From positions 620,001 through 684,000 of the forward strand of contig NC_002578.1 in the NCBI RefSeq assembly GCF_000195915.1: DNA of 64,000 nucleotides, in the 5' to 3' direction. Under the pieces are notes generated by a model. The model made no database searches. It had not been told where the DNA came from and saw only the letters and a list, made by a program, of their open reading frames with translations. Positions 1 through 64,000 of the stretch are shown here, in pieces (the stretch's first letter is position 1; each line of letters begins with the position of its first letter). The translations under genes and the position numbers were made by a program. Source of the DNA: Thermoplasma acidophilum DSM 1728. GTDB lineage: Archaea > Thermoplasmatota > Thermoplasmata > Thermoplasmatales > Thermoplasmataceae.

Positions 1-1
1 A

Positions 2-1114
2 GAAGAGTTATCTACGTTTTATCTGGATGAAAAGGATGGTGTGAAATGGATAAGCGATCTTTCCACTTCTGGAGACCATGACGATGCAGTAAGGCGGCTG
101 ATCGATATCTATACGAATGGTTGGATCGTTGTCATCACTGGGCAATCAACAGAGGGCCGGAAGGCCGAAGCCATCACCAGGCCGGAGGGGCGCATAATAA
201 ACTATGACGAAGCCCAGATGCTTAGCCTGGCCGTGAGATCCCTGAAGAGAAAAGAGAAGAAGACGAATTTATATGAGTCTTTTTCCGATATTTATTTTGG
301 AATAAGAGATTCGATAGAAGCTCAGAGGTATGGCATTTCGGAGATGAATGTGGAGAATTATTACGAATCATCTCTGCTTTATCAGTTTAACGGGCCTTTC
401 GATAAACCTGCAATGGCAACAAGGGAGATAATAGCAGTTTACAGATCGCTGGTGGATCGCGGGCTTGACAAGGATGAGGAGGCTGTGATGAGATCCATAA
501 TGGTACTGGACGAGGCGAGCGAAAGACAGATATCTGGAAACGTGGATCTCAATCCGCGCACCCTGAAAACTGTACTTGAATCTCTTTACAGAAACAGGTA
601 CATAGCCAAGAATTTTGAGAGGAAGTTTGTGGCGATTGCGCAAAAATACACTAAAGAAGAAGCCCTAAAGATTCTTGCCTATGCTGCAATAAGGGATCTT
701 GGAATGATAACCCCATCAAGATTAGCCAGCATGATCGGCATCAATGTGGAGGAATCACTACATGTTCTTAGCAATACAGAGGGATGCAGTGCATATTTCA
801 ACCTCAAAACAAAGGAAGTCTACTTCAGCAGGGTGGATCTTGCGAATGAAGATGTATCAGCTGAAGCTGCGGATGCAATATTTTCATCCAAGGACATACT
901 GGCTCTCATATACAGTGACTATCTCAAGATGATCTTCGGATCAGGATACGACATGTTCTATTATGACGGCAGGTTATTCTCAGCGGCGTTTTCTGTTCAG
1001 AGGACGGTCAGGCATCTGAAATTGAAGAAGTTCGCTGGGGACGAATCCTCCCTTGATCGGATTGAGGATAAGCTCAGGGAACTGGGATACCTCTTATCAT
1101 CCCATAGATCCTGA
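2..1114 (+). CDS. C-terminal part of an unrecognised protein, cut by the window edge
   Basis: The reading frame is open from base 2 without a start codon, so this is the 3' part of a longer gene; the GTG at 41 is unlikely to be the real start. About 370 residues are visible. They are soluble and charged, with several helical stretches that look like winged-helix or helix-turn-helix units (for example around 'ITPSRLASMIGINVEESL'). The last ~60 residues end in basic and acidic helices. A large helicase-related protein with C-terminal winged helices (Lhr type) is possible, but no helicase motif lies in the visible part, so I assign no function. Confidence 0.6.
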   Translation, partial: EELSTFYLDEKDGVKWISDLSTSGDHDDAVRRLIDIYTNGWIVVITGQSTEGRKAEAITRPEGRIINYDEAQMLSLAVRSLKRKEKKTNLYESFSDIYFGIRDSIEAQRYGISEMNVENYYESSLLYQFNGPFDKPAMATREIIAVYRSLVDRGLDKDEEAVMRSIMVLDEASERQISGNVDLNPRTLKTVLESLYRNRYIAKNFERKFVAIAQKYTKEEALKILAYAAIRDLGMITPSRLASMIGINVEESLHVLSNTEGCSAYFNLKTKEVYFSRVDLANEDVSAEAADAIFSSKDILALIYSDYLKMIFGSGYDMFYYDGRLFSAAFSVQRTVRHLKLKKFAGDESSLDRIEDKLRELGYLLSSHRS

Positions 1115-1459
1115 TATTTGGCATTTTAACATACTTTCCCTGTTGGCATCGAAATTCTCCAGATCTGTATAAACCGTTGACTCTAGGCAACGATCAAATC
1201 AAATATCATTGGGCATAGCCATTCACGGTGATCTGGCAGATCGAGGATGCAATCCTCGGGAAATAGCGGATGATATGATGCATCGATGTCATATAGCGGT
1301 TGTTTTGCAGTCGATAGTTCAGATGCAAGTGCTATGATCGCATGATATTCAACGAAGATGACCCAAATCAGATCAACGGCTAATGATCATAATAAAATGA
1401 TAAAGTTAATACTATTAATGGTCAAATAAATTTATATATGTCAATATCTTTAATAATAT
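1115..1459. other. Intergenic region with one hairpin
   Basis: This is 345 bases without a convincing gene. A short perfect hairpin (7-base arms CGAGGAT/ATCCTCG, 3-base loop) lies at 1242-1258; no T-run follows it, so it is not a typical terminator. The last ~75 bases are AT-rich and hold the promoter of the stress-protein gene. Confidence 0.5.
1428..1438 (+). promoter_or_regulatory. TATA-like box of the universal stress protein gene
   Basis: AATTTATATAT is centred about 26 bases before the ATG at 1460, the spacing expected for an archaeal TATA box with transcription starting at or next to the start codon. The mRNA is therefore probably leaderless. Inferred from spacing only. Confidence 0.55.
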
Positions 1460-1903
1460 ATGAGAGCTCTGATAGCATACGATGGCAGCGAAACTGCCCA
1501 GTGCGCCCTAGAATTTGCTCTGAATCTTAGGAACTCGGTAAACAAATACATCATACTTTACGTTATCCCTCAGATCATCGGTACCACTCCAACATATGAT
1601 ACGTACGTTCCTGAATCCATGTTCGAAGATGAGAGAAAGAAGGCCGAGGATATCATCGAAAAGGCCAAAAAGCTTGTCAGTAATGAAAATCTCGACATAG
1701 ACTTCCAGATCGTTGATTCCGGTACCAAGACTGTCGCAAAAAAGATAGTGGAGGTGGCTGAGGAGAGCGGGGTTGATCTCATAATAACAGGCTCAAGGAA
1801 TCTCAAAGGTCTCACAAAGATAATACTCGGATCAGTCAGCAGTGAGCTACTGAAGCTCAGCAACGTACCTGTGATGGTCTGCAGTACCAATGCCTGCAAG
1901 TGA
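1460..1903 (+). CDS. Universal stress protein, UspA family
   Basis: The 147-residue length is that of a single Usp domain. It opens with the typical first strand 'ALIAYDGSETAQCALEFAL' and ends with the nucleotide-binding signature, read as 'GSRNLKG' followed by 'LGSVSSELL' and 'NVPVMV', so it probably belongs to the ATP-binding subgroup. Such proteins are cytoplasmic dimers tied to stress survival; the specific role is unknown. The gene is monocistronic by position, with a TATA-like box about 26 bases upstream. Confidence 0.9.
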   Translation: MRALIAYDGSETAQCALEFALNLRNSVNKYIILYVIPQIIGTTPTYDTYVPESMFEDERKKAEDIIEKAKKLVSNENLDIDFQIVDSGTKTVAKKIVEVAEESGVDLIITGSRNLKGLTKIILGSVSSELLKLSNVPVMVCSTNACK

Positions 1904-1905
1904 TC

Positions 1906-1916
1906 TTTTTATATAG
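1906..1916 (+). promoter_or_regulatory. TATA-like box of rps17e
   Basis: TTTTTATATAG begins right after the stress-protein stop codon and lies about 23 bases before the ATG at 1934. This suggests a separate, leaderless rps17e transcript. Confidence 0.5.
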
Positions 1917-1933
1917 CTTATCTATTTCGAAAC

Positions 1934-2161
1934 ATGGGAAGTATCAGACCATTCAATGTCAAGAGAACTGCTGAAGAACTTGCAGATAAATTTCCGAACG
2001 TTTTCGGAGATAAATTCGAAGAAAACAAGAAGAAGCTTGAAAAGATGATGCCAGATGTTTCCAAGCGTACAATAAATATGATAGCCGGTTATATAACGAG
2101 ATATGCGGTCAAGAAGAAGGAAAAGGCGAAGAGAGAAATAGAGGAGAATTCTCTCAACTGA
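1934..2161 (+). CDS. rps17e: Small ribosomal subunit protein eS17 (S17e)
   Basis: The 75 residues match the archaeal/eukaryotic S17e family in length and pattern: an N-terminal 'MGSIRPFNVKRTAEELADKF', the mid segment 'FEENKKKLEKMMPDVSKRT' and the helix 'INMIAGYITRYAVKKK'. It is a basic component of the 30S subunit with no bacterial counterpart. It stands between a stress protein and an unknown gene rather than in a ribosomal cluster. The short length is normal for archaea, where the eukaryotic C-terminal extension is missing. Confidence 0.93.
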   Translation: MGSIRPFNVKRTAEELADKFPNVFGDKFEENKKKLEKMMPDVSKRTINMIAGYITRYAVKKKEKAKREIEENSLN

Positions 2162-2206
2162 AATTTTCGTTCATTTGAGGCATCACTCAATACAAGAATA
2201 GGATAG

Positions 2207-2614
2207 ATGGACAAGCAGAAGGCTATAGAATTTCTAGAAAGGAATGCAGCTTTATTCGATGTACGCGACCTGAAGAATTTTATGGAGAATTACTTCGGTG
2301 GCAATTTCTATACAGACATATCAAATATAAATTCCGATGGCGAATATTCATTCATATCTGAGGTCACCGGCATTATAGGGGAAAAGTCCGTACAGAAAGA
2401 TGAAAGGGTAATAAGATATCGAAAATTCTGGATAGGTGGAAGAATTATTTTCACGCTGTGGAACGAGGAAATTGACAGATACGCAGGCCTCATGCAGGAA
2501 TCAGCAAAACTCATATTCGTGTTCTGCCGGATACGTATCACGCAGTTCGGAATAGAAGGGAGCCTGGGGCTTAGAGGTTTCATAGATAGATATCAAAAGG
2601 ATTCGATGCAATAG
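2207..2614 (+). CDS. Hypothetical protein, 135 aa
   Basis: I do not recognise this protein. It is soluble with no membrane segment or signal peptide. The centre has alternating hydrophobic stretches ('ERVIRYRKFWIGGRIIFTLW', 'AKLIFVFCRIRITQFG') that suggest a beta-rich core, and the N-terminus is helical and acidic. It starts 45 bases after rps17e on the same strand and could be cotranscribed. The codon pattern and uninterrupted length support a real gene. Confidence 0.6.
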   Translation: MDKQKAIEFLERNAALFDVRDLKNFMENYFGGNFYTDISNINSDGEYSFISEVTGIIGEKSVQKDERVIRYRKFWIGGRIIFTLWNEEIDRYAGLMQESAKLIFVFCRIRITQFGIEGSLGLRGFIDRYQKDSMQ

Positions 2615-2737
2615 GCTGTTTTTCCTGTATTTAATTCCAATGGCCAGGTTATTCTTCAAAGGAATTCTGGTATGCTATGCAGCATTGCGGCACCAGGAAG
2701 AGTTAAATTTTTAAGATAGTTCATAATGCTTGCGTGA

Positions 2738-2929
2738 ATGGTGAACTGGATAAGGGGAATTTCAGCGGCGTTGCTATTCATAGGCCTGGCGTTCTATTTG
2801 GCATGGTCCATTATGTATGATACATGGTTCGATATTGGCCTGTATTCGTTTACCATAGTGCTTGTGGTTTTCGGCATTCTCGGTATAATGCTGACAACAG
2901 TTAAGGATGAAAGCGAAACTGCGACATGA
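2738..2929 (+). CDS. Small two-helix membrane protein, 63 aa
   Basis: The sequence has two strongly hydrophobic segments (about residues 6-26 and 32-54) with a short polar turn and a charged C-terminal tail ('KDESETAT'). No family is recognised. It faces the VirB4-like operon tail to tail, with 15 bases between the two stop codons, so it is not part of that operon. Confidence 0.55.
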   Translation: MVNWIRGISAALLFIGLAFYLAWSIMYDTWFDIGLYSFTIVLVVFGILGIMLTTVKDESETAT

Positions 2930-2944
2930 TAGACTACTCAATCT

Positions 2945-4864
2945 TCAAGATAAAGTGGTATCGACGTCTGTAATGAGAATTTTCACGTATCGTCCACCAT
3001 AGGAATAATAGCATTCGGAAAGGTTGTGGTTCTTTCCTCCGATGAGCTTGCTGAGATCATTGGTGCCCGGAATATACCTTTGAAAGTCGTCCTCTGGCGA
3101 TGCTGTTCTGAAGAAGAATCTGTGAACGCTGTTCTCCTCTATGGTATTTCCAAACATTATATCGCTTATGCTCTGTGTTATTATGAATACAGAAGTTTCG
3201 AAATGCCTGGAATGCCTCACGGTGTTCTCAACCAATCTGAGGGCATCTTCGTTCTTCAACACCATGTTCGCTTCATCTATGATCATGGTCTTGCGCCCGT
3301 CGATCTTTGACATGAATTGAGATAGCGCTTCTGCTATCATTAGGCCGGATGTTGCCTCCTTTTCCGCACTGATCAGATCATACTTTATTATAATCGCCCG
3401 ATACAACGAAACATCGGTGATCGCTCTCCTTATCAAATCAAGAAAACCAATGAGATCCGTCTCCATGCACGAACGCCCAAGTTCAGTACAATGGTATTCG
3501 TTCAGCGGATCGAGTATCAGCAGTTTTGAATATTCAGCTCTGAACACCCTACTTGAGAATACCTTCGCAAAATACGATTTCCCAGATCCAGTTTCCCCGG
3601 TCACTATGGAATTGTAGGATGTGTGCGAAAAATAGTCCAGATAGATCGGTTTCCCTGTGTATTCATTTATGCCAATAAGTATTCCGGACGTCTCCTCCCT
3701 GGAGAAGTAAGCTGGGAAGAATGATGCAGCAGAGGAGGCATCCATGGGGTAAGGCGTATTTTCGCGTGTGAAGTCAAAGAAGCCCTGGACAGAGCGTGAT
3801 GCCCTGTAACTCAGATTCCTCGCTCTCATTCCAGCTATTCTGAGGCCTCTGTCAAGTTTTGAAATCTCACGCTTTAGCCCGTAGGGAGTTCTGCTCATAA
3901 CCATGAAATCCAGGCTGCAAAGGAAAGCTTCAGGAGTATCCTTTCTCGACTCATTCGATAGTATCTCAGCAGAATTCAGTACAGATTTGAGATAATCAGT
4001 GTTTTCCTTCCTGCTATTTCTCTGCTTCAATTCAAAGGTTATGTCAGCGATCTTTGTTGAAGCTGTCTTTGCAAGTTTTTTTCTGTCGACATGCTTAGCG
4101 CTGAACTTCACGGCGGCGTTCAGATCGCTGATCTCAAGAGCTTCACAGTAGGACGGAAAGATAGCTTTTTCGGCGTCAACAAGGCTGAATATTGATATAT
4201 TCCTGCTTCCGGAAATATAGTTCTTTCTGGCACGCATGCGGAAATCAGAGAATAGGATCCGCATCCGGCTGATGTCCATATCATTTAATTCGATCCTCAG
4301 GCCAGCCCTCTCATTTCCGAGTGGAACTGCATTTATTGATTGGACCAGTTCATGCTCGCTTCTTCCCTGTGACCATAGCAAAACGTATGTGGAGAAATAC
4401 ACCTTACCATTCAGTTCTGCAATATTCTTAGCTTCTTCCGCAGCATGCGGAATAGAATATGCTGTGACGTCTATTCCAGAAGCGAGGAGGTCGGTTATGA
4501 AGGAGGCGATCTCAAGGAAGCTCTCGGCATGATTGTCATATGCAGATACCGTCTTTGCCACAATCGCTGGGATGTTGTGCATCTTTATCAACGTGTATTC
4601 TCCATATTTCATTATATCCGGCGTTTGCAGCTGGATACGGAAGATACTGTTCAGCCTTGCTATTAAAACATGCCTGATCCTTGGATGAACAATAGCCACT
4701 GAGATTGGAATCGCCAGAATCGCGTAAATGCCAAAGAACCTTGCAAGGATGAGAAATGACGATGCGCTGGCAATCAAAATAATAACAAGGGAGACGGGAA
4801 GGCCATAGTATTCTGGGGTGTAAGCTAGCACATTCCTGAGGACGTTATCCTGCCAGGATCTCAA
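2945..4864 (-). CDS. VirB4/CedB-like secretion ATPase with N-terminal membrane hairpin
   Basis: This 639-residue protein has a hydrophobic hairpin at about residues 22-60, resembling a VirB3-type membrane part fused to the ATPase. A ~350-residue variable region follows. The C-terminal HerA/VirB4-type ATPase domain has Walker A 'GETGSGKS' near residue 423, Walker B 'TMIIDEANM' near 526 and a downstream 'VFIITQS' sensor-like strand. VirB4 ATPases are membrane-bound hexamers that power pilus assembly or DNA transfer in type IV systems; CedB plays this part in the crenarchaeal DNA-import system. It is the last gene of the operon and its start overlaps the preceding stop by 4 bases. Which way it moves its substrate, and whether the substrate is DNA, is inference. 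Confidence 0.8.
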   Translation of the reverse strand: MRSWQDNVLRNVLAYTPEYYGLPVSLVIILIASASSFLILARFFGIYAILAIPISVAIVHPRIRHVLIARLNSIFRIQLQTPDIMKYGEYTLIKMHNIPAIVAKTVSAYDNHAESFLEIASFITDLLASGIDVTAYSIPHAAEEAKNIAELNGKVYFSTYVLLWSQGRSEHELVQSINAVPLGNERAGLRIELNDMDISRMRILFSDFRMRARKNYISGSRNISIFSLVDAEKAIFPSYCEALEISDLNAAVKFSAKHVDRKKLAKTASTKIADITFELKQRNSRKENTDYLKSVLNSAEILSNESRKDTPEAFLCSLDFMVMSRTPYGLKREISKLDRGLRIAGMRARNLSYRASRSVQGFFDFTRENTPYPMDASSAASFFPAYFSREETSGILIGINEYTGKPIYLDYFSHTSYNSIVTGETGSGKSYFAKVFSSRVFRAEYSKLLILDPLNEYHCTELGRSCMETDLIGFLDLIRRAITDVSLYRAIIIKYDLISAEKEATSGLMIAEALSQFMSKIDGRKTMIIDEANMVLKNEDALRLVENTVRHSRHFETSVFIITQSISDIMFGNTIEENSVHRFFFRTASPEDDFQRYIPGTNDLSKLIGGKNHNLSECYYSYGGRYVKILITDVDTTLS

Positions 4865-5796
4865 CCTGAATTCCCCCTCCCGTATAAGGTATCTTTTGAA
4901 TACACCTCACTCCAGTCTATTCTTCGGTCTTTTGAGGTCGATATCATCTCATCGATCTGACCCCCTATGAAACCGCCGATCATTCCCATCGGTATTCTGA
5001 TAGGCTGCATCCTGAAGCTTACATTCCTCATCCAAACGAAAATCAAGGAAGGTATGGCAGGAGCCAGAATAAAAAATCCAAGTTCCAGTATTGGGTCGGC
5101 AGAGAATATGTGGGCCAGAATGAGATCCATCATTATCGGTATGGGAAGAAAGGCAAGTTCCACAAACGTAGCCATTGCACGGATCAGGTACTCCTGGGTC
5201 TTCCTTATGAAGGCTATGGACGAAAACACAGGTATAATGATCATCAGAAGAAGCTCTGCAGCTTCCCTGAATATGAGCTCCGCCAGCAACGATGTTATTG
5301 CGAAAAAGTAGCTTGTGAGATAGATAAAGGCAAGGACGATCGATGAGCTGGCTCCGTTCGAAGTGAAGCTTGATATCTGCGTAACGCTAAATATAGAGTA
5401 CCAGTCTATTCCACCATATTTCCAAAAATATCCGAAGAGATCTTCGAAGATCATGGTTAAGTATACCAGTATTCTGAAGGCAAAGGCCATGGCTAGGAAC
5501 GGTATGAGGAGATTGAGGAGCGCCCGGGTAGCCCTGAAACTTGAAATTAACGATCTAATCGCTATGAAGAGTGAAAATACGATCAGCGTAACCGGTATTA
5601 TTGTGCCATAGACAAGGTCCGTGATCGATCGATATAACGAATAATAGGCGGATCCAGGATCGAGAATCAACCCATAGGAATAAACCGGGTTAAGACCGTA
5701 GTATACCACAAGGTGCCAGATCGGATCCAAAATGGCTAGGTATATGGCTACAATAGCCCTGAGAACATCGTATAACAGTGTTGGAATACCTATCAT
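4861..5796 (-). CDS. VirB6/CedA-like polytopic membrane protein
   Basis: This 311-residue protein has about seven hydrophobic segments (roughly residues 8-30, 60-84, 90-115, 145-168, 175-195, 205-228 and 235-255), a central amphipathic stretch with aromatic residues, and a charged cytoplasmic-looking tail. Size, topology and the position between a VirB2-like and a VirB4-like gene match VirB6/TrbL/CedA proteins, which form the membrane channel of type IV systems. Sequence similarity in this family is weak, so the call rests mainly on context and topology. It overlaps both neighbours by 4 bases (ATGA type), so translation is probably coupled. Confidence 0.65.
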   Translation of the reverse strand: MIGIPTLLYDVLRAIVAIYLAILDPIWHLVVYYGLNPVYSYGLILDPGSAYYSLYRSITDLVYGTIIPVTLIVFSLFIAIRSLISSFRATRALLNLLIPFLAMAFAFRILVYLTMIFEDLFGYFWKYGGIDWYSIFSVTQISSFTSNGASSSIVLAFIYLTSYFFAITSLLAELIFREAAELLLMIIIPVFSSIAFIRKTQEYLIRAMATFVELAFLPIPIMMDLILAHIFSADPILELGFFILAPAIPSLIFVWMRNVSFRMQPIRIPMGMIGGFIGGQIDEMISTSKDRRIDWSEVYSKDTLYGRGNSG

Positions 5797-6068
5797 GATC
5801 CTGTTATGATGTAATTGAACACGGCGTAAAGAAGCCCGCTCACCGCAAGAATGTATATGAATGTTCCAATGGCAGCGTTCTTGAGTCTTGTTCTGGCGAT
5901 CATTCTCTTGCTCTCGTCGGAGCTGAAAAATTCGATTGCTATTGGTATCCAGAGAAGCGATATGATGACAGCCGAGACGGATATGGCTATGGTATCTATC
6001 CTAGTCAAAACGGCGGAAATGCTACTTCCACCGCCAGACAGAAAAGGGATAATGGAAATAAATGCCAT
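5793..6068 (-). CDS. VirB2/CedA1-like two-helix membrane protein (candidate pilin)
   Basis: The small protein has a short N-terminal hydrophobic lead ending in 'GGGSS', a first membrane helix, a basic loop ('KRMIARTRLKN') and a second membrane helix. That is the layout of VirB2/TrbC pilins and of archaeal CedA1/TedC subunits. I take the ATG at 6068 (91 residues) rather than a TTG at 6077, because a TATA-like box on the minus strand lies about 23 bases upstream. It is the first gene of the operon and overlaps the VirB6-like gene by 4 bases. Pilin identity is inferred from topology and neighbours. Confidence 0.6.
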   Translation of the reverse strand: MAFISIIPFLSGGGSSISAVLTRIDTIAISVSAVIISLLWIPIAIEFFSSDESKRMIARTRLKNAAIGTFIYILAVSGLLYAVFNYIITGS

Positions 6069-6084
6069 ACGCTTCAATAATCAA

Positions 6085-6096
6085 ACAATATATAAA
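6085..6096 (-). promoter_or_regulatory. TATA-like box of the type IV secretion-like operon
   Basis: On the minus strand the sequence reads CTTTATATATTG, about 23 bases before the ATG at 6068. It is the only clear promoter-like element before the three overlapping genes, so they are probably one leaderless transcript. Confidence 0.5.
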
Positions 6097-6145
6097 GTTA
6101 TACTTAATGAATGAAATGCAATTGTTTTAATTATTTAGATATTGG

Positions 6146-7481
6146 TCATAATTGTATTCCGGTAAATTTATCCTCTCCTAGCAAGGCCTTTGCTTTCCTG
6201 ATCTTTGATTGAATGAAATCCGATCGGCCTATATCCCTTCTGACGTAATAGCTTCCCTTAACGTGTGCCAGTGAGGAATCTACAAGTTCAGATGCTTCTG
6301 GTATGCTGTTTCCCTTGGCTATTATGGCCAGCGATCTGGATGTGCTCTGCTTCAATCTGAGCATATCACCGCTGACGGAAGCGTACAGAACGTCAACACC
6401 GCTGTCAAATATTGCCTTGTCCAGTTCTATTTCGCCGGGTTTTGGATCGGAACCGTAGCCTATAGGCACTATATACTTCAGCACACTAGCCTTTCTCTCG
6501 AATATCTTGTCTCCCTGAAGGTTTCCATCATATATCTGGTGCAGTGTTTCAACAAAATCGCTTTTGAGGAGCGTCAGAACATTTATTCCCTCGGGATCCG
6601 CAAATCTAGCATTGATCTCTATGACCTTAACGCCATGTGGCGTATCCATGAACTGGCCATACATGATCCCCTTGAAGGGAGTGTTTTCCGAGTTCATCGC
6701 CCGGATAATGTCTACGAGTATGTGTTTTGCCTCCTCGGGAGCACGATCGCTGATGAATGGCAATGTGAAGCTTGAATCGGAGATGGAACCCATACCCCCG
6801 GTGTTCGGCCCTGCATCACCCTCATACGCTCTCTTGTAATCCTGAACGATCGGCATAAACGAGGCGTATCTTGCCGTCGACAAATGCCTGAAGGCTGAAT
6901 TCCTCGCCCACCATCTTTTCTTCTATGAGCACGACACCATCCCTTCTTAGGATCTCGATGGCATATCGCCTGGCGTCTTCAACCGTTTCAAGCTGTTCAC
7001 CCACCACCTTCACGCCTTTTCCACCGGTCAGGCCTATTGGCTTCACAGCCACTTCAGGACCCAGATCTCTGAGTGCGCTTTCCAAATCTTCTTCGCTGAA
7101 ACATTCTCTGAAATTCACGTTTCCCGGTATGTTATGCCTCTTCATCAGTTCCCTCATGAACATCTTCGAAGTCTCAATTCTTGCTGCTTCCATCGTAGGA
7201 GACGCCACGGGGATTCCACGCCTTAGCAGATTATTGACAAGCGGCGTATCCAGCACTGGATCAGGGCCTATGAAGACCATATCAACCAAATTATCAGCGG
7301 CAAAATCCTCGATCTTCCTGTAATCTAATTCGTTAACAACCAGATACTTTGATGAGAGTGATTTGATCGACGGATTCTCATGGCCTATGGCGGAGAACAG
7401 GATGGCTCCTGATCTCTTTATGGCCATTGCTATTGCATCTTCTCTTCCGCCGCTACCAACGATCATAACCTTCTCTGTCAT
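6146..7481 (-). CDS. purD: Phosphoribosylamine-glycine ligase, interrupted by a frameshift
   Basis: PurD makes glycinamide ribonucleotide from phosphoribosylamine, glycine and ATP in purine synthesis. The N-terminal part (from 7481) shows 'MIVGSGGREDAIA', the ATP-grasp segment 'VAVKPIGLTGGKGVKVV' and 'EEFSLQAFVDGK'. The C-terminal part continues in another frame with 'FMPIVQDYKRAYEGDAGP', 'NTGGMGS' and 'EINARFADPE'. The frame changes between about 6861 and 6873: one extra base (or two missing) separates '...VDGKI' from '...SFMPIVQDYK'. Joined, the product is about 445 residues, the normal length, with no domain missing. A sequencing error or a recent mutation are both possible; the otherwise perfect conservation favours an error or very recent change. 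Confidence 0.85.
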
Positions 7482-7611
7482 ATGGTTCCACCATAATCCA
7501 CATATTGAATTATCTAATGATCAGATCCTCAATCCTTATTTTCGTATATTATTCATTCGCTTCTATCTGGTATTAACCATGTGCACGAAACGATTAGATC
7601 AAAGGATCTTG

Positions 7612-8154
7612 TTAATTCTTTGCCTCGCCTTCAGTTTCGCCCGTTTTACCGGTCATCTCTGATTTTATCTTTTTTGCGAATTCCTCCTTGGAGATGCCAA
7701 AGTAGCTTTCAAATTTCCTCCCAAGGGTGTATATCTTCGAATTTCCCTTATTGATGAGCTTTACAAGCCCCATGTCCTCCAGATGGGATAATATCTGATC
7801 CGTCCGCTGGTGTGCTATCTTCTTTATTGCAGTGGCGCTCAGCCCCACATCGCTTATGGCTATATTCGCTATCACCTTCATCTCTGATCTTGAAATATCT
7901 GGAGGCGAAACGGCATAAGCCTCTGAAAAGTACTGCGATTTCAGCTGTATCCTGTACTTGTAGCCGTATGATGCTACCTCCAATGCCCCATCCCTTTTCT
8001 CGTAGTTCTTCTTCAGGTTTATTACAGCTTTTCTTACAGACAAAGGATCGGCTGACAGTATTTGCGAAATTAGTTTTATGCTTACCGGTGACCTGCTGGA
8101 ATACAGTATCGCCTCAACTTTTCTTGTGAGTTCCTTATTTGCATCATCCACCAT
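7612..8154 (-). CDS. scpB: Segregation and condensation protein B
   Basis: This 180-residue protein has two winged-helix domains typical of ScpB: an N-terminal one beginning 'LTRKVEAILYSSRSPVSIKLISQIL' in outline, and a second with 'ISRSEMKVIANIAI' and 'ATAIKKIAHQRTDQILSHLE'. A charged tail follows. ScpB works as a dimer with the kleisin ScpA and SMC in chromosome organisation; neither partner is in this window. The gene stands alone, with 130 bases to purD downstream. Confidence 0.85.
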   Translation of the reverse strand: MVDDANKELTRKVEAILYSSRSPVSIKLISQILSADPLSVRKAVINLKKNYEKRDGALEVASYGYKYRIQLKSQYFSEAYAVSPPDISRSEMKVIANIAISDVGLSATAIKKIAHQRTDQILSHLEDMGLVKLINKGNSKIYTLGRKFESYFGISKEEFAKKIKSEMTGKTGETEGEAKN

Positions 8155-8565
8155 AATTTATCCTCCGCCACCACTCATCTATCCATTGCGGGGCAGTTCG
8201 CTATGCGAATGCTGAGCCAGATATTTTTTTCTTAAATTATCAGATACATCATAGGTATGGGTAGTATTTTATTTTAATCTTGGATCCTGCGGCTGCCTAA
8301 ACGGAGATAGATGCAATTACCTCGTTGATGCAGAATTGCAAAAATACAGTTAGGAGCCGAGGGCTTTTAAAACTGTGCCTCAGGGAATAAAATGTAATTG
8401 ATGCATCCGATCTCATCAAGGATCGCTGGATCAAGCCGATTTGAACTATATACGTGTAAAACGAAATGGAGTTAAAGGATTCTATCCTCATTGAAGTGAT
8501 ATGCGGGAATGGACGCTCACATTCGATAATAATAAAATTTAATAATATTGACGCATTCTACCGAT
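8155..8565. other. Divergent intergenic region between scpB and the NCS1 permease
   Basis: About 410 bases without a supported gene; the short open frames inside lack family features. The end near the permease is AT-rich, and the AAATTTAATAAT at about 8536-8547 sits at TATA distance from the ATG at 8566. I see no repeat or strong hairpin. Confidence 0.5.
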
Positions 8566-9930
8566 ATGAGCACCGAACATGAGTTCGGATATGATATCGA
8601 TAAATACAGCAAAGCAAACAAGGAAATAGACATCGAAAACGACAAGCACCCATCATCCATGTTCTACATATGGTTTGCTTCTAACCTGACCGTTGGAGAC
8701 TTTGCGGTTGGTTTTATTCCTGTGTATCTTGGGTTGCCTATACTTTACTCCATCGTTGCAATAGCGGTTGGGACCATTGCAGGTGGCATAATGCTTGCTT
8801 ATATGAGCCAGCTGGGCGCAGTCTACAGGGTACCACAGATGTACATGGGGCGTGCCCCATTTGGTACAGTAGGGGGGTCTCTATTATCCATCCTGCAATG
8901 GGGAAATACCGCAGGCTGGTTGACCGTGAACGTGATTCTGGCATCACTGGCCATTTATCAAATGGTGAAAATACCGTATTATGCCATAGTGCTTCTCATT
9001 GTTGCTATAGTCGCGCTAACTGCTCTTGTTGGGTACAGAGCTATAAGGATCCTTGAGAGATCCATGTCATATGTCCTTGGATTGCTATTTGTTTTTCTTG
9101 TCCTGTTTCTTATCCATTCCCATGCATCTATATCGTACCAGTATGTGGATTCGTTTAGCATTCCCGCAGCCTTCGGTATAACATTCGCTTCAGCATTCTC
9201 CTATATAATGTCTTGGGGACCTTATGCAGCGGACTATTCCAGGCATGTATCATCAAGCAAGCCTTCAAAATCGATCTTCTATTACACACTCCTGGGTTCA
9301 GTGATTGCCTCTGTATTTGCGGAGATTGTGGGACTCATGGTTTCGGCAGCCTCAGGAAATCCTTCCGGGTCTCCGGCAGCAGATCTGGCAAATGTCATGA
9401 ACAAATATGCGGTTATAGGGCTAATAGCCCTGTTTCTGGGTGGGATATCGGCAAATGCAATAAACCTCTATTCTAATTCTCTTGCTTTCCTCTCAATAGG
9501 CTTTAAGGCCCATAGATGGGTTGCAATAGCGGTGGCTTCAGTTTTTTCGCTTTTACTTGGCATAATAGGCTTCTTCCGGTTTTATGGCTTCTATGAGACA
9601 TTCCTATTCATACTTGATTATTGGATTACGCCATGGATAGGCATAATGATAGCACACTTCTTCATATTGAAGAGATTGAGACATCAGGAGTTCGAAGATC
9701 TGCCAAAGATAGTGAAACCGGGAATATATGCATACATCATTTCCATTGCCGTATCGATACCGTTTATGTCCCCTGCGGGAATAATAAATATGCCACTAGC
9801 TTCAATGCTGCATGGAGTCGATATAAGCTATTTCGTTTCGTTTTTCTCAGCGATGATAATTTACCTCTATCTGTCCCGAAAATTGGATGACCGCAATCAT
9901 GGAGAAAAGACTCGCAAAGAGATCAGCTGA
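8566..9930 (+). CDS. NCS1-family nucleobase/cation symporter (cytosine/purine permease type)
   Basis: The protein has about twelve membrane segments and NCS1-family features: the N-terminal 'SSMFYIWFASNLTVGDFAVG', a glycine-rich first-helix region, and 'FSYIMSWGPYAADYSRHV' in the middle, the usual substrate-region motif. These transporters take up nucleobases or related compounds (cytosine, purines, allantoin, thiamine) with H+ or Na+. The substrate cannot be told from sequence. I choose the ATG at 8566 over an upstream TTG because of the TATA-like box. The dUTPase gene follows on the same strand, a loose pyrimidine link. Confidence 0.85.
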   Translation: MSTEHEFGYDIDKYSKANKEIDIENDKHPSSMFYIWFASNLTVGDFAVGFIPVYLGLPILYSIVAIAVGTIAGGIMLAYMSQLGAVYRVPQMYMGRAPFGTVGGSLLSILQWGNTAGWLTVNVILASLAIYQMVKIPYYAIVLLIVAIVALTALVGYRAIRILERSMSYVLGLLFVFLVLFLIHSHASISYQYVDSFSIPAAFGITFASAFSYIMSWGPYAADYSRHVSSSKPSKSIFYYTLLGSVIASVFAEIVGLMVSAASGNPSGSPAADLANVMNKYAVIGLIALFLGGISANAINLYSNSLAFLSIGFKAHRWVAIAVASVFSLLLGIIGFFRFYGFYETFLFILDYWITPWIGIMIAHFFILKRLRHQEFEDLPKIVKPGIYAYIISIAVSIPFMSPAGIINMPLASMLHGVDISYFVSFFSAMIIYLYLSRKLDDRNHGEKTRKEIS

Positions 9931-9974
9931 TATTGGCTTTCAATTCATTGCAATGTGGCGAAAACAGAATTAGA

Positions 9975-9988
9975 TTTATTTATAAATG
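9975..9988 (+). promoter_or_regulatory. TATA-like box of the dUTPase gene
   Basis: TTTATTTATAAATG lies about 25 bases before the ATG at 10006. It decides the start of the next gene in favour of a leaderless ATG over the GTG at 9955. Confidence 0.5.
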
Positions 9989-10005
9989 ATGCGATTTACC
10001 GCGGA

Positions 10006-10506
10006 ATGATACTTAACGATTCAACCATAATGAGGATGGTAAGCGATGGCCTTCTCATCTCAGAAAATTTTGATAGAGGCTGCCTTACGCCAAACGGATA
10101 CGACCTGCGAGTAGACGCCATTGATGTAGAGGGAAGACAGTATTCGGAGTTTGAAATAGGAAAGAACGTGCACTTTCTCGTATCCACCATTGAAATACTG
10201 AAGATACCAGACGACGTTGTCGGCATGATATGGACAAGGTCAAGCTTCGCTCGCAAGGGTATCTTTGGATCCTTCGGTGCCATAGATGCCGGTTATCATG
10301 GCAATCTCACCCTATCCTTCTTCAACGCCGGATCCGCGGTTAACCTTAGGAGAGGTGAAAGAATAGCACAGATAGTCTTCGTTAAGATGATTGGCAGCGC
10401 TGAGAAGCCATATCATATAAGATCCGGTAATTACCAGAATTCGCGGGGAATTGTGAAGGATCCGGTTGCAGGAAGCCAGATCGCATCAGAGGCAAAGAAA
10501 AATTAG
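10006..10506 (+). CDS. dut: Probable dUTP diphosphatase of the archaeal DCD-like type
   Basis: From the ATG at 10006 the product begins '[15 protein letters not shown]', the normal N-terminus of the dCTP deaminase/dUTPase superfamily, giving 166 residues. It has 'YDLRVD', '[12 protein letters not shown]', '[19 protein letters not shown]' and '[10 protein letters not shown]'. In dCTP deaminases the catalytic glutamate follows 'VL' or 'TL' in the fourth of these motifs; here that position is serine. The Asp of 'IDAG' is kept. This points to dUTP hydrolysis (dUTP to dUMP and PPi), which keeps uracil out of DNA, rather than deamination. A longer form from GTG at 9955 (183 residues) is possible but less likely. 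Confidence 0.8.
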
Positions 10507-10668
10507 CCATTGCAATGCTTCGCTTTCAAAGCGGATTCGATATTGGTGTATTCATTTCAAATGTAACCGGATTCAGTGTGTTTTCTAATTTTTCTTTGAA
10601 GTCTGTGCCCTTAATTTTAGTTCAAAATTGCATGGATAAAAATATAAATCATGTAATGATGGCGAGGT

Positions 10669-11166
10669 ATGGAAACCAAGAAACAATCGGAATCTGAGAC
10701 ATATGTAGAGAGGATGGTTCTGCCGGAAGACATGGATATATATGAATATCTATACGGTGGCAGGCTGATGGAATGGATAGACAACTGCGCATCCATCGTT
10801 GCGACAAAGCACTGCAGAAAAAGGACTGTAACTGGCAGTATTGATTCACTATTCTTCCTTCTTCCGATTCACCTTGGGGATATGGTCATCCTGCATGGAT
10901 ACATAAACTACACAACGAAATCTACCATGGAGATAGAAATCGATGTCATTAAGGAGGAGGGCCTAACCGGTATAAGGAGATACGCAACTAAGGCTTATCT
11001 AACATATGTTGCCATAGACTCAGATGGCAGGCCGACAGAGATACCGCAGATAGTGCCGGAAACGGATGAAGAGAAGAGAAGATACCAGGATGCTGAGAAG
11101 AGGGCGGAGGAGAGGAGAAAACGCCTGGAATCGATAAAGCAGCAGCTTGCATCGATGGTTCCTTGA
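10669..11166 (+). CDS. Acyl-CoA thioesterase, hotdog fold (ACOT/YciA type)
   Basis: This 165-residue protein has the family pattern: 'MVLPEDMDIYEYLYGGRLMEWID' with the GG turn and conserved Asp, then 'SIDSLFFLLPIHLGDMV' and 'KAYLTYVAID'. It hydrolyses acyl-CoA thioesters, probably as a hexamer. The last ~45 residues form a highly charged helix ('EKRRYQDAEKRAEERRKR') likely to be a coiled coil. The substrate is unknown. Confidence 0.85.
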   Translation: METKKQSESETYVERMVLPEDMDIYEYLYGGRLMEWIDNCASIVATKHCRKRTVTGSIDSLFFLLPIHLGDMVILHGYINYTTKSTMEIEIDVIKEEGLTGIRRYATKAYLTYVAIDSDGRPTEIPQIVPETDEEKRRYQDAEKRAEERRKRLESIKQQLASMVP

Positions 11167-11288
11167 TAAGTTCTGACAGATTTTCTCATCCCTGATTTTT
11201 ATCTCAGGGTGATCAGAATCTTGAAAAACGTTGACCTGAGACGCTCAGATTAAGAAGTTTTATATTTTTTCATGGCATTCGCCACTTA

Positions 11289-11343
11289 TACCCACCTCAT
11301 GATGAAATGGTGCTTGGTCATATCGGATCACAGTGGGTGGGTA
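11289..11343 (+). other. Long-range stem in the leader of the UPF0147 gene
   Basis: TACCCAC (11289-11295) can pair with GTGGGTA (11337-11343), closing a 55-base segment that ends a few bases before the ribosome-binding region of the next gene. A box C-like ATGATGA occurs inside, but no matching CTGA box D, so I do not call a C/D guide RNA. It may be a structured leader or an operator. Confidence 0.35.
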
Positions 11344-11358
11344 ATGGAGAAATGAGGG

Positions 11359-11625
11359 GTGGTAAGGGTGGATCAGAACCTTTTCAATGAAGTAATGTAC
11401 CTCCTGGATGAACTGTCTCAGGACATAACGGTACCGAAGAATGTCAGAAAAGTTGCCCAGGATTCAAAAGCAAAACTGTCTCAGGAAAATGAGAGCCTTG
11501 ATCTTAGATGCGCCACTGTCCTTTCCATGCTGGACGAGATGGCAAACGATCCAAACGTTCCTGCTCATGGAAGAACGGATCTTTATACAATTATAAGCAA
11601 GTTGGAGGCTCTGTCCAAGAGCTGA
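11359..11625 (+). CDS. UPF0147 family protein
   Basis: The 88-residue, entirely helical protein belongs to a conserved archaeal family (UPF0147) of unknown role. It contains two similar halves: 'ELSQDITVPKNVRKVAQDSK' and 'EMANDPNVPAHGRTDLYTI', each with an acidic residue, a proline turn and a basic helix, so it is an internal tandem repeat. The start may be the GTG at 11359 or at 11368; a GAGGGGTGG stretch overlaps the first and would serve the second as ribosome-binding site. Confidence 0.8.
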   Translation: MVRVDQNLFNEVMYLLDELSQDITVPKNVRKVAQDSKAKLSQENESLDLRCATVLSMLDEMANDPNVPAHGRTDLYTIISKLEALSKS

Positions 11626-11854
11626 ATTTTTTATGAAATTTGATGTGTTTGTTCATTAAATAATCTGCAGCCAATATGAATATATGTCAAGCTGTAGCAT
11701 ACGATCATAAAGGCTTTCTGCCTATGGATTCGATAATGTTAATTTCTGTAGCGATGATGGTATAAAAGAATTTTTCAGGCTAGCGATCAAAAAGTATATA
11801 TACATCATTATTTAAAAAAGCTAAATATTTATAGAAATATAATATTATGGTACG

Positions 11855-12217
11855 ATGAATATGGTTCTGAGCGAAGATGCTGAGAAACTAGCGAAATATC
11901 TGATGATTGCGGATATCCCAAGGAGTGTAGCATACACCCTAGTATACATGAGGGATAAGGATGAAGTTACTAGCGTAGAGATAGAGAGAGAAACCGGCCT
12001 GAGGCAGCCAGAGGTATCCATTGCGATGCAATGGTTGCGCAGGAAGGGCTGGATCACCAAACGAAATATGAAAAAGGAGGGAAAGGGAAGGCCCATACAT
12101 GGATACAGGCTGTCCAAGTCCTTCAACGAGATCCTTGAGGAGATAATTCAGGATCTCAGCAAGAAGATCAACGAGATCAATTACAACATCGAGCAGTTAA
12201 AAAATTATAGAAAATGA
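11855..12217 (+). CDS. Winged-helix transcriptional regulator
   Basis: This 120-residue protein has a clear DNA-binding winged helix: 'SVAYTLVYMRDKDEVTSVEI', recognition-helix region 'GLRQPEVSIAMQWLRRKGWI' and wing 'KEGKGRPIHGYRLS'. A C-terminal coiled-coil helix ('LSKKINEINYNIEQLKNYR') is likely for dimerisation. It resembles small archaeal regulators related to the TrmB/MarR class; the target is unknown. It is flanked on both sides by AT-rich sequence with TATA-like stretches, so it may act on its own promoter or on the adjacent glycosyltransferase gene. Confidence 0.75.
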   Translation: MNMVLSEDAEKLAKYLMIADIPRSVAYTLVYMRDKDEVTSVEIERETGLRQPEVSIAMQWLRRKGWITKRNMKKEGKGRPIHGYRLSKSFNEILEEIIQDLSKKINEINYNIEQLKNYRK

Positions 12218-12347
12218 ATTCTATAATTGGTATTCTTAATATTTATACCAATATTTTTCTGGCAATAAGCGGTTCGTCAATTCCTATGCTGACGAAATCA
12301 TTTTTTTCAGAGAAAATTAATTAATATAGAATGCGATCCTCATTTTA

Positions 12348-14345
12348 ATGAACAGAAGGATAGTGTCAGCTCTTGTGATTATTGCCTTTGCAGCCCTCAT
12401 AATACGGCTGATACCATCCATGACCAGCTATGGCTGGGGGAATGATTTCGGCATCTATTATTACATAACTCAAGACTATATAAAGTCAAGATTGCTTGTA
12501 ATAGATGTCCCTTCACAGTGGGGAACATCTGGATATGGTTCATTTCCCGTGATGTACTGGATAATATCACTCATTTACTTCATTACGGGGATAAAATGGA
12601 GCATCCTGCTCAAATTTGTACCACAGTTTTTCGGTGCGATGACGGTTGTATTCATATTCTTCATAGCAAAAGAGATAACCAGCGATGAGAGGGTAGCTCT
12701 AGTTTCTGCTGCATTTCTAGCTGTAAATCCAGTCCAGGCTTACCAGACATCAATATCATCAATACTGGTTTTCGGGCACTTCTTTGGGCTTCTGACAATA
12801 CTTTCGCTGCTCATATCACTCAGGAAAAGGTATTTCATAATTCCCACAGCGGTATTCTCAGTACTTCTCGTTATGTCTCATCAGCTCTCCACATTCATGT
12901 ATCTGCTGGAGATGATAGGCATTCTAGCCTATCTCAAGATATCCAAGGGATACCTGGAGGAAAGATACAAATACTTTCTCTATGGATTCTCCGGATTCAT
13001 GTTTGCCTACTGGCTGATAAACGTTCCAGACACAACCGGTTTCATATCAAGTGGTTCTGGTGGGCTTCCATGGTATGCGGTCATCGCTGTATACTTTGCA
13101 GTGATATACGCGTTTTTCAACATGCCTGAGAGATATGCGGAAGCGATAAGAAATTTTATCTACAAGCTGAAGCCAATGGAAAATAAGGCAACGGTACCGC
13201 TTATGGTGTCCCTTTCATTCCTGGTTCCTAGCATTGCCGTCTTTATATATCAGAAATATATTGTGAACCTCAGTGGTTATTCGTTCTTCGTGTTTATCCC
13301 CATTCTTCTCTCAGTGAGCATAGCCTCTTATGGGTACATAATAGCTTGGAAGAAGTACAGGATTATGCTTGGTATGCTATCGATCCTGTTGCTGGTTGCT
13401 ATCTATGCGGCCATCACGATGAGCCATGTTCTCCTTCCTGGGAGATTCTTCGAGTATATCTTCGAAATAGTGTCAATATACGACGGTGTAGGAATAGTCA
13501 GCTATCTCGAATCCAAAAAGCCAAAGGAAATAAAGATAGAGTACAAGATCAAATCGACTAGGCCATCTCCCGTTGTTGTCGGCCCATCATTCGGCATAAA
13601 TGCGGCAGCACCTTCCGTATATTACTATCCAATTGGAACCGGTGTTGAAGGTACGAAGTTCTGCTATCGAAAGAAGAAATACAGCGCGTCACAAATACTG
13701 ATCTCTGCGGTTATGATAGTCATAATAGCCGGATCTGCTGGTTCGGTCTATCCATTCGGGCATGTGGTTGTGCCTTCTGGGACCCAGGCTATATCGTATC
13801 AGGATTACTATGCGATAGAGTGGATAGATCTGCACGTAAACAAAAATTACAGCGTTCTTTCTGATCACAGGTTGGGACTATTAATAGAAGCCGACAACAT
13901 AAGCGATCCATTTGAGTACGCTTCGTACATATGGAATTCAACCAATTACAGTCTTATTGTGCAGCAGCTATCTGGGCACTTCACAAACCGAACATCAAAG
14001 CCGGTGGAGTTCATAATTATTGACAATTACATGTACACAGACGGCGTATGGGGATATAAAGGTGCGATCAATCCTGATACACCCCCGATAAAGTTCACGA
14101 ATGATACGTTTTTGAAATTCATGTACGAGCCGTTCGTACCGGTTTATTTCAACTATTCGTCCGATAAAAGCCAGTGGGCGCTAGTTATACAGGTTAACTG
14201 GACTTATATAGACGATCACTATCCGATAAACGTTAGCGCCCCGCCAATTATACACACATCAGTGTCTTCCAATGTGATCTCCGTTCTCGATACTATAAAT
14301 CCACAGCTCATCTCAACATACGATAGATACGATCAGAACTCCTGA
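12348..14345 (+). CDS. GT-C fold membrane glycosyltransferase
   Basis: This 665-residue protein has about 11-12 membrane segments in the first two thirds and an external C-terminal domain rich in N-glycosylation sequons (for example 'NISD', 'NSTN', 'NWTY'). The first outer loop has the acidic pattern 'YGWGNDFGIYYY', typical of GT-C transferases such as PMT and AglB relatives, which use lipid-linked sugars. It probably adds or moves sugars at the outer face of the membrane in glycoprotein or glycolipid formation. The flippase two genes downstream fits such a pathway. Donor and acceptor are unknown. Confidence 0.7.
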   Translation: MNRRIVSALVIIAFAALIIRLIPSMTSYGWGNDFGIYYYITQDYIKSRLLVIDVPSQWGTSGYGSFPVMYWIISLIYFITGIKWSILLKFVPQFFGAMTVVFIFFIAKEITSDERVALVSAAFLAVNPVQAYQTSISSILVFGHFFGLLTILSLLISLRKRYFIIPTAVFSVLLVMSHQLSTFMYLLEMIGILAYLKISKGYLEERYKYFLYGFSGFMFAYWLINVPDTTGFISSGSGGLPWYAVIAVYFAVIYAFFNMPERYAEAIRNFIYKLKPMENKATVPLMVSLSFLVPSIAVFIYQKYIVNLSGYSFFVFIPILLSVSIASYGYIIAWKKYRIMLGMLSILLLVAIYAAITMSHVLLPGRFFEYIFEIVSIYDGVGIVSYLESKKPKEIKIEYKIKSTRPSPVVVGPSFGINAAAPSVYYYPIGTGVEGTKFCYRKKKYSASQILISAVMIVIIAGSAGSVYPFGHVVVPSGTQAISYQDYYAIEWIDLHVNKNYSVLSDHRLGLLIEADNISDPFEYASYIWNSTNYSLIVQQLSGHFTNRTSKPVEFIIIDNYMYTDGVWGYKGAINPDTPPIKFTNDTFLKFMYEPFVPVYFNYSSDKSQWALVIQVNWTYIDDHYPINVSAPPIIHTSVSSNVISVLDTINPQLISTYDRYDQNS

Positions 14346-14490
14346 ACTTGAACAATAATATTTTTTCCTCTTTATCATTTTTTTTGGATGATCATCGCGA
14401 TTCGCATACTATTGATTGACTATGAATGCCATGGAAAGTATGTGTCTAGCATTCTGCAAAATAATATGTATTGTTTTGCAATAATATGGT

Positions 14491-16038
14491 ATGCCATTCG
14501 AAAATGAAAACACATATGTCAGGATGGTAGAAGCCGGCAAAGAGGATGAATTCCACAGAAAGTATGAGGAAGCGCTCAAAGAGGTGGAATCCTATTTCCA
14601 CAAGGAATATCCGAATATAATAAAGGAAGACATTGTTGAGAGCAAAAAGATAAAGGATATAAGCCCAATAGATGGCAGTGAGATAGCGACTTTCCAATTG
14701 GCATCGGATGAATCCGTTAACAAAGCCGTGGACATGCTCTATCGGTCATACAAGAACTGGTACAATATAGGATACATGAAGCGCGCCCTAACTTTCCTGA
14801 AAGCAGCAGGCATGCTCAGCGATCAGAAGTTCAAGTTCGCTGCCATACTTACGTACGAAAACGGAAAGAATAGATATGAAGCCATTGGTGATGTGGATGA
14901 AGCCATAGACTTCATGCGTTATTACGCAATCAACCTCATAGAAAATCAGGGCTTCATAAAATTAACGGGCAAAGCCTACAAGAATGAGGAATCGATGAGT
15001 GTGATGAAACCCTATGGCGTGTTTGGCGTCATATCTCCATTCAACTTCTTCTCGATCGGCGTCGGCATGAGTTCAGGCCCACTCGTCACGGGCAATGCAG
15101 TCATATTGAAGCCGAGCAGCGATATACCGCTTTCGCTGTACCTATGGGTTCGCCTGATGCACGATGCGGGCGTTCCGAAAGAGGTACTGGCCTACGTTTC
15201 AGGTTCAGGTAGCGTTGTAGGAAAGCACATAGTCGAGAACAAGAAGGTTGCGGGAATAGTATTCACAGGATCTAGGGAAGTCGGTCTAGACATCCAGAGA
15301 AGGTCTATCGACAATGGACCAAAGGTCGTCATAACAGAGATGGGAGGCAAGGATGCCATAATCGTGTCCAACAAGGCTGATCTGAACAAAGCTGTGGAAG
15401 GAGTTGCAAGAGCAGCCTTTGGATTCGCTGGCCAGAAATGCAGCGCATGCTCATTGCTCTATGTTCACAAGGACGTGTATGATGAGTTCATGAAGCGCCT
15501 CAAGGAAAGAACCGACCAGATAAAGCCAGATGACCCAAGGAAGAAGGAGACATTTCTCAACCCGGTCATAAACAAGGAGGCATACGAGAAATTCATCAAG
15601 CTGAAGCCTGAATACAACAAGGGTAAGATACTCACTGGAGGACATGAACTGAAGAGGCCTGGATTCTACGTTGAACCAACAATAGTGACGGATCTGCCCA
15701 AAGATGCCTATATTGCACGGAATGAGATCTTCCTGCCGGTGCTGAGTGTGTTCAAATGCAACAGCATACAGGAAGCCATAGAAGATATAAACAGCATGGA
15801 TTATGGGCTCACAGGAGGCATATTCACTGAAGACCCGAATGAGATACAGTACTATTTCGACAACGTAGAGGTAGGCGTTCTCTACGCAAACAGGAAGAGC
15901 GGAGGTTCCACCGGTTCAATGGTTGGTTCGCAGCCCTTCGTTGGCTGGAAACTCAGCGGTGTTTCAGGAAAGGGAACCGGTTCGTTCTACTACCTGATGC
16001 AGTTCCTGAGAGAACAGTCACAGACAATAGCACATTGA
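14491..16038 (+). CDS. Aldehyde dehydrogenase, 1-pyrroline-5-carboxylate dehydrogenase type
   Basis: This 515-residue enzyme of the ALDH superfamily has 'SPFNFFSIGVG', the cofactor region 'GNAVILKPSSD', 'VFTGSREVG', the general-base Glu in 'EMGGKDAI' and the catalytic Cys in 'FGFAGQKCSACS'. The 'GQKCSA' context and the long N-terminal arm fit 1-pyrroline-5-carboxylate dehydrogenase, which oxidises glutamate semialdehyde to glutamate in proline breakdown using NAD+ or NADP+. No proline dehydrogenase is in the window, and other ALDH substrates are possible. It is preceded by an AT-rich promoter region at leaderless spacing. Confidence 0.8.
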   Translation: MPFENENTYVRMVEAGKEDEFHRKYEEALKEVESYFHKEYPNIIKEDIVESKKIKDISPIDGSEIATFQLASDESVNKAVDMLYRSYKNWYNIGYMKRALTFLKAAGMLSDQKFKFAAILTYENGKNRYEAIGDVDEAIDFMRYYAINLIENQGFIKLTGKAYKNEESMSVMKPYGVFGVISPFNFFSIGVGMSSGPLVTGNAVILKPSSDIPLSLYLWVRLMHDAGVPKEVLAYVSGSGSVVGKHIVENKKVAGIVFTGSREVGLDIQRRSIDNGPKVVITEMGGKDAIIVSNKADLNKAVEGVARAAFGFAGQKCSACSLLYVHKDVYDEFMKRLKERTDQIKPDDPRKKETFLNPVINKEAYEKFIKLKPEYNKGKILTGGHELKRPGFYVEPTIVTDLPKDAYIARNEIFLPVLSVFKCNSIQEAIEDINSMDYGLTGGIFTEDPNEIQYYFDNVEVGVLYANRKSGGSTGSMVGSQPFVGWKLSGVSGKGTGSFYYLMQFLREQSQTIAH

Positions 16039-16081
16039 AATGATGAAATAATTTTATTCTCTTTTTTCCATACCCCTAATA

Positions 16082-17611
16082 TTGCTGAGCAGGAAGTCGC
16101 CCATAATAGTAACTGCAAATATAATCAATGCAATTGCGGGGTATCTTGGCCTTTTCTTCATAACGAGATACGTTGGCATAACAATATGGGGTTTTGTTGC
16201 GTTCGGTATGGGCTTTACCGGCATATTTTCTCTTGCAACAGAGCTAGGGTTCAGCTCAGCATACACGAAGAGCGTTTCAGAGGGCTATGATGTCCGTGAT
16301 GCAACTAGCACCTTCTTTGCAGTCAAGCTAACGCTTGCCATAATTTTCGTGATAATAACGCTGTCTGCGCTGACCATCTGGACTGACGTATTGCACAGAG
16401 GCTTCCAGAATCCAGTAGAATACTGGGTTATCATAGCGCTGATACCATATTACTTTTCAGGAACGCTCCTTTCGATACCCAGATCCTATTATTCATCAAC
16501 ATTCTCACCGTACAGGCAGATCCTACCGTCAATAGTTGAGGCCCTGTCAAGGAATGGTTTTTTCATTGCCATCGGTGTTGTTTATTACACTCACATATGG
16601 AAACTTCCCGATGCTGACATCGCAATTGTAATAGCTTCGGTATACTCCCTCACATATACTGTATATTTCCTGTTCATGATGCATCTTGGAAGGCCATGGC
16701 ATCTCCAGCGTCCGAGCGTCTCTACATTTAAATACTTCGCAGCAGTGGCAATACCTCTAGCTGCAACAAGCGGCATAGCCACGATCAACGGCAACATAGA
16801 TAAGGTAATTATACAGTTCTACTGGCATGCTGATGCCACAAGTGCCCTGTATACCTCGCAGATCCTGGGCACTGCACTTATATCATTCTCGGGTGCGATA
16901 ACGGGGTTCTTTTTGCCAATTCTTGCTAGAAGGCAAAAGAAGATAGATATGACGTATGATTCCTACGATCTGGAAAAATACGTTTCTCTCTTCATACTCC
17001 CCTTCGTCATCATCCTCGCCATATTCTCGGTCTATTTCATGAACATATTCAGTGCTGGATACAGAAAGTATTCCGAAATTCTGATTTTCGTTGCTCTAGC
17101 CAACTACATATCCATAATAACGTCACCGTTCACGTCGGCGGTTATAGCATCTGGCAAAACTTGGAACATAGCAAAGATAACGACACCATCGATAATAGCA
17201 AACATTGCTCTCAATTTTGTCTTTGTTCCCAGATCCATATTCGGATTCACTGGACTTTCGTTGGGGCCTGCCGGTACGGTATTTGCATCTTTCCTGACCG
17301 CCTCTGCTGATTATTTGATATACCGTTATCTTTACTACCGCGTGGAGGGCAGAAACGATGTGAGCATTCTTAGGCAGATAGTACCGGCTTTGGCAGAGAT
17401 CGCTGTGGGCTATGCAATAATCAGAACGATAAAGCCATATCCATTTCTTGAGCTCCTAGGATCTTCGCTCTTATTGCTTCTAGTCTTCTTCCTTGCCGCT
17501 ATAGCAATAGGAGAGATAACGGGATCTGAGATCCTTGAATTCCTGAAGAATCTGAATCCTATAAGTATACCTAAAAACATAAGAGAGGAAAGACGGGTCG
17601 ATAAAAAATGA
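16082..17611 (+). CDS. Polysaccharide flippase-like membrane protein (Wzx/MOP superfamily)
   Basis: This 509-residue protein has about fourteen membrane segments and the MOP pattern: N-terminal 'YLGLFFITRYVGITIWGFVA', 'FSLATELGFSSAYTKSVSEG', and a mid-protein 'GNIDKVIIQFY' as in O-antigen flippases. It probably moves lipid-linked glycans across the membrane and fits with the GT-C transferase upstream. The apparent start is a TTG at 16082, with no better in-frame ATG nearby. Confidence 0.8.
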   Translation: MLSRKSPIIVTANIINAIAGYLGLFFITRYVGITIWGFVAFGMGFTGIFSLATELGFSSAYTKSVSEGYDVRDATSTFFAVKLTLAIIFVIITLSALTIWTDVLHRGFQNPVEYWVIIALIPYYFSGTLLSIPRSYYSSTFSPYRQILPSIVEALSRNGFFIAIGVVYYTHIWKLPDADIAIVIASVYSLTYTVYFLFMMHLGRPWHLQRPSVSTFKYFAAVAIPLAATSGIATINGNIDKVIIQFYWHADATSALYTSQILGTALISFSGAITGFFLPILARRQKKIDMTYDSYDLEKYVSLFILPFVIILAIFSVYFMNIFSAGYRKYSEILIFVALANYISIITSPFTSAVIASGKTWNIAKITTPSIIANIALNFVFVPRSIFGFTGLSLGPAGTVFASFLTASADYLIYRYLYYRVEGRNDVSILRQIVPALAEIAVGYAIIRTIKPYPFLELLGSSLLLLLVFFLAAIAIGEITGSEILEFLKNLNPISIPKNIREERRVDKK

Positions 17612-17635
17612 GTATTCTTGAAATTAAGATCGGAA

Positions 17636-18265
17636 TTACTTTTTCTCTTGTTTGCTTCTCTCTATGATTTCACCTATGGCTACATCATTCTTGACCTTCT
17701 TTATTCTAACCTTAACGGTTTCGCCCCTCTTTGCACCCGGTACGAAGATGGTGTAACCCTTATAGTTTGTCCTCCCTTCCCCAGAGCTCCCAACTTCGGT
17801 TATCTCAACAACATATTCCTTCCCTTCCTCGATGGTCTCATCATCCTTGGCTTCGCGTACAGAGTGTATCGGGTGTTGGGCTCCGCATGCCTTGCAAACC
17901 AGAAGTGATATGCGGCCAGATTTCTGAATTTCAGTATCCAGAGAACCGCATTCATAACACCTCACATATGTATTAATGTATTCGTTCATCTTATCAAGAA
18001 GCTCTTCAAGGGTAAGCTTTCTATTTATTATTAGTCTCCTGCCGTTTTGAACGATGTTTGTACCGAACTCACGGGTGAGGAACTTTATGATGTGTTCTGG
18101 ATCTCTGTTTATTATATCAACTATATCCTGAAAGTTCCTTATAATAGTTGCTTTTCCCTCTCTGATTATTTCTGGATCAGGTATCTTCAATCGGTCTATA
18201 TTCTTGGTTGAACTTGAAAGTACATTCTTTGCTTTTTCAAGGAGCTTTTCATAATCATCGGTCAT
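17636..18265 (-). CDS. eif2b: Translation initiation factor aIF2 beta subunit with C-terminal TRAM domain
   Basis: This 209-residue protein has the aIF2-beta core: 'PDPEIIREGKATIIRNFQDI', an alpha-beta domain 'HIIKFLTREFGTNI', and a zinc ribbon with CxxC pairs in 'CYECGS' and 'CKACGA'. About 60 extra residues follow that read as a TRAM domain ('VEITEVGSSGEGR...', 'IFVPGAKRGETVKVRIKKV'), a small RNA-binding beta barrel. With alpha and gamma subunits it forms the factor that brings initiator tRNA to the 30S subunit. Most archaeal beta subunits end after the zinc ribbon; the extension may add RNA contact. Confidence 0.9.
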   Translation of the reverse strand: MTDDYEKLLEKAKNVLSSSTKNIDRLKIPDPEIIREGKATIIRNFQDIVDIINRDPEHIIKFLTREFGTNIVQNGRRLIINRKLTLEELLDKMNEYINTYVRCYECGSLDTEIQKSGRISLLVCKACGAQHPIHSVREAKDDETIEEGKEYVVEITEVGSSGEGRTNYKGYTIFVPGAKRGETVKVRIKKVKNDVAIGEIIERSKQEKK

Positions 18266-18381
18266 GCATGATGTATGCCAACGTCCAATATTAATTTGAA
18301 CCTAATGTTTTTCATATCCAGATGGGTCTTGTATTATTATATTGAACAATTAAATACAAATATTGATTGATAAATGTACAA

Positions 18382-18855
18382 ATGTCAGTACATGATGGAA
18401 AAATTAATATAGTATCTGCATTATACTTTTATGAGGAGTTGAAATTGCTCAACAAAGATGTCAAGCTCACATTGCGTATATCTGAGGAAGACATCAATGA
18501 GATAGATAATTTTCTTAACGCTTATCCAGAATTTGGAAGCAGATCCGAATTTATCAGGCATGCAGTAATGTCGTACATTTCCAGCAAGAGAGTTGCCGTA
18601 GTCAAGGATCAGAGCCAAACCAGTTTTGATCTAGATCTGGATGAAAATACTGAGAATATTATAAAGACGGTCATAGAAAAGGGCTTCTTCAAGTCGGAAA
18701 AGGACCTGATAAGTGCCATAGTCAGGGAATACGTGGACGTTTTCCTGCTTGATTTCGTGAAGAGGAAATCAAAGAATATGAAGGATCTTATGGGCGAGCT
18801 CTCCTCCTTTGAAGGTGTGAAGCACAGTGCAGTGGAGAGGAAGAACGGAAGGTGA
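18382..18855 (+). CDS. Ribbon-helix-helix DNA-binding protein with two RHH-like units
   Basis: The first unit reads 'VKLTLRISEEDINEIDNFL' and 'SRSEFIRHAVMSYI', a standard ribbon-helix-helix. The second, 'SFDLDLDENTENIIKTVIEKG' in part and 'SEKDLISAIVREYV', looks like a second, more divergent copy, so the monomer may mimic a dimer. The start is uncertain: ATG 18382 is used here, but a TTG at 18445 after a GAGGAG stretch is possible and would begin just before the first unit. Its stop overlaps the GTG start of the FtsZ-like gene (GTGA), so the two are translationally coupled. Probably a regulator of that operon or a DNA-binding partner of the FtsZ-like protein. Confidence 0.75.
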   Translation: MSVHDGKINIVSALYFYEELKLLNKDVKLTLRISEEDINEIDNFLNAYPEFGSRSEFIRHAVMSYISSKRVAVVKDQSQTSFDLDLDENTENIIKTVIEKGFFKSEKDLISAIVREYVDVFLLDFVKRKSKNMKDLMGELSSFEGVKHSAVERKNGR

Positions 18856-19598
18856 TCCATATACAAAGGCGATTCGAAGTTTTTGAAAGTGGCGGGGATT
18901 CCCGTGCTAGTCTTGCGGAACTTTACTACAGGCAGAAGGCCAACGTTGCAGTCGTTTCTATAGGGAACGCTGGTTTCAGGGTTATAAGGAAGATGAGGCC
19001 AATAGAGGTCAAAAACGTTGATACCTATGCCATAATACAGGACGACGATCAGCAGATTCGCACATATGATGGTATGCTATCTAATGGCCGCGGAGAGATA
19101 AAAATTTCGCTTTACACGTTGAGTTCAGAAAAGAATCCTTTTTTCAGGTACACGTCAGGCCCCATAAAGATCCTGAACGGAGGAAGCAGCATCCGTAAAG
19201 ATGAAGAAATGTTTATGAAAATAGCCGACAGTGCTGTTGCTTTCGTTATAGTGAGTGGATTCGGCGGCAACTTTTCCCAGGCCCTGCACCTTCAGCTTCT
19301 CGGGTGCCTCGTATCGATGGGAAAGGAGACCTTGAGCGCTGTTATAATCCCAGGACGGGCTGAGGAAAGACGAAGGCAAAAGGCTATAGCTGGAATAAGG
19401 AAAATGAATAAGATGAACGTGCCCTACGTAGTATTCGATAATGAGCAATTAAACGGTCCGGCAGACACGACGATAATAACTGAGAGAATAGATGCTGCAA
19501 ATCTGAAAATAGCGGACAGCCTTGACGGATATATTTCATCTATATCATCCTCGATAGATCGTCTGAAATATAACCTTATTGAGGATGCACGGCGATAA
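18852..19598 (+). CDS. Degenerate FtsZ/tubulin-like protein, nucleotide-binding half only
   Basis: This 248-residue protein shows a one-domain match to FtsZ order: 'VAVVSIGNAGFRVIRKM' at the place of the G1 loop, 'VIVSGFGGNFSQALHLQ' at the place of the glycine-rich tubulin signature, and 'PGRAEERRRQKAIAGIRKM' followed by 'VVFDNEQL' as in FtsZ helix H7 and its lead-in. The signature GGGTGTG has become GFGGNFS, and the chain ends before the T7 loop and second domain. It is therefore unlikely to hydrolyse GTP like FtsZ. It may bind nucleotide weakly or act as an accessory of cell division or DNA partition. The coupling to a ribbon-helix-helix gene supports one of these roles. Assignment by pattern only. 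Confidence 0.6.
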   Translation: MIHIQRRFEVFESGGDSRASLAELYYRQKANVAVVSIGNAGFRVIRKMRPIEVKNVDTYAIIQDDDQQIRTYDGMLSNGRGEIKISLYTLSSEKNPFFRYTSGPIKILNGGSSIRKDEEMFMKIADSAVAFVIVSGFGGNFSQALHLQLLGCLVSMGKETLSAVIIPGRAEERRRQKAIAGIRKMNKMNVPYVVFDNEQLNGPADTTIITERIDAANLKIADSLDGYISSISSSIDRLKYNLIEDARR

Positions 19599-19953
19599 AA
19601 CATCATGATTTTTGGCATCAGGTACATAATTACGGATTTCTGAAATAGCATTTTTAAAATGCCCCCTCTCCCTATGATATTATGAGGTTGCTTGTGTTAT
19701 ATCCAAACTCATTGAAACGCCTAATATTTCAAAATATATCCCTTTAGATCCTCTTCATACTTAAATGACGCAACCACTCAACTTGAGAGAGTTTCCTGCG
19801 ATCTCAATCGGACTGCGAAAATCTCTTGTTTCAATTGTTTCGTTGGGCTTTATTTCGCGGTTTCAATGGAGATCTTCCCTTTATAATTATTTTGTCACAA
19901 ATATTGATGGTATTTCCCATGAATTGATATAGGAATTTCTGGTAGATTAAAAA
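19599..19953. other. Intergenic region between FtsZ-like and Lrp-like genes (convergent)
   Basis: This is 355 AT-rich bases without a supported gene. GTTTCAAT occurs twice near 19828-19876 and its complement once near 19712, but the spacing is irregular and there is no repeat array. Otherwise I see nothing in it. Confidence 0.45.
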
Positions 19954-20385
19954 TCATTTGACCTCTGAAAATACGGTTATGGTCTGTGCCCTCTCAACCC
20001 CTGGCATTTCTCTTAGTTTGTCCAGAACGAAATTCCCAACAGCTTCTGTTGAGGATTCCCTTACCTTAATCAAAAGATCCCATTCCCCTGCAATTATGTA
20101 GACATTCTCAACATCCTTGAAGTTGGCTATCTTTGCTGCCAGTTCGCGCTGAGACAGCCCGTCCTTTGGAGTGTATGCTATAAGTATGAAGGCAACAACA
20201 GGAACTCCCAATGCTTTGTAGTCTGGAACGATGGTGAACTTTTTAATAATACCTGACTTTATCATATTCTGCATGCGTTCATATATGGTCACTCTGGGTA
20301 TGTCCAATACTCTGGACATATCAGAGATTTTATCCCTTGCATTTTCCATAAGATAATTTAGTATCTGTATGTCTTTCTCATCCAT
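19954..20385 (-). CDS. Lrp/AsnC-family transcriptional regulator
   Basis: This 143-residue protein has the N-terminal helix-turn-helix 'MDEKDIQILNYLMENARDKI', then 'ISDMSRVLDIPRVTIYERMQNMIKSG' in outline, and a C-terminal RAM ligand-binding domain with 'VVAFILIAYT' and 'YIIAGEWDLLIKV'. It acts as dimers or octamers and usually responds to an amino acid. It is divergent from an asparagine-synthetase-like gene with about 130 bases between, an arrangement like asnC/asnA in enterobacteria. The inferred role is control of that gene and itself. Confidence 0.88.
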   Translation of the reverse strand: MDEKDIQILNYLMENARDKISDMSRVLDIPRVTIYERMQNMIKSGIIKKFTIVPDYKALGVPVVAFILIAYTPKDGLSQRELAAKIANFKDVENVYIIAGEWDLLIKVRESSTEAVGNFVLDKLREMPGVERAQTITVFSEVK

Positions 20386-20517
20386 AGTACATTAATGGTA
20401 ATTGATTATTTAAATCTAGTCATAATGTCTATATAAACTCTTAATGGCTGACGAACATAGACAAAATGTTGATTGAAAGTTAACAAAATTCATAAATCCA
20501 ATCTTCATCTATGCTTC

Positions 20518-21462
20518 ATGGAGTCTGGAGAAATAAATACGCTAATTGAAGAAATAAGCGAACATCTGGAAAAGCCGGAGCTTTACCATGCACTGAAGGT
20601 ACAGAGCTCCATTAGGTCTATAACATCCGAGTTTTTGAAAGAAAGAGGTTTCATAGAGGTACCCCCTGTGATAATATCCGTTCTTACAGATCCGCTGAAC
20701 CATCCGGTCTTCGATCCGACAATCGACTACTATGGATACAAGTATTCTCTGACTAAGAGCATGATATTCCACAAGCATCTGCTCACAAAGCATTTTGATA
20801 GGATCTTTACGTTCTCGCCAAACATAAGGCTGGAAGAGGAGGACAAAGTGAAGACAGGCAGGCATCTGGCTGAGTTTACGCAGCTGGATCTCGAGATGAA
20901 GGGAGCTAGCAGGGATGAAGTCATGAGCCTTGGGGAGGATATGATAATAGACCTGTTCAAGAAAATAAAGAGAAGCAATGAGGAGGATCTGAAATTCTTC
21001 GGAAGAGATCTGCGGATACCTTCCAAGCCATTCAAGAGGATAGCTTACCTGGATGCATACAAGCAGTACGGTGAAGATTTTGAACATATACTTTCAAGCG
21101 AAATGAAAGAGCCGTTCTGGATAATCGACATTCCTTTGGAGAAGAGAGAATTCTATGACAGGGAGGACCCGTCCCGTCCGGGCATACTGGTTGACATGGA
21201 TCTGATCTATCCTGAGGGTTTCGGCGAGGCCCTGTCAGGAGGAGAGAGAGAATACGAACTCAGCAGGATCATAGACAGAATACACAGGAAAGGGCAGACT
21301 GAAGAACAGTTCAAATGGTACATAGAATTTGCAAAAGAAGGCCTTATGCCGTCGGCCGGCTTCGGTATCGGTATAGAACGCCTCACTAGGTTCATATGCG
21401 GATTGGAAAGGATAGAGGACGCCCACCCGTTCCCGAAGATACCGGGACACCTTTCACTGTGA
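20518..21462 (+). CDS. Archaeal asparagine synthetase related to asparaginyl-tRNA synthetase (AS-AR type)
   Basis: From the ATG at 20518 the product is about 314 residues: only the class II tRNA-synthetase catalytic core, with motif 2 'GRHLAEFTQLDLEM' and motif 3 'GFGIGIERLTRFICG'. No N-terminal OB anticodon-binding domain is present. Archaeal proteins of this shape (AS-AR) make asparagine from aspartate, ammonia and ATP instead of charging tRNA. A TATA-like ATTCATAAATCC at about 20489-20500 supports the start. The divergent Lrp-like gene probably regulates it. Confidence 0.8.
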   Translation: MESGEINTLIEEISEHLEKPELYHALKVQSSIRSITSEFLKERGFIEVPPVIISVLTDPLNHPVFDPTIDYYGYKYSLTKSMIFHKHLLTKHFDRIFTFSPNIRLEEEDKVKTGRHLAEFTQLDLEMKGASRDEVMSLGEDMIIDLFKKIKRSNEEDLKFFGRDLRIPSKPFKRIAYLDAYKQYGEDFEHILSSEMKEPFWIIDIPLEKREFYDREDPSRPGILVDMDLIYPEGFGEALSGGEREYELSRIIDRIHRKGQTEEQFKWYIEFAKEGLMPSAGFGIGIERLTRFICGLERIEDAHPFPKIPGHLSL

Positions 21463-21480
21463 TGTTTTTTCTCTCTATTT

Positions 21481-22884
21481 TCATTTTTTGTTGGTTTCTG
21501 CAAGCTTTTCGCCAAGTACGGCTAAAAAGGCCAGCAGACTGGCCATGCCTGAGACGAGGAATGTTATGGAGATTCCTTTGAGGAAGCTCAGCTTAACCGC
21601 CTCGAAGCCCGGTATTTTTATGCCAAGGAAGGCTGAACTGAGAGCCGTCTCTGGTACGTACAGTGCCACGATCGTAAACACCATAGACATACCAATGACC
21701 GATCCTAGGTTCAGAATGACTGTCCTTATACCGGCAGCAGATCCTCTCCTGTCTGGAGGAGCGGTGGACATGAGTATGGCGTTGCTTGGAGTGTAAAACA
21801 ATCCGATCCCGAAACCTACCATGACCAGACCCAGGTAGAACGGTACATTTACATTCCTTACAAGTGAGAGGACGACGGATCCGAAGAAGGAAAGAAAAAG
21901 GCCGGCGTATATAAGATGGCCTTCAAATCTCTTTGTGTTTATGTTTCCTACCAAGTACGATGAGAGACTGAGCGAGACTGCATATGGTATCACCATTATA
22001 CTGGATTCCAGGGGAGAAATACCGAGCGGTCCCTGAAGCATTATTATGGCTATGAGCAACGCAGAATACCTTGTGATCGAATTGAGAAAGGTAGCCACAG
22101 ATTGAGTTGCAAATGATCTTATTCTGAAAAGTGAAATGTCTATGAGCGAATCGTCACCACCTCTTGAGAGAAATATGAAGAGAACAAACGAGACTACTGA
22201 TATGAGGAGGTAAATAACTTCAACAGGATTCAGCCAGAGATTGGGAGGCGAGAACGTGAGATAAATTACTATGAACACTATGAACGTGGAAAAAAATATG
22301 GCCGGCTTCCAATTTATCTTTACCTTGCGTTTTTCTATCTCCCTCAGCTTCAGGGCCATGACGTATCCCGCTATACCAAATGGTACATTGAATGCGAAAA
22401 CGTATCTCCAGTTGATTGCGGTCAGAATGCCACCTACTAGAGGTCCTATCGCCGTTGCAATGCCTATGACCAGACTGTTGGTGCCTATGGCCCACTTGAG
22501 CTCATCCTGCCTGAATGCGTCAGCTATTATAGCGAGGCTGTTTGAGAACAGCAGGGCACCTCCAACACCCTGAAGCAGCCTTGCCACAAGAAGTATCATC
22601 ACGTCAGGGCTTAGAGAAGCAATGATCGAACCGGAGATGAAAAACAGGTATCCCAGAGCATATAGCCTGTTTCTACCAACAAAATCGGAGTATCTTCCAA
22701 ATAGCGGTGCGCCTATGGTCATCACAAGCGGATAGATCACTAGTATCCATATTACGAAGAAAAAGGTCGTATGCAGAGATATCATTATGGTTGGCAGCGA
22801 GATCAGAAGCGATGTGCTGTTGATCACGGCCAGCAGGGATCCTATGCTTGTTACAGTTATCGCTATTATTTTGTAGGAATCCAT
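21481..22884 (-). CDS. Major facilitator superfamily transporter, 14-helix drug/H+ antiporter type
   Basis: This 467-residue protein has about fourteen membrane segments. It has the MFS loop motif 'GAPLFGRYSDFVGRNRLYAL' between helices 2 and 3 and motif C-like 'GIATAIGPLVGGIL' in helix 5, the mark of the DHA2 (EmrB/QacA) exporters. It probably expels hydrophobic or toxic compounds using the proton gradient, very large in an acidophile. It follows the CBS-domain gene by 7 bases on the same strand and is likely cotranscribed with it. Confidence 0.85.
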   Translation of the reverse strand: MDSYKIIAITVTSIGSLLAVINSTSLLISLPTIMISLHTTFFFVIWILVIYPLVMTIGAPLFGRYSDFVGRNRLYALGYLFFISGSIIASLSPDVMILLVARLLQGVGGALLFSNSLAIIADAFRQDELKWAIGTNSLVIGIATAIGPLVGGILTAINWRYVFAFNVPFGIAGYVMALKLREIEKRKVKINWKPAIFFSTFIVFIVIYLTFSPPNLWLNPVEVIYLLISVVSFVLFIFLSRGGDDSLIDISLFRIRSFATQSVATFLNSITRYSALLIAIIMLQGPLGISPLESSIMVIPYAVSLSLSSYLVGNINTKRFEGHLIYAGLFLSFFGSVVLSLVRNVNVPFYLGLVMVGFGIGLFYTPSNAILMSTAPPDRRGSAAGIRTVILNLGSVIGMSMVFTIVALYVPETALSSAFLGIKIPGFEAVKLSFLKGISITFLVSGMASLLAFLAVLGEKLAETNKK

Positions 22885-22891
22885 CTACCGA

Positions 22892-23314
22892 TCAGAGATT
22901 TCCGAACCTTGAGATTATGTCAGAGATGCTATCCATGTAATCCTTGAATATCCTGAGTATGTCCCTCGAGGTGATAACTCCGAGAAGCTTTCCATTTTTC
23001 ATTACCGGAAGCCTCCGGATGCCATTTTTCGCCATGATCTCGGTCACCTTGAATGTTGGGGTATCCGGGTCTATGGAAATTATCGGTGAATTCATGATCT
23101 CATCAATGCGAACCTTCTTAGGATCCCTGTCCTGTGCTATGATCTTGTTGATGTAGTCCCACTCCGTGACCATGCCTTTTATCTCGCCATTTTCGGCAAT
23201 TATTGCAAAACCAACATGATCCTGTGCCATAATCTTAGCAGCCTCATAGGCCGATGTATCACCCGGCATGATCTTATCATACTTCCTCATAATGTCTGAA
23301 GCATAAAGCACCAT
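22892..23314 (-). CDS. CBS-domain pair protein
   Basis: About 140 residues forming one Bateman module: two CBS domains, the first with 'DTSAYEAAKIMAQDHVGFAI', the second with 'TFKVTEIMAKNGIRRLPVM' and 'LLGVITSRDIL'. Such pairs bind adenine nucleotides or SAM and act as energy sensors for an attached or partner protein. The ATG at 23314 is preferred over a TTG at 23329. The MFS exporter downstream is the likely operon partner, and possibly the target. Confidence 0.85.
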   Translation of the reverse strand: MVLYASDIMRKYDKIMPGDTSAYEAAKIMAQDHVGFAIIAENGEIKGMVTEWDYINKIIAQDRDPKKVRIDEIMNSPIISIDPDTPTFKVTEIMAKNGIRRLPVMKNGKLLGVITSRDILRIFKDYMDSISDIISRFGNL

Positions 23315-23754
23315 GTGGCAATATCGCAATTCTATATTTACAGATTTGCCGGATTAATGTGCATGCTGGAACCATGATGCTCAATTCGGAACTGCTTCAA
23401 GATCCTGCTCTCTTAAACGGCAAAATATCTTCCTTATATTCCACTGGATCAGGCTGTGGTGCATTACTCAGTATCAGCATGATGCGCGTGATTAAATAAG
23501 ATATTCAATCTGCAATAATTCTTTGAGAAAAACACGTTTTATATTAATGAAGGCCTGTGCCGGCGGTCGAATCAGAAGCTTCTGTCTTTAATTGGAGAAG
23601 CAGTTCGCCTCTAAAATGGAACAACGGAATCATACCATATGCTGCGAGCCTCCGGGGATATATGATTATTGGTTTCTTGTCGGCTAAAAGCTATGGAAAA
23701 CATTTAATATTATAGGTCAATTATGAGTTAGCCTTTTTAAAAGGAGTTGATGTT
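23315..23754. other. Divergent intergenic region before psmB
   Basis: About 440 bases without a supported gene, between the CBS gene and psmB on opposite strands. It contains an imperfect inverted pair around GAAGCTTCTG/GGAGAAGCAG near 23573-23602 and an AT-rich promoter-like stretch at about 23700-23715. No RNA gene recognised. Confidence 0.45.
23741..23748 (+). promoter_or_regulatory. Strong ribosome-binding site of psmB
   Basis: AAGGAGTT lies 6 bases before the ATG at 23755. It stands out because many neighbouring genes appear leaderless, and it fixes the start that yields the known 8-residue propeptide. Confidence 0.7.
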
Positions 23755-24390
23755 ATGAATCAGACTTTAGAAACTGGTACAACCACGGTTGGTATTACAC
23801 TGAAAGACGCCGTAATAATGGCAACTGAAAGGCGTGTCACAATGGAGAATTTCATCATGCACAAGAATGGTAAAAAGCTGTTCCAGATCGACACTTATAC
23901 GGGGATGACAATAGCCGGCCTTGTGGGAGATGCCCAAGTACTGGTAAGGTATATGAAGGCAGAGCTTGAACTTTACAGGCTCCAGAGAAGAGTAAACATG
24001 CCAATAGAGGCTGTTGCCACTCTGCTTTCAAACATGCTCAACCAGGTAAAATACATGCCTTACATGGTCCAGCTGCTTGTGGGTGGAATTGATACAGCTC
24101 CCCACGTATTTTCCATAGATGCGGCTGGAGGTTCCGTTGAGGATATCTATGCCAGCACAGGATCAGGCTCACCATTCGTATACGGCGTTCTCGAATCGCA
24201 GTATAGCGAAAAGATGACCGTCGATGAAGGTGTCGATCTTGTGATAAGGGCCATAAGCGCGGCAAAGCAGAGGGATTCAGCATCTGGAGGTATGATAGAT
24301 GTTGCGGTTATTACTAGGAAAGACGGATATGTCCAGCTTCCTACCGATCAGATAGAATCAAGGATCAGGAAGCTCGGATTAATTCTGTAA
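23755..24390 (+). CDS. psmB: Proteasome beta subunit
   Basis: The product has 211 residues: propeptide MNQTLETG followed by the catalytic Thr of 'TTTVGITL', exposed by autocleavage. Mature Thr1, Glu17 (in 'MATERRV') and Lys33 (in 'HKNGKKLFQ') are present, as is the 'STGSGSPF' segment near the active site. Fourteen copies form the two inner rings of the 20S proteasome and cleave unfolded proteins fed by the alpha rings and ATPases. The mature N-terminus matches the Thermoplasma acidophilum enzyme as I remember it, the strongest clue to the organism. It is followed 40 bases later by aCPSF1. Confidence 0.98.
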
Positions 24391-24430
24391 AATTATCCAA
24401 TATTTTTTAAATTTTAAAGGTGTACGACCT

Positions 24431-26349
24431 ATGGGTTTTCATGACTACATTGAGGAAACGAAGAATATATTCAATCGCCTATATCCGGACAACAAGATAA
24501 CGGACATAGACTATGAGGGTCCCACGATTGTAGTTTACACGAAGGATCCTGAACTCTTCGCGAAGAGAGATGACCTTGTCAGGCAGATAGCCCAGGAGAT
24601 CAGAAGGAGGATCGCAATAAGGTCGGATCCTTCAATACTCCTGCCAGAGGATCAGGCAAGAGAATCAATTGAGAAGATAATTCCAAAGGAAGCTGGTCTT
24701 GAGGACATATACTTTGAGCCTGATACTGGAGAGGTCATAATTGAGCTGGATGAACCTTCAATAGTTACGGCGAGAGGTACGGATTACGTACAGGAGATCA
24801 AGAGCAGGACGCAGTGGTCTCCACGCATCGTACGTGCACCGCCGATGTACTCACGCACCGTCAAAGAAGTAAGGGAATTCATGCGAGAGGTGAAGCAGGA
24901 GAGAAGGGAGTTTCTGCATAACCTAGGCGTGAAACTGTCCGGTCCACCGATGGTGGGTGAGACCTGGGTGAGGTTGACGGCGCTTGGCGGCCACTCAGAG
25001 GTGGGTAGAAGCGCAACTCTGGTTTCAACCAAGAATTCCAAGGTTCTTATAGACTGTGGCATGATGAACGTGGGGCCAGATGCGGATCCATGGGATGCCG
25101 CACCTTATCTTTATGTACCTGAGGTACAACCGCTAAGCACAATAGATGCTGTCATACTGACTCATGCTCATCTTGATCATTCGGGCCTTTTGCCACTCCT
25201 GTTCAAGTACGGGTATGATGGCCCGGTATACATGACGCCTCCTACCAGGGATCTTGCCGCACTGCTCCAGAACGATTACATAAAAGTGGCTAGGATGGAA
25301 GGCGGAAAGGTCCCTTACGAATCCAAGTACATACGCGAAGAGTTGAAGCACACCATAACCCTGAGGTATGGCGAGACGACCGATATAACCAGGGACATGA
25401 GGCTTACATTTTATAATGCTGGTCACATTCTTGGATCTGCATCGGGACATCTACATATAGGTGACGGACTATACAACGTGGTTCTGTCTGGAGATGTGAA
25501 ATTCGAGAAAACATGGTTATTCAATCCAGCAAACAACAAATTCCCGAGAGCTGAGACCTTTATGACCGAATCAACTTACGGAGGGAGGGATGACTATTCA
25601 TTTACCAGGGAGGAGGCGACGCAGACGCTTATTGATGTAATAAACAGAACGCATGACAGGGGCGGATCCGTTTTGATACCTGTATTCGCTGTTGGAAGGA
25701 GCCAGGAGGTAATGATAGTTCTCGAAGATGCCATGCGGAATGGCAGGATCCCACAGATGGATGTCTATCTGGATGGTATGATAATGGAGGCACCGGCGAT
25801 ACATGCAGCATATCCGGAGTATCTTAACAAAGAGCTCCGTGAAGCCATAATGGTAAAAAAGGAAAACCCGTTCCTGAGCCCAATATTCAAGAAGGTAGAG
25901 ACGAGGGACAGAGGGAGGAAATAGCTGAGAATCCGGAGACCACAATCGTGCTTGCCACCTCCGGTATGATGAACGGCGGGCCTGTAATGGAGTATTTCAA
26001 AGCATGGTCCGCCGACCCCAAGCACACACTTGTTTTCGTAGGATATCAGGCAGATGGTACGCTTGGAAAGAAGATTCAAAGTGGCGCTCAGGAGATAACC
26101 CTGTCCGGCGAAGGCAAGAATGTGACATATCCGGTGAAGATGGATGTTGAGACCGCAGAGGGCTTTTCTGGGCATTCTACCAAAAAGCAACTTCTGGCCT
26201 ATATTGCCACTATGCAGCCTAAGCCAAAGAAGATCCTGGTGAACCATGGCGATAATGGAAAAACTGCGGAATTCGCACGCCTTGTTAGACAGAGATTCAA
26301 CATAGAAGCTTATGCACTTAAAAATTTAGAGACTATAAGACTGCTGTAA
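24431..26349 (+). CDS. aCPSF1 beta-CASP ribonuclease, interrupted by a frameshift
   Basis: aCPSF1 is the archaeal homologue of CPSF73, an endo- and 5'-3' exonuclease that terminates transcription by cutting RNA at U-rich ends. N-terminal KH domains (residues ~1-145) precede the metallo-beta-lactamase motif 'LTHAHLDHSG', 'GHILGSASG', 'LSGDVKFE' and the beta-CASP part with 'MTESTYG'. The frame stops at a TAG at 25922. One missing base within about 25907-25914 explains this: in the other frame 'EEIAENPETTIVLATSGM' continues directly, followed by 'GFSGHSTKKQLL' and 'VNHGD', ending at 26349. Joined length is about 640 residues, as usual. Because the enzyme is thought essential, a sequencing error or programmed recoding is more likely than loss. 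Confidence 0.88.
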
Positions 26350-26354
26350 CGGCA

Positions 26355-26366
26355 TAAACATTATAT
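26355..26366 (+). promoter_or_regulatory. TATA-like box of the surface protein gene
   Basis: An AT-rich ATTATATATACA stretch lies about 25-30 bases before the ATG at 26389, right after the aCPSF1 stop. It indicates a separate leaderless transcript. Confidence 0.5.
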
Positions 26367-26388
26367 ATACATATTTGGATGCACGACT

Positions 26389-28044
26389 ATGAACATAAAG
26401 ATATTGGCGATATCTGTGGCGATCTTTTCTGTCATAGGTTTCGCTATAACTAGTTCGGCTGCCACCAGTCCGACGCCGACTGCGGTGACCGCTGGAGAAT
26501 ATACTATAAATATATTCCCTAATAGTGTAATAAAAAATATCAGTTTCAACAAGACAAACATCGTGAACTACGGTAAGGTCTCTGGAGAGAATCTTTCATC
26601 GCTCCCCAGAATGATGGACGATATGAATCAATACAGCAGTATAGACAACCTGAGTTACATGAGCACTGAGGACGGAACTGGCCTTATACTTGCCACCTAT
26701 GGATCATCGGCAAGTATACAGCTCAATTTCACCGGAACAGTGAAGGCTTTACCAGTAGACACCAAGATGAGTAATTACGTGGGGCTTTACTATTTCAATG
26801 TTTCTGGCTACAACTTCACCATAGCATCAACTGTTTCTCCAGCCAAATCCAAGAATAACTACACATTTTCAGTTCAGTCGTCCATCTATCCGAAAGTTGT
26901 CATAGTGGCAATAATCAGCAACAATGGCATACAGAACATGATCGATCACTTCGAGCACAGGATAAACGGGTACAAATTCACATACAACAGCACCACAGGT
27001 CTCGTGAACGGTAAATTCCTGAACTTCACATTCTATAAAACCAATCAGACAATTGCGAATTACTTTGATAGGTTATCGAATCTTACAGTATTCAAAAACA
27101 TAACGGCAATGGCGGTTGGCAATCAGGGCTTCCAGTTTTACAGTGGCATGTATGTTGGAAATATATTCTACGATTCATCAGCATATTACAGTTTGATGGT
27201 CCACGACAATCCTGCGCTTCAGTCCACGTTCATGCTGGTAAATGGAACTATACACTTCAACGTATCCAAAGGCATCGCTATAACCGAACGGAACTTCACA
27301 TTCAATGACAGGTTCGATTACAATGCGGAAGCGGGCAATATGTCCATGGCAATGCAGCAGGACGTCTATGGTGGCGCTTGGTTCGTATTTCTCAGCGCTC
27401 CACACTTCTATGGTATGATGACCTTCGCCGGTGCCAGAAACGTCACCGTTAACGGAACGCAGATAACGGCAGAGACAAACGGTACGATGATCGTTTCCTT
27501 TGTATCCCCACCCGGCCTGTCCAATGGAGTGAAGAACTTCGCCCCCATGACGTATGCTCTGGAACACGGCAAACTGGGAATGCAGATAGCCATAGAAAAG
27601 GTGAACTCCACTTTGACCAACATTACGCTTGATCTGAACACGTCCATAAACGCAGTCATAAAGAGTGCAAGCTCCAGTGGTGTCGTAATAAATGTCAATT
27701 CATCGCAGTCCCATGGTACGGTGATAGCAGTTTACGTTTCAAGCAGCGTTCTCAATGCATCCAAGCTCATAGTAAAGTTTGACGGGTCTGCAGCTGTTCA
27801 GGTATCAGCTTCAGCACTCGTTAACGAAACCTCGACTACGACGGCTTATTACAATGTGACTGCTGACGGCAACGGTTCACTGGTGATGATTTACATACCG
27901 CACTTCTCTGACCACACCATAGATATTGAACCATACACTTCAATATCAACGCCAATTTCGATGTACTATTACGTAGCGGTCATAGTGGTCGTGGTTGCTA
28001 TAATAGCCGCAATCGGATACGTAATGGTGAGAAGGAAAAAATAA
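26389..28044 (+). CDS. Secreted, membrane-anchored surface glycoprotein
   Basis: This 551-residue protein has a signal peptide or anchor at the N-terminus ('ILAISVAIFSVIGFAITSSA'), a long beta-rich extracellular region with many N-x-S/T sequons (for example 'NKTN', 'NFTG', 'NVSG', 'NSTT'), and a single C-terminal membrane helix followed by 'RRKK'. This is a type I membrane protein with nearly all of its mass outside the cell. Thermoplasma lacks a cell wall, so such heavily glycosylated proteins may shield the membrane. No enzyme domain recognised. Confidence 0.7.
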   Translation: MNIKILAISVAIFSVIGFAITSSAATSPTPTAVTAGEYTINIFPNSVIKNISFNKTNIVNYGKVSGENLSSLPRMMDDMNQYSSIDNLSYMSTEDGTGLILATYGSSASIQLNFTGTVKALPVDTKMSNYVGLYYFNVSGYNFTIASTVSPAKSKNNYTFSVQSSIYPKVVIVAIISNNGIQNMIDHFEHRINGYKFTYNSTTGLVNGKFLNFTFYKTNQTIANYFDRLSNLTVFKNITAMAVGNQGFQFYSGMYVGNIFYDSSAYYSLMVHDNPALQSTFMLVNGTIHFNVSKGIAITERNFTFNDRFDYNAEAGNMSMAMQQDVYGGAWFVFLSAPHFYGMMTFAGARNVTVNGTQITAETNGTMIVSFVSPPGLSNGVKNFAPMTYALEHGKLGMQIAIEKVNSTLTNITLDLNTSINAVIKSASSSGVVINVNSSQSHGTVIAVYVSSSVLNASKLIVKFDGSAAVQVSASALVNETSTTTAYYNVTADGNGSLVMIYIPHFSDHTIDIEPYTSISTPISMYYYVAVIVVVVAIIAAIGYVMVRRKK

Positions 28045-28179
28045 AGCGATAAACGAAACAATTTTTTATTTACTATTTCTCAAAATTCAATGGGATCCGA
28101 TGGATTTTATCCACGGACAATTATCTTTTATTATCGCTCGAGACCGGAAGTGCGAATCCAAAAATTGAAAATAAGATCC

Positions 28180-28851
28180 TTAAAGAATCAGTTTTCCATC
28201 TGGAGAAACTTTTTTCCAGTCTTCCAGGAATTTTGCGAGGCCTTCGTCGGTCTTGGGATGCTTCATCAACGATTTAAGCACGTTGAAAGGTACGGTCACA
28301 ACATCCGCACCGATCACAGCTGAACGTAGGACGTGGATTGGATTTCTTATAGAAGCTACGAGTATCTGTGTCTTGATTATGTAGTTGTTGAAGATAGTCC
28401 GTATCATATCTATGATCTGCATACCGTCTTCACCGATATCGTCAAGTCTTCCAACAAATGGTGATACGTAGGTTGCACCAGCCTTTGCTGCAAGCAGTGC
28501 CTGTATTGGATTGAAAACAAGAGTACAGTTTGTATTTATGTGCTCTGAACTTAATGTCTTTATTGCACGCAAGCCATCCTCAGTCATCGGTATCTTTACA
28601 ACAGCATTGTCTCCGAGGCCATGTATCTTTCTTGCCTCTTCAACCATGCCCTCGTACTTTGTTGAAACCACCTCAACGCTTACCGGACCGTCCACGATCT
28701 TCAGAATCTCCCTTATTATATCACCGTACTTCTTCCCATTGACGGCCTCTTTGGATATGAGCGTTGGATTCGTGGTTACGCCGTCCACTATGCCCCAGTT
28801 TACACCCGTACGTATTTCATCTATGTTGGCAGTGTCAAGGAATATTTTCAT
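28180..28851 (-). CDS. tal: Transaldolase, short FSA/TalC type
   Basis: This 223-residue TIM-barrel enzyme has '[13 protein letters not shown]', '[12 protein letters not shown]', and the Schiff-base lysine in '[13 protein letters not shown]'. It transfers dihydroxyacetone units between sugar phosphates in the non-oxidative pentose phosphate pathway; short members can also act as fructose-6-phosphate aldolases. It is the last gene of the transketolase operon and overlaps the transketolase C-terminal gene by 17 bases. Confidence 0.95.
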
Positions 28852-29785
28852 AGTTTTTCTCCTCCAAGCAGGTCATAGCTTCGTTAATTATATCTTTAAC
28901 ATCCATGTGGAAGTATGAGAAGAGTTCCCACGCTTTTCCAGATTTTCCAAAGGTATCACGCATGCCAATACGCCTGACTGGTACAGGATAGGATTCTGAA
29001 GTTATCTCAGCCACGCGGCTTCCAAGGCCGTTGTATATTGAATGCTCCTCTGCGGTTACTATATGCCCTGTCTCTTTTGCGGCCTTTATTATGGCGTCTC
29101 TGTCTGTTGGTTTGATTGAAGACATGTTTATAACTCTAGCATCCACACCATTTTTTTTCAAGGACTCGGCCGCCTCAAGCGATTTTGACACCATGACACC
29201 ATCCGCTATTATGGTTAAATCCGCACCGTCTCTGATGGTCTTTGATTTTCCAATCTTGAATTCATAGTCCTCATCGTTTATAACCGGAAACTTCTCCCTG
29301 CTCAGCCTGACATAGTGGGGCTTATCAACGCCGGCAAGATAATCTACAACGCTCCTGGTCTCCACAGAATCTGCTGGCACGATCACATTCATATTGGGAA
29401 GCCCAGCCATTATGCCAACATCCTCAACTATCTGATGCGTAGCACCGTCCTCTCCTACGGTTATTCCTCCGTGGGTAACGACGAACCGCACAGGCGCATT
29501 GTTATAGCATACGGACTGCCTGATCTGTTCGTACGTCCTCGTAAGGAATATGGCAAAGGTGGACACAAAAGGCTTCTTCCCTGACAGGGCAAGGCCGGCC
29601 GCGGTTGTGACCATGGACTGTTCAGATATGCCCATGTTGAAGAACCTATCCGGAAACGCATTTGCAAAATATCCTGTCTTAGTGGATGAGGAAAGATCTG
29701 CATCCAGAACAACTATGTCTCTGTCGAAGGAACCGAGTTTGACAAGCTCCTTGCCGTATACATCTCTTAGGCTCTCAGATTTCAT
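28835..29785 (-). CDS. Transketolase, C-terminal subunit
   Basis: This 316-residue subunit equals the middle pyrimidine-binding and C-terminal domains of transketolase. It has '[14 protein letters not shown]', the catalytic glutamate region '[15 protein letters not shown]' and '[19 protein letters not shown]'. Together with the N-terminal subunit it transfers two-carbon units between sugar phosphates using thiamine diphosphate. Its start overlaps the stop of the N-terminal gene by 4 bases, so production of the two halves is coupled. Split transketolases are common in archaea. Confidence 0.95.
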
Positions 29786-30603
29786 ATCTCCTCACCAAGC
29801 TGTCTCATTGCCCGTCTGTATAGATCTTCAGATTCAGGGGGACTTCCATGATATTTCGGATTGTTCTCCATGAAGTCCACGCCCTTGCCCTTCACCGTGT
29901 TCGCTATGATGAATGTCGGTCTCTCCGATCTCTTCGATTTTTCTATTGCGTCCTCGATCTCGCTGAAGCTGTGGCCATCTATTTCGATCACGTTCCAGCC
30001 AAAGCTCTCAACCATGGCATGAATGTCGTGCAACGGCATTATATCCCGTGTGTATCCATCCAACTGGATTCCGTTCCTGTCAAGTATGGCCACTAGATTA
30101 TTCAGCTTATACTTGTACCCAGCCATGAGAGATTCCCAGACATTCCCCTCTTCCATTTCGCCATCTCCGAGGATCACGTAGACATGATAATTGAAGCCGT
30201 TCAGCCGTGATGCCAGAGCCATTCCAACACCGACACCTAGACCCTGGCCTAGAGATCCGGTTGATACCTCCACGCCTGGTATTTCCCTGGATACATGTCC
30301 TTCCAGATGCGAATCTATCTTCCTGAAGCCAGCCAGATCCGAAACGGGGAAGAACCCACGGAGCGCAAGGGTAGCGTAAAGGGCAGGAGATGCGTGTCCT
30401 TTGCTCAGAATAAGACGGTCTCTCTTCGGGTCATTGGGATTCTTTGGATCGATATTCATCTCCTTGAAGTATAGAACCGTCAAAATATCTGCAACACTCA
30501 AAGAACCACCAGGATGGCCACTCTGAGCATTATAGACCATCCTCACTATCTCCCTCCTGATGCGGAGGGCAATTTCGCTCAAGTCTACCTGATAGGTTTC
30601 CAT
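29782..30603 (-). CDS. Transketolase, N-terminal (thiamine diphosphate-binding) subunit
   Basis: This 273-residue subunit has 'SGHPGGSLSVADIL', 'LSKGHASPALYA', 'SLGQGLGVGVGMAL' and the thiamine diphosphate motif 'LGDGEMEEG' closed by 'LDRNG'. It is the first gene of the tkt-tkt-tal operon. A minus-strand CTTATATATCT lies about 30 bases before the ATG, so the transcript is probably leaderless. The operon provides ribose and erythrose phosphates without an oxidative branch. Confidence 0.95.
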   Translation of the reverse strand: METYQVDLSEIALRIRREIVRMVYNAQSGHPGGSLSVADILTVLYFKEMNIDPKNPNDPKRDRLILSKGHASPALYATLALRGFFPVSDLAGFRKIDSHLEGHVSREIPGVEVSTGSLGQGLGVGVGMALASRLNGFNYHVYVILGDGEMEEGNVWESLMAGYKYKLNNLVAILDRNGIQLDGYTRDIMPLHDIHAMVESFGWNVIEIDGHSFSEIEDAIEKSKRSERPTFIIANTVKGKGVDFMENNPKYHGSPPESEDLYRRAMRQLGEEI

Positions 30604-30685
30604 TTTATTTGCGAAAGATCATATCAAACAGATATATAAGCAAGTATTCATCGCGTCAGTAACAACACCATAAGGTGCAATAGCA

Positions 30686-31555
30686 TTATAATTTACTTTC
30701 TCTCCCGTATTTTTGCATTATGGATCTTACCTCTGAACGGAGCTTCTCCTCCGTATGATCGTCAAGCGGATAGAATGGCGGTCTTGGATCTCCGGCATCA
30801 TATCCCCTTAGTATGCGCACAAGGCTGTAGTTTGAGGCCCACTGCCCATAACGCGAAGCGGCATCGAATATTTCATCTATGATGATCTGATTCGCTCTTC
30901 CATACCTTGCGGTATCGTCCAGTATCTGTACGAACATCTCTGTGGCATAATTTCCAGCCGCTGCAACAGCGCCATCTAATCCATTGACTGCGGCATGCAA
31001 GATGTAGTTGCTCGGACCAGAAAAAACCATGAAATCATCGATCAGGTATTTGTACCTCATCATGTGATCTATATCGCTGACGGTGTCCTTGACCCCCAAG
31101 ATGTTCCCGCCTTTTTTCTTTATCTTTCTCGCAAGGTCTGCATTGATATCGTAGCCCGTGAACTTGGGATAGTTGTAGATGAATGTCTCCATCACCTCGG
31201 ATATCTGCGTATAATAGCGTATGATCCATTCCTCAGGTATGCCACCAAAGTAAAATGGAGGCAGGGCCGCTACTGCATAAAAATTCATGGATCTGGCGAT
31301 CCTGGCAAGTTCTATGCTTTCCTCAAGATTCAGTGATCCAACCTGGAATATCACTCTATCAGTAATATCAGAACAGTACTCTGCGAGCATTTTCTTCTCC
31401 TGGAAAGAAAGTGCTGGTCCCATACCATTCGTACCCGCAACGAATATCATATCGATTCCGTCTCTCAAAAGCTTCAGGCAGTGATCCTTGAATTTTTCTC
31501 CATCTATCTCGTTTCCCCGGAATGGTGTCAGTATAGGCACGATCTTGAATGGCAT
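30686..31555 (-). CDS. 2-keto-3-deoxygluconate (KDG) aldolase, DapA superfamily
   Basis: The product begins 'MPFKIVPILTPF' from the ATG at 31555, chosen because a TATA-like GTATAAATG (plus-strand view 31579-31587) is about 27 bases upstream; an earlier ATG at 31570 would add five residues. It has the substrate-loop 'GTNGMGPALS', the catalytic Tyr in 'IYNYPKFTG' and the Schiff-base Lys in 'LGVKDTVSD'. It splits KDG into pyruvate and glyceraldehyde, the key step of the non-phosphorylated Entner-Doudoroff pathway used by Thermoplasma. Other DapA-family aldolases are possible but less likely. Confidence 0.88.
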   Translation of the reverse strand: MPFKIVPILTPFRGNEIDGEKFKDHCLKLLRDGIDMIFVAGTNGMGPALSFQEKKMLAEYCSDITDRVIFQVGSLNLEESIELARIARSMNFYAVAALPPFYFGGIPEEWIIRYYTQISEVMETFIYNYPKFTGYDINADLARKIKKKGGNILGVKDTVSDIDHMMRYKYLIDDFMVFSGPSNYILHAAVNGLDGAVAAAGNYATEMFVQILDDTARYGRANQIIIDEIFDAASRYGQWASNYSLVRILRGYDAGDPRPPFYPLDDHTEEKLRSEVRSIMQKYGRESKL

Positions 31556-31673
31556 AAATAGAATATTCATAGAGGATGTATAAATGTGTTTCTTGTGTAT
31601 TGTAGAAAGATTTTTATATGGGAGTGCAATAACATTAATTACACATTTTTACACAAAAGTAAAAATGGACCTG

Positions 31674-31693
31674 TTTCCACCCCTGGGGTGAAA
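31674..31693. promoter_or_regulatory. Inverted repeat between KDG aldolase and the APC permease
   Basis: TTTC-C-ACCCC-T-GGGGTGAAA is a near-perfect inverted repeat (9-base arms, one extra C). It lies in the divergent promoter region about 120 bases before the KDG aldolase start and 110 before the permease start. A regulator-binding site is likely; the same strand repeats CTGGGG shortly after. No experimental support. Confidence 0.4.
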
Positions 31694-31769
31694 CTCCCTG
31701 GGGAACAAATTCTTATAGTTTCTTAATTCTCTATTACTAAATATTTGACTGGATATGTTTGATAAATTT

Positions 31770-31781
31770 TAAGTATATATT
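31770..31781 (+). promoter_or_regulatory. TATA-like box of the APC permease gene
   Basis: AAGTATATATTT is centred about 27 bases before the ATG at 31803. It supports that ATG over the TTG at 31794. Confidence 0.5.
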
Positions 31782-31802
31782 TCGTCATAATCATTGGATA
31801 GA

Positions 31803-33398
31803 ATGGAAAACAAGGATGGAGAAGTAAAGTTAAATAAAGCACTGACCTTTCCGCAGATGCTTGTGATAGGTCTAATCGCAGCCGTTGGTACGGGGGCGCT
31901 CTTCGCCCCTGTGGCTATGGTCAGCGTTGCGGGGCCATCAGCAGTCCTCGGTTGGGTCATTGGTGCAGTGATGTACGCTTTTGTATCTCTGACGTTCGTG
32001 GAGCTTTCGAAGACGTATCCGGAGGCGGGCGGCCCATCCAGGTATTCGCTGTACACGCATGGGCGTTTCACTAATGCACTGAATGCCTTTGCGAGCCTCA
32101 TATGGTATATATTCATTCCGCCCATAGAGGCACTTGCCACTGTGGAAGGCCTGCAGTATATCTATCCACACCTCATAGCTAGCACAGGAGCCCCCACGCT
32201 TCTTGGGGCAGGCCTTGGTGTGGTGATGCTTCTGCTCTTCCTGCCGCTTAACTATTTCGGTGTAAGGGCATTCGGGCGATCATCGTTTTACATTGGAATA
32301 ATCAAATTGCTCGCCTATCTGCTCGCTGCATTTGGCATGGCCTTCGTATTCTTCAGGTTTCAGAACTTCTACGCTTACAGAGGAAGCTTCCTCCCCTATG
32401 GTTTTTCCGGCATACTGTTTGCGATTCCGTACGCCATGTTCGCCTTCGGGGGTATCAGGGTTGTACCGGATTATTCAGAGGAGACGACTGAAACGAAGAA
32501 GAATAGGTTTCTTGGCAGGACAATAGTGTATACTGTGCTAGGCCAATCTCTTATATACATACTTTTCTCCGTTGTATTCATAGGGGGCGTCAAGTGGTCG
32601 GCTATCGGCGGAGGCATCTCTCCAGGATCATGGGGTGTTTTGAACAGCGTAATAACAGAGAACCCATTCGTATACCTGGCAAGCACGTTCCACTCATACC
32701 CTGTCCTCATCATAGTGCTCATAGTATCGATCCTTGGGCCCTTCGTTACGGGCTATGTTTACGTGGGTGGTGGTGCAAGGGTTCTGCTTGCAACGGCAAG
32801 ATCAAAGATAATGTCATCATCCATGAAGAAGCTGAGTGAAACCTATGCTGTACCATACTGGGCCGTGATAGCGTTCGTAATTGTCGGCGCAGTAGTTGCA
32901 TTCATTTCAGCTCCAGTTCCAGGAATATACGCCCTCCTTACCGATGCGGTGGTTGCGGGATACCTAGGTTTTGCCGTTACTCCTGTGTCTATGATCGTCA
33001 GCAGGAGGCAGTCAATAACAAAACACGAGGATATGATACCGGGTGGCACTGCCATAGCAGTCATAGCCTTCGTAAGTTCCTCGCTGATTGCCTTCTGGAG
33101 TGGATGGCCCTCTGTACCATATGCATTGCTGATACTGACCATAACCATGGCTGTTTTCGGCCCGATATTTCACATAAAGGAGCATTTTGTAAATTCCATA
33201 TGGTACATACTCTACATGGTCTTCATACTGGTCATGTCATACATAGGCAGCGATGGGGCCCTCTCAATGGTATCATTCATAACAGCAACCATAATTGTTG
33301 CCGTGGTATCTGCGCTAGTATTTTTCCCATGGGGTATAATCTCCGGCCTCAAAACAGCCTATGTTCCAGAAGGACAGGTTTTGCCAGAACTGGACTGA
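31803..33398 (+). CDS. Amino acid/polyamine permease, APC superfamily
   Basis: About 531 residues with twelve or more membrane segments. The first helix has 'IAAVGTGALFAPVAMVSVAG', close to the 'G-x-G-I/L' substrate loop of APC transporters. Then come 'LTFVELSKTYPEAGGPSRYS' (the usual helix 2-3 pattern) and 'VVPDYSEETTETKKN' in the middle. It probably imports amino acids with protons. It is divergent from KDG aldolase, sharing an intergenic inverted repeat. Substrate unknown; T. acidophilum lives on peptides, which fits. Confidence 0.85.
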   Translation: MENKDGEVKLNKALTFPQMLVIGLIAAVGTGALFAPVAMVSVAGPSAVLGWVIGAVMYAFVSLTFVELSKTYPEAGGPSRYSLYTHGRFTNALNAFASLIWYIFIPPIEALATVEGLQYIYPHLIASTGAPTLLGAGLGVVMLLLFLPLNYFGVRAFGRSSFYIGIIKLLAYLLAAFGMAFVFFRFQNFYAYRGSFLPYGFSGILFAIPYAMFAFGGIRVVPDYSEETTETKKNRFLGRTIVYTVLGQSLIYILFSVVFIGGVKWSAIGGGISPGSWGVLNSVITENPFVYLASTFHSYPVLIIVLIVSILGPFVTGYVYVGGGARVLLATARSKIMSSSMKKLSETYAVPYWAVIAFVIVGAVVAFISAPVPGIYALLTDAVVAGYLGFAVTPVSMIVSRRQSITKHEDMIPGGTAIAVIAFVSSSLIAFWSGWPSVPYALLILTITMAVFGPIFHIKEHFVNSIWYILYMVFILVMSYIGSDGALSMVSFITATIIVAVVSALVFFPWGIISGLKTAYVPEGQVLPELD

Positions 33399-33443
33399 AA
33401 ATATGAATCATTGAAATTATATAATATTTAATCAATTTTTTAT

Positions 33444-34040
33444 TCAATCTACAAGGCTTACAGGACTGCTTTCCCTATCATTTGATTTGTAAAGGAGCCT
33501 GTTCAGCGCGTCAGCAGCCTTACCTGCTGATTCTGAATCAACAATTATCCAGATCTCCTTACTCAGCCTGTATATATTTCTCACAGAAACGCCATTTATT
33601 TCTAGGAATTCGGTGATCAGCAGAGTTATACCAGCGGTAGTGCAGGAACCTGGTGGCAGAAGGATCTTGGCGATCACGAGTGAATTGCCATCTGTGGTCT
33701 TTATTATGGCGGAGTATCCATTGCTCTCCTTTATGACGAGTATTGCATCATCAGGTATTTTGTTCCTATTTTCCGTTGTGATCTCCTTGTAGTTGTATTC
33801 CAGTGTCAGTATAGACTGTTTCAGGATGAGAAGAATATCCTTGGGCTTGGATTTTATCTCTATGTTTGTAAGAGCCTTGACTATTGTGTTTATCTTTACC
33901 TTCTTCCCGGTAAGAAAGTCAACCTGGCTCTTTATCTCTCTTGCGAGCTTTGTATAATTCACAAGGCCTGTGTTGAGTAATAAGGTATAAATATTGTTGC
34001 TATTTATAATCCCTTTAACCGCATCAGATGCCTTTGTCAT
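33444..34040 (-). CDS. Hypothetical protein with ACT-like C-terminal part
   Basis: This 198-residue protein has an N-terminal helical region ('YTKLAREIKSQVDFLTGKKV' in part), which could be a small winged helix, followed by two beta-alpha-beta-like stretches ('AILVIKESNGYSAIIK' and 'NGVSVRNIYRLSKEIWIIVD'). The second looks like an ACT ligand-binding fold. Such proteins can be amino-acid-sensing regulators, but I cannot confirm this. It is convergent with the APC permease upstream and stands alone. Confidence 0.6.
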   Translation of the reverse strand: MTKASDAVKGIINSNNIYTLLLNTGLVNYTKLAREIKSQVDFLTGKKVKINTIVKALTNIEIKSKPKDILLILKQSILTLEYNYKEITTENRNKIPDDAILVIKESNGYSAIIKTTDGNSLVIAKILLPPGSCTTAGITLLITEFLEINGVSVRNIYRLSKEIWIIVDSESAGKAADALNRLLYKSNDRESSPVSLVD

Positions 34041-34341
34041 ATAACTGAATATGATTATAAAAGATAAAGTTTTCTGAAGAGTGAATTTATGCTATTCTAT
34101 TCATAAGAATGATAGAAATTCTAAAAAATATACAGTTTATATTTTGTGTTCGTTTCATTATCTGTATCATTCTGATGGTTATTTAATGATTACGCCTAAG
34201 CATGAGGTTCAGATACATCAATCTCGGAGCATCCATAGGTTCATAGTTGCAAACCGAATTGATTAAGTTTATGGTTAACATTATCCACACGTTTGAAAGA
34301 CGAACTCCTGAACCGGGTTCATCACCCTGAAGGGATCACCT
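34041..34341. other. Divergent intergenic region with a short palindrome
   Basis: About 300 bases without a supported gene. The perfect 13-base palindrome TGAACC-G-GGTTCA at 34309-34321 sits about 20 bases before the NAD kinase start, a place where a bound protein would block transcription or initiation. The rest is AT-rich. Confidence 0.4.
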
Positions 34342-35160
34342 ATGAAAATTGCATTTGTCATAAGAAAGGATTGTAGCAGATGTGCCAGAATAGCCGAAAG
34401 CATCATCGATCTGTTGCCGAAAGACTGGGAGATTATTTATGACCATGAGGCAGCAAAGTTTCTCAACAGCAAAGGTCTCGATATATCGCAGATATCAGCA
34501 GATGTTATTATAACCATAGGTGGAGATGGCACCGTCTTGAGGACCCTGCAGATGGCAAAAGGGCCAGTTTTGGGCATAAACATGGGTGGTCTCGGCTTTC
34601 TCACTGAGCTTGAAGTGGATGAAGTTGGTTCGGCAATATTCAAGCTTATAAAGGGCCAGTACCGTATCACCGAAAGTATGAAACTGAAGGTGGAGATAAA
34701 CGGAGATCGTGTTGAGGACTGCACCAACGAGGCGGTGGTACATACGGAAAGGATTGCAAGGATAAGGCAGTTCAAAATATACATAGACGGGCACTTCCTG
34801 AGTACCATGAAGTCTGATGGCATCATAGTGGCAACTCCGATCGGATCTTCATCATACTCCTCTTCAGCTGGCGGCCCCTTGCTGCTGCCTACGCTGAAGG
34901 GTATGGTAATTTCGTACCTTGCTCCATATTCATCAAGGCTCAAGCCTGTAGTTGTAACTTCCGATTCCACAGTAGAGATCAAGATTGCCGGGAGAGACCA
35001 GGAATGCATTCTGATACTTGATGGACAGCGAGAATACACAGTGCGAAGCGGTGATACTGTCCGGATCTCAAGATCAGAGAATAGTGCGAGATTTTTATCT
35101 TTCAGGGAATCGGTATACGATCGCATAAGGGACAAGGTAATCAAACATGTGGTTAATTAA
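34342..35160 (+). CDS. nadK: NAD kinase
   Basis: This 272-residue enzyme has 'ITIGGDGTVLRTLQMAKGP' (the GGDGT phosphate-binding motif, with the catalytic Asp), 'INMGGLGFLTE', the 'TNEAVVH' motif and 'ATPIGSSSYSSSAGG'. It phosphorylates NAD+ to NADP+ with ATP or polyphosphate. Its last 14 bases overlap the start of the JAMM protease gene, so the two are cotranscribed and probably translationally coupled. Confidence 0.95.
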   Translation: MKIAFVIRKDCSRCARIAESIIDLLPKDWEIIYDHEAAKFLNSKGLDISQISADVIITIGGDGTVLRTLQMAKGPVLGINMGGLGFLTELEVDEVGSAIFKLIKGQYRITESMKLKVEINGDRVEDCTNEAVVHTERIARIRQFKIYIDGHFLSTMKSDGIIVATPIGSSSYSSSAGGPLLLPTLKGMVISYLAPYSSRLKPVVVTSDSTVEIKIAGRDQECILILDGQREYTVRSGDTVRISRSENSARFLSFRESVYDRIRDKVIKHVVN

Positions 35161-35509
35161 GAAAAACACCCTTCAAATGATAATGGAAGCGTCGAAGGAT
35201 TCCTATCCGAAGGAGTTTGGGGCACTCCTAAGGGCTGAGGGCAACATAATATACGAAATTGCTCTTGTACCAGGGACAATACAGAGCGAAAGGTATACGC
35301 TCTTCTATATGTACAACAAGCCAATAGATTTCTCGATAGTCGGATCGGTTCATTCACACCCGTCAGGAGTAACACTCCCATCGGATGAAGATCTTCACAT
35401 GTTTTCTATGACCGGAAGCGTTCACATAATTGTTGGATACCCATTCAATCTGGAGAACTACAGCGCCTACGATAGATCCGGAAACAGGATACAGGTTGAT
35501 ATACTGTGA
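35147..35509 (+). CDS. JAMM/MPN-domain metalloprotease (JAB1-like)
   Basis: This 120-residue single-domain protein has a complete JAMM zinc site: Glu in 'YPKEFGALLR' and 'HSHPSGVTLPSDED', which fits H-x-H-x7-S-x2-D. Archaeal relatives remove ubiquitin-like SAMP proteins from targets or trim such proteins. A MoaD/SAMP-like gene occurs at 61749 in this window, but it lacks the C-terminal Gly-Gly. The gene overlaps the end of nadK. Confidence 0.85.
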   Translation: MWLIKKNTLQMIMEASKDSYPKEFGALLRAEGNIIYEIALVPGTIQSERYTLFYMYNKPIDFSIVGSVHSHPSGVTLPSDEDLHMFSMTGSVHIIVGYPFNLENYSAYDRSGNRIQVDIL

Positions 35510-35609
35510 AGAAGATCTCCGAGATTGAAGATGATGCGTATTATGGCATTGGCCTGTCGCAGAAGATCGTCGGGTGAATGTTAGCAGAGTAAGAAAAACA
35601 TATTGAAAA

Positions 35610-35896
35610 ATGGAGATGATTTGTGAATTTGTTGTGGACGCCGAGGTCGAATCCATTTACAGAATGATGATTGGCCTCATAAAGTTGACAGAGATCATTC
35701 CTGATGTGATCGAAAATGAGATAATCGGCGATGATCGTTCCATGAATATGTAGATCGCTTGGAGGCTCATCCTTCGACATGGCCATAAAAATAGAGGCAG
35801 AGGAGATCTTGGATAAGAATGAGGGATTTTTCCTGAAAGTCGGGATCGATTCGGAAATACCGGCGGAGTTAATGATACATGGAATGGTGAAATAGT
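35610..35896 (+). pseudogene. Decayed CoxG-like (SRPBCC) gene
   Basis: From ATG 35610 the frame reads 'EFVVDAEVESIYRMMIGLIK', 'LTEIIPDV' and 'EIIGDDR' before a TAG, a recognisable CoxG start ('...L...IPGV...E..GDD...'). Further on, another frame reads 'GFFLKVGIDSEIPAELMIHG' up to a TAG at 35894-35896, compatible with the middle of the same family. Stop codons and frame changes break it up, so no intact protein is possible. CoxG proteins help assemble molybdenum hydroxylases of the CO dehydrogenase/xanthine dehydrogenase family. Weak match; the next pseudogene strengthens it. Confidence 0.45.
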
Positions 35897-36327
35897 CGTC
35901 CAGGACTTCTACAGAGGAGCAGTGGATATGTTCCTTGAACCTTTAAAGCCTCATCAAGGATCGTGGTGATTGGTAGGGTGGAAGGGACCCTGTGGAAAAT
36001 TCTTTAACTGGTATCACCAAGATGCTTGGATTCCAGGCTGTCCTAATCGATCCTAATCTAAGGCTGAAGTATCACCCGGATTCCTTGATAGATCCGAACA
36101 TGGAAGACATAGATAGGTTTCAGTTCGGTTTGTACAATCTCGTCGTTGCCATGACGAAGGGTGAAAAGATCTTGATGTTTTGAGATTGCTGGCCAGGGCC
36201 CAGGTGCGGTATGGAGGAATGATGGCCAGCAGAAACAGGTTTTCTAAAAATAGAGAGATCGTGTTGAGGTATGATGTGCTAGAAAGCTTTCTGAATTCAA
36301 TTCATTCGCCCATTTGTATTGACAATA
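35889..36327 (+). pseudogene. Decayed XdhC-like molybdenum hydroxylase maturation gene
   Basis: Fragments in different frames give, in XdhC order: 'VDMFLEPLKP', 'SRIVVIGRVEGTLWKI', 'GITKMLGFQAVLIDPNLRL', 'DRFQFGLYNLVVAMTKG', then (frame change near 36170) 'RYGGMMASRNRFSKNRE' and 'LESFLNSIHSPICID'. The last two are the typical XdhC C-terminal motifs. At least three frameshifts are needed. The gene breaks off 7 bases before the 3' end of a tRNA-Leu gene on the other strand. XdhC delivers the sulfurated molybdenum cofactor to xanthine/CO dehydrogenase-type enzymes. Clear pseudogene. Confidence 0.8.
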
Positions 36328-36333
36328 GAAGTG

Positions 36334-36418
36334 TGCGGAGGGAGGGATTTGAACCCTCGAACCCCTTCGGGAATGGACCCTAAATCCATCGCCTTTGGCC
36401 AGTCTCGACAACCTCCGC
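36334..36418 (-). tRNA. tRNA-Leu (UAG anticodon)
   Basis: 85 bases with a 7-base acceptor stem GCGGAGG/CCTCCGC, discriminator A, long variable arm (TCCCGAAGGGGTTC region) typical of class II tRNAs, T-loop TTCAAAT and anticodon loop TTTAGGG. The anticodon UAG is at 36380-36382 (minus strand). CCA is not encoded and no intron is seen. It differs from the tRNA at 49964 by one base, the anticodon wobble position. Confidence 0.97.
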
Positions 36419-36499
36419 TTTTGTCATAGTATTGACGCGGTGGAAATTGAGCTGCTACATATAAAAGTTAGCTATCAATCAGATTTTCTGTGAACATTT

Positions 36500-36740
36500 T
36501 ATAAGAAAGTTAGAGGTTTGAGGGAAGCATTAAAACTCCGATCTTTAGGGAGGAAATACACGGACTTCCCCCTCCAATAGAGAAGTTCGTAGTTATTTTA
36601 CATATATTTTGGTAGAAGTAGGGTTAACGCGATCCTAACTAACACCTGTGGAAATCGGCATCTAGAACTGTATATATACGTACAAACAGAAGGCGATCTA
36701 TGAATCAGGAAGCTTCGATGCTTCAGCAGACGGGTATCTT
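36500..36740 (+). repeat. TnpB-tail relic, copy 1 (IS605-family 3' end, possible omega-RNA region)
   Basis: The first 81 bases are almost identical to copy 3 (58049-58126): two substitutions and a 3-base length difference. They fold into a hairpin with GGGAAG/CTTCCC outer arms and CTCC/GGAG inside. The remainder aligns with copies 2 and 3 and encodes, with stops, remnants of the tail of OrfB/TnpB proteins ('LTNTCGNRH' for the usual 'RT-ACGD'), ending in AGGAAGCTTCGATGCTTCAG. It lies 82 bases from the 5' end of tRNA-Leu(UAG). No transposase core is present. Confidence 0.6.
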
Positions 36741-36787
36741 AGTGGATTCAATAAATCACTTTTTTAATGTGTCTGCTATACTAAAAT

Positions 36788-37153
36788 ATGGACAGTTTGG
36801 ATGCGTATCTGGATTATATTTCAGGTATTTGGTCAAAAATAGACAAGAAATTTCACGATCAGGACATATCAGCTAAGGTGGCGATCCTACAGCTGGTTGC
36901 AAGGCCGTATTACTACTGGATACAGGAGAACCCAGCACAGGAAAAGCCTGTCGTTGAAGAATCTCAACCAAGAAAACAGGATAACCTTCGGGAAATAACT
37001 TCGAAGTATGGCGATGCACTTCAGGTTGACAGCGATACCGTGAAGATCGTAAAAAGGCTCAACACGGATGAATTCAACAAGCTCAAAGAAGACCTAAGGC
37101 AGTTGGGATTCCTTTACGACGCACAGCTAAGGGGTTTCAAGAAGAAACAGTGA
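36788..37153 (+). CDS. Hypothetical protein, 121 aa
   Basis: Not recognised. The N-terminal ~50 residues are helical ('YLDYISGIWSKIDKKFHDQD'), then a Gln/Glu/Pro-rich linker ('QENPAQEKPVVEESQPRKQ'), then a small alpha-beta region ('VKIVKRLNTDEFNKLKEDLR', 'LGFLYDAQLRGFKKK'). No membrane segment. It ends 5 bases before the histidine phosphatase start, so the two are likely one operon. Confidence 0.6.
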   Translation: MDSLDAYLDYISGIWSKIDKKFHDQDISAKVAILQLVARPYYYWIQENPAQEKPVVEESQPRKQDNLREITSKYGDALQVDSDTVKIVKRLNTDEFNKLKEDLRQLGFLYDAQLRGFKKKQ

Positions 37154-37158
37154 TGTGA

Positions 37159-37731
37159 ATGGCATACATCTATCTCATGCGGCATGCGAAGACGGTGATG
37201 AACATAGAGGGGAGATGGCAAGGTATAAACGACAGCGACATTCCGGAGGAGAGTCTGAGGCATTTCGAAGAACGAATACGGTTCTTGGCCGGCAAGAATA
37301 TAAAAGCGATATACTCCAGCTGTCTCGTCAGATCAATAAAATCAGCTACGGTTGCCGCTTCGATTCTTGGAATAGATCATATAGAAACTGTAAGGGGCTT
37401 TAATGAGCGGGATCTTGGACTGATGGAAGGCAAGACAAACGATGAAATAAGGGAGAAATTTGGAATAACGGATATTTACATAGCATCTAGAGCGATAGAA
37501 AGCATTCCCATGGTGGAGCCATGGCCAAAATTCGTTGGTAGAGTTATGGCCACACTCCAAGCATTCAGCGGTAGAGACGGCTCCTTAGTGATAACGCATG
37601 GTGGAGTTATGAGGGCCATATACAATACGTTAACAGGTAGCAATGAACGCAGAGTCATTTTTGATAACGGTTATATTCTTAAGCTTGAATTCTCTGGTTC
37701 TTGGAGAATATCGGAGATAATTGGCCAGTAG
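37159..37731 (+). CDS. Histidine phosphatase (phosphoglycerate mutase-like)
   Basis: This 190-residue protein has 'YLMRHAKTVMNIEGRWQG' (catalytic RHxK/T), the acidic 'NERDLGLMEGKTNDEI' region and 'LVITHGGVMRAIYN' with the second histidine. This branch covers cofactor-dependent phosphoglycerate mutases and small-molecule phosphatases (for example alpha-ribazole phosphatase-like). Substrate not determinable from sequence. Operon partner is the preceding unknown. Confidence 0.85.
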   Translation: MAYIYLMRHAKTVMNIEGRWQGINDSDIPEESLRHFEERIRFLAGKNIKAIYSSCLVRSIKSATVAASILGIDHIETVRGFNERDLGLMEGKTNDEIREKFGITDIYIASRAIESIPMVEPWPKFVGRVMATLQAFSGRDGSLVITHGGVMRAIYNTLTGSNERRVIFDNGYILKLEFSGSWRISEIIGQ

Positions 37732-37995
37732 CTTCTAACTATTTTTAAAAAGGAACAAGTGATAATATGTATTGCATTCGAATATTTAAACGAATCGAAA
37801 GATTTATTTATAATCTATTCAAATTTGATATGCAATTTATAAGTCAATCAATAATAAAGTTTAATTTACTTATTCGGTTATTACTCAAAATTTAATACAG
37901 TTTTTCGGACGATCTATAAATAAATAACTTATGAAAAGTATAGATATAACCACGAATAATTAAATATTCTAGTGGGAAATTTCCAATTGATAGAA

Positions 37996-38559
37996 ATGTA
38001 TGAGATTAGGTTCCACGGAAGAGGTGGTCAGGGCGCTGTGACTGCCAGCAGGATACTGGCTGCAGCCGCCTTTGCCGAGGGCAAGTACGTTGTGTCCTTC
38101 CCATTCTTCGGTACGGAGAGGAGAGGCGCACCTGTTACCGCCTTCACGAGGATAGATGATTCAGAGATCTATCTGAAGAGCCAGATTTACAACCCTGACA
38201 TCGTTGTTGTCCTGGACACATACGTTCTGAGAACCTCGAACGTCATGGAGGGGCTGAAGGAAAACGGAACTGTCATAATAAACTCACCCAGAGATCCTGC
38301 CGATTTTAACCTGGACGCCAATGTTGCAACCGTGGATGCAGTTGCGATAGCCGTCAAGCATGGGCTTGGAAGCAGGGCGAATCCGGTCATAAATACTTCA
38401 ATGCTGGGTGCGTTCTCAAGGGTCACCGGAATAGTATCCCTTGAGAGTGTGCTGGAAGCCACGAGGCAGAACGTGCCGGCAAAGGTGAAGGAGAACATGG
38501 ATGCTGTGAAGGAAGCCTACGATTCAGTTAAGATTCTGAAGAGGGAGGAGATAAGGTGA
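37996..38559 (+). CDS. porG: Pyruvate:ferredoxin oxidoreductase, gamma subunit
   Basis: From the ATG at 37996 (187 residues; an upstream GTG at 37972 would add eight) the protein reads 'MYEIRFHGRGGQGAVTASR', then 'FPFFGTERRGAPVTAF', the signature of the gamma chain. Together with delta, alpha and beta it oxidises pyruvate (or another 2-oxoacid) to acetyl-CoA, CO2 and reduced ferredoxin. It is the first gene of a four-gene operon. The 240 bases before it are very AT-rich. Confidence 0.93.
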   Translation: MYEIRFHGRGGQGAVTASRILAAAAFAEGKYVVSFPFFGTERRGAPVTAFTRIDDSEIYLKSQIYNPDIVVVLDTYVLRTSNVMEGLKENGTVIINSPRDPADFNLDANVATVDAVAIAVKHGLGSRANPVINTSMLGAFSRVTGIVSLESVLEATRQNVPAKVKENMDAVKEAYDSVKILKREEIR

Positions 38560-38564
38560 TTTAA

Positions 38565-38855
38565 ATGGTGCTTGTACCCGTGTCAACGGTTTCAACGAGG
38601 AATCATCTAACGGACAGCTGGCGCATACAGAGGCCAACCATACAGTACGATAAATGCATAAGATGCATGATCTGCTGGAAGTACTGCCCTGATAACGCCA
38701 TAAATATAGAAAATGGGAATAAAGAGGCTCCAAACGAAAGGATTGCAAAGATGGAGTATCCTGTGATAGACTACAATTTCTGCAAGGGTTGTGGCATATG
38801 CGCCAATGAATGCCCTGAAAAATGCATAGATATGGAATTCGAGGTGATAGAATGA
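38565..38855 (+). CDS. porD: Pyruvate:ferredoxin oxidoreductase, delta subunit (2[4Fe-4S] ferredoxin)
   Basis: This 96-residue protein has two CxxCxxCxxxCP clusters: 'CIRCMICWKYCPDNAI' and 'CKGCGICANECPEKCI', each binding one [4Fe-4S] centre. It passes electrons from the catalytic subunits to free ferredoxin. It starts 5 bases after porG; its stop overlaps the porA start. Confidence 0.95.
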   Translation: MVLVPVSTVSTRNHLTDSWRIQRPTIQYDKCIRCMICWKYCPDNAINIENGNKEAPNERIAKMEYPVIDYNFCKGCGICANECPEKCIDMEFEVIE

Positions 38856-40030
38856 AGTCCGTCAATGAATTCAGGACCATAATGACAGGCAACGACGCTG
38901 TTGCCTACGGCGCCAAGCTTGCACGTGTCAAATTCATCTCAGCTTATCCTATAACGCCGCAGACGACCATTGTTGAGAAGCTGGCGAGCATGATCGCAAA
39001 CGATGAGCTGGATGCAAAATACGTAGAGGTGGAAAGCGAACATAGTGCACTTGCTGCGGTGTTTGCATCGGAGCTTACCGGTGTGAGATCATACACGGCG
39101 ACGAGCTCACATGGCCTGCTTTACATGCACGAGATGCTCCACTGGGTCGCTGGGCAGCGTCTTCCGATTGTTATGAGCGTGGTCAACAGGGCAATTGGCC
39201 CACCATGGAATATCTGGGCAGACCAGAGTGATACCATAAACCAGAGGGACACCGGCTGGATGCAAGTATACAGCGAATCCAACCAGGAGGCCATGGATAC
39301 CATAATCATGGGATACAAGATAGCTGAAAATTCCGGCGTGATGCTTCCACTGATGTCCATGGAGGATGCATTCATACTTTCCCATACATCTGAGCCTGTT
39401 ACGATGAGGGATCAGGATCTAGTGAATGAATATCTGCCAGATCTGGATCTTAAATTCAGAATAGACCCAGAGAATCCAATGGGCTATGGTTCATACGATA
39501 CGCCGGATGGATCGTTCATGGAGTTCAAGAAGGACATGATCGATTCCATGAACAATGCGAGGAAGGTGATCAAAGAGGAAACACAGAAATTCAACGAAAT
39601 GTTCGAGACAAACTATGGAGCCCTCATTGAAAGGTACAGGATGGATGACGCAGACTACGCCATCATAGCGATGGGTACGGTTGCCTCAACGGCCAGGTTT
39701 GTCATCGACAGGCTTAGGGAGAATGGCCTCAACATAGGCCTGATACGCATAAGGTATTTCAGGCCGTTCCCGTACGATGAGATCCTCGAAGACCTTAAGA
39801 ACGTTAAATCTGCAGGCGTGATAGACAGATCGGTAAGCTTCGGCTTAGCTGGAGTTACGTATTCAGAGGTTATCTCCGGTCTCTACGGAAGAATCAACAT
39901 CCCAGTTTCCAGCTTCATAGTCGGAATCGGAGGAAGGGATGTCAGGATAGAGGACATCGAGAGCATCGCCGAGACGATAAGGAATGGATCCACCGGGACA
40001 CACTGGATAAACGTAAAGAGGGTGGTCTAA
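38852..40030 (+). CDS. porA: Pyruvate:ferredoxin oxidoreductase, alpha subunit
   Basis: From the ATG at 38852, which overlaps the porD stop (ATGA), the product is about 392 residues. Family marks are 'GNDAVAYGAKLARVKFISAY' followed by 'PITPQTTIVE', 'EVESEHSALAAVFASELTG', and 'YTATSSHGLLYMHEML'. The alpha chain forms part of the thiamine diphosphate site and binds the 2-oxoacid. An alternative start at 38822 would add ten residues overlapping porD and is less likely. Confidence 0.95.
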   Translation: MKSVNEFRTIMTGNDAVAYGAKLARVKFISAYPITPQTTIVEKLASMIANDELDAKYVEVESEHSALAAVFASELTGVRSYTATSSHGLLYMHEMLHWVAGQRLPIVMSVVNRAIGPPWNIWADQSDTINQRDTGWMQVYSESNQEAMDTIIMGYKIAENSGVMLPLMSMEDAFILSHTSEPVTMRDQDLVNEYLPDLDLKFRIDPENPMGYGSYDTPDGSFMEFKKDMIDSMNNARKVIKEETQKFNEMFETNYGALIERYRMDDADYAIIAMGTVASTARFVIDRLRENGLNIGLIRIRYFRPFPYDEILEDLKNVKSAGVIDRSVSFGLAGVTYSEVISGLYGRINIPVSSFIVGIGGRDVRIEDIESIAETIRNGSTGTHWINVKRVV

Positions 40031-40933
40031 ATGCCGACATCGATACCAAAGGAAGAGCTCATGGCGCCAGGGCACACGGCCTGCCATGGTTGCGGTGCAA
40101 CGCTCGCCATGAGATATGTGCTGAAAGCTCTTGGAGAGAAGACGGTTGTATCTGTTCCAGCTTCTTGCTGGGCGGTCATCCCGGGGGCAATGCCCTTCAG
40201 GACGCTTGATGTGCCGATGGTTTATACACCATTTGCAGCCACAGGTGCAAGCATATCCGGGCTCAGGGAGGGCCTGGATATACAGGGGAAGAGCGATTAC
40301 AACGTGGTCGGGTTTGCAGGAGACGGCGGTACCGCTGATATCGGCCTGCAGGGCCTCAGCGGTGCAATGGAACGCGGCCACAACGTCTTCTACATAATGT
40401 ACGATAACGAGGGCTATATGAACACAGGCGTGCAGAGGTCTGGAAGCACGCCTTACGGTGCGAGAACAACTACAACGCCCGTTGGAAAGGAGAGGGATTT
40501 CAAGAAGGAAAATAAGAAGATTGTCGCGGACATGATGATAGCGCAGAATGTCCCATATGTTGCAACGGCAACCGTCGCCTACCCTGAGGATCTGATAAAG
40601 AAGATCGAGCATGCGAAAGCAGTCCATGGTCCAAAGTTCATACAGATACTCGCCCCATGCCCGACTGGATGGTACTACCCACCTGAAAAGACCATAGAGA
40701 TCTCCAGGCTGGCGGTCCAATCCAGGATGTTCCCGCTGTATGAATTCATAGAAGGTCGCTTTTACCTGAACAAGAGCTTCAAGCCAATCGACGTGTCTGA
40801 ATACGTCAAGGCCCAGGACAGATTCAAGCATCTGAATGAAGGCGAGATCGAGAATCTCAGGAGATACGTGGAGGAGAGGTGGAATCAGCTCCTGGAATGG
40901 GAAAAACTATACGCAGGCCCAGTCAAGGCCTGA
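40031..40933 (+). CDS. porB: Pyruvate:ferredoxin oxidoreductase, beta subunit
   Basis: This 300-residue protein has 'GHTACHGCGATLAMRYVLKA' (cluster cysteines), 'FAGDGGTADIGLQGLSGAME' with 'IMYDNEGYMNTGVQRSG' (the GDG...N thiamine diphosphate motif) and 'APCPTGWYYPPEKT'. It binds thiamine diphosphate and one [4Fe-4S] cluster. It starts directly after porA and ends the porGDAB operon. The subunit order gamma-delta-alpha-beta is the standard archaeal one. Confidence 0.95.
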   Translation: MPTSIPKEELMAPGHTACHGCGATLAMRYVLKALGEKTVVSVPASCWAVIPGAMPFRTLDVPMVYTPFAATGASISGLREGLDIQGKSDYNVVGFAGDGGTADIGLQGLSGAMERGHNVFYIMYDNEGYMNTGVQRSGSTPYGARTTTTPVGKERDFKKENKKIVADMMIAQNVPYVATATVAYPEDLIKKIEHAKAVHGPKFIQILAPCPTGWYYPPEKTIEISRLAVQSRMFPLYEFIEGRFYLNKSFKPIDVSEYVKAQDRFKHLNEGEIENLRRYVEERWNQLLEWEKLYAGPVKA

Positions 40934-40951
40934 TTTTTTCACATTATTTTT

Positions 40952-41509
40952 TTAATTTTTGCGGAAAAGCAGACCGTAATGGTGGGCACCAGCTTCTATC
41001 TCTTTCACTATGTCGAAATTATGCGATGATATGAGCAGAAGGGCATCCTTCCTGTCGATCCTTATATCCACTGGAGGGCCGTGTGTGGTTTCGTCCTTCT
41101 TCCAGTCTATATCAACGAGATAGCCACCATCCCTGAGTATGCGATATATTTCGCCTAGAACAGCATCTCTGTCGTCGAAATCGTGAAATGCGTTGGCTAT
41201 GAACACAAGATCAACGGTGCCGTCCGGAATTGGGATATTTTCGGCCCTGGCCTTCACTGGGATTATATTGGAATGCCCATCGATCCTCTCTTTTAGTATC
41301 TCTATCATTTCATCCGAAGCGTCAACCGCATACACCTTGCCGTCCGTTCTGCTGGCCAATGGCAGGGTGAAGAATCCTGGGCCACACCCGAGATCAACTA
41401 TATCGAAACCAGGAGAAATGGGAAGCTGATCAACTATCCTGTCCGGATCTTGCCATTCCTTCCTGTACATAGATATCATGAATTCAGCATGGTTCTTTCC
41501 AAAGTGCAA
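40952..41509 (-). CDS. SAM-dependent methyltransferase, class I (type 11)
   Basis: This 185-residue protein has motif I 'IVDLGCGPGFFTLPLA', the acidic 'VYAVDASDEM' that binds the SAM ribose, 'VDLVFIANAFHDFDDRDAVL' and 'LRDGGYLVDIDWK'. It resembles UbiE/MenG-like methyltransferases. Substrate unknown. It is convergent with porB and divergent from the radical SAM gene. Confidence 0.85.
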   Translation of the reverse strand: MHFGKNHAEFMISMYRKEWQDPDRIVDQLPISPGFDIVDLGCGPGFFTLPLASRTDGKVYAVDASDEMIEILKERIDGHSNIIPVKARAENIPIPDGTVDLVFIANAFHDFDDRDAVLGEIYRILRDGGYLVDIDWKKDETTHGPPVDIRIDRKDALLLISSHNFDIVKEIEAGAHHYGLLFRKN

Positions 41510-41622
41510 CGATACACCTAAGCTTCCATTCTTAAAGAGTATAAATAACTTATCTATGGATCGTCTTCGCTTCGATCATCGCGTTATAACTGAAAATGGG
41601 AACAAGCAACCACTGGTTATGG

Positions 41623-41630
41623 TTATAAAC
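41623..41630 (+). promoter_or_regulatory. TATA-like box of the radical SAM gene
   Basis: TTATAAAC lies 20-25 bases before the ATG triplets at 41646, 41652 and 41655. It indicates a leaderless start there rather than at the upstream in-frame ATG at 41556 or further upstream. Confidence 0.45.
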
Positions 41631-41645
41631 CTATCATCGATATCG

Positions 41646-42761
41646 ATGGCAATGATGAGTTATGATTTCAATTCAAAACCACTCCTCATATTCTGGGAAA
41701 CCACTAAGGCATGCGGCCTGAAATGCGAGCACTGCCGCGCCTCGGCCATACTGGATGCGCTTCCAGGTGAGATGACCTTCGATCAGTCAATAAATTTTCT
41801 CTCGCACATAAAAGAGTTCGGAAAGCCTTATCCTATAGTCATCTTAACCGGAGGAGATATGCTTAGAAAACACAGAATATGGGACATCATGGATTACCTG
41901 AGATCTCAGGAGATACCTTTTTCGGTCAGCCCTGCGGTCACGGATCTCCTCACGCATGAGGCCATCTTGAAATTCAAGGAATTCGGCGTTTCATCTGTTT
42001 CTATAAGTCTTGACGGAATGAGAGAGGTGCATGAGAAGGTACGGGGTGTAGCAGGCGTATACGATGATACAGTTAAAGCAATAGAAGATCTAATCTCCAC
42101 CGGTATCTCAATGCAGATCAACACCGTTGTGATGAGGAGCACCGTGCATGATCTGCCCCATGTGCTCAAACTTATAATCGATAAGGGTGTAAAGGTCTGG
42201 GAGGTCTTCTTTCTCATAAAGACGGGCAGAGGCATAGATCGCGAAGACCTTTCACCGGAAGAATACGAAAATGTGAACAAATTCCTGCTCTTTGCCACTG
42301 GCTACGGCATAAGGATAAGGACGGTGGAAAGCCCGATATATAGAAGAATAACCATGCAGTACGGCAAAAACGGTTTGATCAAAGGCGGGCGCCTCTTTGA
42401 TGAGCTCAGGGAGGAAACAGTAAGCCTGATCGGCAACCCGTCAAAGGAATATGCAAGTTCGGTGATACCAACAAGAGACGGCTTCGGCATAATATTCGTG
42501 GGCCATGATGGAGAGGTGTATCCAAGCGGGTTCCTGCCTTACAGCGTTGGAAACGTGAAGGATCGGAGCATAGTGGACATCTATAGGAACAGCGATCTCC
42601 TCAACAGTATAAGGAACCCAGATAATCTCCACGGCAAATGCGGACTCTGCGAGTACAGAAAGGTCTGCGGCGGATCTAGGGCACGGGCTTTCGCATACAC
42701 AGGCGATCCGTTTGGAACGGATCCTAGCTGCATATACGAGCCAAGCGCTGTTCCAGAATAG
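41646..42761 (+). CDS. Radical SAM protein with SPASM-like C-terminus (AhbD/NirJ/PqqE type)
   Basis: About 371 residues. The cluster motif is 'TTKACGLKCEHCRASA' (CxxxCxxC), then 'VILTGGDMLRKH' (GGE-like) and 'SVSISLDGMREVHEKVRG'. The C-terminal 'CGLCEYRKVCGGSRARAFAY' and a last Cys ('PSCIYEP') would hold auxiliary [4Fe-4S] clusters. Relatives act in haem synthesis (decarboxylation in AhbD), haem d1 synthesis or peptide modification. The 'DPSC' ending is frequent in AhbD-like enzymes, but no haem genes are nearby. Exact substrate open. Confidence 0.75.
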   Translation: MAMMSYDFNSKPLLIFWETTKACGLKCEHCRASAILDALPGEMTFDQSINFLSHIKEFGKPYPIVILTGGDMLRKHRIWDIMDYLRSQEIPFSVSPAVTDLLTHEAILKFKEFGVSSVSISLDGMREVHEKVRGVAGVYDDTVKAIEDLISTGISMQINTVVMRSTVHDLPHVLKLIIDKGVKVWEVFFLIKTGRGIDREDLSPEEYENVNKFLLFATGYGIRIRTVESPIYRRITMQYGKNGLIKGGRLFDELREETVSLIGNPSKEYASSVIPTRDGFGIIFVGHDGEVYPSGFLPYSVGNVKDRSIVDIYRNSDLLNSIRNPDNLHGKCGLCEYRKVCGGSRARAFAYTGDPFGTDPSCIYEPSAVPE

Positions 42762-42775
42762 GATGGAAATAGGAA

Positions 42776-43213
42776 TCACTGGCACAGGACGGAAGACAGG
42801 CACTTTACGGACCTGTCTATGTTAGCCTGTGTTACGTCCCTTATCTTTTCTTCGCCCATCATCTTGATGAGTATGCCATAATTCACATCTATTTTCCAGA
42901 TCAATTCTCCTCCATTTACGGATATGAACAGATCGAACGATATCGAGGAACCTGCTATCCTCCCCTTGCCTTGCACATGAATCGTGCGATTTTCCGAATC
43001 CAGGTATGAGAATGCTAACTTTCCAGATATCTTGCTAAGGTACGATGATCCCATCGATGATACGTCCAGCCTGACCTTGCAACTGTACCCATCATCATTC
43101 CTTTCAAATGAACTGACCCCGGGCAGGCAGGGGCCTAGCTTTTCCGGATCATGGAGCATCTGCAGTGCAGCCTCATCCTGTACGCCTATTCTGAACTTTC
43201 CAGAGTATATCAT
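42776..43213 (-). CDS. CoxG-like protein (SRPBCC fold)
   Basis: This 145-residue protein has the CoxG outline: 'GKFRIGVQDEAALQMLHDPE', 'LGPCLPGVSSFERNDDGY' and 'GSSISFDLFISV'. CoxG (CO dehydrogenase subunit G family) proteins bind small hydrophobic ligands or membranes and are usually next to molybdenum hydroxylase genes. Here it is the last gene of a glycerophosphodiester operon, overlapping the dehydrogenase gene by 4 bases, which is unusual. A related decayed copy lies at 35.6 kb. Confidence 0.7.
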   Translation of the reverse strand: MIYSGKFRIGVQDEAALQMLHDPEKLGPCLPGVSSFERNDDGYSCKVRLDVSSMGSSYLSKISGKLAFSYLDSENRTIHVQGKGRIAGSSISFDLFISVNGGELIWKIDVNYGILIKMMGEEKIRDVTQANIDRSVKCLSSVLCQ

Positions 43214-44478
43214 TGTTTACCACCTATTATGGATGATATCGCATATGCCTCGGCTATGCCGGCGTACTCCTCATCTATTGTGCCCCTCCTTTCAAGTGCC
43301 CGTGAGATGATCGGATCCGATGCATAACGTTTCTCGAAGGCTTCCAGCGTCGCATCCAGATCCGGATCCTTTAGATCGATCACCGTTCCGAAGTGATGCA
43401 TGACTCTCTTCGCTATCTCCTCGCCAACCAAACGCCCGGTGGTAAACTTTCCACCGACAACGCTCAGCAGAGTATCATCAAGATCCTCCTCGCCAACTAT
43501 CCTGAAGCTCCTGCTGGCGGTCCTTGCGTCTTCGCCCGCGTCCTCTATGAGTGGTCTAACTGAATAGTAGTAACGCTTGATCGGCATGATCTTAACGGCC
43601 GGTACGAGTTCAGACATGTCATCGATCATCATCTGCATATCCTCTGGTTCAGGCCTGAAGCTGTCCGGGTCCTCAACAACCACGGCAGAGGTTCCCAGTA
43701 TTGAATTGCTCCAGTATGGGAGGAGTATGTCTGCATCTGATGGTTCGCGCATCCTGTTCAGTATAGCTGTGGAAACGCGTCCTTCAAGAACAACCATGAT
43801 GCCGGCAGATGGCATAACTGGGGTCTGCTTGAGCCCAGATCTTTCAAGTATCTTTCCGGAAAAAGGGCCTGTCGCATTGACAACCGCGTCGAATTTTTCG
43901 CTGATCTCCTTGCCGGATCTTTCATACTCTATCCCGGTCACGGAATTACCCTCGATGTCGATTTTCTTCACATCAGAGTATGTCCTGATCTTGGTGCCCA
44001 TCAGATGCGCAGCTGCGGCCACTGATACCACGAACTCGTAGGATCTTATCACCTTGTCTGGAACACGCATGGCCCTTCTGGCGTTCTTCAGCTGTGGGTT
44101 GTCCCTGGCGAATTCCTCTATCGGAATCTCAGATATGTCTATGCCAGCCCTCCTGCAGGCATCAAATAGCACGTCTCCAAACTCAGCTTCGTCATCGTTT
44201 GCCGCCAAGAAATATCCACCGGTATTCTCAACGTATCTGTGCCCTATATTGCTTATTCTCCTGTTTTCAACTATGCATTCACGGGCAGATACCTCATCGT
44301 TTGTTGCGTACCGCGCACCGCTGTGCAGCATACCATGAAACCTTCCGGATGTACCGGAATCTATGTCTCCCCTTTCGAAAACTGTAACATCGTATCCAGC
44401 ATACGCAAGGTAATATGCTGCGAATATTCCATTGATTCCTGCTCCGATTACGGCTATTTTCTCAGACATTGACATCAC
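43210..44478 (-). CDS. Glycerol-3-phosphate dehydrogenase, FAD-dependent (GlpA/GlpD family)
   Basis: This 422-residue flavoprotein has an N-terminal FAD site 'IAVIGAGINGIFAAYYLAYA' and 'VFERGDIDSGTSGRFHGMLH', then 'NATGPFSGKI' and a C-terminal 'SVVGGKFTTGRLVGEEIAKR'. It oxidises sn-glycerol 3-phosphate to dihydroxyacetone phosphate, passing electrons to the membrane quinone pool. Archaeal lipids use glycerol 1-phosphate, so this enzyme likely serves breakdown of scavenged G3P. The upstream phosphodiesterase, overlapping by 4 bases, would make its substrate. Confidence 0.88.
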   Translation of the reverse strand: MMSMSEKIAVIGAGINGIFAAYYLAYAGYDVTVFERGDIDSGTSGRFHGMLHSGARYATNDEVSARECIVENRRISNIGHRYVENTGGYFLAANDDEAEFGDVLFDACRRAGIDISEIPIEEFARDNPQLKNARRAMRVPDKVIRSYEFVVSVAAAAHLMGTKIRTYSDVKKIDIEGNSVTGIEYERSGKEISEKFDAVVNATGPFSGKILERSGLKQTPVMPSAGIMVVLEGRVSTAILNRMREPSDADILLPYWSNSILGTSAVVVEDPDSFRPEPEDMQMMIDDMSELVPAVKIMPIKRYYYSVRPLIEDAGEDARTASRSFRIVGEEDLDDTLLSVVGGKFTTGRLVGEEIAKRVMHHFGTVIDLKDPDLDATLEAFEKRYASDPIISRALERRGTIDEEYAGIAEAYAISSIIGGKQ

Positions 44479-45173
44479 TCTATCAGCGATATGAACCTGT
44501 CGCCTGTATTAGTTATTATGCCCCTGCATCCCATCTCTTTGAGGCGCACTGCTGTTGAATAACTGTCAACAGTCCACGGGATTACCGGCCTTTCCTTTAT
44601 TTTATCGAACACCTCGTCGATGATGGCGTAATAGGGAAGTGCAACATTGTTATTTACGGCGTCATCAGCTTCATCTGGGGATTCAAAATCCAGCCCTGTG
44701 ATGATGCCATCGTAGTGATCGCGTACGTACCGCATGGCCGATGCATTGAAGGATATCATGACGACGTTGTCGTTCATGCTCCTGTCGATCACCATGCGGG
44801 CAACGTCGTCTGTAAGCTTCCTCTCAGCGTTGTCAAACTTCTCTATCTTGATCTCTATGAAGAAGTTGAAATTTTCAAAAGCAGAAAGGACATCTGAAAG
44901 GCGTGGAATGGTCGATCCAGATGCGAGCCTAATTTTGGAGAGATCATCCCATTTCAAATCGCCTATCCTTGAATTCCTTCCGGCCAGCCTGTTCAGATCA
45001 AAATCATGAAAAACGACTGGAACGCCATCGGCGGTGTACTGGACGTCCAGTTCAACAGCGGGCATGCCGGCATTGAAGGTAGCGTTGAATGATTCCACAG
45101 TATTTTCCAAGCAGAGCGACGGAAGCCCGCGGTGTCCGATGACGAGAAATCTGTATTTTTCCAGAAAATGCAT
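44475..45173 (-). CDS. Glycerophosphodiester phosphodiesterase
   Basis: This 232-residue GDPD TIM-barrel has the opening 'VIGHRGLPSLCLENTVESFN' (catalytic HR and EN), 'AVELDVQYTADGVPVVFHD' (metal-binding E-x-D and second His) and 'NFFIEIKIE'. It releases glycerol 3-phosphate from deacylated phospholipids. No signal peptide is seen, so it acts inside the cell on imported diesters. First gene of the operon GDPD - G3P dehydrogenase - CoxG-like; each junction overlaps by 4 bases. Confidence 0.93.
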   Translation of the reverse strand: MHFLEKYRFLVIGHRGLPSLCLENTVESFNATFNAGMPAVELDVQYTADGVPVVFHDFDLNRLAGRNSRIGDLKWDDLSKIRLASGSTIPRLSDVLSAFENFNFFIEIKIEKFDNAERKLTDDVARMVIDRSMNDNVVMISFNASAMRYVRDHYDGIITGLDFESPDEADDAVNNNVALPYYAIIDEVFDKIKERPVIPWTVDSYSTAVRLKEMGCRGIITNTGDRFISLIE

Positions 45174-45520
45174 GTGTTGTAATGCTTTTGTTGCTTAAAT
45201 TTGTGCGTCTGATCTTATGTGTCTGAATAATGCTCGTTGGAATGGATTCCCAGGAAGGTAATTCAGGAAGATTCAGTGCGGATATCTGCGGCACCGTGTT
45301 TCGATAATTGATGTGAATAAAATCAGACTTAAGGATAAAATATTTTCATAACTCATTTTCATATAATTTCCGTTTATTTGAAATAGAATATATTAAAAAA
45401 ATGGAGATCCGTGACATTCAATATACCGTAAATATTTCGCATTGTGTGATAGATACATTCAGATAAAATTAAATTATATAATCGTAATTATGGTCTGTCC
45501 TTATGGACATGGTGACTTGA
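45174..45520. other. Divergent AT-rich intergenic region before gdhA
   Basis: 347 bases without a supported gene. The gdhA end holds a TATA-like AATTATATAATC at 45472-45483 and a GGTGAC ribosome-binding stretch at 45511-45516 before ATG 45521, so gdhA has a short leader. I looked for repeated origin boxes because cdc6 is nearby and saw none. Confidence 0.45.
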
Positions 45521-46831
45521 ATGTCAGGAAAAGCTGATCCACTTGAGATCGCGAAGGAAGCAAAGCCTTCGCAGGCAAACAACGAAGTGGAAGAGGATCC
45601 GTTTGAGATCGCGCTAAAACAGCTGAGGAAGGCTGCAAAGGTTTTGAATCTAGATGAGCAGGCCCTGGAGATACTGAGCTCGCCGCAGAAGATCCTGCAG
45701 GTGAGCTTGCCCGTCAAGATGGATGACGGCAAGGTGAAGGTATTCACCGGTTTCAGGGTCAGGCACAATATAGCCAGGGGCCCGGCGAAGGGAGGCATAA
45801 GGTTCCACCCGCAGGAGACCCTTTCTACGGTTAAGGCTCTGTCTATGTGGATGACTTGGAAATGCGCCATAGCAGACATACCCTATGGTGGAGCGAAGGG
45901 TGGTATCATATGCGACCCATCAACGATGAGCCAGGGCGAGCTTGAGAGGCTCAGCAGGGCATACATAAGGGCTATAGCTGACTTCATCGGCCCTGATGTG
46001 GATGTACCTGCACCTGATGTAAACACGAACCCACAGATAATGGCATGGATGCTGGACGAATACGAGAACATAGTCAGGCACAATGCACCGAACGTCATAA
46101 CCGGAAAGCCCCTCGAGGTTGGAGGATCACTTGGAAGGTTCGATTCAACCGGTAAGGGAGGCATGTTCGTACTCCGCGAAGGTGCAAAGAAGATCGGTCT
46201 AGATCTTTCCAAAGCGCGCGTGGCTGTGCAGGGATTCGGAAACGTAGGTCAATTCGCAGTCAAATTCGTTGAGGAGATGTTCGGAGCAAAGGTTGTCGCA
46301 GTTTCGGATATAAAGGGAGGCATATACAGCGAGAATGGCTTCAAATTCGATGATCTGCTGGCCTGGAGCAAGAAGATAGGCAGTGTCGTTGGATTCCCAG
46401 GTTCGAAGCCCATAACGAACGAGGAACTGCTTGAATCCGATGTAGACGTCCTCATACCGGCAGCAATAGAGGAGCAGATAACTGCAAGGAATGCGGATAA
46501 GATCAAGGCAAAGATCATACTTGAACTTGCCAACGGCCCGACAACGCCAGAGGCCGATGAGATACTGTACAAGAAGGGCAAGCTCGTGCTTCCTGACGTG
46601 CTGTCCAACTCCGGTGGTGTCATAGTGTCCTACTTCGAGTGGGTCCAGAACAACTACGGCGAGTACTGGAGCACCGAGGAAGTGACGAACAAGCTCGATG
46701 TCAAGATCACGAAGGCCGCAAGGCAGGTCCTTGAGACTATGGACAAGTACCATGTAGATCCCAGGACTGCAGCTTATGTCATTGCGGTGAAAAAGGTCGC
46801 AGATGCTATGAAGGTAAGGGGTTGGTACTGA
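45521..46831 (+). CDS. gdhA: Glutamate dehydrogenase
   Basis: This 436-residue enzyme has '[11 protein letters not shown]', the active-site lysine in '[13 protein letters not shown]', '[17 protein letters not shown]', the nucleotide site '[16 protein letters not shown]' and '[17 protein letters not shown]'. It interconverts glutamate with 2-oxoglutarate and ammonia, using NAD(P); cofactor preference cannot be read safely. It is a hexamer in archaea. The N-terminal ~25 residues are an extra polar stretch before the family core. Confidence 0.95.
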
Positions 46832-46863
46832 ACCCCGCCTCTTCATTTTTAACAAGCAAAATT

Positions 46864-48078
46864 TTAGGTATCGAATCTGGTCTGTTTTGGCATTTTTGAA
46901 GATTTGAACATTGATAGGTTCTCGTCTTCTAGAAGGTATTTCTTGATTGTTTCAGCCTGATGGACAACCGAAAAGCTCCTGGTTCTACCATATTTTCCCA
47001 TATTTCTGTCGTCCATGACCAAAAGCCCGTAATCGGCTAGCTCTGTTAGAAGATCGCTGATTCTCCTCGGGCTTAGAGGGCTGAAGCCCAGATCATCGCA
47101 TATTCTCCTGTAATTCTCATATATTTCTCCGGTTATAACTGAATTTGGCTCGATCTCCTGGGTGACGACAGCGCTCAGCAGTACGATCTTTGAGTGAAGT
47201 GGAAGCGTACTTATGGCCTCGCGGAGAACGTTCATCTCATATCTCTCCCTTGCTTCATAGATCTCGTTCTCAGTTATCTTGTTTCTGTTCTCCCGTATGG
47301 CGATCTCGATGGCTATCCTCATGAGATCTATGGCCTTCCTGGCATCACCATGCTCCTGTGCACCGATTGCAGCGCACAGATTTATAGCGGTGTCATCCAC
47401 CACACCTGGCCCAAGAACCTTATCAAGCCTTGATGATATTATGTCCCTTATCTCGCTGGCGTTGTAAGGCGGAAAAACTATACTTTCCTGGTTCAGCCTG
47501 CTCTTTATCCTTGCATCAATATTCTCCAAGACTGTGGTATCGTTGGTAATTCCGATCATGGAGACCCTGACCGAGTCCACATCGGTCATGAGCTTCAGCA
47601 GGACGTAGAGCGAATCTCCGCCATTTTTCTTGATCAGACGATCCATCTCGTCCAGTATTATTATGAAGAACTTCCCCGTTTTCTCGACTCTTTCGACCGT
47701 TTCCCTGTAGATCCTGTCTATTGGCCAACCCAGCTCTGGTATCTTTTCCTCACCAGCAGAGTTGGCTATTGCCACTAGAATAGAATAGGGCGAATCATAG
47801 ATTTCACAGTTCACATAAACTACGGAAACGTTGCTAGCTGCTTCCACGAGCATCTTCGTCACATACTTCGTCGTCGAGGTCTTCCCAGTGCCCGTTTTTC
47901 CATAAACAATTATGTTAGATGGCCTGGAACCCCTCATTATGCTGCTCAGTATCGTTACCATTTCATTTATCTGGTTTTCCCTATGTGGGAAAGAATCCGG
48001 TACGTAGTTTTCCTCCAGCAATGAAAGATTAGCCTGAATTGTGCGGGTTCCAGCGAAGCGAGCAAACGGATTATCCAT
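46864..48078 (-). CDS. cdc6: Orc1/Cdc6 replication initiator
   Basis: This 404-residue AAA+ protein has Walker A 'VYGKTGTGKTSTTKYV', Walker B 'FIIILDEMDRL', sensor 1 region 'VRVSMIGITNDT', an arginine in the 'RIKSRLNQE' stretch and a C-terminal winged helix ('PLSPRRISDLLTELADYGLL'). It binds replication origins and loads MCM. Archaeal origins are often beside this gene, but the flanking gaps here are short (32 and 105 bases) and show no obvious origin repeats. Confidence 0.95.
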   Translation of the reverse strand: MDNPFARFAGTRTIQANLSLLEENYVPDSFPHRENQINEMVTILSSIMRGSRPSNIIVYGKTGTGKTSTTKYVTKMLVEAASNVSVVYVNCEIYDSPYSILVAIANSAGEEKIPELGWPIDRIYRETVERVEKTGKFFIIILDEMDRLIKKNGGDSLYVLLKLMTDVDSVRVSMIGITNDTTVLENIDARIKSRLNQESIVFPPYNASEIRDIISSRLDKVLGPGVVDDTAINLCAAIGAQEHGDARKAIDLMRIAIEIAIRENRNKITENEIYEARERYEMNVLREAISTLPLHSKIVLLSAVVTQEIEPNSVITGEIYENYRRICDDLGFSPLSPRRISDLLTELADYGLLVMDDRNMGKYGRTRSFSVVHQAETIKKYLLEDENLSMFKSSKMPKQTRFDT

Positions 48079-48183
48079 AGAGACATGAATAACGACACTC
48101 AGTACAAAATGTTTTTGCTACGAGAAGCGTAAAATGCGTGTTTATAATATTTAATCCTTAAATGATCAAATGCCGGCAGAGAT

Positions 48184-49458
48184 TCAGGCAACCACCTTTT
48201 CTCTCTTCTTTTCGTAGTACTCCTTCACGGCACCTATGAGGTATATCGATCCAGTGACCAGGACGAAGTCGGATCTTTTTGCGGCCTCGTTCACGGCATC
48301 TATTGGATCAGGGATCACTCTGGCCTCTGAAAATAGATGGCCGTAAAGATCGTAGAGTTTCTTTGGATCTACCGCCCTTTCCTTCTCCTCCGGGGTTGTG
48401 AATATTATCCTGTCTGAGATCTGGCGTATGACGTGGAAGTATGCATATGAATCCTTATCTGATAGTATACCGGCAACTATGAGGGGCTTCTTGGTGAATA
48501 CCTTGCGGAATGTATTGGCCATCTTGTTCACGGCAGGTGGATTGTGTGCCGCATCTATGATTATCAGCGGATCTCTGCTTATTATTTCAAGGCGGCCAGG
48601 CCACCTTGCGCTTTTTATCCCCCTCTCAATGTCATTTTTTTCTAGGCCTATTCCAGAGGCTTCTATGGCAAGCACGGCGGTCGCTGCATTCAGAGCCTGG
48701 TATTCACCTATCAGGTCGGTTTCAAGGTGATATGTCCCGTTCATGCCTTCGAAATCGAACGATGTGCCAGCTTCGGATAGATTCAGGCCCCGTATTTTTT
48801 GGGGATCGAGCATGATCAGTGGCGATCCGCGCACCTGAGATATGCTCTTTATCGTCTTCACAACTTCAGGCTTCTGATCCTGAAGCACTATTGGCCTTCC
48901 CTCCTTTATTATGCCGCCTTTTTCGTATGCAATAGAGGTAAGCGAGCAGCCAAGCTTGTCTGCGTGTTCGTAGCCCACCTGCGTTATCACGCTCACTAGA
49001 GGCATAATTATGTTGGTGGCGTCAAGCCTTCCGCCGAGCCCAACCTCCACTGAGGCATAGTCAACCTTCATATCGGCGAAGTACTGAAAGGCCATCATGG
49101 TCGTGACTTCAAAAAATGTTGGGTTTCTGTTGATCTTGGCAAGATCCTCTATCATTGGCCGGTATTTTCCTATGAAGGAATCTATGTAATCATCAGGTAT
49201 CATACTGTCGTTTACCATTATGCGTTCGTTGAATTTTATCAGGTGTGGAGATGTATAGATCCCTGCGCTGAATTTTTGCCTTAATATTGAGTATATGAAT
49301 TCCGATGTAGATCCTTTTCCATTTGAACCTGTTATATGGAAACTTTTGAACCTGTTCTCAGGATGCCCGATCATGTCAGCAAAACCTCTCATCACATCGA
49401 GGTCAAATTTAATGCCTTCCCTCTTCAATCCATAAAGATAATCAAGATTTGAGAGCAC
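48184..49458 (-). CDS. folC: Folylpolyglutamate/dihydrofolate synthase family ligase
   Basis: This 424-residue Mur-ligase-type enzyme has the P-loop 'TGSNGKGSTSEFIYSIL', 'SPHLIKFNERI', 'EVGLGGRLDATN' and 'IIDAAHNPPAV'. It joins glutamate to dihydropteroate or to folate in an ATP-dependent ligation. In archaea related enzymes can act on other pterin or coenzyme substrates. It is on the same strand as cdc6, 105 bases upstream of it. Confidence 0.88.
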   Translation of the reverse strand: MLSNLDYLYGLKREGIKFDLDVMRGFADMIGHPENRFKSFHITGSNGKGSTSEFIYSILRQKFSAGIYTSPHLIKFNERIMVNDSMIPDDYIDSFIGKYRPMIEDLAKINRNPTFFEVTTMMAFQYFADMKVDYASVEVGLGGRLDATNIIMPLVSVITQVGYEHADKLGCSLTSIAYEKGGIIKEGRPIVLQDQKPEVVKTIKSISQVRGSPLIMLDPQKIRGLNLSEAGTSFDFEGMNGTYHLETDLIGEYQALNAATAVLAIEASGIGLEKNDIERGIKSARWPGRLEIISRDPLIIIDAAHNPPAVNKMANTFRKVFTKKPLIVAGILSDKDSYAYFHVIRQISDRIIFTTPEEKERAVDPKKLYDLYGHLFSEARVIPDPIDAVNEAAKRSDFVLVTGSIYLIGAVKEYYEKKREKVVA

Positions 49459-49555
49459 GAATTGAAATCATAAGCCGATATATTATATTATCATGCATTT
49501 CATAGATACCACTGCTTTTTTCGCGCGAGGGATTTTTGGTTCATAGAGATCTTCT

Positions 49556-49776
49556 AGGCCTGGGAGCGCAGTAAAACTCCGACATTCAGGCATGATATAT
49601 ACGGATTTCCTGATAAAGAAGTTCGTGGTCATTTTACTTATACTAGAGCAGAAGGGGGCTGGTGCGATCCGAACTAACGCCTGTGGAGATCCGCATAGAA
49701 CATCAGCGGTATATGCCCATATGGGCGAGGACTGGTCTATGAATAAGGAAGCTTCGATGCTTCAGCTGAGGAGTAG
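49556..49776 (+). repeat. TnpB-tail relic, copy 2
   Basis: This copy keeps an open frame across most of its length and translates into the characteristic tail of OrfB/TnpB proteins: 'GAGAIRTNACGDPHRTSAVY', then 'MGEDWSMNKEASMLQLRSR'. It aligns with copies 1 and 3 from AGTAAAACTCCGA through GAAGCTTCGATGCTTCAGCT. The hairpin segment is more decayed here. No RuvC or zinc-ribbon core precedes it, so it is a fragment. It ends about 190 bases before tRNA-Leu(CAG). Confidence 0.65.
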
Positions 49777-49963
49777 ATCATATTGGATAATAGGACAATT
49801 TGCAATCAAGTGTCGCGGATTCGGCATTAAACGAAAACTACATAACTAACCTCACTATTTTCTGTAAGCGCAGGCTTGCCGCTTCACATCTAGAAACGCA
49901 TCAATGAGGATGGAGCATTTAGCGATTTGGATTAAATGACGCCTGCATGAAAATCTCTGATGC

Positions 49964-50048
49964 GCGGAGGTTGTCGAGACTGGCCAAAGGCGATGGATTC
50001 AGGGTCCATTCCCGAAGGGGTTCGAGGGTTCAAATCCCTCCCTCCGCA
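49964..50048 (+). tRNA. tRNA-Leu (CAG anticodon)
   Basis: 85 bases, class II tRNA with the same acceptor stem, long variable arm and T arm as the tRNA at 36334-36418 on the other strand. The anticodon loop is TTCAGGG with CAG at 50000-50002. The two genes are identical apart from this wobble base (C here, T there). CCA not encoded; no intron. Confidence 0.97.
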
Positions 50049-50090
50049 CTGGCATTTTTAAAATTGTGACAGTTTTGATATCGCCAAAGA

Positions 50091-50888
50091 TCATCGGATT
50101 ACCGACATTACCTTGGTTGTTATGGAATAAAGAAGGACAATCGCAAAGGAAGAGTATGATATGGTTGAAAGGTATGAAAAGAGGTAGTATCTGAAGTTCA
50201 TCTCTCTTATATTATAAACGAGAAAAGATATTGCTACCGCTATAACGCTTATTATTATCTGGTACATTACTCTGATTACGAGAGGAAGCGAATCCATCCA
50301 TCTGAGAGCTGGCAATAGCGTTATCACATTGACGACGGTCACAGACGCAGATGCTGTTATGATAAACGATGATATGCCTGAGTATATCAGCGATATATAG
50401 AGTATAGATGATTCCAGAAGGCTTATCGTCAGTGCTATGAGCAGCACATAATTTATCGTCTGATCCCATTTTGGAAGAACATCGCCTAACTTCCCATATG
50501 GTACGAGTAGGAGGAATACTAAAAACCACATGGATACGGAGTAGAATATCACAAATAGGTCATAATAATTGATTAGGCGGTGCCTTGCGTAGTCCACATA
50601 GGTGGCACGCTTCCAGAATTTTATGATACGATAATCTAGCCCTGAACGGAGGAACCTTGAATAGAGGCCAGGGGCAAAGATCTTGTATTCCAGTAACTCA
50701 AAAAAAGGCTTCCCTTTTGACCTTTCAATCTCAGAGCTGAGATTGCTCTGATACCTTATTCTGGGAATTCGTTCGATCCTGAACGAAATTCTGAATGGAT
50801 TTTTGAACATCATGAAGTAAAGTAGAAATGAAAAAATAATGGTGGAGACAACGTATGCCGGCAGAAAGATGATTGAAATTTTTATCAT
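50091..50888 (-). CDS. Multi-pass membrane protein, unknown
   Basis: This 265-residue protein has about six hydrophobic segments: one at the N-terminus (residues ~3-27), then a ~90-residue basic, probably cytoplasmic part with many arginines, then five segments towards the C-terminus. The layout recalls the membrane platform proteins of type IV pilus systems (TadC/FlaJ), but no motif confirms this and no pilus ATPase is adjacent. Family not recognised. Confidence 0.6.
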   Translation of the reverse strand: MIKISIIFLPAYVVSTIIFSFLLYFMMFKNPFRISFRIERIPRIRYQSNLSSEIERSKGKPFFELLEYKIFAPGLYSRFLRSGLDYRIIKFWKRATYVDYARHRLINYYDLFVIFYSVSMWFLVFLLLVPYGKLGDVLPKWDQTINYVLLIALTISLLESSILYISLIYSGISSFIITASASVTVVNVITLLPALRWMDSLPLVIRVMYQIIISVIAVAISFLVYNIREMNFRYYLFSYLSTISYSSFAIVLLYSITTKVMSVIR

Positions 50889-50987
50889 GATGTATTTTAA
50901 AAATTATCATTTTTCTATTTATAAAATTTTTCACTTTGCAAATAATTGAAAAATTTCACCTTCAATTGACGGTGTTGAAGTATATGA

Positions 50988-52487
50988 TCATGCCTTGCCA
51001 TAATTGTTCCTGCCATTTCTGGATATATTGAATCGGAACGACGACAGGAATTCGAAATCGGTGTTGTAGAGATCCCTTACGTCCGTTAGGCCGTAATACA
51101 TCATGGCTAGGCGTTCAAGCCCCATCCCCCATGCCATAACGGGAGCTTTCAGGCCGAGGATCTTCAGAACCTCTGGTCTGAAGAGACCCGATCCGCCGAG
51201 TTCCACCTCTTTTCCATTCACGCGCACAACAACATCGAGACTCGGCTCAGTATATGGGTAGTAAGATGGAATGAGCTTTATGTCATTGAACCCGAGCTTG
51301 GCGTAAAAATCTCTCAGTATCCACTTCAGAGTGGATACACTGACATCTTTGCTGTAAACTGCGCCCTCTATCTGGTAAAATTCTGCGAGATGCTTCCAGT
51401 CAACACTCTCGTGCCTGAACACCTTTTCCACGGAGAATATTGCCTGTGGAGGTTCATTGTTTTCATAGAGATACCTTGCTGTGCTAACCGTTGTATGTGT
51501 CCTCAGCACAAGCTTTCTAGCTTCTGCATCTGACCATCTGTATCCCCAGCCTGAGTATCCATCAAAGCCCTTTTCATGTATCTTTCTTATTTTCTTTGAT
51601 ATTTCGGGATGATCGATATCGAAGCTGTCCGCTTCCACATAAAAAGTGTCCTGCATATCTCTGGCAGGATGATCCTGCGGAATGAAGAGCGAATCCATGT
51701 CCCAGAGAGTCGATTCTATGTAATGGCCGCCCATCTCCGTGAAACCCATATTCAAAAAGATCTCTCTTATCTCTTCGATCAGATAAGTCATGGGATGCTT
51801 GAGTGATGACCGTATAACCGAGGAAGGAGAATTCAGGTCATACTTCCTGAAATTCTTCGTCTTCCATTCCCCAGATGCTATAATGGATGGATCCAGCGAT
51901 CCGATCAGGCCTTCGCCGCCGAATTCAGCTATGGCCTCATATGCCGAATCATTTAACCTGACAATACGTTCAGTCCGGATCTTTTCATCTATGACACCCG
52001 ATCGATGCCTAAAATGATCTATCATGGCGGTATTCTTCGGGTCCATGGATTGCAGAAATCTCTGCCTTTCCTCTATTGCGGCTTCTATCCCTGAATTCCT
52101 GTAGATAAGCTTACCTTCCTTCGGTGTTATGCCGAATTTTGCGAGCTGGGCCAGCGCTATCCTGTAGGTGTCTGGCATGAGATCCCTGATCTCATCCATC
52201 GTCATCTCCCCTCTTTCCTTTAGCTTCCTGTAGAGTACAAGTTCTGGAAGGCCCTCTCTGAGGTATCTCTTCCCCTCAGATGAAAGTGCGTAGGTTTTTA
52301 TCTCCCTGCGTTCCACATCCAATAGACCCTTGACCTCCAGCCAGGAAATGGCACTTGCTATCTCTCGATCCGAAAGGCCTTCTACTGACAATTCTGATTC
52401 AATAGCCGTTGCGCCTCTTGATTGGATAGCCCTTAGAACGCGATACTCCGCTTCGCTGATCTGAACCATTGGTATGGGTATGTGCAT
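50988..52487 (-). CDS. pheS: Phenylalanyl-tRNA synthetase, alpha subunit
   Basis: This 499-residue protein has archaeal/eukaryotic-type N-terminal winged helices (residues ~10-160, for example 'SDREIASAISWLEVKGLL') followed by the class II catalytic core: 'HPMTYLIEEIREIFLNMGF', 'DTFYVEADSFDIDHP', motif 2 region 'FSVEKVFRHESVDWKHLAEF', and motif 3 'PVMAWGMGLERLAMMYYG'. With the beta subunit, not in this window, it charges tRNA-Phe. The length is normal for archaea. Confidence 0.95.
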   Translation of the reverse strand: MHIPIPMVQISEAEYRVLRAIQSRGATAIESELSVEGLSDREIASAISWLEVKGLLDVERREIKTYALSSEGKRYLREGLPELVLYRKLKERGEMTMDEIRDLMPDTYRIALAQLAKFGITPKEGKLIYRNSGIEAAIEERQRFLQSMDPKNTAMIDHFRHRSGVIDEKIRTERIVRLNDSAYEAIAEFGGEGLIGSLDPSIIASGEWKTKNFRKYDLNSPSSVIRSSLKHPMTYLIEEIREIFLNMGFTEMGGHYIESTLWDMDSLFIPQDHPARDMQDTFYVEADSFDIDHPEISKKIRKIHEKGFDGYSGWGYRWSDAEARKLVLRTHTTVSTARYLYENNEPPQAIFSVEKVFRHESVDWKHLAEFYQIEGAVYSKDVSVSTLKWILRDFYAKLGFNDIKLIPSYYPYTEPSLDVVVRVNGKEVELGGSGLFRPEVLKILGLKAPVMAWGMGLERLAMMYYGLTDVRDLYNTDFEFLSSFRFNISRNGRNNYGKA

Positions 52488-52736
52488 ATGTTCTATATAC
52501 TATTTCATCATCGATCCGGATCGGTTATACCATCCTTCTTGATATTGCTCGCAGGAAGACTGGATGCATGGTGACAAGTTCTTATTATGGAATCTTCGAC
52601 GAGAATTTCTGGATCTATGATGTGAAATAAGAATAATAAAACGAAATCAGTCAATTTATGCCTCATTATTTCTTAAAATAATTCATATAAGCATAAATTT
52701 TTTATATTTATAAATGATATCTATATTGTGAAAAAC

Positions 52737-54131
52737 ATGAAATCCGAAAAAGGCATATTATCATACTTGAACAATCTGAGATTGAACATAGGAATAACGT
52801 TAACTTTCATAGCCTTCTTTCTTATAATAAGCCCACTGTTGCCGGGAGTTAACTGGTTTAGGCTGGGAGATTTCACACTCGACATGGTGAATTTCTACCA
52901 CACAGTGATGATACCGTTTGCTTTTCTCCTTATTCTTTACACTTCAGAACTTCTTGATATGCCGGCCATTATAAAGAAGCCCATCAACATGAGCACCATA
53001 CCGATCCTTGTATTGACAGCACTCGGAATGGCGTTCTTCTATCCGGCTTCAACTCAGTATGCAGATTACGTGCTGCAGGCTCTCAGGGATATCTGGATGG
53101 TAGTTATCGCGGTTCTTTTCCTCATCGGAGTTCTCATGTTCCCATTCAGGAACAGGAAGAGGTTTAACAGTATATGGGGCTCATATTTCCTTATACTTGC
53201 AGCGACAGTATCAGCAGGGATAGCAGCCGTTATGGGCATGGTGTATGAGTACGGAAACCTCTTTGGATATTCATCCATTCCATTTTTCAATTCGCTGGTC
53301 AATTCATGGGGAGGATTGCAGACGTTCCTTGGAAATCTTGTAACGTCGCATTCTCATGAAATGCTGCCAGCTGTTATGGGCGGCATAGTGGCTGTCGCCG
53401 CCATTTCATTTGGATATGAGAGGCTAGATTTCACAAAGAGAACCATCGTAAATGCCGGAATGGTTGTAAGCCTCATAGGTGTCATTGCGATGACCTATGT
53501 TTATATAATTTCGTCATTTGGCACATATGTCATTCCGACGCTGTTTGCATTCGGTCCGGGAGGCATGGACGGTCTTGCAGACGATGATACCCTTACGGGC
53601 ATCGTTGGATGGGGTGCGCTGATATCCATCGTTGGTCTTTATTATGCGGCAAAATCAGAGAAGAATGGTGAAAGCAGGCTCGTTGTACTCGCAGAGTTGT
53701 TTGTCTGGCTTGCAACCATGGCGGTTATGGTGGGCGTTGGTTATGCCATAGAGTTCAATGAGGCGTTTTTCGGCTTTGCAACACCCGGTGTACCACCAAA
53801 CGGAGGGCCTGGCTATCTTTACGATATGGCATACACGAATGGCCACCTGCTCTATGCGTTCTTCATGATGCCGTTGATTGCTGGATCGCTAATACTGGTA
53901 TACAGATACGCACCTACGGCCAGGATAAAGCTGATCTCGGCGTATCTCACCTTCTTCGGATCCGTAATAGGCGGCTTTGGTCTCATCTACTACGTGATCA
54001 ATCTCCACTGGGTACTGGAAGCCATAGGTCTGGCACTCATAGTTATTTCTGTAGCAATCTCTTCAGTCTCTTTCTTCATGATTGGAAGCGAGAACAAGAA
54101 GACAGTTAGCATTTCAGGACATACGGGATAG
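52737..54131 (+). CDS. Twelve-helix membrane protein with conserved-looking histidines, unknown
   Basis: About 464 residues with twelve or thirteen membrane segments. Four histidine sites lie in or next to helices: 'VNFYHTVMIPFAF', 'TSHSHEMLPAVMGG', 'TNGHLLYAFFMM' and 'NLHWVLEAIG'. The number of helices and in-membrane His recall haem-copper oxidase or nitric oxide reductase catalytic subunits, but the HPEVY and HH motifs are absent, so at most a distant relative. No cytochrome partner is adjacent. A TATA-like TTTATATTTATAAA at 52700-52713 supports a leaderless start at ATG 52737 (or GTG 52728). Confidence 0.6.
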   Translation: MKSEKGILSYLNNLRLNIGITLTFIAFFLIISPLLPGVNWFRLGDFTLDMVNFYHTVMIPFAFLLILYTSELLDMPAIIKKPINMSTIPILVLTALGMAFFYPASTQYADYVLQALRDIWMVVIAVLFLIGVLMFPFRNRKRFNSIWGSYFLILAATVSAGIAAVMGMVYEYGNLFGYSSIPFFNSLVNSWGGLQTFLGNLVTSHSHEMLPAVMGGIVAVAAISFGYERLDFTKRTIVNAGMVVSLIGVIAMTYVYIISSFGTYVIPTLFAFGPGGMDGLADDDTLTGIVGWGALISIVGLYYAAKSEKNGESRLVVLAELFVWLATMAVMVGVGYAIEFNEAFFGFATPGVPPNGGPGYLYDMAYTNGHLLYAFFMMPLIAGSLILVYRYAPTARIKLISAYLTFFGSVIGGFGLIYYVINLHWVLEAIGLALIVISVAISSVSFFMIGSENKKTVSISGHTG

Positions 54132-54256
54132 GCATATTCATAAAAAGAATCACTTGAAAAATTATCTTTTCATTTTTCTATATTTTTGGATTGAACCTCA
54201 GAAAAAAAGTTATGAATAAATTTGCAATTAAGTTTACGAATAAAGTATCTGATTTT

Positions 54257-55174
54257 ATGGCCTCATATTTTGAATGCATTGATGTGTCTAAGACCTATGC
54301 GAAGGGGCAGACCGCTCTTAGAAGCGTTTCCTTCGAGATACCGATGCATGGCGTCTTCTCGCTGATAGGAAGAAATGGTGCTGGCAAGACCACACTTGTG
54401 CGCATACTTGCAACCGAGCTCATGCCAACCTCCGGTAAGGTTTTCATCGACGACATCGATATAATAAGAGAACCTGATAGCATTCGAAGGAGGATAGCCA
54501 TAATCCCACAGGAGGCTAGAGCCATATCATGGCTGACTCCGATGCAGACGGTCACCACCTTTCTTCTATACAGGGGCATAAGGTATTCCGAGGCGAAGGC
54601 CAGGGCAAAAGAGGTGCTTGCGGATCTGGGATTAGCTTCCGTTGCTGATAGAATGAACAGGATGCTATCAGGCGGGCAGAAGAGGAAGGTTCTGGTCGCA
54701 GCGCTGGTGGCATCGGATGCCGATATACTGTTCATGGATGAGCCAACGACAGGGCTTGATCCCATATCTAGATCAGAACTGTGGGATATTCTATCGGATC
54801 TGAAGAAGGAGAAGTTCATATTCCTGACTACGCACTATCTTGAAGAGGCCGAGAGATTATCGGATCGCATAGGCATACTCGATCAGGGCGAAATGAAGGC
54901 CATAGGAACCATGTCCGACCTAAGATCCATGGTACCGAAGAAGTACAGCATAAGCCTCGTAGATAAAGAGAACGGAAACATCGAGATTGAAAATAATGGT
55001 TCAGTTATAAAGGTGGGAAGCAGGATTTTCGTCGATGAAAATGAGGCATACGTCATAGCGAGGGATCTGATAAATAGGAACATCAGGTTTTCAATAAATC
55101 CCGTATCCCTTGAGGATATATACTATAGCATAGCTAAGAAGGAAATAGCTGGTGGGGAAAGTGTACAGGACTAG
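54257..55174 (+). CDS. ABC transporter ATP-binding protein (ABC-2 exporter type)
   Basis: The ABC domain has Walker A 'GRNGAGKTTLVR', signature 'MLSGGQKRKVLVAALV', Walker B 'DILFMDEPTTGLDP' and the switch His in 'IFLTTHYLEEAE', followed by a ~90-residue C-terminal part. The ATG at 54257 gives a normal N-terminus ('MASYFECIDVSKTYAKG'); an in-frame TTG at 54191 would add 22 unusual residues. It pairs with the permease gene, whose start overlaps its end by 23 bases. DrrA/NodI-like exporters move drugs, lipids or polysaccharides; substrate unknown. Confidence 0.9.
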   Translation: MASYFECIDVSKTYAKGQTALRSVSFEIPMHGVFSLIGRNGAGKTTLVRILATELMPTSGKVFIDDIDIIREPDSIRRRIAIIPQEARAISWLTPMQTVTTFLLYRGIRYSEAKARAKEVLADLGLASVADRMNRMLSGGQKRKVLVAALVASDADILFMDEPTTGLDPISRSELWDILSDLKKEKFIFLTTHYLEEAERLSDRIGILDQGEMKAIGTMSDLRSMVPKKYSISLVDKENGNIEIENNGSVIKVGSRIFVDENEAYVIARDLINRNIRFSINPVSLEDIYYSIAKKEIAGGESVQD

Positions 55175-55898
55175 CCAGATGGCTGCATCCATACTGGTCA
55201 ATGCGATATACGCGATGAAGAATTTTCCCATAACACTGGTCAACACGCTCCTATCGCCGCTTTCCTTCCTTCTTGTAATTACGCTGGCCAGCCACGGCAG
55301 GCTTCTCTCGGTTTCAGTGGGCGGAGCACTCATAATGTCCATGATATCCAGTGGCATAGGCCTCCAGGGGGATCTGTCGCATCTGAAGAATGACTTCAAG
55401 CTTCAGGATATGGTGGTGAGCTCTCCGACAACAGCCTCAGTGTACCTCATCGGCATGGCCATATCAGAAATAGTGTATTCGATACCTGCCCTAGCTGTTC
55501 TCGGAGTCCACGCGTCAATATATATACACACAACGGTTGTAGGCGTATTTCAGATAGTCGCGGTAATGGTACTGATGTTTTCATTCTCAATACTGCTTGG
55601 TTTTACCCTCGCAACAATAACGTATGACATCATACAGAGCTGGGCATTCTCAGGCATAATCTCGACGCTTATATCGACAATACCACCGGTTTATTATCCG
55701 ATAACATATATTCCAATGCCATTCAGATATGCTGCCTATGCATCACCAACAACCTATGGTGCTGAGCTTGTACAGAGTGCCATTGGGTTTGTGCACCTTT
55801 CTGGAGCATCGTTCATTGTTGACTGGGTAATACTCATAATGATCAATGTGGTATTTTTCATAATTGCCTTGAAAAAGGCCAGATGGCGCGAGATATGA
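55152..55898 (+). CDS. ABC-2 type transporter permease
   Basis: This 248-residue protein has six membrane segments in ABC-2 order and a C-terminal part around 'PPVYYPITYIPMPFRYAAYA', close to the conserved family region. It forms the channel for the ATPase encoded just upstream. The GTG at 55152 overlaps the ATPase gene; an ATG at 55179 is an alternative start. Confidence 0.85.
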   Translation: MGKVYRTSQMAASILVNAIYAMKNFPITLVNTLLSPLSFLLVITLASHGRLLSVSVGGALIMSMISSGIGLQGDLSHLKNDFKLQDMVVSSPTTASVYLIGMAISEIVYSIPALAVLGVHASIYIHTTVVGVFQIVAVMVLMFSFSILLGFTLATITYDIIQSWAFSGIISTLISTIPPVYYPITYIPMPFRYAAYASPTTYGAELVQSAIGFVHLSGASFIVDWVILIMINVVFFIIALKKARWREI

Positions 55899-55899
55899 C

Positions 55900-56520
55900 T
55901 TAATCTTCTTCATATGAAACCGGGAGGCCTGTCTCAAGCCATTTCTGCATGCCACCTGGAACGTCATAGACCTCGATTCCCTTGGAACTGAGAAGCTCCA
56001 CAGCGACACGGCTCCTGTTTCCGTGAGCGCATACAACGGCGTATTTTCTATTCTTGTCAAGTTCCACCGGTTCCTGCATTATACTGGAAAATGGTATATT
56101 CACAGATCCTTCTATGAATCCGGAAAAGAGTTCAAACTCTTCTCGTATATCCAATACAACGAAATCGTCAATCTTGGCATATAGTTCTTCGGCGTTTATC
56201 GATCTGTAAAATGCATAGGGGTAATATCTGACCCATGATCCGTCCGTGTTATCGTACACTATTTTTACGTTTGCAGGCAGATTCATGCTTTTTAGAAGAG
56301 CCAGATCTCCTTCGATGGATGAAAAGACCATCAGGTTTTCATTTCTCAAATCTGGTCTTGATGCAACGGACATTACGTCCTTCGCTGGTATGGGAAACGA
56401 AAAAGGCGGATGGGCTTGATTGTAGACATTGATCGGATCCGTATCTATGATTATGGACGATCTGCCTGAAAGGATCTCCATTATTTCTTCTCGATATTCG
56501 TTACCTTTAGCCAGCTTCAC
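55900..56520 (-). CDS. Rhodanese-domain protein with N-terminal extension
   Basis: This 206-residue protein has a C-terminal single rhodanese domain: 'FVVLDIREEFELFSGFIEGS', then the active-site Cys loop 'VCAHGNRSRVAVELL' and 'VYDVPGGMQKWLETGLP'. It carries sulfur as a persulfide or reduces substrates such as thiosulfate. The N-terminal ~110 residues look like a second, inactive rhodanese-like or unknown alpha-beta domain ('SSIIIDTDPINVYNQAHPP'). It ends one base after the ABC permease, on the opposite strand. Confidence 0.85.
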   Translation of the reverse strand: MKLAKGNEYREEIMEILSGRSSIIIDTDPINVYNQAHPPFSFPIPAKDVMSVASRPDLRNENLMVFSSIEGDLALLKSMNLPANVKIVYDNTDGSWVRYYPYAFYRSINAEELYAKIDDFVVLDIREEFELFSGFIEGSVNIPFSSIMQEPVELDKNRKYAVVCAHGNRSRVAVELLSSKGIEVYDVPGGMQKWLETGLPVSYEED

Positions 56521-56874
56521 GAATGTGAACTACCTTTTGAAATATAAATGAATTGTAAACGCTTAAGATAAAATCAAGGCGAATGATCTGTTAGTTTCAT
56601 CTTCGCATACAGTATTCTATAGCCGAGGAAACGTATTAATTGGATCATATTATTGTATTTATGAATAACACAGCTATTGAGACTGTAACAGAATCATCTT
56701 CATTCAAATTCTCCGCAATAGGATAGTTGATCCAGAATCCGCATAATTTCTGCTATCGAATGATCAGTATTGTATGAAGACCAACCTTTCATGGATGCAG
56801 GCATTCTATTGTAAAATATCATCCTCCATTGATTTCAATCTTCTCATATTCTTGGACCGGAGTTTTCGCGATCA
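56521..56874. other. AT-rich intergenic region beside the Dam-like methylase
   Basis: 354 bases with no supported gene on either strand; every frame is broken. Together with the gap at 57.7-58.0 kb it isolates the methylase gene from its neighbours, as is usual for acquired genes. I see no repeat or RNA in it. Confidence 0.4.
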
Positions 56875-57717
56875 TCAAACATCATAATTCGTTATAATCA
56901 GTTCCTTTATTCCATTCCTCCTATTACCTATTGAATTTATGTTTCTTTTTGCATCGACCTCGATAATGCAGAAATCTTTGTATAGTTCTTTAATGAATTC
57001 TGTGCTTGAGTTGGATTCCATCACATAAACGCCTCTTTTGGAGAGCTCATAATATACCCTGAAGAGCCTCTCTTGATCCTTTTCATCGAATCCTGAATTT
57101 GTGTACTCTGTGAAGTATGAGGTCCTATTCAATGGCATATACGGTGGATCGAAATACACAAAATCACCCCTAGTTGCATGTGAAACTGCCATTTCAAAAT
57201 CTAAATTCAATATGGTGCATGACTTTAGAATATTGGAAAACGCCATTATATTCTCTGAAGATGGCATTCTTGGATTCGAGTATCTGCCAAATGGAACATT
57301 GAATTTATTTTCTGAGTTGACCCTATAAAGCCCGTTATAACCGTGACGGTTGAGGTAAATGAGAAGGGCAGACCTTTTCACTGGATCTTCGGTTGAGTTG
57401 AATAATGATCTTGCTTCATAATAGTCTTCCCTATTATTTTTGAATTTTAGATCCTTAAGCGCGGCAATCAATTTTAATGGATTTTCCTTCATAGTTTTGT
57501 ATAGGTTATATAGATCTTTGTTCGTGTCTGAAACCACAGCACTTTTGATTTTGTTCAGTGAATAAAGTGATATCAACAGAGCAGCACCTCCTATAAATGG
57601 CTCATAATATGTGTTGAATTTGGCTGGAGAATATTTAAGAAGAATTGGGAGCAACTGCCTCTTTCCGCCAGCCCACTTCAAAATTGGTCTATAATACTCG
57701 GCTAATGACTGTTCCAT
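56875..57717 (-). CDS. Dam-like N6-adenine DNA methyltransferase (D12 class, MboI/DpnM type)
   Basis: This 280-residue enzyme has the alpha-class adenine methylase order: 'PILKWAGGKRQLLPILLKY', 'YYEPFIGGAALL' (SAM-binding FxGG-like), 'AVVSDTNKDLYNLY' and the catalytic 'DFVYFDPPYMPLNRTSYF' (DPPY). It matches the family that includes Dam and M.MboIA, whose members commonly methylate adenine in GATC; the target here is not certain. No restriction endonuclease gene is adjacent, so it seems an orphan. The gene is AT-richer than its neighbours, a sign of transfer. Confidence 0.9.
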   Translation of the reverse strand: MEQSLAEYYRPILKWAGGKRQLLPILLKYSPAKFNTYYEPFIGGAALLISLYSLNKIKSAVVSDTNKDLYNLYKTMKENPLKLIAALKDLKFKNNREDYYEARSLFNSTEDPVKRSALLIYLNRHGYNGLYRVNSENKFNVPFGRYSNPRMPSSENIMAFSNILKSCTILNLDFEMAVSHATRGDFVYFDPPYMPLNRTSYFTEYTNSGFDEKDQERLFRVYYELSKRGVYVMESNSSTEFIKELYKDFCIIEVDAKRNINSIGNRRNGIKELIITNYDV

Positions 57718-58048
57718 GTTGTTTATCCAATTCGAAAGATATCAATTTATTATATAGACTTTTAAGAGAGAAACCCGGTGCACTGTTGTACTTGGTTCAG
57801 TTATCTGTCTAATATATTCTCTATTATATTCTCTGAGGTTGGAGATAGATCAGAAATCCCACATTCTTCAGGAGATCCGGTTCTGTGAAAAGATCCGAAA
57901 CGCAGATAACAGTAACTACGATACTGCACTTAGATAGAAGGTAACTGTGTACAACGCCATGGTAGTATCAAGTTTAAGTATGAAGGGGAGCCAAGGGATA
58001 CTATGAGAAACGTCGTTTGCTAAAAGATGCAGAAATCTAACAATCCAT
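57718..58048. other. Decayed region before TnpB-tail relic copy 3
   Basis: 331 bases with broken frames. A fragment near 57970-58035 can be read as 'GSQGYYEKRRLLKDAEI', which looks like part of a former protein, but I cannot name it. It is probably debris of an old insertion next to the methylase gene. Confidence 0.35.
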
Positions 58049-58449
58049 TATAAGAAAGTTAGAGGTTTGGGGGAAGCAGTAAAACTCCGATCTTTAGGGA
58101 GGAAATACACGGACTTCCCCCAATAGATATTGTCAATTTTTAGTTGATAGGATATACCAGTGCCGGTTACCTTTCTAATCAAAACTCTTCTTAAAGGGGG
58201 AAAACTATGGTATTTATCAACAATTAAAAGATCTAAGAGCTATTCCAACAAAGATAAAAATCAACTAATTTTTGACAATGTCTCCCAATAGAAAAATTTA
58301 TAATGCCTATGCAGGCATCGAACAGTAGAGGCGGTGCGGTCCGAATTGACGCCTATGGAGATACCGCCAACAGGATACCCGAACCATTATGGTATTAGTC
58401 GCGTGTTGTTGAATCAGGAAGAAGATCCAAAGCTTCAGCTGAGGAGTAG
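58049..58449 (+). repeat. TnpB-tail relic, copy 3, split by a small inverted-repeat element
   Basis: Bases 58049-58126 are nearly identical to 36500-36580 and form the clearest hairpin of the family: GGGGGAAG pairs with CTTCCCCC, with CTCC/GGAG inside. The relic resumes at 58284 and runs to GCTTCAGCTGAGGAGTAG near 58449, with a decayed TnpB tail in one frame ('AVRIDAYGDTANRIPEP'). The two parts are separated by the element at 58127-58283. Removing that element restores the order seen in copy 1. Confidence 0.6.
58127..58283. mobile_element. MITE-like element with 20-base terminal inverted repeats
   Basis: ATTGTCAATTTTTAGTTGAT (58129-58148) faces its near-exact complement ATCAACTAATTTTTGACAAT (58260-58279), 18 of 20 positions pairing. 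Between them are about 110 AT-rich bases without a gene. The direct repeat CCCAATAG flanks it (58119-58126 and 58284-58291), as expected of an 8-base target duplication. Copy 1 of the surrounding relic has a single TCCAATAG at this point, the empty site. A non-autonomous derivative of a DDE transposon is the natural reading; the parent element is not in the window. Confidence 0.75.
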
Positions 58450-58469
58450 CTCACAAAATATGAGGAGGT

Positions 58470-59873
58470 TCAGTCATCTGGGACCTCCATTCTATCTTCG
58501 TTCGCTTCTGACCATGTGATTTTGGCGGATCTCCCCTTCAGGTATGAATAGATTATTGAGAATATCACCCAGGCTCCAAACGAAGCGGACGCTGTTATGA
58601 CTGGAAGCGAGATGGATATGAATGTTCCGTAAAAGACGTAGGCGAGTATTCCCGTTACCAGCACTGGCAGGGCTATGTTCGATACGCCTATCCGCTGATC
58701 GCTCTTTTTAAGTATAGCAGGCAGCGATAGATTCGCTATCATATGGACAAGAAGGGCAGCAAGCGTTGAGAGAACACCTGTGAATAGGAATCCGCCGAAC
58801 GGACCGAGGAATTCAACGCTGAGAAAACCCATGACGACCGCAGCCGACACCATGACGAGGCCCGCCAGATGAGGCGTCCTCCTAGTATCGTGCACCTTTG
58901 AAAGCGAAGATGGAAGTATTCCATCCCGGCTCATGGAGAGCGTTATTCTTGCTACACTGTTGCTGAAAGTAACGTTGTCCGTAAGTATGCTATTGATATA
59001 GAACACCGTTATGAGTATTGCAGCCCATATCCCTATATCAACCTGGGCAAGCTTTATGCCAGGAACAAGGTTGTTCGCATAGGACTCCATGTTCGCTGGG
59101 CCCCACCCTATTGTGAAGGCATATGCAGCAAATACGAAGAAGACTCCTAGCACTATGGACGAAAGCAACACGGCATTTCCTATCATTTTCTTGGCGTTCT
59201 TGGCCTCCTCGCCCAGCGGTGTCATTCCTCCGAAACCAGAGAAAGCTGTATACATGAACAGGACTCCGAGCGCTATGCCACTGACTCCATAGGAGTCGTA
59301 TTTCAGCGTGAACACGCTGACGGTATTTGCTGAGGGATGGCTAAATACGATGAAAAGTCCGATGAATACTACGACTGCTATCTCCAGCGATCCCATCACG
59401 GAGACATATCGCAGCGAGCCCTTGATCCCGAGGAACGATATCACATAACCGAAGCCTGCTGAGGCTATCAGAAGGGGTATCCATAGATAAGATGGAACCG
59501 TTATGCCATAGATGTAGCTGAGCAGCGCTGGTACGAATACTGCTATCGAGAGAGAAATGAATGCCAGCGCGGCTATTTGGTATAGTATATAGATCCAGCC
59601 AGAGAAGGACCCGACTCCTGATCCAAAACCTCTCTTGATGTAATCGTAGTATCCGCCTGGGCCAGCGACATGGTTGGATATTCTCCTGATGATCAGCGCG
59701 TTAAGGAAGACTATCACGAAAGCAACGGCGGCGGCAAGTGGGAGCGATCCAAGCGCGAATGCCGCAGATCCAGTCATGGTTGCAACCGCAGCCCCGGCTG
59801 GCGCAGACGCAGCAATTCCTTGGAACATAACTTCCCTGAAGTTCAGTACATTCCTTCTGAGGGACTTTGCCAT
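58470..59873 (-). CDS. Amino acid permease, APC superfamily
   Basis: About 467 residues with twelve membrane segments. It has 'VMFQGIAASAPAGAAVATMT' in the first helix, 'NHVAGPGGYYDYIKRGFGSG' in the helix 2-3 region, and 'SGFGGMTPLGEEAKNAKK' in the middle, all typical of APC transporters of the amino-acid type. I use the ATG at 59873 ('MAKSLRRNVLNF'); a TTG ten codons earlier is less likely. Imports amino acids or amines with protons; substrate unknown. The 3' end lies next to TnpB relic copy 3. Confidence 0.85.
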   Translation of the reverse strand: MAKSLRRNVLNFREVMFQGIAASAPAGAAVATMTGSAAFALGSLPLAAAVAFVIVFLNALIIRRISNHVAGPGGYYDYIKRGFGSGVGSFSGWIYILYQIAALAFISLSIAVFVPALLSYIYGITVPSYLWIPLLIASAGFGYVISFLGIKGSLRYVSVMGSLEIAVVVFIGLFIVFSHPSANTVSVFTLKYDSYGVSGIALGVLFMYTAFSGFGGMTPLGEEAKNAKKMIGNAVLLSSIVLGVFFVFAAYAFTIGWGPANMESYANNLVPGIKLAQVDIGIWAAILITVFYINSILTDNVTFSNSVARITLSMSRDGILPSSLSKVHDTRRTPHLAGLVMVSAAVVMGFLSVEFLGPFGGFLFTGVLSTLAALLVHMIANLSLPAILKKSDQRIGVSNIALPVLVTGILAYVFYGTFISISLPVITASASFGAWVIFSIIYSYLKGRSAKITWSEANEDRMEVPDD

Positions 59874-60082
59874 GATAACATCAGACAGGTCAATTATTAT
59901 CAATTATATAATCTTTCGCTACTTATATATTACCATTGGTAATCATTCAATATATTGTTTGTCCTCTAATATCTATATTTAATCCGAATACAAAATATTG
60001 ATCAATTATTATGCATCGTTAAGACGATAGGAAACCTCACGCCTTCGAATAACATTTATATGCAATTTCAGGATCTTTCCTT

Positions 60083-61738
60083 ATGAAGTTTGATTTTTCA
60101 AATATATTTCTGAGCAAGGGTGTGAATTATTTCTCGGACGACATCGTACTGCAGGACGTGCTAAACTATCTCGGCTATGATATTGATGATAAACTTCAGG
60201 AAATGGGAAGGTACGTCAGCGAAGAGATGATCGAGGATTCGATCTTCATAGATCATTATGGAGAACCGGTCCTCCAGATGTGGGGCATTCTGGACAATCG
60301 CACGGACGGAATATGGATATCGAGGACGCATCAGAACATGATCGACAGGCTTCTGGACATGGGTGTGGTCTCGAAGATAGCCAGCGAAAATGATCTGATG
60401 TATCATTTCATCTCCGGATATCTTATATCGGATGCGGGCCTCTTCTGCACTCTGACGCTAACTGGGCAGACAGCCTATGGCCTCAGGAAGTATGGCGATG
60501 CCAGGCTGCAGCAATTTCTAAATCATTACGCGAACAGCGACCACTGGCTCGGTGCAACCTATTACACAGAGATACAGGGAGGGAGCGATCTTGGTGCCAA
60601 CCAGACAACAGCAGTCAGATCCGGTGATAAGTACATACTCAACGGTGAGAACAAGTATTTCGCCAGCAACGCTGGCCTTGCGGATGGGGCTATCGTCACG
60701 GCAAGGATGGAGGGTGCAAGGCCAGGTGCAAAGGGAATATCGGTTTTCTTCGTTCCCACGCTGAGATCGGATGGTACCAGGAACTATGAGATAAGGAGGA
60801 TCAAGGACAAGCTCGGCACCATCATGGTACCAACAGGAGAGGTCGTGCTCAAGGATTCGGAGGGTTATCTGCTTGGAGATGAGAAAAATGGCATATACAT
60901 CGCACTTGAGATTCTTGAGGTCTCCAGGATCGACGATGCGATAGCGGCGATGGGCATAGCTAGAAAAGCACTCTGGGAGGCTTATTTCTATGCAAACAAG
61001 CGAACAGCCTTTGGAAAGCCGATCATAGACCATCCCCTGATGCTGAGGGATCTCGCGGAGATGGAATCGGAGGTTGAGGCGTCGACGGTGCTTTCGATGA
61101 TCGCCGCTGACATGTTCAACAAAGCGTCTCACCTCAAACCTCCCTACGATGACCAGTACCACATGGCCAGGGCATTTACCCACATGGCAAAGAACATAGC
61201 GTCATGGTCCAGCGACTACGTGACCAGGTATACCATGGAGGTTTTCGGGGGCAAGGGATTCCTTAAGGAGTTCCCGGTGGAAAAGTTCCATAGGGATTCG
61301 ATAGTCACATCCCTCTGGGAGGGGACGAGCAACATACAAGCGCTTGATTTCCTGGAGATCGTCCAGAAAAGAGGCATAGACGAAAAGATCCTCGCGCTAG
61401 TATGGAACATCATGGACAACCTTTCATCGGAAAATGCCGCCATGCTTAAAGCGGCCTTTGACTCTGTGCGTGAGAGGATGGTTTCATACAAGAATTCTGA
61501 AAACATGGAATACTTCGCTAAGGACATACTGAACATGTTCGGATACCTGTCTGCACTGGCCTACATGTTTTCAGTATCGGAAAAGACAGGAAACCCAGGG
61601 ATGCAGATGGCTGCCCGCATATACTACTACAGGCATTTCGCCAATTCGCTTGCGACAGACATCAAGTTCAGCGATTTCCGCAGGGTCATAGATTGGATGA
61701 ACACCACTGGCAGCGAAAAGGTCATCGAGATGAAATGA
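60083..61738 (+). CDS. Acyl-CoA dehydrogenase, AidB-like
   Basis: This 551-residue flavoprotein is longer than classical acyl-CoA dehydrogenases and has the AidB-like order: 'GATYYTEIQGGSDLGANQTT', 'KYFASNAGLADGAIVTARM', 'VSRIDDAIAAMGIARKALWE' and 'VFGGKGFLKEFPVEKFHRD'. The catalytic base is Glu in 'SLWEGTSNIQALDF'. It would remove two hydrogens from an acyl-CoA using FAD, or act like E. coli AidB on other substrates. ACATTTATATG at about 60053-60063 suggests a leaderless start. The MoaD-like gene follows by 10 bases. Confidence 0.88.
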   Translation: MKFDFSNIFLSKGVNYFSDDIVLQDVLNYLGYDIDDKLQEMGRYVSEEMIEDSIFIDHYGEPVLQMWGILDNRTDGIWISRTHQNMIDRLLDMGVVSKIASENDLMYHFISGYLISDAGLFCTLTLTGQTAYGLRKYGDARLQQFLNHYANSDHWLGATYYTEIQGGSDLGANQTTAVRSGDKYILNGENKYFASNAGLADGAIVTARMEGARPGAKGISVFFVPTLRSDGTRNYEIRRIKDKLGTIMVPTGEVVLKDSEGYLLGDEKNGIYIALEILEVSRIDDAIAAMGIARKALWEAYFYANKRTAFGKPIIDHPLMLRDLAEMESEVEASTVLSMIAADMFNKASHLKPPYDDQYHMARAFTHMAKNIASWSSDYVTRYTMEVFGGKGFLKEFPVEKFHRDSIVTSLWEGTSNIQALDFLEIVQKRGIDEKILALVWNIMDNLSSENAAMLKAAFDSVRERMVSYKNSENMEYFAKDILNMFGYLSALAYMFSVSEKTGNPGMQMAARIYYYRHFANSLATDIKFSDFRRVIDWMNTTGSEKVIEMK

Positions 61739-61748
61739 ATGTCCGGGT

Positions 61749-61991
61749 ATGCGGATACGTATCAGGGTTCTATCACATTTTTCTTCTGCCCTAGGCTTTG
61801 ATGAATCGTCCTTTAGCATCGGAGAAGGCATTACATTTGCGGAACTTCGCTCAAAGCTGATCGAACAGTTCAGTGCATTCGTCCGGCCAATAGAGATAGG
61901 TATGTATGTAAACATGAAGCCGGTACCGGATGACTACACGATGATGGATGGCGATATTGTATACGTTTTTCCGCGTTCATCCACGCCGTGA
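61749..61991 (+). CDS. MoaD/ThiS-like ubiquitin-fold protein without C-terminal Gly-Gly
   Basis: This 80-residue protein has the beta-grasp pattern of MoaD: 'IRIRVLSHFSSALGFDESSF', 'TFAELRSKLIEQF', 'VNMKPVPDDYTMMDGDIVYV'. MoaD, ThiS and SAMP proteins normally end in Gly-Gly, which is activated for sulfur transfer or conjugation; here the chain ends 'FPRSSTP'. It therefore cannot work by the standard route unless trimmed or fused by a frame change; I see no GG in the adjacent frames. Likely cotranscribed with the acyl-CoA dehydrogenase. Confidence 0.7.
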   Translation: MRIRIRVLSHFSSALGFDESSFSIGEGITFAELRSKLIEQFSAFVRPIEIGMYVNMKPVPDDYTMMDGDIVYVFPRSSTP

Positions 61992-62065
61992 TGCTGTGGA
62001 TGTGCGCACAAATGATCCGGAAGAGGGAAGGCGCATGAATTTATATCACACTGGAATACGTATGC

Positions 62066-62914
62066 ATGGAGCCAGAGATTCTTTTCAGGAAGATCGACGA
62101 TCTTGGTGAAGGCCCGACCTATGACGAGAGAAGAAAGCGTGTCTACTGGGTAGATATAAGAGGAAAGAAATTCCACTACCTAAGCCTCGAGAATTCTGAG
62201 ATGAAGACGTTCCAATCCATAGGGATGATTTCATCCATCGTTCCAACCGACCGCGACCTGATGGCCGCAACGGTCGATCATGGCCTGTACCTCATAGATG
62301 ACGCTGGAAAGCATACGCTCCTGACCGAAGTTGAGAAGGATCAGAAGTCCACGAGGTTCAACGACGGCAAGGCCGATCCCTTCGGAAATTATGTGGCAGG
62401 AACGATGGATCTTGAGGAGAAGAGGCCCATAGGTTCCCTGTACGTGCTCACGGGAAAGACTATAAGGCGCATTCTCGAGAACCTCACCATATCAAACGGA
62501 ATAGCATGGAATACAAAAAAGAAGGTATTCTACCACATAGATACGCCCAAGAGGAGGGTGGACGCTTACTCATACGATGGCAAGATGAACATAGAGCGAC
62601 TGGGCACGGCGGTGGACTTCAGGAACGAGGTTGGGAATCCAGACGGCATGACCATAGATGCGGATGGAAATCTGTGGGTTGCACACTGGGGTGGCAACAG
62701 GATAACCATCCATGATCCGGAAAGGCAGAAGAAGATCGATGAGATAATTTTCCCGGCCCAGAACATAACGTCATGCGTCTTTGCGGGCAACGGCCTGCGC
62801 GATCTGTATGTCTCGTCTGCATCCAACGGAAATCCGGATGACATGGGGGGAAGCCTCTTCGTAGTGCATACCGATTACGCTGGTTCAAAGACGTTCACGT
62901 TCAGCGTGCCATGA
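62066..62914 (+). CDS. SMP-30/gluconolactonase/regucalcin family lactonase
   Basis: This 282-residue six-bladed beta-propeller has 'DLGEGPTYDERRKRVYWVD' (metal-binding Glu), 'RFNDGKADPFGNYVAGTMD', 'ISNGIAWN' (Asn) and 'GNPDGMTIDADGNLWVAHWG' (catalytic Asp). It opens sugar lactones such as gluconolactone to the acid. In Thermoplasma this is the step between glucose dehydrogenase and gluconate dehydratase, feeding the KDG aldolase encoded at 30.7 kb. A TATA-like AATTTATATC lies about 25 bases before the ATG. Confidence 0.88.
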   Translation: MEPEILFRKIDDLGEGPTYDERRKRVYWVDIRGKKFHYLSLENSEMKTFQSIGMISSIVPTDRDLMAATVDHGLYLIDDAGKHTLLTEVEKDQKSTRFNDGKADPFGNYVAGTMDLEEKRPIGSLYVLTGKTIRRILENLTISNGIAWNTKKKVFYHIDTPKRRVDAYSYDGKMNIERLGTAVDFRNEVGNPDGMTIDADGNLWVAHWGGNRITIHDPERQKKIDEIIFPAQNITSCVFAGNGLRDLYVSSASNGNPDDMGGSLFVVHTDYAGSKTFTFSVP

Positions 62915-64000
62915 TCATTCGCTGATATACGCCTCCGCTTTTTCAATGAGATAATCCCATTTTTTCAGGATTTCGCCGTATTTTTTCTCTATCTCCTCCA
63001 GATAGTGCATTTCCACAATATCGACGTAATCCTCCGGCATGTAGCGTTTCAGATCTTGTTTTTCCCTGATCTTTCTTCCGATGTTAGCATAGCTCTGCTT
63101 CCAGTCATGGGTGTTAGCGAAGTCTTCCCAGGCGTTGCCCGTGGCAAATATTGAACCCGGCAGCATCATCGGATCGGTTATTTCAAATCTCAAGCCTTTA
63201 AATAGATCAGGAAGCCGCAACAGGGCCTCCTCAATGTAATTCAGCATGTCGATGTATGAATCCTTGAGCATCTGGAAGTCGCGATGGTAGCCAGAAGTCT
63301 TGTTCATCGTCGCCATGGCCGACATAACCGCGACCGAGGAGGACACAGCTGCCATACCCTGCAGAAGTTCAAGGTAATCCGGATTTCTTTTGTTTGGCAT
63401 GAGTGAGCTGCCCGTGGTGAATTCATCCGATAACGATACATAGCCATCCCTGTAGTATTCGATCAGATCCATGGCTATCCTAGAGAGTGTTATCGATAGG
63501 CCGGCGATGGAATTCGAGATCTGCATGATGGTGAACTGGTAGAGGGATGAAGCAATCATCGGATTTTTCAAAACTGGGCCGATCCCAAGCATCTCGGACA
63601 TGACTTTCAATTTTCCAGAATTGGGGCTGCCGTATCCAGATCCATAACCATACGGAAGGACCGATGCATCAGCAAGCGATCTGTCGATGGATCTGATGGC
63701 CAAAGCCAGCGAATTTTCTATGTAGTTTGAATACGTTGCCGCTGTAACAGGCATGGCAGGCATGAAGTGCGTTGTACCTGGCAGCAGGCCCTTCAAGTCC
63801 GCGCCTTTCAGTACCTTGATGGAATCCAGCAGGATCGATATTATGCTGTGGCACCTTTCGATGGTGAACATAAGGACGTTGGCATGAACCTGTTCGTTCC
63901 TGGAGAGGAAGAGGCGAACATTGCGGCCCATATCCCCGCACCTCTCAATGACTGCGTTTTCGACAGCGGTGTGGGCATCCTCCTGTTCAGGATCTATTTT
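62915..64000 (-). CDS. argH: Argininosuccinate lyase, 5' end beyond the window
   Basis: Argininosuccinate lyase splits argininosuccinate into arginine and fumarate. The reading frame stays open past the ATG at 63931 to the window edge, adding 'IDPEQEDAHTAVENAV', which matches the family, so the start lies outside. Seen here: 'LSRNEQVHANVLMF' (SRNDQ-like), 'GTTHFMPAMPVTAATY' and the fumarase-class signature 'TGSSLMPNKRNPDYLELL' with the catalytic Ser. About 361 residues are present of the usual ~450. It is convergent with the SMP-30 gene. Confidence 0.93.
   Translation of the reverse strand, partial: KIDPEQEDAHTAVENAVIERCGDMGRNVRLFLSRNEQVHANVLMFTIERCHSIISILLDSIKVLKGADLKGLLPGTTHFMPAMPVTAATYSNYIENSLALAIRSIDRSLADASVLPYGYGSGYGSPNSGKLKVMSEMLGIGPVLKNPMIASSLYQFTIMQISNSIAGLSITLSRIAMDLIEYYRDGYVSLSDEFTTGSSLMPNKRNPDYLELLQGMAAVSSSVAVMSAMATMNKTSGYHRDFQMLKDSYIDMLNYIEEALLRLPDLFKGLRFEITDPMMLPGSIFATGNAWEDFANTHDWKQSYANIGRKIREKQDLKRYMPEDYVDIVEMHYLEEIEKKYGEILKKWDYLIEKAEAYISE

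What the first reader, a model, noticed from the sequence alone, without database searches (positions are those of the whole stretch)
2945..6068. Minimal type IV secretion / Ced-Ted-like DNA-transfer operon in a Thermoplasma-like chromosome
Seen: three minus-strand genes overlap by 4 bases each and encode, in order, a two-helix protein with a basic loop, a seven-helix protein, and an ATPase with membrane hairpin plus Walker A 'GETGSGKS' and Walker B 'IIDEAN'. Known: VirB2, VirB6 and VirB4 (with VirB3) form the core of bacterial conjugation systems, and the crenarchaeal Ced and Ted systems that import DNA consist of the same three parts. Inference: this is a chromosomal, relaxase-free DNA import, exchange or pilus machine in a wall-less euryarchaeon, possibly undescribed. 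No relaxase or coupling protein is nearby, which argues against a normal conjugative element.
Basis: partly seen in the sequence, partly recalled or inferred. Interest (0 to 1): 0.85.

Follow-up and report, generated by a model that had tools for sequence, protein, structure and literature searches.

The report
Chromosomal conjugation machine in Thermoplasma
A wall-less archaeon carries on its own chromosome a small three-gene copy of the machine bacteria use to pass DNA from cell to cell, kept by all 27 genomes of its family that were searched, with the matching motor protein (fused to a nuclease-like domain) encoded elsewhere on the chromosome; this suggests a built-in DNA-exchange system and offers a candidate for the DNA-cutting enzyme not yet found in archaeal conjugation.

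Summary
In a genome with the length of Thermoplasma acidophilum's (1,564,906 bp), three minus-strand genes overlapping by 4 bp encode a VirB2-type pilin, a seven-helix VirB6-type channel and a VirB4 ATPase. Relatives of the pilin hit Pfam T4SS_pilin (27/31) and TrbC/VirB2 (5/31). The channel's six best PDB fold matches are all VirB6, though none is individually significant. The ATPase model matches full-length VirB4 (E 7e-20), well ahead of HerA (1e-6). All 27 family genomes searched carry the ATPase and channel, mostly at a syntenic site among housekeeping genes: a domesticated system, not a passing mobile element. It is not recognisably Ced by sequence.

In 12 of 13 haloarchaeal loci VirB6, VirB4 and this VirD4 are contiguous, usually with a detectable pilin. 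The self-transmissible Thermococcus plasmid pT33-3 has profile-level homologues of VirB4, VirD4 and VirB6. Most likely it transfers chromosomal DNA between cells without a classical relaxase. DNA transfer and its direction are inferred.

The parts
5793..6068 (-). VirB2-type T4SS pilin (91 aa from ATG 6068; ORF extends to TTG 6077)
   Evidence: PF18895 T4SS_pilin 8.6e-5, just under cut-off; 27/31 relatives hit PF18895 (best 9e-9) and 5/31 TrbC/VirB2 (best 2e-9); haloarchaeal relative over both cut-offs
4861..5796 (-). seven-helix VirB6/TrbL-type channel protein (311 aa)
   Evidence: 4/34 relatives hit PF04610 TrbL/VirB6, best 1.1e-6; fold model pLDDT 81, six best PDB matches all R388 VirB6-complex chains (TrwI/VirB6), prob up to 0.93 but E 0.17-1.7
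2945..4864 (-). VirB4-type ATPase (639 aa) with N-terminal membrane hairpin
   Evidence: NCBIfam VirB4 families to 7.7e-15 (below equivalog cut-offs); PDB profile hit VirB4 4ag5 1e-14; fold match TrwK/VirB4 7e-20, HerA-NurA rank 23 at 1e-6
3575..3598 (-). Walker A GETGSGKS (residues 423-430)
   Evidence: residues G423, T425-K429 invariant in 17 relatives
3266..3286 (-). Walker B region MIIDEAN (residues 527-533)
   Evidence: E531 invariant in 17 relatives
4643..4795 (-). predicted TM hairpin, helices 24-59 and 61-74 of the ATPase (VirB3-like position; inference)
   Evidence: fold model; in several related genera this part is encoded by a separate ~231-254 aa gene just upstream of virB4
6086..6097 (-). 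TATA-like element about 24 nt upstream of ATG 6068 (promoter, probably leaderless mRNA; inference)
   Evidence: similar stretch upstream of the pilin ATG in three other Thermoplasma genomes; TATA-like stretch at similar distance in a fourth
2738..2929 (+). 63-aa two-TM protein, convergent neighbour; association only
   Evidence: found next to virB4 in 17 of 24 fetched family loci, the same 17 genomes that carry the VirD4-like gene

Best explanation
The operon encodes the membrane and pilus part of a minimal, chromosomally domesticated conjugation-type T4SS: pilin (VirB2), channel (VirB6) and motor (VirB4, with its own membrane hairpin where VirB3 would sit). It works with an unlinked VirD4/TrwB-type ATPase (genome C1:1284770-1286683, overlapping an upstream 208-aa gene) whose C-terminal domain has PD-(D/E)XK nuclease-like residues. 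Proposed mechanism (inferred): the VirD4-nuclease, or host HerA/nuclease repair proteins, prepares a DNA strand; VirD4 hands it to the VirB4-VirB6 pore; it passes through a lipid-containing VirB2 pilus or direct membrane junction into a neighbouring cell, where it recombines. Shown here: identity of the three parts and of VirD4, family-wide conservation, synteny, contiguity of VirD4 with the same parts in haloarchaea. Not shown: DNA transfer, its direction, pilus assembly, nuclease activity.
For: VirB2. VirB6. VirB4. ATPase and channel in 27/27 family genomes, a thioesterase gene near the locus in 15 loci and housekeeping neighbours (Usp, S17e, purD, scpB); 7TM and pilin distances correlate with those of the thioesterase gene (r 0.68 and 0.64, p <= 0.0002). 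VirD4: PF10412 45.6 bits against cut-off 20.5; co-occurs with the channel in 48/62 against 7/138 genomes; in 12 of 13 haloarchaeal loci VirB6, VirB4 and VirD4 are contiguous on one strand, with a pilin detected in 8, or 9 counting L278 at E 0.0065. Plasmid pT33-3, whose virB4/virD4 mutants lose conjugation (PMC12857230), matches the VirB4 (4.5e-30), VirD4 (6.5e-46) and VirB6 (5e-8) profiles. C-terminal H, D, E-x-E residues invariant from Thermoplasma to haloarchaea.
Against: No experiment. VirD4 is not linked in Thermoplasma and is missing in three family genera that keep the operon (10 genomes). The co-occurrence test ignores shared ancestry. The nuclease domain has only a motif and sub-threshold Pfam hits and no PDB profile hit. 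The VirB6 fold match is not significant on its own. Direction of transfer is unknown; the related-in-kind Ced system imports DNA.
Confidence: 0.62

Rival explanations
1. Ced-like import machine: the same three parts pull DNA from donor cells into the recipient, mainly for recombinational repair; the VirD4-nuclease belongs to another process.
For: Same three-part composition as Ced/Ted and no PF03432 relaxase; ten family genomes keep the operon without VirD4; Ced imports DNA (PMC9905601, PMC11868833).
Against: VirD4 is contiguous with the parts in haloarchaea and co-occurs in the class; a CedB match is far below cut-off and the channel profile misses 298/300 Thermoproteota genomes.
Confidence: 0.2
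2. Pilus or protein-delivery machine: VirB4 assembles a VirB2 pilus for adhesion or delivers proteins or metabolites to neighbours such as ARMAN cells, without moving DNA.
For: Thin pili on Thermoplasmatales cells and connections penetrating ARMAN cells are seen by cryo-ET (PMC4110969); genera lacking VirD4 keep the operon.
Against: Profile-level relatives in a self-transmissible plasmid; VirD4 linkage in haloarchaea.
Confidence: 0.12
3. Remnant or resident mobile element, or a HerA-type DNA repair operon, with no dedicated cell-to-cell role.
For: Sporadic relatives in 15/292 haloarchaeal genomes look like mobile elements.
Against: Present in 27/27 family genomes with intact catalytic motifs in those aligned, housekeeping neighbours, fold ranks VirB4 far above HerA; a separate HerA gene exists.
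Confidence: 0.04

Closest known systems
Thermococcus conjugative plasmid pT33-3 (NZ_OX281346.1)
   Same: VirB4 (4.5e-30), VirD4 (6.5e-46) and VirB6-like (5e-8) profile homologues; no known relaxase (PMC12857230); its VirD4 also shows a PD..E-x-E stretch by eye
   Different: plasmid-borne; much longer VirB6-like (934 aa) and VirD4 (1398 aa) ORFs; no pilin hit; its C-terminal region gave no hit to the nuclease-domain profile
Haloarchaeal VirB2-VirB6-VirB4-X-VirD4 clusters (found here, e.g. Haloferax gibbonsii L248)
   Same: same gene order and profile-level homology of the parts, same C-terminal VirD4 domain where detected
   Different: single contiguous cluster, sporadic (15/292 genomes)
Crenarchaeal Ced and Ted DNA-import systems
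   Same: chromosomal, VirB2 + VirB6 + VirB4, no relaxase (PMC9905601)
   Different: no CedB-level match; channel profile hits 2/300 Thermoproteota; VirB4 loci read there have other gene neighbourhoods; an unlinked VirD4-type protein here. TedA/B/C not compared directly
Cuniculiplasma T4SS components (PMC5155288)
   Same: earlier annotation in the same order of a cluster with VirB4, a multipass protein and membrane proteins, plus a separate VirD4-family ATPase
   Different: the passage read names no pilin or VirB6 and gives no DNA-transfer model or conservation analysis
Patescibacteria chromosomal T4SS (PMC12102498)
   Same: clade-wide VirB4 system in monoderms, VirD4 usually encoded far away
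   Different: bacterial, nested in the MPF_FATA branch, epibiont lifestyle

Membership tests
Type IV secretion system (conjugation type) | VirB4 ATPase | tested here: met
Type IV secretion system (conjugation type) | VirB2-type pilin | tested here: met
   own protein just below the Pfam cut-off; 27/31 relatives hit T4SS_pilin, 5 TrbC/VirB2
Type IV secretion system (conjugation type) | VirB6-type polytopic channel | tested here: met
   4/34 relatives hit TrbL/VirB6; top six PDB folds VirB6, individually E > 0.1
Type IV secretion system (conjugation type) | VirD4/TrwB coupling protein | tested here: met
   unlinked gene, PF10412 over cut-off; absent in 10 of 27 family genomes
Type IV secretion system (conjugation type) | relaxase | tested here: not met
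   PF03432 absent in 31 genomes; other relaxase families not searched
Ced system | CedB equivalog | tested here: not met
   27.5 bits, cut-off 700
Ced system | CedA homologue | tested here: inconclusive
   channel profile hits 2/300 Thermoproteota genomes; no direct profile-profile comparison with CedA was possible
Ced system | UV induction and DNA import | not testable with these tools
   needs experiment
Ted system | adjacent pilin and channel genes with VirB4 nearby | tested here: met
   gene order; sequences of TedA/B/C not compared
Ted system | linked ParA/MinD, HerA or Rad50 genes | tested here: not met
   neighbours are housekeeping genes; HerA is far away
Mobile conjugative element | element-like spread and mobile-element neighbours | tested here: not met
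   27/27 family genomes, housekeeping neighbours, shared context in 15 loci
HerA DNA-repair helicase | HerA fold ranks first | tested here: not met
   top 18 folds VirB4, HerA-NurA rank 23

The most novel reading that the evidence does not exclude
Euryarchaeal conjugation, both mobile (haloarchaea, pT33-3) and domesticated (Thermoplasma), replaces the relaxase by a nuclease domain fused to the VirD4 coupling ATPase, so that one protein both cuts or processes the DNA and loads it into a minimal VirB2/VirB6/VirB4 machine; Thermoplasmataceae have domesticated this for chromosomal DNA exchange.
Probability: 0.28. Interest if true: 0.9.

Novelty: new variant of a known kind. Interest (0 to 1): 0.72.

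Why it matters
Domesticated conjugation machines for chromosomal DNA transfer were described in archaea only in Crenarchaeota (Ced, Ted), and the authors knew of no others (PMC9905601). A family-wide third case in a wall-less, cultured euryarchaeon would suggest independent or ancient domestication, gives a genetic candidate for the thin pili and cell-cell connections seen in Thermoplasmatales biofilms (PMC4110969), and names a testable candidate for the DNA-processing step that archaeal conjugation lacks: the nuclease-like domain on VirD4.

Tried and rejected
HerA repair helicase: rejected by fold ranking. Pilin derived from the channel's N-terminus, as reported for CedA1/CedA: hhalign found nothing. 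Orthology with Ced/Ted: the channel profile misses 298/300 Thermoproteota; 20 Thermoproteota VirB4 loci showed other gene arrangements, and Ted components could not be identified with certainty. Single-sequence search of the ATPase against PDB: no hit; pilin and channel profiles: no meaningful hit. 208-aa gene before VirD4 as homologue of the haloarchaeal gene X between VirB4 and VirD4: not supported. Nuclease domain in Pfam/PDB: only sub-threshold hits. A literature search for genetic exchange in Ferroplasma was not read further.

Full report
What is there. On the minus strand, 5793-6077, 4861-5796 and 2945-4864 encode proteins of 94 aa (91 aa from ATG 6068), 311 aa and 639 aa, each overlapping the next by four bases. 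A TATA-like stretch lies about 24 nt before ATG 6068; a similar stretch precedes the pilin ATG in three other Thermoplasma genomes, and the fourth has a TATA-like stretch at a similar distance. G+C stays at 0.44-0.45 across the operon, close to its surroundings (0.40-0.45), and its neighbours are housekeeping genes: Usp, ribosomal S17e, purD, scpB, a purine/cytosine permease and a thioesterase.

Identity of the parts. The small protein hits Pfam T4SS_pilin at 8.6e-5, just below the curated cut-off. Of 31 relatives found next to virB4 genes, 27 hit that family (best 9e-9) and 5 hit TrbC/VirB2 (best 2e-9); a haloarchaeal relative passes both cut-offs. The seven-helix protein has no Pfam hit of its own, but four of 34 relatives hit TrbL/VirB6 (best 1.1e-6), and the six best PDB matches of its predicted fold (pLDDT 81) are all from R388 TrwI/VirB6-containing complexes; their E-values (0.17-1.7) and TM-scores (0.24-0.41) are weak, so this is support by ranking, not by significance. 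The ATPase matches VirB4 families (7.7e-15, below equivalog cut-offs), VirB4 of Thermoanaerobacter by profile (1e-14) and full-length TrwK/VirB4 by fold (7e-20); the first clear HerA entry (HerA-NurA) appears at rank 23 with 1e-6.

Conservation. In 200 genomes of the class, all 27 members of the family carry the ATPase and the channel, and a pilin gene lies beside them in 23 of 24 fetched family loci. Iterated profiles find the same neighbours in other families of the class. Fifteen loci share a thioesterase gene near the operon and 17 share a convergent 63-aa membrane protein. Channel and pilin distances correlate with those of the thioesterase gene (Mantel r 0.68 and 0.64). This is the pattern of a resident chromosomal system. 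The channel evolves fast: 35-69% identity within the genus, against 94-98% for the thioesterase.

A coupling protein after all. A TraG/TraD search found a 637-aa protein at C1:1284770-1286683, 659 kb from the operon. It passes the Pfam cut-off for TrwB_AAD_bind by 25 bits, has no predicted membrane helix, overlaps an upstream 208-aa gene of unknown family, and ends in a ~240-aa domain with invariant H, D, E-x-E and K residues and a nearly invariant P before the D. Single members hit CoiA_nuc, DUF6035, Replic_Relax and Hjc below threshold, among other weak hits; I read this as a PD-(D/E)XK nuclease-like domain, an inference. [quoted passage not shown] VirD4 (strong hits only) occurs in 48 of 62 genomes with the channel and 7 of 138 without (phylogeny not corrected). 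Ten family genomes keep the operon without it.

Linkage elsewhere. The channel profile hits 15 of 292 haloarchaeal genomes. In 12 of 13 fetched haloarchaeal loci (L277 lacks a detected channel in the scan) the channel, VirB4 and VirD4 lie in that order on one strand. A pilin is detected upstream in 8 of these at E below 0.003, or 9 counting L278 at E 0.0065, and the VirD4 C-terminal domain is recognised by its own profile in 10 of 13. The D and E-x-E residues are invariant from Thermoplasma to haloarchaea. The Thermococcus plasmid THER333_p (103,230 bp, from strain 33-3, taken here as pT33-3) has homologues of VirB4 (4.5e-30), VirD4 (6.5e-46) and the channel (5e-8); a review reports that mutating its virB4- and virD4-like genes abolishes conjugation (PMC12857230). 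In one other Thermoplasmata genome VirB4 and VirD4 are neighbours on two contigs.

Against Ced/Ted. CedB scores 27.5 bits against a cut-off of 700; the channel profile finds only 2 of 300 Thermoproteota genomes; 20 Thermoproteota VirB4 loci have other gene arrangements. Ced and Ted themselves share no recognisable sequence (PMC9905601), so this says it is a separate lineage, not that it works differently. The channel and pilin profiles do not resemble each other here, unlike CedA/CedA1.

How it probably works. VirD4 (with its nuclease-like domain, or with HerA and repair nucleases) supplies a DNA strand; VirB4 and VirB6 form the motor and pore; VirB2 forms the pilus or junction. Identity, conservation and linkage are shown; transfer, direction, pilus and nuclease activity are inferred. 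Genera that lack VirD4 either use another loader or run the machine for import, adhesion or protein transfer.

What was known. Golyshina and co-workers listed a VirB4 cluster with a multipass protein and a separate VirD4-family ATPase in Cuniculiplasma as T4SS components (PMC5155288), and VirB4 was noted in E-plasma (PMC10354927). In the papers searched I found no description of the pilin, the VirB6, the family-wide conservation, the haloarchaeal linkage or the VirD4-nuclease architecture as one system; supplementary files and most subscription papers were not available.

Noticed in passing
window 6146-7481 (-): purD (GAR synthetase) is split into two overlapping frames here but is one intact ORF of 437-444 aa in three related Thermoplasma genomes: a frameshift or a sequencing error.
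   Followed up: partly
window 2738-2929 (+): 63-aa two-TM protein convergent with virB4, found in 17 of 24 fetched family loci, the same 17 genomes that have the VirD4-like gene; possible accessory or just shared synteny.
   Followed up: partly
L034, L031-L033 compared with L071: Channel and ATPase diverge fast within the genus (channel 35-69%, ATPase 34-61% identity) although a nearby thioesterase gene is 94-98% identical.
   Followed up: no
L059:10826-15520 (-): Several pilin-like domain proteins (320-405 aa and a smaller one) in tandem next to the T4SS genes of a genome sized like Aciduliprofundum boonei.
   Followed up: no
L224:6152-6778: 208-aa gene overlapping the VirD4 start in three Thermoplasma genomes, no family assigned.
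   Followed up: partly
L199-L201, L213, L215: Thermoproteota VirB4 loci with long (~550-615 aa) multi-TM proteins and a ~220-aa 'LWFE' protein nearby, apparently a different archaeal T4SS type.
   Followed up: no
L038, L039, L041, L045, L047: In several family genera the N-terminal membrane part of VirB4 is a separate ~231-254 aa gene.
   Followed up: partly
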